Assembly: GCA_001786195.1 (NCBI GenBank)
Contig: MFVS01000027.1
Location: 1-45,866, forward strand
Length of the DNA: 45,866 nt
DNA from: Candidatus Nomurabacteria bacterium RIFCSPLOWO2_12_FULL_40_42
GTDB lineage: Bacteria > Patescibacteriota > Minisyncoccia > Phycocordibacterales > UBA9973
Reading direction: 5' to 3'
Shown here: piece by piece, positions 1 to 45,866 of the stretch
Layout of the letters: every line of letters starts with the position of its first letter
Position numbering within the stretch: the first letter of the stretch is position 1
Made by a program: the position numbers and the translations under genes
The notes under the pieces: model-generated
The model's input: only the letters and a program-made list of their open reading frames with translations
Told to the model about the DNA's origin: nothing
The model's database searches: none

Positions 1-69
1 TATGATAGTATTCACCACTAACTAGCGGCACCTTGCGCATTGACATATAGATATTATAAATAATTCATT

Positions 70-92
70 TTGCGGAAGCAAGGCTTCCGCAA
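70..92. repeat. perfect inverted repeat TTGCGGAAGC-AAG-GCTTCCGCAA, downstream of murJ; possible terminator or palindromic repeat copy
   Basis: 10+3+10 bp IR read directly; a second IR (TGCGTTAG...CTAACGCA) follows at about 111-133. Confidence 0.8.
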
Positions 93-184
93 CTTCCGCG
101 CTAAAACTTTCTGCGTTAGACAAGACCTAACGCAAGAAAATTAAATATTTAAAGAGGTAAAGCCGAAAGACGGTCTTTGACATT

Positions 185-1888
185 TCAAAGCCCTTCTTGG
201 GACGGAGCGATGACTTTTACTCGCCAGAATTTGGTTTTGAGAGCTTTAGTAATCTCCCGCAACTGTTCATTTTTAAGGAGATACAGGACAAAAATAGCTG
301 TCGCGATGCCTGCCATTCCGGAAATAAACCCTTGGAAAAATACTCCTAAAAAAGTAGTCGTACCGAAAATCGGTGAAAGAATATTCAAGCAAATGTAGGC
401 TACAAGTCCGAGAAAAAAAGACGCGCCCAAACTTTGAAAAAAAGTTTTGGTAATAAAAGAAGCTCCTTGCATGAAATCTTTACGAACAAAATACCAGTGC
501 AAAATGGAATTTAAAATCGTACCGACAGAATAAGCCAAGGGTAGCATCAGAATTTCGGTGCCAGGAATATCTTCCACTTTAAGGACCGATTCTATAAAAT
601 ATCGCCACAGCGGAATATTCTCAAAAAAATAAATAAATAGGTAAGCTAAAATTATAATCAAGATAGAGCAGAAAAAATTAATTATCAAAGGGCGCCGGGT
701 ATTGCCATGCGCATAATAAGCTCGAGACAAAAAAGTGATCATCCCTTGCGCCAAAATTGAGATGGAGAAAACCGCTAGAGCGGCCGCTACCAAACGAGTA
801 TTTTCCCAAGAAAAAGATCCAGATCCGAGAATTACGCGGACAATCTGCGCTCGGACTACAATAAAAAGAAAAATTACCGGCAGGGACCAAAAGACGATCG
901 CTCGGGCGGCAGACTTGAGGTGATTTGTGAATTCATCCATCCGACCGAGAGAAACGGATTTTGCCAAAGTCGGAAAAGCCGCCACCGCATAGGAAATACC
1001 GATGATGTTGAGCGGCACGGACTGCAGATTGAAAGCAAAATTAAATACGGAAATAGACCCATCCTTCAAGAATGACGCGAGCGCAATGATAGAAATGAGG
1101 GCAAGGTTGTTAAAAGCAAGGCCGAGCGTCCGCGGGAATGAAACAGTGACTACTTTTTTTATCTCGCTAAAATTAACCGAGCCGGAAATTTTCGGAGTGA
1201 ATCCAGAGCCGCTCACGGCTAGGGCTTGGATTGCAAAATGCATAAAAGCGCCCAAGACAACTCCTATCGCCAGCCCATAAATTCCAAAAATCGGATACAA
1301 AAAAATAACCCCGATGATAATTCCAATATTGTAAAAAATTGGGCTTAAAGCGTAAATAAAAAATTTCCGAAAAAGCTGGGTGACGGTTCCAAGGAGATTA
1401 GAAAGCCCAAGCAAGATGGGAGAAAGCAGCATAATACGCGAGATAATTATCAGCTTCGCTTGCATGACTGGAGTAAAGCCGGGAGCAATGAAAGACACCA
1501 AGAGAGGCATCAGAAAAAAAGCCACCAGAGAAATAACTACCATCCCGGCAAAAAAAACTGTGAAAATATTATTTAAATATTTTCGCGCTTCATCGGTCGC
1601 TTTTCCATCTTTCCCGCCTTGAGATTGGCGGGCAGGCATTTTGGCTGCGATAAACGGAATCAAGACCGTAGCCCCCGCGAGCGAGGCGATACAGATAAAG
1701 ATAAGGTCTGGAATTCGAAAAGCCACATAATAAACGTCAAGCGTTGGTGAAGGGCCAATAAAATGCGCGTAAGAACGGTCTCGGAAAAGAGCTAAAATTT
1801 GAGAGAGAAAAGTAAAAGAACCCAAAAGAAGAGCGGCTTGATTTATGTTTGCGGATTCTTTAGTAAGAATTTTTATTATCTTCTCCAT
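185..1888 (-). CDS. murJ: lipid II flippase MurJ (MviN family)
   Basis: 567 aa multi-TM protein with MviN/MurJ-like N-terminus (LGSFTFLSQILALFRDRSYAHFIGPSPTLDVYYVAFRIPD). Confidence 0.9.
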   Translation of the reverse strand: MEKIIKILTKESANINQAALLLGSFTFLSQILALFRDRSYAHFIGPSPTLDVYYVAFRIPDLIFICIASLAGATVLIPFIAAKMPARQSQGGKDGKATDEARKYLNNIFTVFFAGMVVISLVAFFLMPLLVSFIAPGFTPVMQAKLIIISRIMLLSPILLGLSNLLGTVTQLFRKFFIYALSPIFYNIGIIIGVIFLYPIFGIYGLAIGVVLGAFMHFAIQALAVSGSGFTPKISGSVNFSEIKKVVTVSFPRTLGLAFNNLALISIIALASFLKDGSISVFNFAFNLQSVPLNIIGISYAVAAFPTLAKSVSLGRMDEFTNHLKSAARAIVFWSLPVIFLFIVVRAQIVRVILGSGSFSWENTRLVAAALAVFSISILAQGMITFLSRAYYAHGNTRRPLIINFFCSILIIILAYLFIYFFENIPLWRYFIESVLKVEDIPGTEILMLPLAYSVGTILNSILHWYFVRKDFMQGASFITKTFFQSLGASFFLGLVAYICLNILSPIFGTTTFLGVFFQGFISGMAGIATAIFVLYLLKNEQLREITKALKTKFWRVKVIAPSQEGL

Positions 1889-1897
1889 CCCGTATTT

Positions 1898-4015
1898 CTA
1901 TGGCTTTTTGGTAGTTCCCGCTGGGGTCTGCGGCGTCGTTATATTAGGAGGATTTTTTAGGGAATCAACATATTTTATCAGTTCCGAATTTGCCGGAGCT
2001 ATAGAGAGAGCCTTTGTAGCGTAAGAGAGCGCAACTGCATTATTTCCTTCATTTTTAGCTATTTGCGAGAGAAAAATCAGGGCTTCAATATAGTCTGGTT
2101 TGAGATCAAGAGAGGCGGCGGCATAATCTTTTGCTTCTTTGACATTTCCAAGCGCGTTGGAAACGCCTGCGAGAGCGAGCTTGAGACCCGGGTTATTAGA
2201 ATTGAGAGTGGATGCTGTTTGGTAAGCTTCCAGCGCTTTGCCGTAAGCATCCTTTATTCCCGAAGCGGCCAGAGTCTCATATATCGAACCCAGTGTTTGG
2301 AAATTAAAATAATTTTTCGGATCGTAGGCTATGGCAGTTTGGGCTCCTCTTATCACCTGGTCCAAACTCGCCTGCAACAGGGCTTTGTCTTCATCTGACA
2401 GATTCGCTTTACCTTGGTTGGCCAAAGAATTAAATTTTAGGAGGTAAATTTGCGCATAAGTTCGCAAGTATAAATCATTTCGATACAGCGCCAAAGCTTT
2501 GCCAATAGCGAACTCGGCATCCTCAATAGAGGGCGCCGCCAAGGATTTGAAAAAGTACCGGATTGAAACCAGGCGCTCAATGTATTTAAATGAAGCCGCC
2601 GTCGAAAAAATCACTAAAATAATCAGGACAACTATCGAGAAAAAACTTTTTCGGTGGTCATTTAAAAACGATATTGATACTTCATGGCCGCTATTCACGG
2701 CTGCCAGGCCGATAAAGACTCCGGTAAAAGCGAAGGACAGCAAGAATATAACCGCTCCGGTAAAATAGAAGAAAGAAGCAATGAATAAGTAAAGGGATAA
2801 TACGAAAAATACGATCATTTCAAAATTTACTCCTTGGGTTATATTATAGAATAGGGATTTTGCGCCGATAATCAAAAATAAAATGAAGAAAACAAGGAAA
2901 GCGAGAATGCCCAGACCTCCAGACGTTGCGGCGAGAGTGGGTAACAATCCCGAGCCGGAGGCAAAAGAAACATTCCAAAATTGAGTATTGTTTATAACCA
3001 CCGGCCGATACATAGACCAGGCTTCCGCAAACCTGTTTGGACCGAGACCCAAAACAGGATTCTCGGCCAGCACGCCTTTAGTGACAGACATAGTCGCTTT
3101 GAGAGAAGGACTCACTTCAGTATTAGCTATCGAGAGGCGGCTTGGAATAAAGTCTCCAATAAAACCAGCGGACATAAAGAAAAGCAGTGACAAGATGGCC
3201 ACGACAAAAGTCACAAAGGGGAAATGCTTTTTCTCTCCGCCTTCTTCCAATCTATCGGCTAACGGTCTTACCCCCTCTTCCCTTCTTCTTTGTAAAATTA
3301 GAGAAATTTTGTAAATAAAAATAATCAAACTGGAAACTCCGAGAAGTATCCAGACTAAAGGGAAATTCACCGCGGCCGCCAATAATATGGAAAGCATAAT
3401 AAAAATTGAGAGAATTATTTTTGCGGCGACAGAAATGGGAAAAAATTCAATCACTAGAAGAAACAACAATCCGGAAAAACCAGCGAACAAGCCGAGCGCA
3501 TTCCAGGATCCGATGAGATTTTCGGTAACACTCGCCAAAACTCCAAGGGTTGTAACCTCCGGAAAAAATAAATGCGTGCTTTGAAAAATTAAAACAATAG
3601 TTGAAGACAATATCGTCCCCAGTAAAACTATCTTGGCGCGTTGTCCTGTTTGAAATATGACGGCCGACATCAGCATCAAGATGAAAGCGGAAAAAATAAA
3701 CCAGAAAGAGCCCACATCAAGCATTGTGCCGAACAAAGACACTTGAGAGACTCCGGCAAACAAAGCGGAAATAAAAAAAACTAAAACTATGCCGAACCCC
3801 GCGAGGAGCAGCCAAGATTTAGGAAAAACTATTTTACCGTCAATCAATCTGGATATTGTCCAAAAAACGATGCACAAAGCGAGCCCTGCCACCAAAAGCA
3901 ATCCTTTTGAAGTTTCCACCGGAATATTGGCAAAAGGCAGAAAGAAAAGCGGCAACAATACCACAACGAAAAACAATGATAAGAAAGAAAGTCGATCGAA
4001 TATATTGGTTTTCAT
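1898..4015 (-). CDS. O-antigen ligase-like membrane protein with C-terminal TPR repeats
   Basis: multi-TM N-terminal half, NPVLGLGPNRFAEAW motif typical of Wzy/O-antigen ligases, TPR-like C-terminus. Confidence 0.75.
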   Translation of the reverse strand: MKTNIFDRLSFLSLFFVVVLLPLFFLPFANIPVETSKGLLLVAGLALCIVFWTISRLIDGKIVFPKSWLLLAGFGIVLVFFISALFAGVSQVSLFGTMLDVGSFWFIFSAFILMLMSAVIFQTGQRAKIVLLGTILSSTIVLIFQSTHLFFPEVTTLGVLASVTENLIGSWNALGLFAGFSGLLFLLVIEFFPISVAAKIILSIFIMLSILLAAAVNFPLVWILLGVSSLIIFIYKISLILQRRREEGVRPLADRLEEGGEKKHFPFVTFVVAILSLLFFMSAGFIGDFIPSRLSIANTEVSPSLKATMSVTKGVLAENPVLGLGPNRFAEAWSMYRPVVINNTQFWNVSFASGSGLLPTLAATSGGLGILAFLVFFILFLIIGAKSLFYNITQGVNFEMIVFFVLSLYLFIASFFYFTGAVIFLLSFAFTGVFIGLAAVNSGHEVSISFLNDHRKSFFSIVVLIILVIFSTAASFKYIERLVSIRYFFKSLAAPSIEDAEFAIGKALALYRNDLYLRTYAQIYLLKFNSLANQGKANLSDEDKALLQASLDQVIRGAQTAIAYDPKNYFNFQTLGSIYETLAASGIKDAYGKALEAYQTASTLNSNNPGLKLALAGVSNALGNVKEAKDYAAASLDLKPDYIEALIFLSQIAKNEGNNAVALSYATKALSIAPANSELIKYVDSLKNPPNITTPQTPAGTTKKP

Positions 4016-4074
4016 AAAATGATTATACTATGGTTTTATTTAAAAAAGCAAATTAGAAAGAGATGTTAATAACT

Positions 4075-4581
4075 CTATTTTTTATTTTCTTTGTCTTGAT
4101 TCATAAATTTCTTCCAGGACTGCTCCAGCCGGAAAATTTTGCCACGGACCACGGTGTAGCGGTTGATCAGGTCTTCGATTAGATCTACTTTTACTTTGTC
4201 CCCATAAGTTCCTTTGATATGATCGAGATACACCGACATCCGATTACAGCCGGAAAGAGCTTTTTCGATATATCCAAGGGCGAGTCCGAAATCCGCAAAA
4301 CGGAGGGAATGACCTTCGCTAATATAAAGCGGAATAGCCATGGCGTTTTTGGATAATTCCTCGATTCGACTGTCTTTGACTTTTTCTAAAGCCGGAAGAA
4401 TGTCTTTATCGATCAACACAGAACACTCGAGAGTTTTTTGATAAACCTCTAAATCTCTAAAACTTCTAACCGGTTTCTTGGGGGTAAACGTCCCGCTGCC
4501 GAACTTGCCGCCCCAGTGCCGAGTTTGCCCTGCGCCTGCGGCACTCCCATAATTTCCCCTTTTATAATCTTTATATCCCAT
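4075..4581 (-). CDS. four-helix bundle protein (S23/Avd-like)
   Basis: RSFRDLEVYQKT...AIPLYISEGHSLRFADFGLALGYIEKALSGCNRM resembles S23 IVP/Avd-like four-helix bundle proteins. Confidence 0.65.
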   Translation of the reverse strand: MGYKDYKRGNYGSAAGAGQTRHWGGKFGSGTFTPKKPVRSFRDLEVYQKTLECSVLIDKDILPALEKVKDSRIEELSKNAMAIPLYISEGHSLRFADFGLALGYIEKALSGCNRMSVYLDHIKGTYGDKVKVDLIEDLINRYTVVRGKIFRLEQSWKKFMNQDKENKK

Positions 4582-4584
4582 TTC

Positions 4585-5898
4585 CTATCGGCGATTTATT
4601 ATTTTAATAACATCTTCCCTTGGAATTTCCGCTTTGACTCCAGTCAAGAATCTCACATTTCTTTTCTTTTTGCTTTGGATCTTCTTGACTACATGCAAGG
4701 GATAAAATTCAAAATAATCCGTCTCGTCGAACCAGGCGCATTTGAACTCGTATAATCTTAACCCTGTCAGGCGCGAGAGCGCAAGAGCGTACCAGGTCAA
4801 TTGTTCTATCGGCTTTTCTTTTTTTGCATGGGGCTTATAATCTAATAAATGTATACACCCATTTCTTATTTGTACAAAATCTACATGCCCTGTGAGCAAA
4901 GAAGGAATTTGAAATTCCGGTGCCGAAATTGTCTTGCGCTTTGCGCCTTTTTCTTTTGCCGAATTTTTTTCTTCTCTTTTACCATGCCTACGAAAACTTA
5001 TCCCATCCTCTCCTATTATTTGAAAGTGAAGTGCATTCTGCATATACTCAATATCTTCTCTTCTGATGTAGACAGGCACTTCGGTCGCCACCGTCACACT
5101 ATCGTTCGCAATCATAAATTTTTGAACCCCTTCATGCCGGTTTTTGTTTTTCGAAACGCCTTTCAAGGCAAATTCAGCTAGCCGATTGGCGTAATTCGTT
5201 TTGGCCGTAACCACCATGTCTGCGGTCGAAAACATGCTCCGCACATCACTGATGCGTTCGCCAGAATTAAAAAGCTGGTGCGGGGTTTCGGTGGCAATGG
5301 CGTCCAGATATTCTTTGAGCGGATAAAAATTGCGGTTTTTGTAATCCTGAAGCATCAAAAGAATCTTAGCCTTGTGATAGCGGTAGCGATAAAGCTGATG
5401 ATGGGCCATGGTTACAACTTCGAGCACCTCCATTGGACCGTATATCTGGAGTCCATAAGAGCGCATCTTATGGTAAGCGCACAAGTGAGCGTATTCTTCC
5501 GCCCAGCGGGAAATGGTTTCCGGCTCGGGGCGAACTTTCTTATGCAGTTGGGCTATGATACCGCAGACTTTTTCGCGAGTAAAGCCGAGGTTGTAGTAGC
5601 TCACGGCATCAATGATGACTTTGAGAGGGTAGCGACGGCCCTTGACCGAGCTGTCCGTAAAAGTTTTTTGGCAATCTTTATTTCCGCATTTATACAACTG
5701 CACCACCTCATGTTTTTTCTTTCGTGTGCCGCGGCGGACAAACTCCGCGCTTTGGCAGAAGGGGCAGGACATTTTGATGTTCTGTTCGACGCGGACAACA
5801 GGGACCTTGTCAGCGCTGAAAGCTCCGGCAACTTCGGCACTGGGACGACCTAAAATGGGGTATTCTTTTTTTGTATTTTGCTGGTTCATATGAACCAA
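4585..5898 (-). CDS. fusion of zinc ribbon + HTH (transposase-like) with C-terminal PD-(D/E)XK nuclease domain
   Basis: CPFCQSAEF...YKCGNKDCQKTF zinc ribbon; GHVDFVQIRNGCIHLLDYKPHAKKEKPIEQLTWYALAL PD-(D/E)XK core. Confidence 0.65.
   Translation of the reverse strand: MVHMNQQNTKKEYPILGRPSAEVAGAFSADKVPVVRVEQNIKMSCPFCQSAEFVRRGTRKKKHEVVQLYKCGNKDCQKTFTDSSVKGRRYPLKVIIDAVSYYNLGFTREKVCGIIAQLHKKVRPEPETISRWAEEYAHLCAYHKMRSYGLQIYGPMEVLEVVTMAHHQLYRYRYHKAKILLMLQDYKNRNFYPLKEYLDAIATETPHQLFNSGERISDVRSMFSTADMVVTAKTNYANRLAEFALKGVSKNKNRHEGVQKFMIANDSVTVATEVPVYIRREDIEYMQNALHFQIIGEDGISFRRHGKREEKNSAKEKGAKRKTISAPEFQIPSLLTGHVDFVQIRNGCIHLLDYKPHAKKEKPIEQLTWYALALSRLTGLRLYEFKCAWFDETDYFEFYPLHVVKKIQSKKKRNVRFLTGVKAEIPREDVIKIINRR
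5883..5896. promoter_or_regulatory. 14 bp palindrome GGTTCATATGAACC at the start of the zinc ribbon/nuclease gene; possible operator
   Basis: perfect palindrome within the first codons (ATGGTTCATATGAACCAG). Confidence 0.35.
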
Positions 5899-5907
5899 AA
5901 CTTCGTA

Positions 5908-6246
5908 TTATTTTATTTCAAGTTTTTTCTCTATAAAACCTACTCGATTTTCAATTTCTTTGTATGTAATTTTAGAAGCTTTGGTTTCCGCCAAATCATC
6001 TAGTCTTTTATTCGTGCCTTCAAGCCGGTTTTTGACACCCTCGAGTTCTTTTTCAACACCTCCGAGTCGACTTTCAACACCTCCGAGTCGACTTTCAACA
6101 CCTCCGAGTCGACTTTCAACACCTCCGAGTCGACTTTCAACACCGTCAATTTTCTTGGTTAATCTTTCTTCAAAGCCGCTAAAACTACCCGCTATCAATA
6201 CAGCCAAGCCATCAAGGGTCATTTTCTTTTTTACTTCTTTTTTCAT
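5908..6246 (-). CDS. small coiled-coil protein with perfect heptad repeats
   Basis: 112 aa, (GGVESRL)x4 followed by degenerate heptads. Confidence 0.6.
   Translation of the reverse strand: MKKEVKKKMTLDGLAVLIAGSFSGFEERLTKKIDGVESRLGGVESRLGGVESRLGGVESRLGGVEKELEGVKNRLEGTNKRLDDLAETKASKITYKEIENRVGFIEKKLEIK
6058..6141. repeat. 4 x 21 bp perfect tandem repeat (acctccgagtcgactttcaac) encoding GGVESRL heptads
   Basis: four identical units at 6058-6078, 6079-6099, 6100-6120, 6121-6141. Confidence 0.95.
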
Positions 6247-6450
6247 ACATTCTCGATTATACCAAACCTAATTTTTTATACAAGGTTTTTTTGATAAAAT
6301 CCATATCACGGCGGATCTCACGGTTACCGCGTGGCGAAATATCACGACTGTGTGGCAAAAATGGCCTCTGGCTGGCTATATGTGATATGAAAACAAGTAA
6401 AATTGTACAACATTATTTGACACTAATACAAGTTTTGTTTTATTTTAATT

Positions 6451-6490
6451 CACCTCACCCCAACCCTCTCCTTATAAAGGAGAGGGTGAA
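6451..6490. repeat. half copy of twin-hairpin element (CACCTCACCCCAACCCTCTCCTTATAAAGGAGAGGG) that supplies the S74 gene stop codon
   Basis: perfect 10 bp stem at 6464-6486; the TAA stop of the 6472..9630 ORF lies in the loop/stem. Confidence 0.75.
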
Positions 6491-9400
6491 TCTGCCTGTG
6501 GTTCTGGCGCCGGGTTTGGTGTCGGCTCAGACGTTGGTGTCGGCTCGGGATTAGGAACTGGATCCGGATCTTCAGCCGGAGGTTGATCAGCCTTTGGCTG
6601 AGGTTCTGGATCCAGTTTGGGCGTTGATTCTGGATCTGGCTCTGGTGTTACTTCTGGCTCCGGCGCTGGGTTATCTCCCCCGCCCCCTCCTTGATCAAGG
6701 AGGGGGGGATTGCCATTGCCGCCCACCATCGCCTCCAGTTTATCTCCGTCCGCGCAGAATTCTGTACCGTCAGCTTTGGCGACGCAAATCTCCTTGGTAT
6801 GCACTCGATTGGCAAAGAAATCCCCGATTCCATTCTCTACATCCGCAAACCAAGCCGAGACTTTGGTAGACAAGTTGCCCCAGAAAGATCCTTCGGCAGG
6901 AAGAGTTTGAATGTCGTTTATCTTTAGATCCAATTCTTGGATTGCTTTAGCCATAACTGATGTAAGTTTCATATATTCCACTCCTTCTACTTGCCCATTT
7001 TCATAGGTTACGAATAACGGGCTGATCTGCTCCATCTCTTCGGCGATGAATCCGATCTGGCGGGGAGCGTTAGGATTTTTAATATATTCCAACTTCCAAT
7101 CGAACGACACAGGACGCATTCGCATCACCGCATCGAGTCCAAGATTAAGATCTTCAATATTTTTCTTGAAGCGCAATGAGGAACTGCCTGTACAAGCGGT
7201 TGCTTTTGAGCTAATGGCGCCACCAGTTACATCAATACATAAATAATCGTTCGCGTTTGCTCCCGCTTCAGCAGGGAAGAATATGTTGCCGTCGCTTCCT
7301 ATTCTCATTCTTTCAATTGCCGCGGAAGTCGTGGCAGTTCCAAAAACCAGCGCCGTGCTGTTTGTCGTTGCATCAAAAGTCGCTTCGGATTCAGCCCAAA
7401 TTGCCGCACCCGAGAGGATAGCATCAGCACCATCAGACTCCAGCGGAGCATTGAAATTTATTCTACCTAATTGGTCGTCATCCACAATAGTAAGCTCCTT
7501 GGTGGCAAGAGTTAATATGCCAGCCGCCGCCGCTCCTACACCCGTAGGACCCTGTATATCTAAAAGTGACTGAGGAACCGTCGTCCCGATGCCGACGTTG
7601 CCGCTTTTATCAATTCTGACCCTTTCAGTCAATGTGCCACCTGTGTTGTCAGTTAGAAATGCAAGAGAGCCACCATTGCCGCCAGTTGTTTGCACAAGAC
7701 CCCTGATAGCAGATCCATAGGTCGCATCTGACTGACTATATTGAAATTTAATCTGCTGATAATTTTCCGCTGTCCCAGAATTGTTTGACAACAACAACTG
7801 CGTTGCAGTTCCACTGGTTTGGTTTATACCTAACAACGCCCCTGGCCCCGTCGTCCCAATCCCGACGTTGCCTGCTTTTAAGTAGAGAGTATTAGCTATC
7901 GCTCCAGTATTTTCCGAAGTAAGAACATTTACTGAATTTTGAGAGAGAGTAAAATCAGCCCCGGGAGTCAGGCTGGTAATGCCTGCCAGCCCTTCCGCCG
8001 CCGAAGCTCTGTTTAAGGCGTGAGCCGTGGTGCCGATATACATTGTTTGTCCTATACCCGCGAAAGTGGAAGAAAGAGAAGTGTCTCCAACGGTAGGCAT
8101 GTTGCTGAATTCAATGTCCGTGAACCAGCCTTTGGTCACTCTGGCTCCGGTGGCGCCTACATTTCCTGTCATCGTCAAACTGCCGCTTCCTAAAGCTAAT
8201 CCGGCAAATGTCGGGGAAGAAGTGGTGGCCACTGCCTGGTTCTGTCCATCTAAGAAAGCCCATTCGTTGGTGTCCAAAGTGTTTACCCCGATCGCAATGC
8301 TGGTGGCTGTCGCGACTCCTAAGACTGGAGTCACCAAAGTCGGACTCGTGGAAAACACAAGATTTGTAGAAGTCGTTCCAGTAGTCCCCGTGGCGGCATT
8401 TAGATAATTTAACTGCGTACCCGTTGTCGTAACCGAAGTAGCGCCAAGAGTGAATGGGGTGGGCATTGTGACCGTGCCGTTTAGAGAAACTGCTCCAGTG
8501 CCAGTTGAGAAAGTATTGGCGTCGGTTTGAGAAAAAGCGCCTAGGACAGTCAAGCTGTCCACTGTAGTCGCTTCGGTCGTAGTTGATCCGGTCAAAATTA
8601 AATTGTTGCCGTAAATATCTCCCTCGGCATCCACCAAAAATTTCACATCCCCTCCGACAGCGAGTCCGAGAAGGTTGGTATTGAGAGCGGCGGAAGCTGG
8701 ATTGATGTAGAGAGTAGAATCGGAAACATTGGAAGTGCCTGATGGCCAGGTGGTAAAAGCATGGACTAAAGTCGGCACGTGAGTAAAGCTTCCAATGCCC
8801 GCGACTGCAAGCGTCCCTCCCACCGTGGCATTACCCGAGACAGTAAATGCTTCCGTACTCACGGCTTCAGCCAGAGCGCTGGAGAGACCACTTACTCCGT
8901 TTTCGATGGAGTCCAAGATTCTATCAACTTGATTGTCATACAAGGTTCGCGGAACAAATTGGGAAGAATCTAAATTACTACTGCTTCCCGCCGGGCCTCG
9001 GGGACCGACGGGTCCGGGTATTCCTTGAGGACCCTGGGGACCGGTAAGACCGCGGGGACCAACCTCACCCCGGCCCTCTCCCAAGGAGAGGGTGGAATTC
9101 GGAGCCTCCCCCTTTGGGGGAGGTGTGGAGGAGGTAGGCGATCCCCCTGACAAGGGGGAAAGAGGGGGTTGAATTGAAATAGACCCCCCTTCAGTTCCCC
9201 CCTTATTAAGGGGGGAAGGAATTACTGCCACAGTTTTCGGCGTGTAAAAAAGGTAAGCGAGTTCGGAAGTGTATTTATTATAATAGTTGGAAAAGAGAGA
9301 GAAGAAAGAGGAAGCATTGGCGGAGATATTCTCTCCAGCGACATTGGCCGTCATTTTTATATCTGTTTTTATATTTTTTATCTCAGGCAAGATCCTTACT

Positions 9401-9630
9401 ATTTTTTTGGATACCCGCGATATATTTTCCGGTATCTTTGCAGCCGAATCGGAAATATAATTTCGGTAATCATCGAACCAAGACAGATAACTTTCATAAG
9501 GATTCCAGGCGAGAGTGGTCCTCGGAAAAACCGCCATAAAAACAAAAATAACCAAAGCAAAAAACACCCCCAAGGACCTTAAGAGTAGGAATCTTTTTAG
9601 AAGTGTCAAAAAATATTTTTTAGGCTTCAT
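6472..9630 (-). CDS. surface/fibre-like protein: signal/TM, collagen-like Gly-X-Y segment, repeats, C-terminal intramolecular chaperone (peptidase S74) domain, Pro-rich tail
   Basis: GPRGLTGPQGPQGIPGPVGPRGPAG; SSLRFKKNIEDLNLGLDAVMRMRPVSFDWK...QIGFIAEEME S74 signature; PEPEPTP-rich tail. Confidence 0.8.
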   Translation of the reverse strand: MKPKKYFLTLLKRFLLLRSLGVFFALVIFVFMAVFPRTTLAWNPYESYLSWFDDYRNYISDSAAKIPENISRVSKKIVRILPEIKNIKTDIKMTANVAGENISANASSFFSLFSNYYNKYTSELAYLFYTPKTVAVIPSPLNKGGTEGGSISIQPPLSPLSGGSPTSSTPPPKGEAPNSTLSLGEGRGEVGPRGLTGPQGPQGIPGPVGPRGPAGSSSNLDSSQFVPRTLYDNQVDRILDSIENGVSGLSSALAEAVSTEAFTVSGNATVGGTLAVAGIGSFTHVPTLVHAFTTWPSGTSNVSDSTLYINPASAALNTNLLGLAVGGDVKFLVDAEGDIYGNNLILTGSTTTEATTVDSLTVLGAFSQTDANTFSTGTGAVSLNGTVTMPTPFTLGATSVTTTGTQLNYLNAATGTTGTTSTNLVFSTSPTLVTPVLGVATATSIAIGVNTLDTNEWAFLDGQNQAVATTSSPTFAGLALGSGSLTMTGNVGATGARVTKGWFTDIEFSNMPTVGDTSLSSTFAGIGQTMYIGTTAHALNRASAAEGLAGITSLTPGADFTLSQNSVNVLTSENTGAIANTLYLKAGNVGIGTTGPGALLGINQTSGTATQLLLSNNSGTAENYQQIKFQYSQSDATYGSAIRGLVQTTGGNGGSLAFLTDNTGGTLTERVRIDKSGNVGIGTTVPQSLLDIQGPTGVGAAAAGILTLATKELTIVDDDQLGRINFNAPLESDGADAILSGAAIWAESEATFDATTNSTALVFGTATTSAAIERMRIGSDGNIFFPAEAGANANDYLCIDVTGGAISSKATACTGSSSLRFKKNIEDLNLGLDAVMRMRPVSFDWKLEYIKNPNAPRQIGFIAEEMEQISPLFVTYENGQVEGVEYMKLTSVMAKAIQELDLKINDIQTLPAEGSFWGNLSTKVSAWFADVENGIGDFFANRVHTKEICVAKADGTEFCADGDKLEAMVGGNGNPPLLDQGGGGGDNPAPEPEVTPEPDPESTPKLDPEPQPKADQPPAEDPDPVPNPEPTPTSEPTPNPAPEPQADSPSPL
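6683..6706. repeat. 24 bp perfect palindrome CCCCCTCCTTGATCAAGGAGGGGG translated as PPLLDQGGGG
   Basis: read directly; inside the S74 protein CDS. Confidence 0.85.
9061..9220. repeat. two adjacent twin-hairpin elements inside the S74 protein CDS
   Basis: stems CCCTCTCC/GGAGAGGG (9074-9092), CCTCCCCC/GGGGGAGG (about 9105-9123), CCCCCT/AGGGGG (9143-9158), CCCCCC/GGGGGG (9197-9215); all translated. Confidence 0.8.
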
Positions 9631-9720
9631 TTTTTTAATTAGGACTTGTATATTATATCACAAGAATATCAAAGGAAAAACAATAAAAGTGTGGATAACC
9701 CCCTTGCAATAAATTAATAT

Positions 9721-12700
9721 CTAAACCACGATATTCATAAGTCTGTTTTTTATGTAGATCACCTTTCTAATCTCTTTCCCCGCTATATATTTTGCAACTG
9801 ACTCATTTAGAAAAGCTTTCTTTTTTATATCCTCTTCGGTGGCATCTGCCTGCGCCAAAATTTCCGCCCGGACTTTGCCGTTCAACTGGACTGCTATTTT
9901 GACTTCTTCATCTTTGATCAAGTTCGCGTCCCACTTCGGCCAAGTGGAAAGATGAATACTACCCCCTCCAACCTCCCCCAAAGGGGGAGACTTTAATTTC
10001 TCCCTTCCCTTTGGGGAGAGCTGGGGTGAGGTGATCAAACTCCACAATTCTTCGGTGATATGCGGCGCGAAGGGAGCGAGCAGTTGTAAGAATTTTTTGT
10101 AATCAGCCAAACTAACTTCGCTTCGATCCATTTCATTTGCCAGGATCATCAAAGTGGACACTGCAGTATTGAAACGCATAGCTTCGATATCTTCGGAAAC
10201 TTTTTTGATGGTCTTATGCAATAATTTTTTAACCTCTCCTAAATCCTCCCCCAAGGGAAGGACTTTAGTAATTCTTCCCCCCTTCCTTGGGAAGGGGGTA
10301 GGGGGTAGGTTAACTTTGTTGCCTATCCGCCAAACTTTTTCAATAAATCTTCGCGCCCCGATAATGCTTTCAGTAGACCACACAACCGACTGGTCAAACG
10401 GTCCCATAAACATTTCATAAATACGTAAAGTGTCTGCGCCGTAGGTTTTGACGATGTCGTCTGGATTGATAACATTTCCAAGCGATTTTGACATTTTGAC
10501 TCCCCCCTCGCCCAGGATCATGCCATGCGAAGTGCGCTTCATATAGGGCTCATTTGTCGGCACTAGTTTTAAATCATACAAAAATTTGTGCCAAAAACGA
10601 GAATACAAAAGGTGTAGAGTGGTATGCTCATTTCCGCCGTTGTACCAATCCACCCCTCCTATATCCTCCCCAAAGGGGAGAACTTTGGATTTCCCCTTCC
10701 TTTGGAGGGGGCTAGGGGGAGGTGTTAGCCAATATTTCAAATTTTTTTTACCTGCAAATTCTTTTTTATTTTTTGGATCCGCATACCGAAGATAATACCA
10801 AGAACTTCCCGCCCAGTTTGGCATCGTATCTGTTTCCCTTTTTGCTTTTCCGCCACAAATCGGACATTTGACATTGACCCATTTGGTAATATTTACCAGA
10901 GGCGATTCTCCGCTATCCGTCGGCTGATAATTTTTTACTTTAGGCAATTCGACTGGCAAATCTTTCTCCGGCACTGGCACCATTCCGCATTTCTCACAAT
11001 GTATAACCGGAATCGGCTCGCCCCAGTAACGCTGTCTCGAAAAAACCCAGTCGCGGAGCTTGAAAGTGACTTTTTCTTTTCCCCCTATAAATTTTATGAT
11101 TTCTTTCTTTGCTTTTTCGGAATCCATGCCATCAAATTTGCCAGAATTACTCAAAACACCCCCTCCTTCGTAGAAATCTTTTGATTCTCCCTCCAACAAA
11201 TCTGCACCAGTAATAACTTGTTTTATCGGCAATTTATATTTCTTCGCAAACTCAAAATCCCGCTCATCGTGCGCGGGTACGCCCATAATGGCTCTGGTGC
11301 CATAGGTCGAGAGAACGTAATCAGCTATCCAGACAGGAATTTTTTCTTTGTTTGAGGGATTTATAGCATAAGCTCCGGTAAAAACTCCTGTCTTTTCTTT
11401 TTCTAAATTAACTCGCTCTTGCTTATTTTTATTTTTTGATTTAGTTACGTAATTAATTACGTAACTCATTTGTTCGGAAGTTGTGATTTTCTCTACCAAA
11501 GAATGCTCTGGAGAAAGCACCAAGTAAGTCGCGCCAAAAATCGTGTCCGGTCGAGTAGTGAAAACAGTAATATTTCCATCAAATTCCCCCTCCCTTTGGG
11601 AGGGGGTTAGGGGGTGGGTGGAATCAAAAACCCCTCCTAAATCCTCCCCAAGGGGAAGGACTTTAGCTTCGTTCAAGCTATCTAGTTTTTTAATAATTCG
11701 TTTAACAACACTATCTATATTTTCTAAAACTTCTTCATTTCTAAATCTAATAACTTCAAAACCGAGGATTTTAAAAATATCACTTCTCTCTGCATCTTTT
11801 TCTTTTTGTAAATCATGCATATCCCCGTCAATCTCAATGATTAAATTTTTTGAAAGACAAACAAAATCAACAATGAATTTGTTAATAATGTGTTGTTGAC
11901 GAAAATGAAAATTATTTTTATTACCTTTTAGTTCTTGCCATAATTTTCTTTCAGCTTCTGTTGGATTTTCTCGCATTTCAACAGCTTTTTCTTGAAGTAA
12001 TCTGAAATTTTTTGGGTCTGTCGTATGGTATCCAGGTATTTCCCCCTTCTCTTGGGGAAGGGTTGGGGATGGGTGTATTATTTTGAACTGAATTTCCGCT
12101 CCCTCGCTCCGCCATATCCAATTCCTCTGTCCGAGTTTGATCTGCGGTAAATAATCTACCTCATCCAAATCTTTGTAAAGTCTGTCAGCGTATTTGGTAA
12201 TAGCCAGCATCCATTGTTCTTTTTCTCTTTGCTCGACAACCGTCCCACAACGTTCGCAGCAGCCATTTACCACTTCTTCGTTGGCCAGTCCAATTTTATC
12301 CTTCGGGCACCAATTGATCGTCATTTTAGCCTTATACGCTAAACCTTTTTTCAAAAATTGCAAAAATATCCACTGCGTCCATTTGTAATATTTTGGGTCA
12401 GTGGTGTTGATTTCTCGCGACCAATCAAAAGAGATACCTAGAGATTTTATTTGCCTCCGGAATGTATCGCTATTTTTCTTGGTGACAACTCTCGGATCCA
12501 GGCCTGTCTTGATCGCGTAGTTCTCGGTCGGAAGTCCAAACGCATCCCAGCCGATCGGATATAAGACATTGAATCCCTGCAACCTTCTTGTTCGGGAAAT
12601 AACATCCATCCCGATATAGGGCCGCGGATGCCCGACATGCAACCCATCACCCGAAGGATATGGAAATTCAATTAGACTATAATACTTCGGTTTCGAAGAC

Positions 12701-12783
12701 AAATCTTTGGCATGATAAATTCCTTTTTTTTCCCAAATTTCCTGCCATTTTTTTTCTATCTTTTTGTGGTCATATTCACGCAT
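9721..12783 (-). CDS. leuS: leucyl-tRNA synthetase with several in-frame insertions
   Basis: YPSGDGLHVGHPRPY (HIGH), GVKMSKSLGNV (KMSKS), FTTRPDTIFGATY editing domain, WAGSSWYYLRY. Confidence 0.95.
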   Translation of the reverse strand: MREYDHKKIEKKWQEIWEKKGIYHAKDLSSKPKYYSLIEFPYPSGDGLHVGHPRPYIGMDVISRTRRLQGFNVLYPIGWDAFGLPTENYAIKTGLDPRVVTKKNSDTFRRQIKSLGISFDWSREINTTDPKYYKWTQWIFLQFLKKGLAYKAKMTINWCPKDKIGLANEEVVNGCCERCGTVVEQREKEQWMLAITKYADRLYKDLDEVDYLPQIKLGQRNWIWRSEGAEIQFKIIHPSPTLPQEKGEIPGYHTTDPKNFRLLQEKAVEMRENPTEAERKLWQELKGNKNNFHFRQQHIINKFIVDFVCLSKNLIIEIDGDMHDLQKEKDAERSDIFKILGFEVIRFRNEEVLENIDSVVKRIIKKLDSLNEAKVLPLGEDLGGVFDSTHPLTPSQREGEFDGNITVFTTRPDTIFGATYLVLSPEHSLVEKITTSEQMSYVINYVTKSKNKNKQERVNLEKEKTGVFTGAYAINPSNKEKIPVWIADYVLSTYGTRAIMGVPAHDERDFEFAKKYKLPIKQVITGADLLEGESKDFYEGGGVLSNSGKFDGMDSEKAKKEIIKFIGGKEKVTFKLRDWVFSRQRYWGEPIPVIHCEKCGMVPVPEKDLPVELPKVKNYQPTDSGESPLVNITKWVNVKCPICGGKAKRETDTMPNWAGSSWYYLRYADPKNKKEFAGKKNLKYWLTPPPSPLQRKGKSKVLPFGEDIGGVDWYNGGNEHTTLHLLYSRFWHKFLYDLKLVPTNEPYMKRTSHGMILGEGGVKMSKSLGNVINPDDIVKTYGADTLRIYEMFMGPFDQSVVWSTESIIGARRFIEKVWRIGNKVNLPPTPFPRKGGRITKVLPLGEDLGEVKKLLHKTIKKVSEDIEAMRFNTAVSTLMILANEMDRSEVSLADYKKFLQLLAPFAPHITEELWSLITSPQLSPKGREKLKSPPLGEVGGGSIHLSTWPKWDANLIKDEEVKIAVQLNGKVRAEILAQADATEEDIKKKAFLNESVAKYIAGKEIRKVIYIKNRLMNIVV
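9959..10036. repeat. twin-hairpin element A in leuS (translated TSPQLSPKGREKLKSPPLGEVGGGS)
   Basis: CTCCCCCAAAGGGGGAG + TCCCTTCCCTTTGGGGAGAG hairpins. Confidence 0.85.
10231..10312. repeat. twin-hairpin element B in leuS (translated LPPTPFPRKGGRITKVLPLGEDLGEV)
   Basis: ends match those of the DUF559-bearing element at 11581-12077. Confidence 0.85.
10649..10728. repeat. twin-hairpin element C in leuS (translated TPPPSPLQRKGKSKVLPFGEDIGGV)
   Basis: ends match elements B and D; splits KYWLP/VDWYNGG. Confidence 0.85.
11581..12077 (-). mobile_element. element D: DUF559 (Vsr-like PD-(D/E)XK) nuclease module with hairpin termini, in-frame inside the leuS editing domain
   Basis: EMRENPTEAERKLWQELKGNKNNFHFRQQHIINKFIVDFVCLSKNLIIEIDGDMHDLQKEKDAERSDIFKILGFEVIRFRNEEV = DUF559; flanked by GC-rich hairpins. 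Confidence 0.8.
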
Positions 12784-12788
12784 ACAAC

Positions 12789-13769
12789 TTATTTAGCAAT
12801 ATATTTTTTATTGATATTTATTGAAACATATCCAAGTCCGATAAAGATAAAACCGAGAATAACAAGTGCAACCGGCCAGCCTACTGAATCTGCAAAATAT
12901 TCACCGGTAATATAAGAAACATGCGCCAGCAGAAAACAAGTGCTGACTACTAATATGGCCCGACTTTTTGTATATGCTGACAAAAACAGACCTCCGATGA
13001 CAAGCAGAAAGTAAACCATTTGCCAAGGAACAGAATCAAATACTCGAGAGAATGCCGCGCCCAGGAAACCAGCACTGCCGAAGAAATAAAGAATCCCGAC
13101 AAGTTTGTTATTCCAGCCGCCGCGAAAAGCGTGCGCCAATAAAAGATAACTAGCTCCTACAACCATAGTGAGATACGCGTACAAATCTTCATGTCTATAA
13201 AACGGACCATCGATCATCGCTTCGACTAGGAGATAAATAAAAGCGGTGCCATTCGCTATGGCAAAAAAAGTTAAAACTGAACTTCTATGAGCAAAATTTA
13301 ACAGTAAATAAAATACAAAAATAGCTCCAAAGGTAATTGCAATTGGCCATACGGAAACCATGTCCACATTGAGTTCGGAGAGGGCAACTACTGCCCCTCC
13401 AGGAACAAGCAGGCCTCCTATTGCGTGAAATACGGAACCAATAGTTTGATTTTCCGGTTTGGATTTTAGCAAAACTGATCCAATAACTGTAAACAGTAAA
13501 CCTAAGCCCAGAGTGACCGATATGCGCCCCAAGGACCCCAGATCATCCCAGACTTGATAAACAAAAATAATAATTCCAATGACCACGATAGCTGCGCCTA
13601 AAACATATAACATTTTGGTCATGGAAAAATGCGTGGAATCTTTCGGAGTTGCGCTTATCTCTCTTCCAGCGCTCGGTGTAAGACTCAATCTACTAATCAA
13701 CTCTTCACGGCTTATTTCACCTGCGTTTATGCCTTTCTCAAGTTCTTGAAGCAATTCTTCTTTGTTCAT
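12789..13769 (-). CDS. multi-TM membrane protein, DUF2157-like
   Basis: 326 aa, about 9 TM segments. Confidence 0.5.
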   Translation of the reverse strand: MNKEELLQELEKGINAGEISREELISRLSLTPSAGREISATPKDSTHFSMTKMLYVLGAAIVVIGIIIFVYQVWDDLGSLGRISVTLGLGLLFTVIGSVLLKSKPENQTIGSVFHAIGGLLVPGGAVVALSELNVDMVSVWPIAITFGAIFVFYLLLNFAHRSSVLTFFAIANGTAFIYLLVEAMIDGPFYRHEDLYAYLTMVVGASYLLLAHAFRGGWNNKLVGILYFFGSAGFLGAAFSRVFDSVPWQMVYFLLVIGGLFLSAYTKSRAILVVSTCFLLAHVSYITGEYFADSVGWPVALVILGFIFIGLGYVSININKKYIAK

Positions 13770-13772
13770 AGA

Positions 13773-14378
13773 TTAATTCCTGCCGGGCAATACCCAGCCG
13801 ATAAATTGAAAATTATTTTGATAATAATACTGATCGGTACTATTGATAAGATTTATTTTGCTTTTACTTTTCCCTTGGGTCAGATAGTAACCATACGATG
13901 AACGCCCACCACTGAATGGAAAGAAGTCTCCCCCGTTATAACTATAATTACTGGAAACGGTAACTCCATCAGGCGAGGTCAAAAGATTGTTGAGAGTAAG
14001 CATTTGCGCTTCGGCCAGGGTAATTTCTCGGCTTTCGTTCTTTTTGGTATCATGTAAAAAAATACGAGCAGTGTAGTTTTGTTTAAAATCAACAACCCCG
14101 TCTTTATTAGAATCTTGAGTCAAGTCAACAGGATTTACAACCAATTTATTGTCTACGACTGAATAGCGTTTTTGGAGATAATTTTCGCAATAATATGGGT
14201 AGGAACTTCTACCATCGGTGCACGAGGTATAGACAAAGTTATAATTCGTAGAAAGGAAAAGCGACGGCAGATAACTGCTCAAAGCTACAATTACAATCAA
14301 CAAAATTGGTAATATAAAAGCCAGCAAAATAGCAAAATTTTTCTTTATAAATTCTTTCATAGTTATATGATACTCCAA
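13773..14378 (-). CDS. hypothetical membrane-anchored protein
   Basis: N-terminal TM followed by extracytoplasmic domain. Confidence 0.5.
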   Translation of the reverse strand: MEYHITMKEFIKKNFAILLAFILPILLIVIVALSSYLPSLFLSTNYNFVYTSCTDGRSSYPYYCENYLQKRYSVVDNKLVVNPVDLTQDSNKDGVVDFKQNYTARIFLHDTKKNESREITLAEAQMLTLNNLLTSPDGVTVSSNYSYNGGDFFPFSGGRSSYGYYLTQGKSKSKINLINSTDQYYYQNNFQFIGWVLPGRN

Positions 14379-15301
14379 ACCGCCGTATTCGCAAGCGGTA
14401 TAACTCTACCATTGGATTTTTCTAAAATACACAGTTCGCCCGCTTCGACATGGCCTCCGAAATCTTTCATCATTTCTTCTAGCGCATACCCGGTAGTGAG
14501 CGAAGAAGAATCATCGGCATAAGAAGTGAGAATAACAAAAAGGGGTTGATCGCTCAAAACTTGGTGCACCGCCGACAAAAGCTTCGGTAACATTTCTTCA
14601 ATTTTCCAAACTTCCCCTTTCGGTCCGCGGCCAAACTTCGGCGGGTCCATAATTATAACGTCATATTTATTTCCCCTCTTCGCTTCTCGCTCCAGAAATT
14701 TGATAGCATCGTCTTCAATCACTCGCATAGGCAAATTTTGCAGATCCGACAACTTTTGGTTTTCTTTCGCCCAGTTGAGGACTTGTTTCGAAGCATCCAA
14801 GTGCGTTACTTCTGCACCAGCTCGCAGGGCAAACAGGCTCGCCACGCCGGTGTAGCCAAATAAATTTAAAAACTTAACTTTCTGCGGAAGTCCGACTTCC
14901 GCAGATTTTATTCTTTCCTCGATAAAATCCCAGTGCACCGCATGCTCCGGAAAAAAACCTAAATGACGGAAAGATGTGGGCCTTGCCAGAAATTTAATGC
15001 CTTTATATTCCATCTCCCATTTTTTGAGCAAGGACTCCCCTTGCTCATTTTTCATTTTCCAGCCAGCCTTGGCTCCCTGTTTTGAACTCCAAAATTTTCC
15101 GTCCGCTTTGTTCCACTCACTTTCAGGCAAAGTCTTCTTCCAAACCGCATCTTCATAAGGCCGTACAAAAATGTAGAGCCCAAATCGCTCCAGTTTCTCC
15201 CCATCACCCGTGTCTAGGAGTTCGTAATCTCTGAAGTCCTTGGAATCTTTCAAACAAAAAATTTTAATTTGTCTGTTGTTTTGATTTGGCATAATTTTCA
15301 T
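14363..15301 (-). CDS. class I SAM-dependent methyltransferase (RlmI/RlmK-like rRNA methyltransferase)
   Basis: KVKFLNLFGYTGVASLFALRAGAEVTHLDASK, DVIIMDPPKFGRGPKGEVWKIE. Confidence 0.8.
   Translation of the reverse strand: MKIMPNQNNRQIKIFCLKDSKDFRDYELLDTGDGEKLERFGLYIFVRPYEDAVWKKTLPESEWNKADGKFWSSKQGAKAGWKMKNEQGESLLKKWEMEYKGIKFLARPTSFRHLGFFPEHAVHWDFIEERIKSAEVGLPQKVKFLNLFGYTGVASLFALRAGAEVTHLDASKQVLNWAKENQKLSDLQNLPMRVIEDDAIKFLEREAKRGNKYDVIIMDPPKFGRGPKGEVWKIEEMLPKLLSAVHQVLSDQPLFVILTSYADDSSSLTTGYALEEMMKDFGGHVEAGELCILEKSNGRVIPLANTAVWSII
14882..14904. repeat. 23 bp perfect palindrome CTGCGGAAGTC-C-GACTTCCGCAG, translated as SAEVGLPQ in the methyltransferase
   Basis: 11+1+11 IR read directly; core shared with IRs at 70-92 and 43548-43570. 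Confidence 0.85.
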
Positions 15302-16119
15302 ATCAAAAATTCAATTACATCTCCATCCTTTGCTACATACTCTTTGCCCTCCGTCCGCACCCAGCCTTTTTCTCTGGCTTTCGCGAAACTTCCGGCTTGG
15401 ATCAATTGTTCGCAAGATACGACTTCGGCCCGAATAAATTTCTGCTGAAAATCTGTATGGATAGAACGACCGGCGAAAGGAGCGGTCGCGCCCCGGAGCG
15501 TCGTCCAAGCTCTCGATTCATCTTCCCCTGTCGTGAAAAAAGTAATTAAATTCAGCAAGTCATAACTCGCTTTTATCAAATTATCCAAGCCCTTGCCAAA
15601 AATCGGATCAACTTCGATGTGTGGACCAGGAAGTTTAGCAACAAAATCTCGCTTAATATTTTCCGCCGCTTCAGAAGTGTTTAAAACATACAACGTCGGC
15701 TTTTTAATCCCTGCCGTCTCTAGTTCAAAATTTATAACTTCAATGTCAAACAGCGGATCAATTTTATTGTGAACATGAATCATCGCCTTGTCTTCAAAAA
15801 TTCGCACCACTTCAATGATGGCGTCCACTTCGCGGATATGCGAGAGAAATTTGTTGCCGAGCCCGGCGCCCTCCGAAGCACCCTTTACCAATCCGGCGAT
15901 ATCTACAAACTCCACCACGGCCGGAATTGTTTTTTGGGACTTACTAATTTCTGATAATTTAGTCAAGCGTTCATCCGGCACCGGCACTATCCCGACCGAA
16001 GGATCAATGGTGCAAAAAGGATAATTCTCGGCCGGCACGTTTTTCTTGGTCAGCGCGTTAAAAAGCGTGGACTTCCCCACATTTGGCAAACCCACAATTC
16101 CGATTTTAAGCGAGGACAT
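15298..16119 (-). CDS. ychF: YchF-family P-loop ATPase, apparently lacking the coiled-coil insertion
   Basis: MSSLKIGIVGLPNVGKSTLFNALTKKNVPAENYPFCTIDPSVGIVPVPDERL; C-terminal TGS-like segment. Confidence 0.9.
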   Translation of the reverse strand: MSSLKIGIVGLPNVGKSTLFNALTKKNVPAENYPFCTIDPSVGIVPVPDERLTKLSEISKSQKTIPAVVEFVDIAGLVKGASEGAGLGNKFLSHIREVDAIIEVVRIFEDKAMIHVHNKIDPLFDIEVINFELETAGIKKPTLYVLNTSEAAENIKRDFVAKLPGPHIEVDPIFGKGLDNLIKASYDLLNLITFFTTGEDESRAWTTLRGATAPFAGRSIHTDFQQKFIRAEVVSCEQLIQAGSFAKAREKGWVRTEGKEYVAKDGDVIEFLI

Positions 16120-16155
16120 AGAGAGAATATAGCAAAATTTAGGGTTCTTCGCGAG

Positions 16156-16872
16156 TTACTCATCTAAGATTTTGAAGTCTTCTCCAACTGCCGGGACAGC
16201 TCTTTTTTTACGAATAAAATGAGCTACCAGAACGGAGATGCCAAGTAGAAGAATTAAAATGAGTATAAAAGTTGGTAAATTATTAGTTTTTACAATTTGC
16301 GCTGGTAAATTTTGAGCCAAATTTTCCACAGGAATTTTTTGTTCATTCTGCACCACAGCAACTTTTTCTGGAATTGATCTACTTTTCACTACAGGCGCAA
16401 TTGGTTTGATTTCTGTTTTCTTTTCTATTTTATTCTCCATACCAGGAGTAGGTCTCGCCGCAACCCAAACTGTATTACCTGTTTGGGTTATTTTTTGCAA
16501 AGATTTGCCATCCCCCGCGCCGCCGAAAGCAGACCAATAAGCATACTGATCGATAATATTTAAATTTTTATCTTTCAACATCAGCGCTTCCCCGTCATTG
16601 CTTAAGGAAAAACTAGAATCAAAAACAATACCCGTAAAGTTCGGCCAGTCGGTTTTGAATTTTACAGAATTCGCGGCGATAATCGCATAACCTTTCGCTG
16701 GCACATTTGCATCGCCTTGAACTAATTTAATTTTATGGCTAGTATCCGCCTCAAAAAATCGAAAAGAAGACAAGTCCATAGGAACATCGCTATCGTTATA
16801 GATTTCCACCCATTCCCGGTCCTCGTCGCTACCGGTTTTGAGATCGTACATTATTTCATTTATCTCAAGCAT
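16156..16872 (-). CDS. lamin-tail domain (LTD) protein with C-terminal TM anchor
   Basis: INEIMYDLKTGSDEDREWVEIYNDSDVPMDLSSFRF...NDGEALMLKD LTD motifs. Confidence 0.7.
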   Translation of the reverse strand: MLEINEIMYDLKTGSDEDREWVEIYNDSDVPMDLSSFRFFEADTSHKIKLVQGDANVPAKGYAIIAANSVKFKTDWPNFTGIVFDSSFSLSNDGEALMLKDKNLNIIDQYAYWSAFGGAGDGKSLQKITQTGNTVWVAARPTPGMENKIEKKTEIKPIAPVVKSRSIPEKVAVVQNEQKIPVENLAQNLPAQIVKTNNLPTFILILILLLGISVLVAHFIRKKRAVPAVGEDFKILDE

Positions 16873-16892
16873 ATGTTATAATTTTACCATGA

Positions 16893-16972
16893 ATCCCGTA
16901 CGAAATCTTACTAACAAAGTTTCGTGTAAGGGATAGGTCAATTTACTAGTTTAATAAATTTCGTACGGGATG
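16893..16972 (+). promoter_or_regulatory. start-codon palindrome/leader element upstream of pfkB-family gene
   Basis: ATCCCGTACGAAAT ... GTAAGGGATA ... ATTTCGTACGGGATG, ending on the ATG. Confidence 0.7.
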
Positions 16973-17974
16973 AAAAATAATTACGATCTCGTCGCCATTG
17001 GGGAAATTGCCATCGATGCCTTTATTCGCCTCAAAGATGCGAGCGTGCATTGCGATGTTAATAAGGAAAACTGTGAAATATGCATGGCTTTCGGGGCAAA
17101 AATTCCTTATGAATCCGTCACCGAAGTGCCGGCCGTAGCCAACGCCGGCAATGCCTCGGTCTCGGCCAGCCGTTTGGGACTCAAGTCCGCCATCGCAGCC
17201 AATCTCGGAGCCGATCGGAATGGAGAAATTTGCCTGGAATCCTTCAAAAAAGACAGGGTATCCACTGACCTCGTCACCATCCAGAAAGACAAGAAAACGA
17301 ACTACCATTACGTCCTTTGGTTTGAAAATGAGAGAACCATCCTGCAAAAACATTCGGATTTTAATTACAGGCTTCATAGTAATTTGGGCAACCTAAAATG
17401 GATATATTTGACTTCGCTGGGTGAAAAATCCCTACCCTACCATAGTGAAATAACAGAGTACCTAAAAAATAATCCGGGAGTCAAACTCGCTTTCCAGCCG
17501 GGAATTTTTCAGATAAAAATGGGTTATGAAAAATTGCAAGATATTTATAAAAGAGCGGATATTTTTTTCTGCAACATTGAAGAAGCAAAAACTATTTTAA
17601 ATATAGAAAATCATGACGAAATAAAAAACTTACTTGTAAAAATGCGCGAACTAGGTCCAAAGATAGTAGTGCTTACAGACGGAACAAGCGGATCTTATTC
17701 GTATGATGGAACGGAGCTTTTATTTATGCCCATTTATCCAGACCCGAAACCCCCGTATGAGCGCACCGGAGCCGGAGACGCTTTTTCTTCGACTGTTGTC
17801 TCTGCGCTTTGCCTAGGAAAAAATCTCAAAGAAGCTCTAGCTTGGGGGCCGATCAACGCGATGTCCGTCGTGCAAGAAATCGGCGCGCAGAATGGTCTCC
17901 TCACTAGAGAAAAACTAGAAGAATACCTTAAAAACGCCCCGGAGAGTTATAGAGCAAAAAAGATAAGTGTCTAG
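16970..17974 (+). CDS. PfkB family carbohydrate kinase
   Basis: DLVAIGEIAIDAFIRL; PPYERTGAGDAFSSTVVSAL signature. Confidence 0.9.
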   Translation: MKNNYDLVAIGEIAIDAFIRLKDASVHCDVNKENCEICMAFGAKIPYESVTEVPAVANAGNASVSASRLGLKSAIAANLGADRNGEICLESFKKDRVSTDLVTIQKDKKTNYHYVLWFENERTILQKHSDFNYRLHSNLGNLKWIYLTSLGEKSLPYHSEITEYLKNNPGVKLAFQPGIFQIKMGYEKLQDIYKRADIFFCNIEEAKTILNIENHDEIKNLLVKMRELGPKIVVLTDGTSGSYSYDGTELLFMPIYPDPKPPYERTGAGDAFSSTVVSALCLGKNLKEALAWGPINAMSVVQEIGAQNGLLTREKLEEYLKNAPESYRAKKISV

Positions 17975-17992
17975 GATTTGAGACCCATCTGG

Positions 17993-18065
17993 AGCCGGCA
18001 CGAGGGATCGAACCCCGGACATCTTCTTTACAAAAGAAGTGCTCTACCAACTGAGCTATGCCGGC
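17993..18065 (-). tRNA. tRNA-Thr (TGT)
   Basis: GCCGGCATAGCTCAGTTGGTAGAGCACTTCTTTTGTAAAGAAGATGTCCGGGGTTCGATCCCTCGTGCCGGCT cloverleaf; no encoded CCA. Confidence 0.95.
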
Positions 18066-18158
18066 TTGTATAGCGCGTACCCTAACATATTTTATTGGGA
18101 AATGCTATTTTTAGTCAAAAAATCTAAGAAACTAGCTGCCCTTTTGCAATTTATTAAT

Positions 18159-18308
18159 TTATTGCCCCAATAATATGCCCGCGATAAGTCCGGCGAAGAG
18201 AGCAATGCCTCCCATCGATAGAACTCTGAGGCCTGATTTTAGGAGTGGCTGTTTGGTAAATTTCGTCGTGCTCATTCCGAGCGCAAAAAGACCGACCAGG
18301 GTTATCCC
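18159..18308 (-). pseudogene. C-terminal remnant resembling VIT1/CCC1 family transporter
   Basis: GITLVGLFALGMSTTKFTKQPLLKSGLRVLSMGGIALFAGLIAGILLGQ* without the upstream part of the gene. Confidence 0.45.
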
Positions 18309-18986
18309 TTATGTATTTCCATCTGGTTTGGTTTCTTGCAGCTTGAAAGACTTTTGGACTTTTAAATCAATTTCTTCTATGTTGTGAAAACCAGTCAAAA
18401 CATCGTCGCCTACGACCAGCGCCGGTAGTTCGGTGTCTTTTATTTTGTAAATTTGCAGCATCGCCTTTACAGCTGAAATATCTACGCTGTAATCGAAAGA
18501 ATAAACACGCAACTCTTGATATTTTGAACGAAGACTTGTTAAAACGAAACTCTCTTTTTCACAATCACTGCAAATATCTTTTGATGTATAAAAATACAAA
18601 ATAAAAGCAGATTTTACTCCGCAGCGTTCGGATATTTTTTTAGCCAAAAGATAGTCTTTAATCTGCAGTAGCGCATAATATTTTTTTAAATAAGAAACTT
18701 CTTCAGTGGCTCCTAGATTTTTCTGACTCCATTCTAATTTACCCCCAAGTTCTCCTAGCTCCGGAGAATATATAGAATCTGAAATATTTTTACACGAGAG
18801 TTCAGAAAGCAAGGAAAATTGGGTTTCGGAAGAAAGAATATCGATGGATATTTTATCTTGAATAGTTTTCAGCTGGTCAATCTTTTTGTTACCAAAATAA
18901 TTGCTTAAATAAATAGCAGTTGAAAAAATTCCCACTGTAATTACGAAAGCAACAACATAATTTTTCCAAAGTATATTAGAAATCAT
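18309..18986 (-). CDS. membrane-anchored protein with thioredoxin-like C-terminal region
   Basis: N-terminal TM; AFILYFYTSKDICSDCEKE CxxC-type segment. Confidence 0.5.
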   Translation of the reverse strand: MISNILWKNYVVAFVITVGIFSTAIYLSNYFGNKKIDQLKTIQDKISIDILSSETQFSLLSELSCKNISDSIYSPELGELGGKLEWSQKNLGATEEVSYLKKYYALLQIKDYLLAKKISERCGVKSAFILYFYTSKDICSDCEKESFVLTSLRSKYQELRVYSFDYSVDISAVKAMLQIYKIKDTELPALVVGDDVLTGFHNIEEIDLKVQKSFKLQETKPDGNT

Positions 18987-18998
18987 AAATAAATCTTT

Positions 18999-20240
18999 TT
19001 ATCTCCAAGCAACCTCGCGGGTCACTATAGTATTATACACCGCTTTGAAAAGCCAAGTGGAAGCAAAAAGACCAAAAAGAAAATAGGAAAAAATAAATGA
19101 CAGATCGGGAATAGGTTTTTGACCACGAACTGCTTTGCCAATAAGAGCCATGATAATAAAAAATATAATAAGAACAATATAAATAAACATTATGGGACGT
19201 GTATCAATAAAAAACAAACTTATTACTTCATATCCTCCCATATTAAAATTGGTAACTAAGAGTCTCATAAATAAATGATACAAGGCGCTCCCTGCGCTCC
19301 ACAAAACAGCTGTGGTTGCAAAGAGCGTTGTTATTATATATAAGAATCCAACGGGAATAGTAAAAAATGAGAATACTCCGTACTTTGACTTAAATAAATA
19401 CTTGCGATAATCATAACTATTATTAATAAATCCATACATCCAACGCAGACGTTGTCGGTAAAGATCTTTAAAAGTATCGGGGGATGTGGTGTGGACAAAG
19501 GCATCGTGACATTGGCCGATTTTATAGCCATTGACCTGCATCCGATATGCAATTTCCAAATCTTCTGTTTGGTGCGCATTGCGGTACGGACCTAAATCAT
19601 CAAAAACTTTTTTACGATACATAGAAAATTGACCCTGAGTGACATGGATACCATTCATGAGTGCGAGTATTTTCTTGAGAGGAATAAACATATTAAATTG
19701 AAGATCTTGAGCTTTCTGAAGAATCCCCTTTGGTTCGTAAATAACTATCGCAGGCGAAACCGCCATCATATCTTCATCACTCAAAAACTGCCACATTGTT
19801 TTTTTAAGAGTATCTGGTTCGATAAATGCATCTGCATCGAGGTTGCCAATATAATCGGTAGTAGCAGTTGCAATTGTCAGATTCATGGCAGTATGCTTGC
19901 CTCCGTTTTCTTTCCTCATAAGCTCAACATTTGCGATTCCTTGGAACTTCTGCACTGCTTGCCATGTGTTGTCGGTGGAACCATCGTCAATCACCTTGAT
20001 TATGAGTTTATCTTTAGGATAATCAGTAGCCAGAAGTGATTCCACTGTTTTCGAAATAGTTCCTTCTTCATTCCAGCAAGGAACTACAATAGTAACTGCG
20101 GGCCAATTCACATCCGCAGGGAAAGAGGTATTTCCCGCGATTTGCTTACGCGTTTTAAATACCATGAGCAAGAAAAAAACCTGCACATAAAGAGCAAAAA
20201 AAGCCAATATATAAGATACTATGTCAGAGATTGAAACCAT
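18999..20240 (-). CDS. family 2 glycosyltransferase (membrane, PgaC/BcsA-like)
   Basis: VTIVVPCWNEEGTISKTVESLL, DDGSTDNT, NLDADAFIEPDTL, HQTEDLEIAYRMQ, RQRLRWMYG. Confidence 0.85.
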   Translation of the reverse strand: MVSISDIVSYILAFFALYVQVFFLLMVFKTRKQIAGNTSFPADVNWPAVTIVVPCWNEEGTISKTVESLLATDYPKDKLIIKVIDDGSTDNTWQAVQKFQGIANVELMRKENGGKHTAMNLTIATATTDYIGNLDADAFIEPDTLKKTMWQFLSDEDMMAVSPAIVIYEPKGILQKAQDLQFNMFIPLKKILALMNGIHVTQGQFSMYRKKVFDDLGPYRNAHQTEDLEIAYRMQVNGYKIGQCHDAFVHTTSPDTFKDLYRQRLRWMYGFINNSYDYRKYLFKSKYGVFSFFTIPVGFLYIITTLFATTAVLWSAGSALYHLFMRLLVTNFNMGGYEVISLFFIDTRPIMFIYIVLIIFFIIMALIGKAVRGQKPIPDLSFIFSYFLFGLFASTWLFKAVYNTIVTREVAWR

Positions 20241-20251
20241 ATCACCAATTA

Positions 20252-20551
20252 TTACATCCCGCCTTCTACTTTATTCTCCGGTTCGCAAGTACCACATGCG
20301 GCCATGCACTTCTTGCATCGGCAACCGAAAATTTTGACAATAGCTGCGATGCCCACCAGCACATAGACTATCCCCTCCACTACCGGCCAAGAACCTAAAA
20401 GCAGATTGACCACGTTCCAGTTGCCGCCATTTCCTACCAAAAGCGCAAGACCCACCAAACCCCAGTTGATACCTCCAATGATCAGCAAGATTTTAACAAC
20501 CAAGGACGGAGTACAACCTCCCCATTTATGCCCACAATTTGAATGACACAT
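20252..20551 (-). CDS. DUF378 small membrane protein
   Basis: ILLIIGGINWGLVGLA...LLGSWPVVEGIVYVLVGIAAI. Confidence 0.8.
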   Translation of the reverse strand: MCHSNCGHKWGGCTPSLVVKILLIIGGINWGLVGLALLVGNGGNWNVVNLLLGSWPVVEGIVYVLVGIAAIVKIFGCRCKKCMAACGTCEPENKVEGGM

Positions 20552-20660
20552 ATATTTTTATAATAAATTAATAATAAATATTGTGTCCAAACGACTATTT
20601 GGACAATAATTTTAATGGCTTAAGTATAGCATATTCTTTTTAAAGTGTTATACTGACCGT

Positions 20661-21425
20661 ATGGAAGAAAATATAGAAAAGAAAAAAAACAGTAACCAAA
20701 ACAAAAGCCAAGCGCAAATAGCGGGAGCAATAATCATCGCCGGTATTGTCATCGCCGGAGCGATACTGCTCAAAGGGAATATGGGTAATCTGCCAAACAC
20801 TAACGATCCATTTGCCAATATAACCATTGCCGAAGTGAATGCAAGTGACAGAACGCTGGGAGATCCGAAAGCTAAAGTCACGGTGATCTTATACGAAGAT
20901 TTCCAATGCCCTTTCTGCGGAGCGATCTCTGGTTTAGAACCCGATATGCCTTTAATTCAAGCTTTGAAACAGAGAGACCCGAGCTGGACTCCTTTTCTGC
21001 CGGGAGTGAAAGAGTATGTCCAAAAAGGAACGGTGCAATTTGTTTACCGGGATTGGGCATTTTTGGGACCGGAATCCGTGCAGTCAGCCGAGGCCGCCAG
21101 GTGCGCCGGAGACCAGGGTAAATTTTGGGAATATCATGACTATCTTTATACGCATCAAGATGGGGAAAATGAAGAAGCCTTCGCTGATCCAAAATTAAAA
21201 TCTTTTGCTCAAACACTTGGTTTGGAAACTGCCACTTTTAATAAATGTCTGGATGAAAATAAATACGCGCAGGCAGTCGAAGATTCGAAAATAGAAGGTA
21301 GTAAGGCCGGAGTGAACGGCACACCAAAAGGCTTTATCTTAAGAAAAGGAAAAATTGTAGCCACCATCGACGGCGCCGAATCCTGGACTACCGTCAAACC
21401 AAAAATCGATAGTGCGTTGAAGTAA
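20661..21425 (+). CDS. DsbA/BdbD-like thioredoxin-fold disulfide oxidoreductase
   Basis: VTVILYEDFQCPFCGAISG CxxC motif; GVNGTPKGFILRKG cis-Pro region. Confidence 0.85.
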   Translation: MEENIEKKKNSNQNKSQAQIAGAIIIAGIVIAGAILLKGNMGNLPNTNDPFANITIAEVNASDRTLGDPKAKVTVILYEDFQCPFCGAISGLEPDMPLIQALKQRDPSWTPFLPGVKEYVQKGTVQFVYRDWAFLGPESVQSAEAARCAGDQGKFWEYHDYLYTHQDGENEEAFADPKLKSFAQTLGLETATFNKCLDENKYAQAVEDSKIEGSKAGVNGTPKGFILRKGKIVATIDGAESWTTVKPKIDSALK

Positions 21426-21427
21426 GT

Positions 21428-21480
21428 TTAGTCAAAATAATTCTTCAACCTCGAAATCTTGTCGTGTTGGCGGAGTTTTT
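21428..21480. repeat. 53 bp exact duplicate of the rpoD 3' end (second copy 22184-22236)
   Basis: ttagtcaaaataattcttcaacctcgaaatcttgtcgtgttggcggagttttt identical at both sites. Confidence 0.97.
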
Positions 21481-21514
21481 TTGTGTAGTATAAGTATATA
21501 TGAATAAAATAATC

Positions 21515-21548
21515 TACCATAATAGACACGACCGTGGTTATTATGGTA
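21515..21548. repeat. 34 bp near-palindrome upstream of the Cas2/PaaX-like ORF (locus 1)
   Basis: TACCATAATAGACACGACCGTGGTTATTATGGTA. Confidence 0.9.
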
Positions 21549-21552
21549 ATAT

Positions 21553-22119
21553 ATGGATATGCGTTTAATTGATCGAGAATCAAACTCTGGAAAAATAATC
21601 CGGGCTTTAGGCATGGGAATAGGTATATCCGTGGCTTTAGCTAATAGAAGAACAAGTTATAGAATGACAAAGATCTTAATCAAGAAAATTTTTGGTTTGA
21701 ATGAAGAACCCACAAATTATTCTAGATATTTTTTAAAATTAAGAAAACAAAAACTCATATACATTAAAAAGGTGGGCAATGATCATATTATATCTCTCAC
21801 AGAAAAAGGTGAAGAGATTTACTTAAGATTTAATTACGAAAAATTAGCAATAAAGCCAAGCAGAATATGGGACAGAAATTTCCGCATGGTTATTTTTGAT
21901 ATTCCAGAAACAAAGAGAAATTCCAGGGATTCGCTTCGAGAAAAAATGAAAGAGTTGGGTTTGGTAAAATTTAATGATAGCGTTTGGGTTTATCCTTATC
22001 CATGCCAACAAGAAATCGATTTTATTGCTAACTATTGGGAAATAGGAAAATATGTTCATTTTGCCTTGGTTAAAGATGTAACTAATAGAGAACGTCTGGA
22101 AAAATATTTCAACTTATAA
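21553..22119 (+). CDS. PaaX/Cas2-like protein (N-terminal winged helix, C-terminal Cas2-like ferredoxin fold)
   Basis: YFLKLRKQKLIYIKKVGNDHIISLTEKG wHTH; RNFRMVIFDIPETKRNSRDSLREKMKELGLVKFNDSVWVYPY. Confidence 0.7.
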   Translation: MDMRLIDRESNSGKIIRALGMGIGISVALANRRTSYRMTKILIKKIFGLNEEPTNYSRYFLKLRKQKLIYIKKVGNDHIISLTEKGEEIYLRFNYEKLAIKPSRIWDRNFRMVIFDIPETKRNSRDSLREKMKELGLVKFNDSVWVYPYPCQQEIDFIANYWEIGKYVHFALVKDVTNRERLEKYFNL

Positions 22120-22128
22120 ATCATCTGT

Positions 22129-22162
22129 TACCGTAATAACAACGGCCGTGGCTATTATGGTA
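22129..22162. repeat. 34 bp near-palindrome downstream of the Cas2/PaaX-like ORF (locus 1)
   Basis: TACCGTAATAACAACGGCCGTGGCTATTATGGTA; same length and arms as 21515-21548. Confidence 0.9.
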
Positions 22163-22183
22163 TAACTTATTAATAATCCTAAG

Positions 22184-23392
22184 TTAGTCAAAATAATTCT
22201 TCAACCTCGAAATCTTGTCGTGTTGGCGGAGTTTTTCGTGGACTTTGACTTCGATTTGGCGGATACGCTCGCGGGTCACGCCGAATTCTTCCCCTACCCG
22301 CTCGAGCGTGTGTTGGATGCCGTCTAGGAGACCATAGCGCATTTCGAGAATCTTGCGTTCTTTGGGATTGAGTTCGCATAAAACTTCCCGAATCTGATCT
22401 GAGAGAATCCGGCGAGAAGATTCTTGATCCGGACGTAAAATTTTATCATCCGGAATAAAATTTTCTAAGGTTGATTTGTCGTCATCATCACCGACCGGCT
22501 GTTCAAGTGATACTGTCTCTTGCGAAATATTTTCGATGATGTGAATTTTTTCCACCGGGATGCCCATCTCGGTGGCAATCTCTTCGGCCAACGGCTCTCG
22601 ACCTAAATCTTGGGAAAGCCTGCGATGCGTCTGTTTATATTTCGAAATTGTCTCTACCATGTGCACCGGTATGCGGATAGTGCGAGATTGGTCGGCCAAG
22701 GCGCGGGTAATAGACTGGCGAATCCACCATGTCGCATAAGTGGAAAATTTATATCCCTTGGTCCAATCGAATTTTTCCACTGCCTTGAACAATCCCAAAT
22801 TGCCTTCCTGAATCAAGTCAAGCAGAGTTAAATTGGCAGAGCGTCCTACGTATTTTTTGGCGATAGAAACCACTAAACGCAAGTTCGCGCGGGCGAGCAG
22901 ATTTTTGGCTTCCAGATCACCGTGTTCGATGCGTCTGGCGAGTTCCTTTTCTTCGCCCGCATGGATAAGCGGATACTGACCGATCTCTTTCAAATACATC
23001 TGAATTGAATCATGCATCGTGGATTTGTTCAAATCTTTGTCGGTCAAGTCGACATTCAAATTGAGCAAGTTTCCGCCTTCCAAGACATCAATCCCGGCAA
23101 TGGCAAACTTTTCGTAAAGCTCGTCTAAGAATAAAATGTTGTTTTCAATATCCGGGAAAGTTTTTAAGATTTCATCGTAAGTGATAAATCCCCTCTTGCG
23201 CCCCTTTTCGATGAGCTCGCTTGAGATACGAGTTAAATTTTCCGCCTTTTTTTCCAAAAATGCCAGTTTGAGAGGAAATTTTTTGGAAATTTTTAATTTT
23301 TTTATTTTAAGTTTTTTACTCTTTGGTTTTTTTGCCATCTTGTGTTTTCTAATTTTTGTACTAACTTTTTTTGTCTTTTTTGTTGTTTTCAT
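22184..23392 (-). CDS. rpoD: RNA polymerase sigma-70 factor RpoD
   Basis: [71 protein letters not shown]. Confidence 0.97.
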
Positions 23393-23400
23393 GGTTTTTT

Positions 23401-25194
23401 TTACTCTTTATTTTTAATGCTTTGGATCTTATTATTAATCTCGCTAATTTCTTTCAAAATTAATTTTGATTTGGCTGTATCTTTGGTTTCTTCAGACTGA
23501 TGCAGTTCTCGCATTTTTATCCACAATTTTTCTTTTAAATATTCTTCTGCCAAATTAGCGAGTAGTTCTTCTGTATCCCTCGAGAGATAATCTCCCCGCT
23601 CTCCGTAAAAAACTTCCGCTTCAAAAATCAAATCGCTCTCTTTTTCTTTTGTTTTTGCCAACACTTTTTCTTTTTCAACATTTAAAATAAGCGCCAATTC
23701 GCGCAGAACTTTATCCTCATCCATACTATGCTCTTTCAAGCTCTTTTGCCAGAGGATAATACCAAACAACTTGCGTAAAATATAATCTTTTTTAGATACT
23801 TTCTTTTCCCGATTTGCGATTTCTTCTATTTCTTTTTTCTCAGATTTTAATTCTATCTCGATTTTTTTAAGGTCATCCTGCAAGGCACTCTCGGAAATGC
23901 CGGAAGCGTCGCTGATTTTTTTAATAAAATGCATTTTTTCTATGGCGCTTTGGAGCGCGTCAATATAAGGCAATATTTTTTCTTTGATTTCCCGGCCGGC
24001 TTTGCGCGCGTCGTTTTGAGAATCTTTTAAAACTTTATTCAGTATAAATTCTATGATATGGATAGATTTGCGAATCGCTTCCTTCCAAGCTTCCGCTCCA
24101 TTTTTGGAAATCAAGTCCGCCGGGTCAACTCCTTCGGGCAAGGCGGCCACCTTCACATCCATACCGAGAGACAAAGCGATCTTGCCCGCCCGATTGGCCG
24201 CATTGAAACCTGCTTTGTCGGCATCAAACGAAAGCACAATGTTGGGCGAAAGACGGCGTACCAGACCTAAATTCGAAATTACGTTGCCCTTGCCGATCGC
24301 AGAATCCGACAGAGCCGTACCGGAAGTCGCCACCGTATTTTTATATCCCGTTTGATGCGACAGCACCAGGTCCATCTGTCCTTCGACTAAAATAGAAAAA
24401 TTATTTTTGCGAATAGAGTCTTTGGCTTTGTCGATGCCAAAAAGCACTGCGGACTTGCTGAAGATCAGTGTCTCTGGACTATTTAAATATTTTGCTGATT
24501 GTCCGTCATCCACCAAAATTCGGCCGGAAAAAGCGATAACCCGGCCGCTCGAATCATTGATCGGAAATATAATCCGGCCACGAAAGCGATCATACATAGC
24601 CTTACTTGCATCGTCCGGTTTCTTCGCCAGCCCCGCGCTCTCTATCTCTTTATCCGTAAAATTCTTAGATTTTAAATAATCATAGAGCTTGCGCCAATCC
24701 AAGATAGCAAAGCCAATTCTAAAATCTTTGATTGTCTTGTTTTCCAATCCCCGAGACTTTAAATATTCTAAAGCTTTATGATTGTTCTTAAGATTGCTTT
24801 CAAAAAACTTTGTCGCTTCTTCCATTACTCCATACAATCTTTCCTTCTGATTTTCTTTTTCTTCCTTATTCTTTTGATCTTCTTTGTTGTAAACTTCTAG
24901 CGTAACTCCAGCCCGATTAGCTAAAAGCTTCAAAGCGCCTTTAAAATCCAGTCCCTCGAATTCTTCCACAAAAGTAAAGATGTCCCCGGAAGCTCCACAG
25001 CCGAAACAATAGTAGCTCTCTCTCTCTGGCGAGACAAAAAAAGAAGGGGTCTTTTCGTTATGAAAAGGACACTTGCTTTTCCAACTTTTCCCTACTCTAT
25101 CCAATTTTATATAAGATGAAACTAGCGAGAGAATATCTATTCGTGATTTGATTTGATCAACCCCGTTAGAGATTTTCATAAATAGATTTTGCAA
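23401..25194 (-). CDS. dnaG: DNA primase
   Basis: [35 protein letters not shown] zinc finger; [20 protein letters not shown]. Confidence 0.97.
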
Positions 25195-25196
25195 AA

Positions 25197-26156
25197 TTAA
25201 TTAATATAATGAAACTCGATGTCAGCAATTATCTCAGCTATCCCACCTTCCATTATGCCGGTCAAATTGTGCCATGATTTTTTGATGCGGTGGTCGGTCA
25301 CCCTATCTTGGGGAAAATTATAGGTACGGATTTTTTCGGACCGGTCGGCCGTGCCTATCTGCTCTTTGCGCTCGCCTGCATATTTTTTTGCTTCTTTTTC
25401 TTCTTCTAGTTGCTGAAGTTTGGCTGTCAAGATAGCCATAGCCTTATCTCTGTTTGCTAATTGGCTGCGCTCGTTAGTTGAACGCACATCTAGACCCGTC
25501 GGCTTGTGGATTATGCGCACGGCCGTTTCCACCTTATTCACATTCTGCCCGCCCTTGCCGCCGGAGCGAGAATATTCCATTTCAAATTCGGAAGGATCGA
25601 TTTTAATTAAAACTTTTTTTTTAATTGGCAAAACCGCTACCGAGGCGGTGGAAGTATGCACTCGGCCGTTTTTTTCGGTCGCTGGTATTCTCTGGACCCG
25701 GTGTACGCCCGTCTCGTAACGCATTTTCTGGTAAATATTCTGGTTCTCCTTGCCTTTGATTTCAAAACTAGCTTCTTTGTAGCCGTTCAAGTCGCTTTTG
25801 GATTCATAATTCACCCTCCATTGCCAACCCTGCGCTTCGGCAAATTTTTCGTACATATGCGCCAACTCCCAAGCAAAAAGGCTGGCTTCATCCCCGCCCG
25901 CTCCCGCCCGCACTTCCAGCACTATTTCATTAGTCATCTCTTCCTCGGCTTTATCCTTTTTTAAAATTTCTTCTATTTGTTTTTCTAAACTCTCCCGTTC
26001 TTCTTGAATTCCTTTTAATTCTTCCGCCGCCAAATCATGCAATGTTTCGTCGCCAGCAAGCATCTCACGGATTTCAGATTCTTTTCGCATCAAACGCTCC
26101 AGCATATCCGCAAGATAACTCGTACGGTGGTCTTTTTTTAATTCTTCGATGTTCAT
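25197..26156 (-). CDS. prfA: peptide chain release factor 1
   Basis: RAGAGGDEASLFAWEL, SGGKGGQNVNKVETAVRI (GGQ). Confidence 0.93.
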   Translation of the reverse strand: MNIEELKKDHRTSYLADMLERLMRKESEIREMLAGDETLHDLAAEELKGIQEERESLEKQIEEILKKDKAEEEMTNEIVLEVRAGAGGDEASLFAWELAHMYEKFAEAQGWQWRVNYESKSDLNGYKEASFEIKGKENQNIYQKMRYETGVHRVQRIPATEKNGRVHTSTASVAVLPIKKKVLIKIDPSEFEMEYSRSGGKGGQNVNKVETAVRIIHKPTGLDVRSTNERSQLANRDKAMAILTAKLQQLEEEKEAKKYAGERKEQIGTADRSEKIRTYNFPQDRVTDHRIKKSWHNLTGIMEGGIAEIIADIEFHYIN

Positions 26157-26374
26157 TATTTCTTTACCTTAGCCGTAGCCGCTCGGCGCTTATTGAAACG
26201 ATCTACCCGTCCAGCCGTATCCATTATTTTTTCATTACCGGTATAGAAAGGGTGACACTGGCTACAAATCTCCATGGCAATCTCTCCCATAGTGGAACCA
26301 ACTTCAAAAATAGCCCCGCAGGCGCAAGTGGCTTTCGTTTTTATATCGTATTTTGGATGGATATCTTTTTTCAT
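26156..26374 (-). CDS. rpmE: 50S ribosomal protein L31
   Basis: [28 protein letters not shown]...[27 protein letters not shown]. Confidence 0.95.
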
Positions 26375-26478
26375 CTCGTACGAAGTAAAAGTGTACTTAA
26401 CACTCCTACTTAAAATTATTCATAATTAAAAAATTTATTCCCGTAAGAAAAACTAACATAAACTTCGTACGGGATTCA
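26372..26478 (-). promoter_or_regulatory. start-codon palindrome/leader element upstream of rpmE
   Basis: gene-sense: ATCCCGTACGAAGT ... CTTACGGGAATA ... ACTTCGTACGAGATG. Confidence 0.65.
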
Positions 26479-26516
26479 TTTCCTTAAAGATTATCACAAT
26501 TTTTATTTTAAAGCAA

Positions 26517-26538
26517 ACCTGCCTGCCGGCAGGCAGGT
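26517..26538. repeat. 22 bp perfect palindrome ACCTGCCTGCCGGCAGGCAGGT
   Basis: read directly; directly 3' of the 26539..27897 ORF. Confidence 0.9.
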
Positions 26539-27897
26539 CTATAACAGGTCAATGTCTGCCTGGATTTTTGTTTTCAAATTCATCACACTTCGACTATAAG
26601 AACAAGTCGCTCCGCCAGAGCCGTAATATTTGCAAGCGGCTCTGTTTTGCGCGCTCACGCTATTGCCTACCGCTCCCAGATCTGACAAATACATTCCCGA
26701 AGCCATAAAGCTATCCTTCGGAGACCAAGGGTTGGGGATGCCGCCCAAAATGGCTTGCAGGCGAGCGGAGAAAAGTTTCCAGGTGGAAGGAATAAATTGT
26801 GCCGGCCCCATCGCCCCCCCATACCCAGCCACTCCGGCAATCGGGCAGGAAACCGCCGTTTGAAATGCATTTAGGCCAAGCGCCGCCGTTATTTCGAGGA
26901 ATGGCTCCACATCTCGAGTCGGCTTCATCACATTCGCAAAAATTGTCCCGGTATTTTTCCCCACCCCCGCACCAGTGTCGGGATTGGTCAGATAGCACTG
27001 GCCGACATTCGCTCCCAAATTAGATTCTTGAGTGAGAATGGCGAGCAAAAAAGCGGGGTCAACAACTAACTTGGCTTTCACATCATTCGCATAAGCAAGC
27101 GCCGTGCCAAATTCTATTTTTTGCGAGATTCCAGCTAGCGGAAAGAGAGCGCTTCGAATCCTGTCCGCCCGAATTTTCTTTTGTGCCGCGAGCCGTTGGT
27201 ATTCGGCTTCTTTATTTTTCGAAATAGCTAAAAGAGCTTTTTTTTCAGCTTCTGATTGCGCCACCTTTTTTTGGGCACTTTCTAAATCGGACTTGGCATC
27301 GGTTTCCGCATCTTGTTTTTTCTCAAGGTCTTGTTTAGTAGCTTCAGTCTGTACTTTGACTCCATTGATAATATCGACGGATGTCTTCACCGCCTGCTTG
27401 ATCGAGGCATAAGATTCCAGATCGCTATAAAAATCTGAAATGCTATTGTCGGATAGGATGAGATGCACCATGTTGCCGTCATCAAATTCATTGGTATTGC
27501 GCAAAAGTTGAGCGAGAGATTCACGCTCGCGTTCTACTTTTTCGGAGAGGGAGTTAATAATGCTAACTTTTTCGGCAATATTTACTTTTAATTGAGAAAT
27601 GACCATCGCCCGAGCTTTAATTTTTGTTTTGAGCGCGTTGATTTGGCTGGTCAAGTAATTCACATCGCCCTTCAGGGTACCGGTTTGTTTTTGCTGTTCC
27701 TTTTGCTGGTCCAAGAGAATATTTAGTTGCGCCTCTATTTGCGCTAATTCATTTTGGCAATAGTTTTTGTCGGATTGGCTGGAAGAAGTCTTCAAAGTGA
27801 GGCAGTCAAAAGCCGCATTTGCTCTTTCGGCAAAAGGAAGTACTAAAATAAAGCTAATTAAAACAAAAACCATGGCTTTTTTAACCATAGTCTCCAT
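26539..27897 (-). CDS. secreted coiled-coil protein with lytic transglycosylase-like C-terminus
   Basis: signal peptide, long coiled coil, FLLAILTQESNLGANVGQ...GYGGAMGPAQFIPSTW. Confidence 0.8.
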   Translation of the reverse strand: METMVKKAMVFVLISFILVLPFAERANAAFDCLTLKTSSSQSDKNYCQNELAQIEAQLNILLDQQKEQQKQTGTLKGDVNYLTSQINALKTKIKARAMVISQLKVNIAEKVSIINSLSEKVERERESLAQLLRNTNEFDDGNMVHLILSDNSISDFYSDLESYASIKQAVKTSVDIINGVKVQTEATKQDLEKKQDAETDAKSDLESAQKKVAQSEAEKKALLAISKNKEAEYQRLAAQKKIRADRIRSALFPLAGISQKIEFGTALAYANDVKAKLVVDPAFLLAILTQESNLGANVGQCYLTNPDTGAGVGKNTGTIFANVMKPTRDVEPFLEITAALGLNAFQTAVSCPIAGVAGYGGAMGPAQFIPSTWKLFSARLQAILGGIPNPWSPKDSFMASGMYLSDLGAVGNSVSAQNRAACKYYGSGGATCSYSRSVMNLKTKIQADIDLL

Positions 27898-27930
27898 TGT
27901 AACATATTCAACTAAAATAAATATTTTAGA

Positions 27931-28623
27931 TTATTTCTTGTCTTCTTTCTTTTCCGCATTTTCTTCCTTGAGAGGTATTGCGGCAGCATCGGTCGGAGCT
28001 CCTTCCTCCTCTTTCTTACCCTTCTTCTCCACCTCAATAGCCGATAAATCAGGCGCCACAACTACTTCTTCTTTTTCCTCCACTTGGGCCACCACTGAGG
28101 CAACTATGTCTCCGTCGTGCGCAATTGCCACGACTCTAGCCGGCAATTTTATATCAGAAACCAAAATATTATTTTGGAGTGTTTCCAGTTTGGAAATATC
28201 CACCGAAAGATTGTGCGGCAAATCCGCCGGCAGAGCTTCAATTTCAATTTCATGCAAGACCTTTACAAGGTTCCCAATGCCGCTCTTGACTGCAGTCGAG
28301 ACGCCTTCAAAGACCAGGGGCACTTTGACCTTGATTTTCTTTTTCATGTCGATTGCCAAAAAGTCCACGTGGATTGGTTCATCGGTCACCGGGTCTACCT
28401 GCACTTCGTGAATCAGCGCATCAATATCCCCGCCTGGCGCAGTAATTTTTACCGCCGAAGATTCGCCAGCTTCCCGCCAGACTTTTTTGAATTCAATGTT
28501 CGGAATAGAAATGGAAGTGGTGTCTTGTCCAGCCCCATAAAAAACAGCCGGAATTTTGCCGGATTTCCTTAAAACGTTCAACTTTTCCCTCTTTTCCCTT
28601 AAAGAGGCTTTGATTGCAAACAT
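27931..28623 (-). CDS. rplY: 50S ribosomal protein L25/Ctc family
   Basis: REKREKLNVLRKSGKIPAVFYGAGQDTTSISIPNIEFKKVWREAGESS; VQVDPVTDEPIHVDFLAID. Confidence 0.92.
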   Translation of the reverse strand: MFAIKASLREKREKLNVLRKSGKIPAVFYGAGQDTTSISIPNIEFKKVWREAGESSAVKITAPGGDIDALIHEVQVDPVTDEPIHVDFLAIDMKKKIKVKVPLVFEGVSTAVKSGIGNLVKVLHEIEIEALPADLPHNLSVDISKLETLQNNILVSDIKLPARVVAIAHDGDIVASVVAQVEEKEEVVVAPDLSAIEVEKKGKKEEEGAPTDAAAIPLKEENAEKKEDKK

Positions 28624-28687
28624 AGAAACAGTATATCCGAAAAAAATTAAAATGCAAATTTAATACTAAATTTGCTATCGCGTTAAT

Positions 28688-28912
28688 TTATTTTCCCAGC
28701 CATTCTTTTATATCAATCCCAGATTGATTGATAATACTTCTCATAGTTTTCGGATGAATTGCTTTGTTGCTATGAAAAGGCACGCAAATCTGATGCATTT
28801 TTCCTTTTACCGAACCAACATAAAAATAGTGGCTACCTTCCACGTGGCTTAATCGAAAGTTATAATCAGAAATAAATCTTTTTACATCTGCGAAACTCCA
28901 ATTATTAACTCC
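28688..28912 (-). pseudogene. HicA-like toxin remnant without a recognisable start codon
   Basis: NNWSFADVKRFISDYNFRLSHVEGSHYFYVGSVKGKMHQICVPFHSNKAIHPKTMRSIINQSGIDIKEWLGK*; in-frame stop just upstream. Confidence 0.55.
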
Positions 28913-29400
28913 TCACAGAAAAACTCATTAAAGAACTCTTGATTGTATCTTTGAAATTCGCCCATACGGCATCGTCACTTCCTCCCCCTATTGTGAATAA
29001 CTGATTATTTTTACCTACCAATGTAAGTTGTAAATTATGGGACATGCCACTACCACCACTTATTTTCAGTTTGTATTCTATTAAATAATATTTTGTATTA
29101 TTAGATACAATTTTTATTATTACTAATAATAGGCCTGAACATTATTTGGCCTGTCTAAAAATTCTATTATATCTCCAGAAGATGGATTTTTATCCATAAA
29201 ATTACTTGGCGCAATAATCCATTCACTTGGTGGTATGATTTTAAATCCATATTGTTGATTTGAATAAAAGGCTCCTGGATTAAGAAAATTATTTTTAATT
29301 ACTCAAGTAATCGGTCGCCTGACCAGTTTTCACTTTACCTCTTATAGAAACCATGTACCAAATCGTTGAAACCAAAACAAGTAATGATATTATCAAATAA
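28905..29400 (-). pseudogene. decayed small exported/lipoprotein-like ORF in several frames
   Basis: fragments YLIISLLVLVSTIWYMV.., GAFYSNQQYGFKIIPPSEWIIAPSNFMDKNPSSGDIIEFLDRPNN.., KISGGSGMSHNLQLTLVGKNNQLFTIGGGSDDAVWANFKDTIKSSLMSFSVRS* split by stops and frameshifts. Confidence 0.5.
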
Positions 29401-29402
29401 TT

Positions 29403-31166
29403 TTATACCCCGTGTTTTGCTTCATGTTCTAGTGCGATATGCGTTGCAATGTATTCTTTTGTGCCGCCTTGGTTTACGGTCGGCACTTTTTTGCCCGGAT
29501 TAAAAATATTTTTGGGATCGAAAATTTGTTTGATTTCCGCAAAAATTTTAATGATATGTTCGCCATACATTTTATTCAGATAGGGTGTGCGGATAATACC
29601 GTCGTTGTGTTCGGCAGTGATCGAGCCATGATATTTGGCCACCAAGTCATATACTTTTTCTGAAAGTTCCATGATAATTTTGGCCGTGTTTGGACACTTG
29701 AAATCCATTAAGGGAATTATATGGAAATTCCCATCTCCAGCATGCCCCGCCAAGGTAAAAGTTAATTTGTATTTGCTTAAAATATTATTCAGCTCCGGCA
29801 AAAACCGGGGCAAAAATTCCGGTCGGACGATAACGTCGTCGATAAAAGGCGCGGTGCGCAGGCCTTTGACATGTTTCCGCAGCAAGGCAAAACTCTCTCT
29901 GCGAATGTCCCAATATTTGTTGGCTTCTGTGGAAGACTTGGTAATGTGAACTTTTAAATTAAACTTTTTTATTTTTTCCACTAAAGCCAGGCATTGATTC
30001 TGCACTTCTTTTTCATTATTACCGGCAAATTCAGCTAGAATAATTAGTTTTGGGAAACCACCGGTGATCATTAGGAAAAGCTCCGGCAGAAAGCTCCACA
30101 TAAATTTAATCATCCCCAGCAGTCCTTTATTTTTTAAGAAATCTGGGAAAAATTTAGCGGCCAATTTCATCGTCTTGTCATCGTAAGATTCCAGAGTTTC
30201 CGGATTGAGAGTTAAAATTTCATCCACAAAGCGACCAAGCGGCGCCAAGTCCTTCATAAAAATAGCTACCAGTTTGGAGTGCTTGTTTTCCGGTATCAGT
30301 TTAAAGGTGATTTCGGTAGCAATGCCGAGAGTTCCCTGCGATCCGACTAGAAGTTTATTGAGGTCAAAGTAAAATTCAGGGCCGGAGTTCGCAGGATTTT
30401 TAGAAAAGTGGGTCCCCTGTCCTAGGTCTCCGAGGGCGTATTTTCGAAAATTCTGCGAACTCCGGCTAATCACATTCCAAATATAGTAACCAGCAGAATT
30501 TTTGTGCACATTTGGTTTGGCCTGTTTTATTTCGGCTTGATTATTTTTAATTAAATTATAAATCTTTGTATAAATTTCTTCTTTCTGATTAATTTCGTTT
30601 ACCGGAAAAGATTTTACAATCCTTTCAACTCCATCCGCAAAAACAACTTTTGTTTCTATTATATAGTCTTCGGTTTTACCATATTTCAAAGTTCGCTCCC
30701 CAGCCGAATTGTTGCCAAACATTCCGCCCATGGCGTTGATAGTCTTGGAAGCCGTGTAACAAGGCAAGATTAGTCCTTTGGCCAAAGTTAGTTTCTCAAA
30801 ATCCCGATAAAACATCCCGGGTTGCACAGCTATCTCCCACTCAGTTTTATTTTTAAGTGGCAACGGTCCGCCGATCAACTTATTCATATAGCGAGTAAAA
30901 TCCAAAATTATGGACTCGCCGATCGCGCCACCAGACATATCGGTACCCGCGCACCTGGCGGTGATGGAGAGATTCGGATACTTTTCTTTATTCTCGCTGT
31001 TTTCATTTACCCACTTCACCAAATTTTGCACATCTTCGGAATCTTTTGGGAAAATCACCACCTTCGGCCGCACTTCTAAAAGACTCGCATCATGCGAATA
31101 TTTCAAAAGCGTTTTTTCATCATCCTCCACATCCCCCTTAAAAAATTTTTGTATTTCGGGTTTCAT
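29403..31166 (-). CDS. FAD-binding oxidase (GlcD/D-lactate dehydrogenase-like)
   Basis: VKWVNENSENKEKYPNLSITARCAGTDMSGGAIGESIILDFTRYMN; TFTLAGHAGDGNFHIIPLMDF. Confidence 0.88.
   Translation of the reverse strand: MKPEIQKFFKGDVEDDEKTLLKYSHDASLLEVRPKVVIFPKDSEDVQNLVKWVNENSENKEKYPNLSITARCAGTDMSGGAIGESIILDFTRYMNKLIGGPLPLKNKTEWEIAVQPGMFYRDFEKLTLAKGLILPCYTASKTINAMGGMFGNNSAGERTLKYGKTEDYIIETKVVFADGVERIVKSFPVNEINQKEEIYTKIYNLIKNNQAEIKQAKPNVHKNSAGYYIWNVISRSSQNFRKYALGDLGQGTHFSKNPANSGPEFYFDLNKLLVGSQGTLGIATEITFKLIPENKHSKLVAIFMKDLAPLGRFVDEILTLNPETLESYDDKTMKLAAKFFPDFLKNKGLLGMIKFMWSFLPELFLMITGGFPKLIILAEFAGNNEKEVQNQCLALVEKIKKFNLKVHITKSSTEANKYWDIRRESFALLRKHVKGLRTAPFIDDVIVRPEFLPRFLPELNNILSKYKLTFTLAGHAGDGNFHIIPLMDFKCPNTAKIIMELSEKVYDLVAKYHGSITAEHNDGIIRTPYLNKMYGEHIIKIFAEIKQIFDPKNIFNPGKKVPTVNQGGTKEYIATHIALEHEAKHGV
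30380..30465. repeat. 86 bp palindromic element inside the GlcD-like gene, 14 bp perfect terminal IRs
   Basis: GCCGGAGTTCGCAG ... CTGCGAACTCCGGC; translated SRSSQNFRKYALGDLGQGTHFSKNPANSGPEF. Confidence 0.85.
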
Positions 31167-31175
31167 GTTAAAATT

Positions 31176-32222
31176 TTAAACAACATCCTTAGATCTATTC
31201 TGAATATATTTTTCATCTTCATATTCCCCTATTGAAGCCAAGCTATTTTTTTCCGCCGCCTTTAAGAGAAGTCTCTGGGCGTGAGCTATGTCGTTTGGAT
31301 TTTTAGCCCAACTTTGTAAGGTCTGATTTTGAATCGCTCGACCGTACGAAAACGACAGCGGCCAAGGGAGCGGACCCAAAAGGTGCATCTTGTTCAAATT
31401 TTCGGTGACGTATTCGTTTTTTTGCCCGCCGGAGAGAAAAACAATTCCGCCGATAATATCTGGAACTTTTTCCTTAAGGCATTTGATAGTTTCCTGGGCT
31501 ATCTCCATGCCATGAACGGCAAGTTTAGAATCTTTACCGGGGATGACCATGCTGGTTTTGAGAATTAGTCCGGGTAGAAAAATGTTGGCCGCTTTGAGCT
31601 CGTCGAAAACTATTTCCAAATTCCGCGCGGTCACTTGATAGCATTTTTCGATTTTATGATCTCCATCAATTAAAACTTCCGGCTCCACTATCGGCACAAT
31701 GTCGTTTTCCTGGCAGAGCTTCGCATATTTAACGAAAAGCATTGCATTTTCTTTCATACATTCCTCGCTGGGAGTATTTTCACCTATTTTGTAAACACCG
31801 CGCCATTTGGCAAAAGTTGCGCCCAACTTTTTGTATTTTGTTAACCGCTCTTGTAATCCTTCAAGTCCTTTGGTAATTTTTTCTCCTGGATGCCCAGGCA
31901 AATCTGCTAGGCCGCCATCAACTTTGATACCTATCTCAATACCCTTAGCGCTCAAGATGGACGTAAAACTCGTGCCGTCGGTTGCAGATTGGAAAATTGT
32001 TTCATCAAAAAGAATGTATCCGGAAATATATTGTTCGATACCCGGCGCAGTGATAAGCAATTCTCTATAAGCTCGGCGATTTTCTTCGGTTGTTGGTATA
32101 CCCAAAGCTTCAAAACGCTTGTTGCAAGTAGGCATACTCTCATCAATAGCCAAAATTCCTCGGGGTGGAGTGAGAAGTCGGGCGACAGTCTTGATTAAAA
32201 TTTGTTGATTAGTTGGATTCAT
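31176..32222 (-). CDS. class I fructose-bisphosphate aldolase
   Basis: PPRGILAIDESMPTCNKRFEALGIPTTEENRRAYRELLITAPG; GIVFLSGGQ; PWPLSFSYGRAIQ. Confidence 0.93.
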   Translation of the reverse strand: MNPTNQQILIKTVARLLTPPRGILAIDESMPTCNKRFEALGIPTTEENRRAYRELLITAPGIEQYISGYILFDETIFQSATDGTSFTSILSAKGIEIGIKVDGGLADLPGHPGEKITKGLEGLQERLTKYKKLGATFAKWRGVYKIGENTPSEECMKENAMLFVKYAKLCQENDIVPIVEPEVLIDGDHKIEKCYQVTARNLEIVFDELKAANIFLPGLILKTSMVIPGKDSKLAVHGMEIAQETIKCLKEKVPDIIGGIVFLSGGQKNEYVTENLNKMHLLGPLPWPLSFSYGRAIQNQTLQSWAKNPNDIAHAQRLLLKAAEKNSLASIGEYEDEKYIQNRSKDVV

Positions 32223-32233
32223 TAGGGTATTTT

Positions 32234-33673
32234 TTATTTTAGCAAACTTATTAAAATTTCTTTAGTAACTGCCGGATTCGCCGATCCTTTCATCTCCTTC
32301 ATGATTTGCCCCACGAGCGACATAAGGGCTTGCTCCTTACCGCCTTTATAATCCGCCGCGACTTTTGGATTTGCTGAAATTATTTTTTGCGCGATTTCCT
32401 TTAGCGCGCCCTCGTCATTGCTTTGAAGTAAATTCTTCTTGGTTGCAATTTTCAGCGGCGATTCGTCTTTCATTACTATCATCGCCAAAATATCTTTGGC
32501 AACCCTGGAAGAAATTTTGTTTTCGGCAAACATATTTACCAACTCAGCAAAGTTTTCTGCTGCCGGTAGTTTGGCTTCGGTTTTTGTTTTTTTCAAACCC
32601 AGATAGTCTGATGTTATAAAATTAGATGCTATTTTTATTTTCTTTATTTTATCGGGATTTTCTAAGATTTCTGCGATCGCAGCAAACTTAGTACCGAGCT
32701 CTGGATCATTTATATATACTTCAACATCCTCATCTTTAATTCCAAAATCTTTTTTGTATCTGGCGCGCTTTGCCTCCGGCAATTCCGACAATGCTCGCTT
32801 CATTTTTTCTAAATCAAAAGCTTCGTGCAGTTTCAATTTCGGCAAATCCGGCTCCGGAAAATATCTATAATCCGCGCTACCCTCCTTTTTCCTCTGCGAA
32901 AAAGTTTTCTGTTTGCCTTCGTTCCAGCCGCGAGTTTCCTGCACTATTTCACTTTCTTTTCCACTTTCCAAAAGCTCCGCCATCCGATCCAGCTCGTATT
33001 TGATAGCCCGCTCCACGCTACGGAAAGAATTTAAATTTTTGACTTCCACTTTCGTGCCCAGCTTTTTGGGGTCTATGGAAACAGAAATATTGGCTTCCAC
33101 CCGCATTTCACCCTTCTCCATATTTGCTTCAGAAACGCCCAAATACCAAAGAATGAGTTGCAGCTCTTTGGCAAATTTGGTCGCTCCCTTGGCTGCTTTG
33201 TCAGCATTTTGAAAAGTAGTCGCCTCGGTTACGAGCTCCATCAAGGGCACACCAGCGCGATTGAAATCAATCAAAGAGAAGTCTCCACGGTCATGTTTAT
33301 TATTTGCCGTATCTTCTTCCAAGTGAATCCTAGTAATATCAAAACCTGAAAGATTTCCGCCAGAGACGATCGGGTATTTATATTGCGAAATCTGATAACC
33401 CTTTGGAATATCCGGATAAAAATAATTCTTGCGATCAAATTCCGAAAAGTCAGCAATTTTTCCACCAACTGCCAAGCCGACTTTAATAACATTCTCAATA
33501 GCTTTTTTATTGGCGACCGGCAAAGCTCCCGGATGTGCCATACAAACCGGGCAGATATTCACATTCGGCTGCTCTTCATCCGGGTCGTTCTTGCAAGCGC
33601 AAAACATCTTGGTATTTGTCGAAAGTTCCGCGTGTATTTCTAGACCAATTGTCGGATAATATGTTTTCGCCAT
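32234..33673 (-). CDS. gatB: aspartyl/glutamyl-tRNA amidotransferase subunit B
   Basis: TIGLEIHAELSTNTKMFC; DFNRAGVPLMELVTE; DYRYFPEPDLP. Confidence 0.97.
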   Translation of the reverse strand: MAKTYYPTIGLEIHAELSTNTKMFCACKNDPDEEQPNVNICPVCMAHPGALPVANKKAIENVIKVGLAVGGKIADFSEFDRKNYFYPDIPKGYQISQYKYPIVSGGNLSGFDITRIHLEEDTANNKHDRGDFSLIDFNRAGVPLMELVTEATTFQNADKAAKGATKFAKELQLILWYLGVSEANMEKGEMRVEANISVSIDPKKLGTKVEVKNLNSFRSVERAIKYELDRMAELLESGKESEIVQETRGWNEGKQKTFSQRKKEGSADYRYFPEPDLPKLKLHEAFDLEKMKRALSELPEAKRARYKKDFGIKDEDVEVYINDPELGTKFAAIAEILENPDKIKKIKIASNFITSDYLGLKKTKTEAKLPAAENFAELVNMFAENKISSRVAKDILAMIVMKDESPLKIATKKNLLQSNDEGALKEIAQKIISANPKVAADYKGGKEQALMSLVGQIMKEMKGSANPAVTKEILISLLK

Positions 33674-33697
33674 GCTTAATATAATAACACAAAATCC

Positions 33698-34360
33698 TTA
33701 AAGCACGATTCGCCCGTCATCAAGATGGATGATCCGGTCGGCAAATTTGCTGTATTCTTCCTCGTGCGTCACCATGACGATCGTCTGCCCGGCACGATGC
33801 AATTCTTTGAAAATATTCATCACCATCCGGGAAGATTCGTTGTCCAAGTTGGCGGTCGGCTCGTCGGCAAACAAAATCTGCGGCTCGTGGGCTATCGCCC
33901 GGGCGATACTCACCCGCTGTTGTTCTCCTCCGGAGAGTTGGGCCGGTAGATTGTGAAGCCGATGTCCCAGCCCGACTTTGATCAAAGCATTTTCCGCTTT
34001 CTGGTAAGCTTCTTTTTCTTTCAGGTCTTGCATGAGAAGCGGCAGGACGACATTCTCGAGCGCACTCATCTCTGGCAGAAGCGCGTAATCCTGAAATACA
34101 TAACCGAGCCGAGAAAGCCGAAAATAAGTTTTTTCGTTGACTGTCATGGTGTGCGTATCTTTTTGATCGATAAAAATTTCACCGCTGGTCGGTTCGTCGA
34201 GCAGGCTCATTTGGTACAGAAAAGTGCTTTTACCTGCACCGGAGCGGCCCATGATCGCGATAAATTCTCCGCTTTTAGCGATAAAATCTATTCCCTTCAA
34301 GACCTCGGTAATGTTTTCCCCGTCCTTGAATGATTTTTTTAAATTTCTTACTTCGATCAT
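33698..34360 (-). CDS. ABC transporter ATP-binding protein (LolD/MacB-type)
   Basis: Walker A GRSGAGKST; signature LSGGEQQRVSIARA; Walker B ILFADEPTANLD. Confidence 0.95.
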   Translation of the reverse strand: MIEVRNLKKSFKDGENITEVLKGIDFIAKSGEFIAIMGRSGAGKSTFLYQMSLLDEPTSGEIFIDQKDTHTMTVNEKTYFRLSRLGYVFQDYALLPEMSALENVVLPLLMQDLKEKEAYQKAENALIKVGLGHRLHNLPAQLSGGEQQRVSIARAIAHEPQILFADEPTANLDNESSRMVMNIFKELHRAGQTIVMVTHEEEYSKFADRIIHLDDGRIVL

Positions 34361-34389
34361 AAGTTTCTGTTAAAATTGAATTGATAAAA

Positions 34390-35646
34390 TTAATTTCGGC
34401 CCAAGATGGAGTCCAAAGTATTCTTGCGGACGATCAATCGGGCGGGAATAAATCCGGCAATAATGGTTGTCGCCATTAAGAGAGCAATGCGCAAGACTGT
34501 GCCGGAGACCGGAGCCACTAGAATTCCGTCACTGAAAGGAAAATCGATCGGATGCGCGGCAATGGCCGGCTGGAGAAAAACGTAAAGCACCAGAACGCCG
34601 ATAACCGAGCCGCAAAAAGCGTAAAAGAAGGACTGCAAGATGTAAGAAATTTCAATCGCCCGCTCGTTGATGCCGATGCCCTTCAGAATACCGATAAATT
34701 TTCTTCGGGTAATGGCGTTGATAAAAATCACAATGAAAATTGTAATGGACGCGACCACCAATCCGATGGACGAAAGCATGTTGCCCAAGAGCGCGAAAGT
34801 ATCCACCATGTCCTTGATAAATTTCGGCTGGGCATCGACATAAGTCTGAACTTTAGCCACCCGGTCGACGCCGTTTCTTTTTAAAATGTCCCGAACTGTC
34901 GCTGGATCAGTCCCCGGCTTGAGCTTTATAGAAATTTCGTCCACATTGTAATCGTTTCGGCCGATTAAGCTTCGAAGTTCGGAATCAATCATAAACACCC
35001 TCATGCTGACTTCATCGACTTTGGCTTTAATAATGCCTTTAATGGTGACTTCGCGCTCAACACCATGCACTTTGACTCGAATTTTCGTCCCCGGAGCCAC
35101 ATCGCGCAGAGTGGTAAATCCCGGCGAATCAATCGGCAAGTATTTCGCCGTCAGATAAGAGCCGATCAAAACTTGATCATAATCCAAGGGCGTAAGATAT
35201 TCTCCTTCCACAATAAATTTGGAAAGATTGGTTACCTTATCTTCGGCGATGGGGTCTATGCCAGTCACCGAAGCGGCGGCGATGTTTGGTTTTTCTTTAT
35301 AACTCGTCCGGGTTTTATAGTTCGCTTCCAAAGTGCCTCCTTCCAAATACCGCGCCGATACTGCTTCCACCTCCGGTAAGGATTTTATGATGTTTAAAAT
35401 TTCCGGACTGTTTTCAATATACGTCTTGTTGTTTAAAGAGGAAACAATCACGTCACTCGTATAATGACTGCGCACCGCCACGATCGCGCCTTGGATCAGC
35501 CCCACCAAAATACCGCTGACCACCACCAAGTTGAGAAAAGTAAAAAACATCACGAAGATGATCAGCACCGTGGTCCAAGGGCTGGAACGCCGGACCTGCC
35601 GCCTGGCCAGGAAAAATCCGATTCGGATATTAAGTGAGGAAAACAT
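34390..35646 (-). CDS. ABC transporter permease (FtsX/MacB-like)
   Basis: N-terminal TM, large periplasmic domain, C-terminal TMs (GILKGIGINERAIEISYILQSFFYAF). Confidence 0.88.
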   Translation of the reverse strand: MFSSLNIRIGFFLARRQVRRSSPWTTVLIIFVMFFTFLNLVVVSGILVGLIQGAIVAVRSHYTSDVIVSSLNNKTYIENSPEILNIIKSLPEVEAVSARYLEGGTLEANYKTRTSYKEKPNIAAASVTGIDPIAEDKVTNLSKFIVEGEYLTPLDYDQVLIGSYLTAKYLPIDSPGFTTLRDVAPGTKIRVKVHGVEREVTIKGIIKAKVDEVSMRVFMIDSELRSLIGRNDYNVDEISIKLKPGTDPATVRDILKRNGVDRVAKVQTYVDAQPKFIKDMVDTFALLGNMLSSIGLVVASITIFIVIFINAITRRKFIGILKGIGINERAIEISYILQSFFYAFCGSVIGVLVLYVFLQPAIAAHPIDFPFSDGILVAPVSGTVLRIALLMATTIIAGFIPARLIVRKNTLDSILGRN

Positions 35647-35648
35647 AT

Positions 35649-37172
35649 TTATTTTAGAGCGTTAGGATTAAGCACGACTTCTTCCCCGTCCGCGAGCCCC
35701 TCCACTACCTCGACTTGGCCAAGCGAAGAAACCTCCCCCAATAAGATTTCCCGATTCGATATTTTTCCTTCTTCCTTTACTTGCACGAAATTTTTACCGG
35801 CTTCCTGAAAGACGACTCCACCGGGAAGCACGATCACGTTCTCTTTGTTGAAAATAATAATGGAGACATTGGCGGTCATGCCGGACTTGATCCGATCGTC
35901 TTCGCTGTCAAACTGCAATTTGATCCTATACGTCGAAACTCCGTCCCGGATTGTCTCAGCAGGATCGATGGAGGCGACTTTGGCACTGAAGAAAACATTT
36001 TCACCGTAAGCATCCAAGGTGACTTTGGCCGGGGCACCCTCTTTAATAAGCGCGATGTTTACTTCCGGCACATAGCTTTCTATCTGAAAAGTTCCCGCGC
36101 TCATCAGGGTGACGAGAGGCTTGTTGGCGGAAGCGATCTCCCCCACTTTGGCATCGATTTTTGTGATAACGCCGTCGAAAGACGCGCGGATGTAGTAATC
36201 GGACAATTTATTTCGCGCGTCCGATAGGGCATTTTCTCTTTGCTTGATGGAGAGAAACGCGTCCTCCAGATCCAGACTGGTATCGGTAAAAGCGTCTTTG
36301 TAATTTTTGATATTAGTCTCGGCCGTTATGAGCTCCGTCAAATGTTCGCTTACGGTATCTGTATAATCAGAGAGAGTGGTTTTTAAATCACTAAAACTGG
36401 AGCTATCGTTGGAATCTTCCGCCATATAATCTACGAAATTTTTAGCGCTTTTGACCGCATCGGCAAAAATTTTGGCTGTCTCATAAGTTTTTTTTGCAAT
36501 CGTTTCCACTTCCGCCCCGGGAGAACTGCGATTCATCTCCCGGAAAATTTTTCTATTCGCTTCAAATAAATTTTGGGCCTGATAATACAATTTTTCCGCT
36601 TCACTTCGGTAACTCAGAGCAGTCTTGCCGCTGATTCGGGCTGAATTGTCGGAAACATTATCGTCGGACAAGACGTCATCGAGGCCGTCAATAATATCGG
36701 ACAAATCCAAAAAGGCGCTGGAAACGGCATTGAAGCCATCCTCGTAGGATTTAGTCAAATCAGCATTCAGATTTTCATTTGAATTTTTGAGTTGAATTTT
36801 CTGCAAAGATAATTTTGCGCTCGCGAGAGCCACTTCCGCGTCACGGACGTCCTTTTCCGCATCTCCCGCATCTATCGCCGCAATCACCGCCCCGGCTTTG
36901 ACAAATTGTCCGGCTTCAGCGCCGCCGCCCACCGAGAAAAAAACCTTCTCAATAATTCCCTCGTTTTTAAAGCCCAAATCCACTTTTTCCGCCGCTACCA
37001 CCTTGCCGGAAACCGAAACTTGATTGACAAAATCACTGTGGCTTATTTTGATTGTTCTGTTTCCGGTGTTTTTGTTTTTGAAAAATAACATTACAACGAC
37101 AACCAAAATTATCGCCACGATTAACCAAAAGGACTTTGGATACTTTTTAATTAGATTAAGTATACTTTTCAT
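35649..37172 (-). CDS. HlyD/RND-type periplasmic adaptor
   Basis: VSVSGKVVAAEKVDLGFKNEGIIEKVFF; ASFDGVITKIDAKVGEIASANKPLVTL. Confidence 0.88.
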   Translation of the reverse strand: MKSILNLIKKYPKSFWLIVAIILVVVVMLFFKNKNTGNRTIKISHSDFVNQVSVSGKVVAAEKVDLGFKNEGIIEKVFFSVGGGAEAGQFVKAGAVIAAIDAGDAEKDVRDAEVALASAKLSLQKIQLKNSNENLNADLTKSYEDGFNAVSSAFLDLSDIIDGLDDVLSDDNVSDNSARISGKTALSYRSEAEKLYYQAQNLFEANRKIFREMNRSSPGAEVETIAKKTYETAKIFADAVKSAKNFVDYMAEDSNDSSSFSDLKTTLSDYTDTVSEHLTELITAETNIKNYKDAFTDTSLDLEDAFLSIKQRENALSDARNKLSDYYIRASFDGVITKIDAKVGEIASANKPLVTLMSAGTFQIESYVPEVNIALIKEGAPAKVTLDAYGENVFFSAKVASIDPAETIRDGVSTYRIKLQFDSEDDRIKSGMTANVSIIIFNKENVIVLPGGVVFQEAGKNFVQVKEEGKISNREILLGEVSSLGQVEVVEGLADGEEVVLNPNALK

Positions 37173-37234
37173 TTAAGTTAAAATAACTTAACATAAAACC
37201 ATATTTTTTACAAAAAACCTGAACTAAAACCGTT

Positions 37235-37266
37235 CCACGATGTTGAACATATGTAAAAGATAGTGG
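37235..37266. repeat. 32 bp near-palindrome downstream of the Cas2/PaaX-like ORF (locus 2)
   Basis: CCACGATGTTGAACATATGTAAAAGATAGTGG. Confidence 0.88.
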
Positions 37267-37279
37267 AGAATTGAGCAAA

Positions 37280-37849
37280 CTAATTTTTATATTTTAGAGT
37301 ACCGTTTTTGGTAACTTCTAAGATTTCAAGATATTCCAGAATTCCCAATCGGCTTAAATCCGCCAAGAATCTTACCGGCAACAGCACTTTTCCCACCCAG
37401 ACACTTTTATGCACCAGATTAAAACCAAGTGTTCGCAGCATGTCTCTCAAAATATTTCTTTCTTTATTAAAAGCTACAGGTATATCATAGCTAATAATAA
37501 TGACTCGATCCCCTGTCTTTGGCTGATATAAATTTTTATTTAGGGAAAAAGAATTTTGAAAATTATTCAGTTTGTTTTTTCCTTTATTGCTTAAATAAAT
37601 TTGTTTTGAATTACTTTCCAAAATCAATCCTTCGCTTTTTAATTTTTGCAGATATTTCTTTAAGTTATTTATTTTTTGCCTATTGATTTCTAAACTTATT
37701 CTTCTATTTTGTATTTTTGAAAATTCATAGTTAATTTTATTACCTGTAGCTCCATACCCTGCTTTCATAAAAGCGTTCGTAAAATCTACATAATCTAGCA
37801 TTCCATCCCCTAAAGAATTTAAGATTTTATAAATTATTTCTCCTTTCAT
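37280..37849 (-). CDS. PaaX/Cas2-like protein
   Basis: YLQKLKSEGLILESNSKQIYLSNKGKNKL wHTH; DRVIIISYDIPVAFNKERNILRDMLRTLGFNLVHKSVWVGK. Confidence 0.7.
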   Translation of the reverse strand: MKGEIIYKILNSLGDGMLDYVDFTNAFMKAGYGATGNKINYEFSKIQNRRISLEINRQKINNLKKYLQKLKSEGLILESNSKQIYLSNKGKNKLNNFQNSFSLNKNLYQPKTGDRVIIISYDIPVAFNKERNILRDMLRTLGFNLVHKSVWVGKVLLPVRFLADLSRLGILEYLEILEVTKNGTLKYKN

Positions 37850-37879
37850 TTTACATATTATATAATAATTTTTTGTATT

Positions 37880-37911
37880 CTACTATCTCGAACATATGTA
37901 AAAGATAGTGG
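37880..37911. repeat. 32 bp near-palindrome upstream of the Cas2/PaaX-like ORF (locus 2)
   Basis: CTACTATCTCGAACATATGTAAAAGATAGTGG; 23 bp identical to 37245-37267. Confidence 0.88.
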
Positions 37912-37958
37912 AAAATGAGTATTGTGCCAAAATTCTTATAAATGTACCCATAAATGGT

Positions 37959-38960
37959 TTACTTAGCTTTCTTCAAAATCTTTACCAAAGCGTCGCTGAA
38001 TTTCTTGACCATTTTATCGTCAAATAACGAGAGGGTAAAAACATTTTTACTGATTTTTTTAAAGTCGGCGACTTTTTTGACAATGACCTTTGGATCATCT
38101 ATCACATCAGATTTTGTTAAAATAATTATTTCCTCTTTTTCGGACAAACTATCCTCCCCTGTGAGACCTAAATTTTTATCATACTTCGCCAATTCTTTGC
38201 GAATCTCTTTGTAACTTTTTAGGATGTTGGGGTTCTCGAATGAAACCAGATGCACTAGCATTTTGGTGCGCTTGATGTGACGCAGAAATTTAACCCCAAG
38301 ACCCTTTCCTTCCGATGCTCCTTCGATCAGCCCTGGAATATCCGCAATAATGTAACCGTAAAAATCTCCCAGGTTCGGATCAAGTGTGGTAAAAGGATAA
38401 TCACCCACTTTAGCCTCGGCATTAGTGAGCGCGTTCAAGAGCGAAGATTTCCCCGCATTCGGCAATCCCACAAATCCGATATCCGCAAAAAGCTCCAGCT
38501 CGATTTTGAAATCTCCTTTTTCTCCGTCTCCGCCCAAGTTAGATTCACGCGGAGTCGTATTTACGGAACTTTTAAAATGCTCATTTCCGAAACCGCCAAA
38601 CCCGCCTTTCAAGAGTAAAATCTTCTCCCCTTCTTTAGTCAATTGCCATTTTTGATCCATGCCCAAATTGGTAATGATCGAGCCGACAGGCAAATTCAAA
38701 ATAAAATCTTCCCCGTTTTTTCCGTGCAGGCTAGAGCTCCCGCCGTCTTCCCCTCTTCCGGCAATAAATTCTTTTTTGGCTTTATATTTTGACAAGATAT
38801 GCGCATCGCGGACAGCTCGCACATAAAAATCTCCACCGTGGCCGGCATCTCCTCCGGCCGGTCCGCCCTTCGGTTTAAACTTCTGCCGATGCCAACGCAC
38901 CACTCCGTTGCCGCCGCGGCCGGCTTCTGCGTATATTTTTATTTCATCAATGAATGCCAT
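37959..38960 (-). CDS. obgE: GTPase Obg/CgtA
   Basis: MAFIDEIKIYAEAGRGGNGVVRWHRQKFKPKGGPAGGDAGHGGDFYV; GLPNAGKSSLLNALTNAEAKVGDYPFTTLDPNLG. Confidence 0.97.
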   Translation of the reverse strand: MAFIDEIKIYAEAGRGGNGVVRWHRQKFKPKGGPAGGDAGHGGDFYVRAVRDAHILSKYKAKKEFIAGRGEDGGSSSLHGKNGEDFILNLPVGSIITNLGMDQKWQLTKEGEKILLLKGGFGGFGNEHFKSSVNTTPRESNLGGDGEKGDFKIELELFADIGFVGLPNAGKSSLLNALTNAEAKVGDYPFTTLDPNLGDFYGYIIADIPGLIEGASEGKGLGVKFLRHIKRTKMLVHLVSFENPNILKSYKEIRKELAKYDKNLGLTGEDSLSEKEEIIILTKSDVIDDPKVIVKKVADFKKISKNVFTLSLFDDKMVKKFSDALVKILKKAK

Positions 38961-39033
38961 CCCAGTACTAAAATTTTAATTAATAATATTTTTTGTTATA
39001 TCCCGTAATCAAAAATTTAGTACGGGACAGGTG
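38958..39033 (-). promoter_or_regulatory. start-codon palindrome/leader element upstream of obgE
   Basis: CACCTGTCCCGTACTAAATTTTTGATTACGGGATATAACAAAAAATATTATTAATTAAAATTTTAGTACTGGGATG. Confidence 0.8.
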
Positions 39034-39035
39034 AT

Positions 39036-39965
39036 TTATGATTCTAGCGCAATTTTGGCCAATTTGGTAGCTCCTTCTTTAGATTTAGCTACGGCTAGAA
39101 ATAAATTATTATGACAAAATACAGCGTCCAAAACTCCGGTGACATCTTGTAATTCTTTGGTTTTCAGCCCCGCCCAAGATTTAGGCAAGTCTTTTCGGTT
39201 ACCAAAGCTATCTTTATCTTTGCGCATAGCCACGACGGCCCAATCTTCTTTTTTATTATCACCGCAAACCACAAAAATAGGTTCCGGAAAATCCTGCAAG
39301 GCATCCCAAGCTTCAAATCTGGAAACTTTTGGTTCATTAATCACGATCAATCTTTTGTCTTGTGCTTGTTCATAAAAACCTCTAATAATCTTCGTAATTT
39401 TTATTTGATCATTCACTTTTTTTATTTCTCTCTGTAAGATTTCCTTCGCCCACAAAAGAGCTTTCATGAATTGTTTGTCTTTCTCGAGATCTTCGAGTGA
39501 AGTAGGTGAGAAAATCGCCAAAACATCTTGCAAGGTGTATGGCGAAATTTTTGGAAAATATAAATCGACTCCACTATCGTTCGCATCCACTGGCAACACC
39601 AGCTTTTGTTCAATAAAATCAGCAACTTCTTTTTTACCGGTGACCTCTACCCCAAATTTCTGCCAAATCAACCCGAAAGAGGAAAACGGTATTTCGTTTT
39701 CTCGCTTGCCAGCTCCCCCCACTTGATGATGGTCAAACCTGTTTTTTTCTGCATTGTATATCCCGCCAACATCAAAAACATAATCCGCGCTATTTATTAT
39801 TTCTTCGTCCCGGGTACGAATTATCTCAAATTTTTTCCCGAGATTTTCTAGATATAAAGAAAGCGTGGCCGCCGCAAAAACATCATCGGTGTGAAAAGAC
39901 CCGTCATGCGTAACTAATTTTAGTTTTTTTTTATGCTTTATCACAAAATTCTTCAAAAACTTCAT
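39036..39965 (-). CDS. MYG1/UPF0160 family protein (DHH-like hydrolase)
   Basis: KLVTHDGSFHTDDVFAAATLSLYLE; FDHHQVGGAG. Confidence 0.9.
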   Translation of the reverse strand: MKFLKNFVIKHKKKLKLVTHDGSFHTDDVFAAATLSLYLENLGKKFEIIRTRDEEIINSADYVFDVGGIYNAEKNRFDHHQVGGAGKRENEIPFSSFGLIWQKFGVEVTGKKEVADFIEQKLVLPVDANDSGVDLYFPKISPYTLQDVLAIFSPTSLEDLEKDKQFMKALLWAKEILQREIKKVNDQIKITKIIRGFYEQAQDKRLIVINEPKVSRFEAWDALQDFPEPIFVVCGDNKKEDWAVVAMRKDKDSFGNRKDLPKSWAGLKTKELQDVTGVLDAVFCHNNLFLAVAKSKEGATKLAKIALES

Positions 39966-40533
39966 AAGCCCAACTTACGAGCTTATCAATAATAATAAAC
40001 AGTGCAAATAAAACTGCAATAATCATTGAAAACTTCCAAATTTCACGAGTAATATTAAGTGCCGTATAACTGAAGAAATAACCCAAGGATAGCATAATCG
40101 GAGCCCAAATCATTTTACCTAGAATTTCTGCTTTTAGGAATTTTTTATAATCTATCTTTTCATAACCGCAAAATATAATCACCAAATAATTCACTCCTAT
40201 TATGAAATTGGAGGCAAAGATCGCTGAAAAAGGTTTATCTTTAAATCTGGGCAAAGTATTATAAACTCTTTTTTGAATATATTGAAAAAATCTATGATGA
40301 TTGAATTTTTTATATAAAAATTCTCCTAGTTCGTAAAAAATTAAAGTTTTAGATATAGCGCCTACAAGAATAAAGAAAATAGAAAACCAAAAATTCAAAG
40401 CTCCGAGATGAGCTAAAATTCCCACTGAAATCGCAATTATTTCCCCTTCAAAAATAAGTCCTAAAAAAATAATTACATAAGCCAGAACCTGATGATGTTC
40501 AACTAAACTAATTAAGAGATTGACTGTATGCAT
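39931..40533 (-). CDS. DedA family membrane protein
   Basis: FLGLIFEGEIIAISVGILAHLGALNFW; SNFIIGVNYLVIIFCGYEKIDYKKFL. Confidence 0.75.
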   Translation of the reverse strand: MHTVNLLISLVEHHQVLAYVIIFLGLIFEGEIIAISVGILAHLGALNFWFSIFFILVGAISKTLIFYELGEFLYKKFNHHRFFQYIQKRVYNTLPRFKDKPFSAIFASNFIIGVNYLVIIFCGYEKIDYKKFLKAEILGKMIWAPIMLSLGYFFSYTALNITREIWKFSMIIAVLFALFIIIDKLVSWAYEVFEEFCDKA

Positions 40534-40552
40534 CCCGGTACTAAAATTTTAA
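40531..40552 (-). promoter_or_regulatory. half copy (right arm) of the start-codon element, at the DedA start and overlapping the YqeY stop
   Basis: gene-sense TTAAAATTTTAGTACCGGGATG. Confidence 0.65.
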
Positions 40553-41007
40553 ATTGTTAATAATAGAGAATCTACGACTTCTTTCACTAAAGCTCCGTCC
40601 ACTTTGCCTTTCAAATCTTTCATCACGACCGACATCAGCAGGCCTTTCTTTCCAGCGTCCATGATAGCTAGCTCAGCTTTTTTATTTTTAACTATTTTTT
40701 CTACTTCGCTTTTGCCCATCATTTTTGGCAGGTAAGTTTCCAAAACAGCGAGCTCGGCTTCTTCTTCTTTGACCAAATCCTCGCGATTCCCTCTTTTGAA
40801 TTGCTCGATAGAGTCTTTGCGTTGTTTGGCGAGCTTGGTGATGACCGCAATCGCTTCTTCGTCTTTGAGAAATTCTTGCGGCTTTCTATTTTTGGCTACC
40901 AGTTCATTAGTAAAAGCGGCCGACATAGCCCGAAAAGCTTTTAGCTTGAGAGCGTCCTTGGTCAGCATCGCCTCTTTTATTCCGTTTTTGATTTGTTCGT
41001 GCAACAT
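40549..41007 (-). CDS. yqeY: GatB/YqeY domain protein
   Basis: LHEQIKNGIKEAMLTKDALKLKAFRAMSAAFTNE; YLPKMMGKSEVEKIV. Confidence 0.92.
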   Translation of the reverse strand: MLHEQIKNGIKEAMLTKDALKLKAFRAMSAAFTNELVAKNRKPQEFLKDEEAIAVITKLAKQRKDSIEQFKRGNREDLVKEEEAELAVLETYLPKMMGKSEVEKIVKNKKAELAIMDAGKKGLLMSVVMKDLKGKVDGALVKEVVDSLLLTI

Positions 41008-41191
41008 ATTTTTGGAGCAGAAACGTTGTTTTTAGAAAGCCTTGCGCAGGAGCTTAGAAAATAAAAGCGGTACTCCGATTATTATTTTCTTGAGCGACGA
41101 GCAGTTCGCTGGCAAAGCTTCGCCAGATAGATTGCTTTATAAAAATAACATTTCTGCCTACATTATACCAAAAATATGCTAAAATAGCCAA

Positions 41192-41908
41192 ATGTCTAAA
41201 ATTATATTTTTCGATACGGAGACTACTGGCAATACAGAAAAGGACGTCTTGTGCCAGATTGCCTACAAAAATGAAGAAAATCAGTTTGTCGGTTTATACA
41301 AACCGAGAATCAAAATTCCCCCCGAAGCATCAGCAGTCCACCATATCACTAACAAAATGGTGGCAGGTAAAGTACCTTTTCAAGATAGTTCGGACTTCGC
41401 AAAAATAAAAAAACTTTTTGAAAACAAGGACTCTATTGTCGTCGCTCACAACGCACCCTTCGACCTTCTCATGATCAAAAAGGAAGGTATTGAACCGAAA
41501 AGATTCATTTGCACTTTGCGCGTCGCGCGATATTTTGATAAAGAAGAAAAAATAGACAGATATAATTTGCAGTATTTGCGCTATTTGCTAGAAATAGAAA
41601 TAGATGCCACGGCGCATGATGCCCTGGGCGATGTAATGGTCTTGGAGCAGCTTTTTGAAAGATTGAAGAAAAAAATTATAGAACAGGAAGGCGTGGATGA
41701 AGAAAAAGCAATACAAAAAATGATAGAAATTTCCAACCACCCTTCCCTCCTCCACACCTTTAAATTCGGCAAATACAACGGCAAGAGAATCGAAGAAGTG
41801 GTGAAAACCGATAGAGGCTATCTTGAATGGCTGTTGAAACAAAAATTGGACGGTGATGGGATTGATGAAGATTGGATTTATACGCTTCAGTATTACTTGG
41901 GGAAATAA
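41192..41908 (+). CDS. DnaQ-like 3'-5' exonuclease domain protein
   Basis: IIFFDTETTGNTEKD; VAHNAPFDLLMIKK; ATAHDALGDVMVLEQLF. Confidence 0.9.
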   Translation: MSKIIFFDTETTGNTEKDVLCQIAYKNEENQFVGLYKPRIKIPPEASAVHHITNKMVAGKVPFQDSSDFAKIKKLFENKDSIVVAHNAPFDLLMIKKEGIEPKRFICTLRVARYFDKEEKIDRYNLQYLRYLLEIEIDATAHDALGDVMVLEQLFERLKKKIIEQEGVDEEKAIQKMIEISNHPSLLHTFKFGKYNGKRIEEVVKTDRGYLEWLLKQKLDGDGIDEDWIYTLQYYLGK

Positions 41909-41930
41909 TATTTTATTTAAAAGGATACAA

Positions 41931-41964
41931 TTACCTAACTTTTCCGACCGGTAGAGTTAGGTAA
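41931..41964. repeat. 9 bp inverted repeat TTACCTAAC...GTTAGGTAA upstream of a small-ORF promoter
   Basis: read directly; 17 nt before a TTGACA box. Confidence 0.7.
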
Positions 41965-41980
41965 TTTATACAAACTAAAC

Positions 41981-42009
41981 TTGACAATAGTGGTCTGTGT
42001 GTGTTAGAT
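41981..42009 (+). promoter_or_regulatory. sigma70-like promoter TTGACA-N17-TTAGAT
   Basis: consensus -35 at 41981-41986, 17 bp spacer, -10-like box at 42004-42009. Confidence 0.6.
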
Positions 42010-42049
42010 TTTTTGATGAAAGTTTAACCTACCAAAGAGAACAAAAAAT

Positions 42050-42160
42050 ATGAATGTAAAAATCGTTAGTGTACCAGAAAGCTGTCACAGTCTCGAAGAT
42101 GCGACCGACATCATGGTTCTCGCTCTCCCTGCCGATAGAGAAACCGAGTGTGATTGGTAA
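42050..42160 (+). CDS. putative 36-aa small protein
   Basis: MNVKIVSVPESCHSLEDATDIMVLALPADRETECDW*; downstream of a good promoter. Confidence 0.4.
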   Translation: MNVKIVSVPESCHSLEDATDIMVLALPADRETECDW

Positions 42161-42185
42161 TTTTTTTAATATGCTAAAATGTATC

Positions 42186-42260
42186 CACCTGTCCCGTACT
42201 AAATTTTTGATTACGTGATATAATACTGAATATTTTTAATAAAATTTTAGTACTGGGATG
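42186..42260 (+). promoter_or_regulatory. start-codon palindrome/leader element upstream of rmuC
   Basis: CACCTGTCCCGTACTAAATTTTTGATTACGTGATATAATACTGAATATTTTTAATAAAATTTTAGTACTGGGATG, near-identical to the obgE copy. Confidence 0.8.
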
Positions 42261-43304
42261 CAAAACATTGCTTGGATAATTTTAGGAGTAGCTGGAGGAC
42301 TAATTGTTGCCTATTTTGCTTTTGGGCGGAAAAAGGAAGAGAAGAATTCTGATACTGGTTTAACTATGATTCTGACTCAAATCAACGAACTCTCGCGAAC
42401 GGTGGACAGCAAGATGGCAGAGAGCCATAAGCAAGTTAGTGAAAATTTAAAATTCCACTCTAGTGAATCGAATAAAATAATTCGCGATGTCACTGAGCGG
42501 CTGACCCGCCTGGACGAGACCAACAAACAGGTCATTTCTTTCGCCGACCAACTGCAAAGTTTGGAAAATATTCTAAAAAACCCTAAACAACGCGGAATTT
42601 TGGGCGAATATTATTTGGAAACAGTTTTAAAAAATGTCTTACCGCCCGGAAGCTACCAAATACAATACCCCTTCCCGGACGGCACGATCGTGGACGCCGT
42701 GGTTTTTGTGAAAGACAAAATTATCCCGATTGATTCGAAATTCTCGCTGGAAAATTATAATAAAATGGTGGAGGAGCGAGATGCTATAGAGAAAAAACGA
42801 TTGGAAACCATTTTTGTGAACGACTTAAAAAATCGAATTACCGAAACAGCCAAATACATCCAGCCGACCAAGGGCACGACTGACTTCGCTTTTATGTTTA
42901 TTCCGCATGAAGCGATCTATTACGACCTGATCACCAACAAAGTAGGCGGGGTAACAGAGAACGCAGAGAATTTAATACAAAGAGCCGCCGGAAAATATAA
43001 GGTCATCATCACCTCCCCCACTTCCTTCCTCGCCTACTTGCAGACCGTCCTCCAGGGCTTGAAAGCGCTCCAGATAGAAGAATCCGCCAAAGAAATAATT
43101 AAAAAAGTGGAAGACCTCGGTCGGCATTTGAAATCCTACGATGAATACCACAATAAACTCGGGAACGCCTTAGGCACGGTGGTGAACCACTACAACGCGT
43201 CCAATAAAGAACTAAAAAAAATAGACAAAGACGTCCTCCGCATAGCCGGCGCCTCCCCCGAGCTCGCGCTTTTGGAAGTCGAGAAGCCAAAATTGGAGGA
43301 GTAA
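42258..43304 (+). CDS. rmuC: RmuC-family DNA recombination protein
   Basis: LKNPKQRGILGEYYLETVLKNVLPPGSYQIQYPFPDGTIVDAVVFVKDKIIPIDSKFSLENY. Confidence 0.92.
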   Translation: MQNIAWIILGVAGGLIVAYFAFGRKKEEKNSDTGLTMILTQINELSRTVDSKMAESHKQVSENLKFHSSESNKIIRDVTERLTRLDETNKQVISFADQLQSLENILKNPKQRGILGEYYLETVLKNVLPPGSYQIQYPFPDGTIVDAVVFVKDKIIPIDSKFSLENYNKMVEERDAIEKKRLETIFVNDLKNRITETAKYIQPTKGTTDFAFMFIPHEAIYYDLITNKVGGVTENAENLIQRAAGKYKVIITSPTSFLAYLQTVLQGLKALQIEESAKEIIKKVEDLGRHLKSYDEYHNKLGNALGTVVNHYNASNKELKKIDKDVLRIAGASPELALLEVEKPKLEE

Positions 43305-43405
43305 GAGTGTTGTGAATTTGCGCATATGCTTAATTTCACGACAGTTCTCCTCTTCCTCCTACATTCATTTTGTTTTTTAAGAAAAAATGCTATATTTTTG
43401 GGAAT

Positions 43406-43480
43406 GGCCCTATCGTCTAACGGTTAGGACAAGGCCTTCTCAAGGCTTAAATCGCGGTCCGATTCCGCGTAGGGTCACCA
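43406..43480 (+). tRNA. tRNA-Glu (CTC), CCA encoded
   Basis: GGCCCTATCGTCTAACGGTTAGGACAAGGCCTTCTCAAGGCTTAAATCGCGGTCCGATTCCGCGTAGGGTCACCA cloverleaf. Confidence 0.93.
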
Positions 43481-43511
43481 ATCGAAACTTTTGCGAAATT
43501 AGAAATAAGGT

Positions 43512-43570
43512 GCGAGTTTTGTGAAGCAAAACTCGCGCGAGGTAGCCCGCTTCCGCCCTTTGCGGAAGCG
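43512..43570. repeat. two strong hairpins between tRNA-Glu and the recombinase remnant
   Basis: GCGAGTTTTG-tgaag-CAAAACTCGC (43512-43536); CGCTTCCGC-ccttt-GCGGAAGCG (43548-43570). Confidence 0.85.
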
Positions 43571-43641
43571 ACAAAATCCCAAAGTTCCCCTCAATTGCAT
43601 GAAGGCGTTTTGTCCTTGATTTCAGGGTTAGAGCCGATTTT

Positions 43642-44775
43642 TTAGAAAAAAGTTTTCCATTCCAAATAATTTTCACTTTTTTCCAAATCGGCGCATTCTT
43701 TCAAGGACAAAACGAAACTCCGCAAGGGTTCGACCCAATTCTTTCTCTGTTGTCCAAAACCTCTTTCGGATTCGAGAAGAGAAGCTTTTTCACGCATGAG
43801 TAAATCTTTTCGTTCTAAATATATTTTTCGTTCAATATCGCCATCTAGGTAAATAGAAACAAGTTTGTCCAGCTTCTCTTGATTTCCTCGAATCTTGTCT
43901 TTGAGATTTTGGACATCACTTCCTCGCGAAGAAATATTTTTATTTTCCCATTCGTTAATTTTACTTTCCATTTTTAATATTTCTTCACGAGGAAGCGACA
44001 CTGATTGAAGCAGTGTTTTTAATTGGGTGGCGAGTGCATGTTCTTGGAGGTATAGTTGACCGCACACACCAAACTTTTTTGTGCAACGATAATATGAATA
44101 TTTTGCACCGAATCGATTGGTAGAATATTGGGCAGTAAACATACTCCCGCACTCGCCACAACGAGCAAAACCGAGAAAATGAAATGGATGAGCTATTTTA
44201 GATTTTCTCGGTTTCTGTCTCGTTTTCAAAACTTTTTGCACTGCTTCAAACAGTGTCGGAGAAAGAATTGGCGCAAATGTGCCGTCATACCATTCGCCGT
44301 GATGCTTCACAAAACCGAGATATGCCCGATTGCAAAGCATGGCCGAGACGGCACATTTGCTAAGTGGCGTTCCATTGCGAGTAACAACGCCATGTTCCGC
44401 CAAAAACTGCGAGATTGATTCATAGCAATGTTTTCCCGTGGCGAATTCCTTAAAAGCGCGAACAACAAGACGAGATTTCAATTTGTCAGGTTCAATATTT
44501 CTCGTCTTAACATTATTTACATATCCAAAAGGCGCTTTTGTCAGCCATTCGCCACGGCGCAGTTTTTGGCGAATTCCACGCTCAACATTTTGTTTTAAAT
44601 TATCCGAAAAATATTTAGATTGTCCGAACGCCACTTGCAACATAAATTTGCCTTGCGGGGTTGGTTCAAACCAAAATGTCGGAAAACGCAAAGAGATGAC
44701 TTTAGAAGTGTCTACGGCGTAAATGATGCGTCCTCCATCAATACTATTTCTCGCAAGTCTATCAGACTTTCTATG
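43642..44775 (-). pseudogene. N-terminally truncated large serine recombinase (catalytic domain missing)
   Basis: in-frame DRLARNSIDGGRIIYAVDTSKVISLRFPTFWFEPTPQGKFMLQVAFGQSKYFSDNL... + recombinase and zinc ribbon domains; stop at 44776-44778 where the catalytic domain should continue. Confidence 0.75.
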
Positions 44776-44827
44776 TTAGATTTTGTAGGTCGCATATTCT
44801 TCTTCGTGGTTCATGGCATCCTGCTCT

Positions 44828-44937
44828 CCGATCTTGCGTCGGAATAGCCTCGGTCAGACTACCCGAGGAAGAACATGAGACATTACAGATCTTTGGTTTA
44901 ATAGAATGTTGCCTCCTTCGAGTAACCTCAGGATGGC
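44828..44937 (+). ncRNA. candidate IS110 bridge-RNA-like structured region in the left non-coding end
   Basis: three stem-loops: CCGA/TCGG 44828-44842, CCTCGG/CCGAGG 44848-44868, GCCTCCT/AGGATGGC 44911-44937, upstream of the transposase ATG. Confidence 0.35.
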
Positions 44938-45010
44938 TTACGATAAAGGAATACTGGGATTGTAATGTTTCTTGGTCGATGGCGATTTAATAGTTAAAAA
45001 GAAAAAACAT

Positions 45011-45812
45011 ATGAACACATTAAATGCAAATTCAATCGTTGTAGGTGTCGATGTGCACAAATATAGCCATACCGCGGTAGCCATGAATGCATGGGGAGAA
45101 GAAAAAGGGGTGCTCAACTTTACCAACAACAATTTAGAAACTTACACACAGTGGCTAGAGCAAATGGGTCTTAAGGAAAATATCATTTACCAAGAACCAG
45201 CTTCATTGTCTAATTCACCAATACTACACCGAAAGTTACCGAGAGCATTGTCCACGGTCGTTCAGCAGAAAAGCGATTAGATGGTTCCTGAATGATTTAA
45301 AGGACAATAAAAGCATCCTCGCGACTAGCATTACGCGAAGACTGGAACGACTCTTGTTTGTAGAAAAACAGATATATATCATCTCAAAAGAAATATCTGT
45401 TATCGGTGAACAATCAAGAGAAGCTCTGGCTCTTACCGCTATTCACGGCTGTGGCATGGTTACAGCTTGCAGTATCGTGGCAGAAGTAATTACGATTAAA
45501 CGATTCAAAAACAAACACCACTTCAGTATGTATGCCGGTATTGCTCCCACACCTCACTCATCCGGAAGAAAGCATAAAATGCATACTAATCCGTTTGGTA
45601 ATAGACAGTTAAACCGAGCCATACACACAATTGCTCTTTCGCAGATCGCAATTAAAGGTGATCCGACGGGCAAGGAGTATTATCAAAAGAAACTGAAAGA
45701 AGGTAAGACCAAGCTCTGGGCTCTACGATGTTTGAAACATCAACTGGCTAAAGTGGTTTTCCAGAAATTAAGATACCTTGAATTACGAAACTCCCAATTT
45801 CCCCTAAAATGA
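45011..45812 (+). pseudogene. IS110 transposase with frameshift and apparent internal deletion
   Basis: ORF 45011-45280 and ORF 45354-45812 in different frames; bridging frame reads KNQLHCLIHQYYTESYREHCPRSFSRKAIRWFLNDLKD. Confidence 0.7.
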
Positions 45813-45819
45813 GTTAGAA

Positions 45820-45851
45820 TACAAAAAGCGCCGTGAGGTGCTTTTTGTATG
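45820..45851. terminator. stem-loop ATACAAAAAGC-gccgtgaggt-GCTTTTTGTAT
   Basis: perfect 11 bp inverted repeat with A/T tracts, bidirectional terminator-like. Confidence 0.65.
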
Positions 45852-45866
45852 AATACCACTATTCAA

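Follow-up and report, generated by a model that had tools for sequence, protein, structure and literature searches.

BoxC/PIT repeats in coding genes of a Nomurabacteria genome and their association with DUF559 nuclease genes across bacteria

Repeat halves in the S74 and leuS genes

The window, which is the whole 45,866-nucleotide stretch analysed (contig MFVS01000027.1 of Candidatus Nomurabacteria bacterium RIFCSPLOWO2_12_FULL_40_42), carries palindromic repeats in two genes. One gene encodes a surface or fibre-like protein with a Peptidase_S74 domain (1.9e-12; ORF 6472-9630, minus strand) and the other encodes leucyl-tRNA synthetase. All matches to the covariance model of the repeat half within the 45.9-kb window belong to the S74 ORF or to leuS. 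The features are as follows.

6452..6488, minus strand: BoxC-like half (tail and hairpin), 59 bits, E 1e-22
6472..9630, minus strand: first host ORF, S74 (intramolecular chaperone) surface/fibre-like protein, 1052 aa
6673..6711, minus strand: BoxC-like half with a perfect 24-bp palindrome (6683-6706), E 3e-7
9062..9135, unstranded: two-half element, tails out (tail-hairpin / hairpin-tail), model E 5e-16 and 5e-4
9142..9222, unstranded: second two-half element, tails in (hairpin-tail / tail-hairpin), from sequence, best E 2e-5
9721..12783, minus strand: second host ORF, leucyl-tRNA synthetase, 1020 aa, four element sites
9960..10035, unstranded: two-half element in leuS (TSPQLSPKGREKLKSPPLGEVGGG)
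10231..10313, unstranded: two-half element in leuS
10651..10725, unstranded: two-half element in leuS, absent or shortened at this site in most relatives
11586..11615, plus strand: extra half beside the DUF559 insert
11630..11667, minus strand: half bounding the DUF559 insert on the 3' side (leuS sense), hairpin inside, tail outside
11683..11994, minus strand: DUF559 (PF04480) EDxHD-type endonuclease domain, inserted in frame ahead of the editing domain of leuS
12042..12074, plus strand: half bounding the DUF559 insert on the 5' side (leuS sense)

The palindromes first described in a sequence-only reading of the S74 gene (two in tandem at 9061-9220, one at 6683-6706 and a half element at 6451-6490) are all present and stand far above chance expectation, with a best match of 1e-22. 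That match, at 6452-6488, is the top-scoring half of the window. The same reading had placed the stop codon of the gene within the stem of this half, and the TAA stop (the complement of 6472-6474) was found to span the inner stem and loop of the hairpin. The half around the palindrome 6683-6706 has its tail at 6673-6682 and is read in frame as NPPLLDQGGGGG. The left half of element 9062-9135 has the type-B spacer CCG, and the covariance-model match inside element 9142-9222 covers 9183-9217. The elements of this ORF are translated as PPLSPLSGGSPTSSTPPPKGEAPNSTLSLGEGRGEV, which is the low-complexity PPLSPL.. reading reported earlier. Those at 9061-9220 had also been described as lying in the opposite orientation to those of leuS. 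The elements exist, but this contrast carries little meaning because each element is an inverted pair of halves and both nestings occur. At 6017-6142, a short way below the S74 ORF, lie 21-bp tandem repeats (CCTCCGAGTCGACTTTCAACA), and two identical 53-bp direct repeats (21428-21480 and 22184-22236) stand on either side of a PaaX_M/Cas2-like ORF (21553-22119). An Rfam search of positions 6000-12800 gave no match, and no splicing element was recognised by it in the leuS region.

An iterated profile search of the 767-kb genome (G000; 326 bases of one contig left out) yielded 84 half-element matches at about 49 places. Each half consists of a pyrimidine arm, a loop, a purine arm, a three-base spacer (TTA, TTG, CTG or CCG) and a purine tail, which is a mirror copy of the purine arm of its own half. 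Own tails match the arms better than swapped tails do (z=7.4 in this genome, where 0/500 tail permutations reach the observed value; z=13.4 for the flanks of DUF559 genes across bacteria and 7.7 for those in the phylum). Inverted pairs of unlike halves are present, as at 9062-9135.

BoxC/PIT repeats have been known since the 1990s and, to our knowledge, have so far been without an explained origin. The BoxC/PIT/TM motif was described in hundreds of genomes as a half of about 37 nt that occurs in inverted pairs, with a spacer of the TTA or CCG type and a purine tail that is the mirror image of the arm (Holder et al., 2015; PMC4666352). In E. coli, the motif was reported to form a single-strand triplex in vitro, its copies were always intergenic, transposases and integrases were not found nearby, and its loci are reportedly unstable (PMC4666352). 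Hairpin, mirroring tail, TTA and CCG spacers and inverted pairs all recur in the halves of this genome. Judged from these sequence traits, the palindromes of the window are the BoxC/PIT intrastrand-triplex motif and not a new family. TTG and CTG spacers are additional to the two types (TTA, CCG) of E. coli BoxC.

Placement of the repeat in coding sequence

Unlike the intergenic BoxC of E. coli, 40 of the 49 places in this genome lie inside ORFs; 4 are at an ORF edge and 5 are intergenic. Random placement would give 86, 8 and 6 per cent, respectively, which puts the ORF share at chance level. The hosts include LeuS, LepA, PurL, PurN-PurD, TopA, UvrA, polynucleotide phosphorylase, IleRS, BipA, LigA (two copies) and RNase R. 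The proposal that one repeat family has been inserted repeatedly and in frame into genes, and can provide a stop codon, is right. Of 20 copies tested in a further 15 genomes of the phylum, 10 were inside ORFs, some of them short or doubtful; full tolerance of coding sequence is therefore not general.

Comparison with genus relatives showed that copies are polymorphic and not fixed in all relatives. The element is absent in 3/3 relatives at the AAA ATPase (DnaX-like) site and at the first LigA site, and the TopA and BipA sites are empty in both orthologues seen. In RNase R, the element is present in relative G005 and missing in G024. Orthologues of the S74 fibre protein were found in 8/41 genomes and are too divergent for a site-by-site comparison (best match 64% over about 117 aa); the element was in none of these 8 highly divergent loci.

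Several element sites have features of their own. The purN and purD genes are fused exactly at a BoxC-type element in G000 (contig C17:42860-44761) and are separate ORFs in G005 and G024. In the 1312-aa IleRS ORF (contig C8:90934-94872), a histidine-phosphatase match covers aa 506-590, a BoxC-type element follows at aa 845-859, and an HD domain lies close to the C-terminus. On contigs C14, C17, C32, C6 and C8 there are five almost identical two-half elements, 68-78 bp long and with ends of the ACCTCATCCCCCGCC...GGGGTGAGGT type. Such a set suggests a recent burst; four of its members lie inside ORFs and one overlaps an ORF end.

Rickettsia palindromic elements are palindromes inserted in frame in many genes, and they had been named as a precedent. 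As an analogy this holds, since insertion into coding genes is in frame and polymorphic in both; identity does not, since the present family, judged by its motif, is BoxC/PIT and is spread over many phyla.

The element had also been read as open in both orientations and perhaps selected for translatability. Of six frames, 3.47 are open in full elements and 2.39 in random genome windows, so openness as such is real. Their dinucleotide shuffles have 3.53, and the claim of selection for translatability fails on this equality; openness is a matter of composition and follows from the G/C-rich, A/T-poor make-up of the elements. It is most improbable that they are kept in coding sequence because they were selected to be open in all frames, since roughly every second copy tested elsewhere in the phylum is intergenic, as all E. 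coli copies are reported to be (PMC4666352).

DUF559 nuclease genes bordered by the repeat

The sequence-only reading overlooked a DUF559 nuclease inside leuS that is key to the repeat family. This domain sits in frame between two repeat halves. Its predicted structure (pLDDT 81) matches PDB 3hrl (NGO0050; TM 0.76) and 3r3p (the catalytic domain of I-Bth0305I; TM 0.72), followed by Vsr, and a sequence search agrees. With its conserved E, D, E-x-D-G and H residues, it is modelled as a homing-type EDxHD (PD-(D/E)XK) endonuclease fold with catalytic-type residues; an earlier paper had already placed DUF559 in the EDxHD family (PMC9403480). According to a review, I-Bth0305I forms a dimer on a target of nearly 60 bp (PMC3943268), roughly the length of a two-half element. 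That enzyme is borne by a group I intron, whereas DUF559 is bordered by BoxC halves instead. The leuS domain had no match in a defence-system library.

The leuS DUF559 domain occurs in six genus members, with catalytic-type residues kept in nearly all of them. The copies form one clade and therefore represent one old insertion that was vertically inherited. In G001 and G013, this site is occupied by a short element alone. LeuS ranges from about 765 to 1173 aa in the genus because of the presence or absence of inserts. Halves have in turn been inserted into the DUF559 stretch, as one lies at the same place within it in both G006 (L064) and G011 (L069). Other in-frame LeuS domains were seen, namely an alpha/beta-hydrolase-like one (RBBP9-like by eye) at the edit-site loop in G008 (L062) and G011 (L069), and a NUDIX domain in G023 (L060). 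The only other DUF559 match in the present genome adjoins an element (C30:1087-1169).

The association between DUF559 and the repeat extends across bacteria. The genomes compared are mostly metagenome assemblies, and the 80 loci analysed across bacteria are those closest to one four-sequence query and sample one part of DUF559. A domain-anchored test, run before the ORF-anchored versions, set the two flanks against displaced windows. The inverted similarity of the flanks lay above the 95th percentile of these windows in 81% of the 79 loci taken from across bacteria (p=3e-41) and in 87.5% of 24 strong loci in the phylum (p=1e-14). Anchoring on the ORF gave p=0.02, a weak result because DUF559 ORFs run into the repeats; when the windows were extended 100 bp into the ORF, it gave p=4e-11. 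A profile built only from the halves of this genome found a half within 150 bp in 67/80 DUF559 loci and halves on both sides in 38/80. Half density was 5.6 per kb at DUF559 borders and 0.065 per kb beyond 400 bp, an 86-fold difference. Inverted hairpin/tail repeats enclose 20 DUF559 loci of the genus, and in some of these the ends are extended, for example AATACAACCC...GGGTTGTATT. These genus loci are nested as tail-hairpin-DUF559-hairpin-tail, and most others as hairpin-tail-DUF559-tail-hairpin. Two other genomes have DUF559 in frame within an Elp3-like radical-SAM gene or fused to dxr. Weak or distant DUF559 members (L111-L115) had no such borders.

The DUF559 gene of E. coli is ycjD (DUF559 in the PGAP annotation), which lies between sapF and fabI. 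A BoxC-type copy with a TTA spacer follows downstream of ycjD in the sapF-fabI interval. The upstream side has an inverted repeat outside the BoxC model, unlike the BoxC-bordered loci. At least 80% of the region is present in 3363/5426 genomes, and strains without ycjD have a different segment after sapF and not a clean empty site. No paper linking DUF559 or ycjD with BoxC was found among the open-licence papers searched, and the link counts as new only within that scope.

The number of repeats also follows DUF559. Among 145 genomes of the phylum, those with a strong DUF559 match have a median of 29 halves and those without have 1 (OR 65, p=1e-14; counts per genome, statistics ignoring kinship). 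The exceptions are 9/120 genomes without a strong match that hold at least 10 halves and 4/25 with one that hold fewer. The inverted hairpin pairs look like REPINs, and five Y1_Tnp genes are present in this genome. In REPIN/RAYT systems, too, hairpins in inverted pairs form miniature elements whose partner gene lies elsewhere; the present family differs in its partner, DUF559 and not a Y1 transposase, and in its tail, which mirrors the arm. Y1_Tnp showed no comparable link to half abundance (OR 3.5), none of 34 Y1 loci had a half within 400 bp, and genomes with Y1 and without DUF559 had a median of 1 half. A RAYT or Y1 transposase was rejected as the mobiliser on these grounds, and REPIN-like elements moved by such an enzyme are very improbable.

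Could DUF559 instead be a Vsr-like repair nuclease, with the adjacent BoxC a bystander such as a terminator or a relic of local instability? When a cytosine methylase is missing, the DUF559 protein VsrA of Caulobacter elicits an SOS response, and it was proposed to act in mismatch repair (PMC12907096); the reported instability of BoxC loci in E. coli (PMC4666352) points the same way. DUF559 borders are, however, two-sided and inverted, the copy numbers of halves follow the DUF559 gene, and DUF559 is found in frame within unrelated genes together with its borders. This explanation is accordingly regarded as improbable.

Mobility of the repeat and what it means

Since BoxC borders DUF559 genes across bacteria, DUF559 is the best candidate yet for spreading the repeat. 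A mobile element with the DUF559 homing-type endonuclease as its single gene is probably behind the BoxC/PIT repeats, which would be its termini and its miniature, non-autonomous copies. Like MITEs, the miniature copies share terminal inverted repeats with a relative that bears the gene, here DUF559. The nuclease would recognise the BoxC hairpin or triplex and would cut or nick there. During repair, either a bare BoxC site could receive the nuclease gene or a new site the short hairpin pair, in both cases without target duplication. The copies in the S74 gene would be passengers. Because elements so rich in G/C and poor in A/T keep usable frames open, some may end up as harmless loops or supply a new C-terminus.

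The best reading is that DUF559 moves the repeats, and its main rival is that DUF559 homes into them. Under the latter, BoxC would spread by other means, such as replication slippage or hairpin-templated repair, and DUF559 would target BoxC so that its gene lands between halves. Both nestings of the halves around DUF559 and the lack of visible target duplications leave room for such homing, as do the resemblance of DUF559 to a true homing endonuclease and the leuS site, which has only the short element in G001 and G013 and DUF559 in six species. Homing alone leaves the roughly 30-fold abundance of BoxC in DUF559 genomes unexplained, unless cutting also spreads repeats, and it is considered unlikely as the full account.

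Several observations count against DUF559 as the mover. The two nestings, with hairpin outside or tail outside, are unexplained by a single transposon form. No target-site duplication was seen by eye in the element flanks, for which there was no close empty site to compare, and no clean empty site was found in the E. coli strains or the genomes compared. The leuS DUF559 is a single clade from one old insertion, VsrA of Caulobacter was proposed as a mismatch-repair enzyme (PMC12907096), weak or distant DUF559 members lack borders, and abundance has its exceptions (9/120 and 4/25).

With DUF559 as the mover, a wider picture has a somewhat better than even chance of being right: a bacteria-wide selfish element with a single small homing nuclease (DUF559), of which BoxC would be the mobile ends and the miniatures, and which in some small-genome bacteria sits inside essential proteins, with the nuclease as an in-frame domain (LeuS). 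BoxC/PIT motifs are abundant in many bacteria, and in the main study on them no mobility gene was reported nearby; the question of their mobility gains a named and testable enzyme through the two-sided, bacteria-wide association with DUF559. In turn, this widespread domain of unknown function, including E. coli ycjD, gains a candidate role. The inserts in loops of LeuS, LigA, TopA and other proteins and the purN-purD fusion at an element point to a route by which selfish DNA may add peptides, domains and fusions to core proteins.

Follow-up and report, generated by a model that had tools for sequence, protein, structure and literature searches.

Probable REP-like palindromic elements with a Cas2/PaaX-like protein in Patescibacteria

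The window analyzed here, a stretch of 45,866 nucleotides from Candidatus Nomurabacteria bacterium RIFCSPLOWO2_12_FULL_40_42, contains two short genes that each lie between a pair of long palindromes, and this raises the question of whether such palindromes are the operators of an ordinary regulator or the ends of a small element that spreads. Patescibacteria genomes are very small, yet they hold this single-gene palindromic family with up to ~12 gene copies each. The family looks like a set of previously undescribed tiny selfish DNA elements with a dedicated DNA-binding protein and palindromes of ~32-40 bp; no description of the gene-palindrome association was found in the open-access literature. 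All genomes examined are assemblies of uncultured organisms.

A gene between matching palindromes at two loci

The two 32-mers of locus 2 were found exactly at the coordinates given in the preliminary description, and the open reading frame (ORF) between them is real and lies on the minus strand. The copy at 37880-37911 is therefore the upstream palindrome (U) and that at 37235-37266 the downstream one (D). The features of this locus and of locus 1 are as follows:

37280-37849, minus strand: ORF P0001, 189 aa, N-terminal winged-helix-like region and C-terminal Cas2-like (PaaX_M) domain
37880-37911: upstream palindrome U of locus 2, core ACATATGT; full repeat ~37878-37916
37235-37266: downstream palindrome D of locus 2, of U's sequence family; full repeat ~37233-37271
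37857-37862, minus strand: candidate -10 box TATAAT of P0001, between U and the start codon
21553-22119, plus strand: ORF P0002 of locus 1, 188 aa, a diverged paralogue of P0001
21515-21548: upstream palindrome of locus 1, core CGACCG
22129-22162: downstream palindrome of locus 1, core CGGCCG

U and D are identical at 28 of 32 positions, and each also agrees at 28 of 32 positions with the perfect palindrome proposed earlier, which both had rightly been said to approximate. Within each 32-mer, 12 of the 16 position pairs are symmetric. When extended, the repeat spans ~36-39 bp with 87% identity (37233-37271 versus 37878-37916); a 22-mer common to U and D has no third place in the window and turned up in 0 of 100 shuffles. 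Taken singly, the palindromes pair at 13-14 of 18 positions, the maxima of composition-shuffled windows being 12-15, and by symmetry alone a single locus 2 palindrome is not beyond chance. What makes them significant is that they flank the gene as a pair and do so repeatedly, not the symmetry of one site.

The ORF and palindrome pair of locus 1 are likewise real. The recurrence had been called independent, a wording that does not hold, because P0001 and P0002, at 27% identity, have diverged as paralogues within a single family. Locus 1 is also flanked by a perfect 53-bp direct repeat (21428-21480 and 22184-22236), which is the last 53 bp of an rpoD-like gene duplicated beside a dsbA-like gene. 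A role for this duplication as the target-site mark of the insertion was rejected, since genome G001, which lacks the duplication, has this element at that rpoD-dsbA site too, about as diverged as its flanks; the 53-bp repeat is thus a later event than the insertion.

The gene-proximal arm of U overlaps the expected -35 region of the P0001 promoter, and the position of U directly ahead of the putative TATAAT box would fit the expectation for an autorepressor. At many family loci, extended -10 boxes are embedded in the upstream palindrome or lie just after it. This placement of the upstream palindrome at the promoter speaks for the chief rival reading, a plain PaaX-like autorepressor with operators upstream and downstream of its gene, in which solitary palindromes elsewhere (solos) would be a small regulon and the repeated units would stem from ordinary gene duplication. 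PaaX itself is a plain repressor. The E. coli protein is reported to bind TGATTC-N27-GAATCA, a site of comparable geometry to the family palindromes, and to repress its own promoter (PMC9493321). In the window, D is moreover upstream of hlyD, which starts 63 bp beyond it, and some solos lie directly upstream of genes. The evidence on the other side concerns the distribution and boundaries of the units and is given below.

A PaaX-like protein with a Cas2-like fold

Domain and fold searches bear out the label Cas2/PaaX-like that had been given to the product of locus 2. The PaaX_M domain (Pfam PF20803) was matched with 30.4 bits in P0001 and 71.4 bits in P0002, both above the gathering cut-off of 24, and in all 34 aligned family members; ahead of it, P0001 has a weak winged-helix match in the Pfam search. 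In the AlphaFold2 model of P0001 (mean pLDDT 82), a helical N-terminal part precedes a C-terminal domain of ferredoxin-like fold; the domain placement is uncertain because the pTM is only 0.45. Among solved structures, the model best matches E. coli PaaX, weakly (E=0.02), and a large number of Cas2 proteins, with probabilities of up to 0.99.

Against the curated model for PaaX (TIGR02277 equivalog), P0002 scored 30.8 bits relative to a cut-off of 264.55 and P0001 gave no match; against that for Cas2 (TIGR01573), the two proteins scored 16.8 and 16.5 bits relative to a cut-off of 24.5. P0001 is thus not Cas2 by membership, being below the cut-off and in a genus where Cas1 is absent, and it is not PaaX proper, being below the equivalog and devoid of the effector domain. 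With PaaX it has in common the Cas2-like PaaX_M domain, the winged-helix-like N-terminus, the top PDB fold match to the E. coli protein, and a setting reminiscent of the long palindromic site and autorepression reported for PaaX. It differs in the missing C-terminal effector domain, in its length (189 aa versus ~305) and in being far below the equivalog cut-off, and the family as a whole differs in having palindromes on both sides of its own gene, and in being multi-copy with dispersed solos. Family members share with the Cas2 fold an invariant Asp, which may have a structural role, and an invariant Arg, and they have a Ser-x-Trp in place of the Ser-x-Phe of Cas2.

The ferredoxin-like fold is shared with CRISPR Cas2, and the order repeat-gene-repeat resembles repeat-spacer-repeat, as might be expected of a CRISPR adaptation relic in which the Cas2-like protein and Cas1 insert or duplicate a palindromic repeat. 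However, Cas1 was found in 0 of 36 genomes of the genus by a search that recovered it in 9 of 14 control genomes, the Cas2 scores stay below the curated cut-off, and family proteins have an extra, predicted N-terminal DNA-binding region. Cas1-dependent integration is therefore refuted for the genus, barring an unrecognized integrase, and we regard the relic reading as improbable in the extreme.

The P0001 sequence contains no HxH/HUH motif, and no catalytic transposase or recombinase domain is recognizable in the protein. A phage or plasmid origin of the family was also considered and rejected: the phage collection gave no match, no match in viral contigs was confirmed, plasmids held only distant PaaX regulators, and there was no PHROG match.

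Recurrence, geometry and dispersal of the palindromes

The score for recurrence of the flanking pair took the best two palindromes resembling each other around the ORF start and stop, and was computed for 83 distinct ORFs of the family, drawn from this Nomurabacteria genus and its order, and for 141 unrelated control ORFs from the same loci. The score exceeded that of every control at 66 of the 83 family loci and the control 95th percentile at 75. Among 28 phylum-wide loci, 23 were above the control 95th percentile and 19 above the control maximum, and several of these loci carry perfect 36-bp palindromes, as does L298, where GTACATGAAAAAACGCTATAGCGTTTTTTCATGTAC flanks the gene on either side. 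The pair was also present in 17 of 19 named records with P0001-type genes, so that the palindromes do track the gene across genomes, as anticipated. At least one strong family match occurs in 87 of the 290 genomes of the phylum. About a fifth of the family loci lack palindromes, including one conserved copy per genome (L006, L093, L261, L262 and one in every genus genome), perhaps a domesticated or ancestral regulator. In Parcubacteria GW2011_GWB1_37_13, an obg-linked P0001 orthologue (L317, 2042-2608) has an in-frame stop at codon 21 between two near-perfect palindromes.

The predicted covariation of palindrome and protein was likewise observed, with copies within one locus matching far better than copies from different loci. 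Subfamilies differ in the palindrome core (ACATATGT, ACGGCCGT, GCATATGC, TGCTATCGCA or GCCATGGC) and in the outer arms, and over 65 loci the U-D arm identity was 0.74 within a locus versus 0.365 with D sites shuffled; among obg-site orthologues it was 0.83 versus 0.58, with 0 of 5000 shuffles as high. Since U and D match within a locus though subfamilies differ, both ends have changed in concert with the protein.

Symmetric positions of the palindromes covary, with 81% of cells paired and a covariation of 0.54 versus 0.19, and the outer arm has hardly any G-U pairs. Most of the symmetry falls within a core of about ±4 bp and an outer box at about ±12 to 17 bp, and it reaches the center, where the innermost pair is symmetric in 91%. 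Together these properties point to double-stranded DNA as the site, recognized by a symmetric dimer whose subunits each make two contacts. The palindromes are also able to form hairpins, and D follows closely on the stop codon, as would suit RNA hairpins or transcription terminators at gene ends. Yet a hairpin loop does not need symmetry to the very center, the scarcity of G-U pairs argues against an RNA stem, and the same sequence also occurs upstream of the gene and inside unrelated genes. Since Rfam had no match for the palindromes, an RNA element was rejected, and we hold the hairpin or terminator reading to be very improbable.

The repeated unit is delimited by copies at different sites. 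In genome G013, the elements L060 and L077 lie at unrelated sites and have no likeness outside a stretch of 91% identity, which begins at the outer edge of one palindrome and runs slightly beyond the other. Over 38 element pairs the similarity stopped just short of the outer edges, by a median of 1 bp at the upstream and 4 bp at the downstream end. As similarity ends at the outer palindrome edges, the moving or duplicating unit is palindrome-gene-palindrome; in L060/L077 and the 38 pairs, the same unit occurs at different sites with its boundaries at its ends, as in a mobile element. At 28 of 65 loci the element, or its downstream palindrome, is situated between convergent gene ends, which is an insertion-tolerant place and leaves a downstream operator nothing to control. 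A function of the downstream palindrome as operator of the next gene was rejected as a general rule on this ground. This location, the coincidence of element boundaries with palindromes, the presence of 1 to 13 family gene copies per genome in the genus, and the solos within the reading frames of tsaD, iscS, gatB and a reverse transcriptase (see below) all stand against the plain regulator, which we therefore consider unlikely.

The window copies are old residents, because the P0001 subfamily is mostly kept between obg and gatB and the locus 1 element is common to G001. Persistence of the P0001 subfamily at the obg locus in most genomes implies that the window copy was inherited and is not currently jumping; it is other copies and solos that speak for movement. 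Element-free obg-gatB and rpoD-dsbA sites exist in relatives whose sequence is too diverged to place the junction, and for this reason neither a clean target-site duplication nor a precise empty site could be delimited.

Solos were retrieved with covariance models of three palindrome subfamilies and were defined by the lack of a family gene within 1.5 kb; among 40 solo loci retrieved, L191 proved to adjoin a family gene. Solos and gene carriers per genome were tallied by hand. P0001-type solos occurred in 11 of 11 genomes with a P0001-type gene versus 4 of 25 without (P=2e-6), and solos of the GCATATGC subfamily in 9 of 9 genomes with the gene versus 8 of 27 without (P=3e-4); a few genomes do hold solos without a cognate gene. 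In their outer arms, solos resemble the gene-flanking palindromes of their own genome, with 0 of 2000 permutations as high in one subfamily and P=0.07 in a second. The genome of the window has one P0001-type solo (G000:C30:17897-17938, GTCTACGATCTCGAACATATGTAAAAGATAGTAGAC), located 3' of an rRNA pseudouridine synthase gene (name read from the sequence). Solos and candidates in the window itself are:

43308-43343: solo palindrome without ORF, between rmuC and tRNA-Glu; GCATATGC-core, imperfect; covariance model E=6.8e-5
41930-41965: candidate solo just 3' of an exonuclease gene, 15 of 18 pairs, subfamily unassigned; weak, within reach of chance
32659-32694, minus strand: candidate degenerate solo in gatB, encoding FAAIAEIL at the position of the in-frame solo of G011; weak

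The first of these is an orphan, as the genome has no matching gene subfamily. It lies just before tRNA-Glu (43406-43480), close to which a serine-recombinase-like ORF (43642-44691, minus strand) possibly marks an integrated element. Elsewhere, palindromes of different subfamilies, distinguished by cores or outer arms, are found within ~0-10 bp of each other (L227, L191, L232, L223/L275, L276, L217), as if insertions favored existing palindromes or a safe site.

Dispersed sites for a predicted dimer, sometimes with different specificities side by side (L227, L232, L275, L276), could also belong to a chromosome-organizing or bridging factor, whose sites would be kept by selection for genome structure and not be selfish. 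Solos are few, though (~10 or fewer per subfamily per genome), and their places differ from genome to genome; the gene subfamily has a patchy distribution, a genome would have no need of several paralogous specificities, and conserved genes are interrupted by sites. A bridging role thus appears improbable.

Palindromes of the TGCTATCGCA subfamily were found in frame in conserved genes, where they almost always read ...NSAIAEN...: tsaD (G031), iscS (G031, G019), the N-terminus of ksgA (G019), a reverse transcriptase ahead of GLPLGNLTSQ (G000, G008, G035), an M24 peptidase (G014) and gatB (G011, with a candidate degenerate copy in the window). Aligned with 22-25 genus orthologues, tsaD has ~12-13 and iscS ~8 extra residues at the palindrome site, and judged by these alignments both are in-frame insertions; those in ksgA and the reverse transcriptase probably are too. 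The palindromes in gatB and the M24 peptidase take the place of other sequence and leave the length unchanged. As an element carrying a gene would destroy the host gene, bare palindromes must be able to arrive on their own. The reverse transcriptase palindromes lie at nearly the same place in the three genomes (L166, L164, L185); their outer arms differ and their junctions vary slightly, which suggests that a preferred site was hit repeatedly. Different in-frame insertions, such as AFLNSQSQAL and FFFSGFPALQRQ, occupy the same position in tsaD (L340, L342, L345, L349, L354, L357) and the same position in iscS (L376, L378), suggesting further protein-coding repeats in these genomes.

A proposed mechanism and its closest relatives

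From the observed architecture, phylum-wide recurrence, palindrome-protein co-evolution, element boundaries, gene-dependent solos and in-gene insertions, we infer a family of selfish, REP-like palindromic elements, in which a dimeric Cas2/PaaX-like protein would bind the palindromes, repress its own promoter and probably help the palindromes spread; as a whole, this reading is the probable one. Binding of the dimer to its palindromes is very likely, self-repression from the upstream site is likely, and promotion of the copying or movement of the palindromes, by the protein alone or with host replication and repair enzymes, is favored by a little. Locus 2 would accordingly be read as one copy of a tiny selfish element composed of a palindrome, a single gene and a palindrome. 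The protein would act as a homodimer, its Cas2-like domain dimerizing over the palindrome center and its N-terminal winged-helix region reading the outer arm, the subfamily-variable part. Bound at U, it would repress its own promoter; bound at both ends or at solos, it may mark its own DNA and help to copy or move it, much as is proposed for TnpA-REP on REP, via an unrelated protein.

A REPtron consists of TnpA-REP with REP sequences (PMC8266576). As in REPtrons (TnpA-REP/RAYT), family genes adjoin their cognate palindromes (REP, 20-50 nt), solos are dispersed elsewhere, and protein and palindrome co-evolve. In contrast to REPtrons, the protein is Cas2/PaaX-like, with no HxH motif in P0001, and not an HUH-Tyr transposase, the palindrome foot has no GTAG or other shared tag and outer arms differ between subfamilies, solos do not reach hundreds per genome and also lie in coding genes, and several gene copies with different specificities share a genome. 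The family would work like a REPtron but is not one. The palindromic elements of Rickettsia are in-frame in unrelated conserved genes and ~150 bp long (PMC10969869); the insertions in tsaD and iscS, and likely those in ksgA and the reverse transcriptase, resemble them in being in frame in conserved genes, in a comparison by description. The palindromes described here are ~36-40 bp and, unlike those of Rickettsia, are linked to a cognate protein gene. IS200/IS605 elements are likewise single-gene elements with palindromes at both ends, and the family differs from them in lacking an HUH transposase and in sites that look double-stranded and fully symmetric.

If the protein mobilizes palindromes, it would be a Cas2-fold protein that acts like a REP transposase without HUH chemistry. 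The further-reaching claim, a new class of mobile DNA in which a Cas2-fold protein with neither Cas1 nor a known transposase domain mobilizes bare 36-40-bp palindromes and palindrome-gene-palindrome elements across Patescibacteria, including in-frame into essential genes, is tentative and somewhat less than an even chance. If true, it would offer a testable mechanism and a candidate mobilizer for protein-coding palindromes as in Rickettsia, and possibly a way, outside CRISPR, for a Cas2-type protein to have begun handling palindromic repeats. Even if the protein is only a regulator, the family provides phylum-wide matched protein-site pairs suited to reading a DNA-recognition code.

Finally, promoter-like sequences in which 8-10 G in a row lie between TTGAC and a -10-like box were noted in L077 (1736 and 3379), L069 (minus strand, 3399), L056 (minus strand, 3477) and L289 (minus strand, 2045). 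Some are directly beside palindrome elements, and their G-runs are suggestive of phase-variable promoters.
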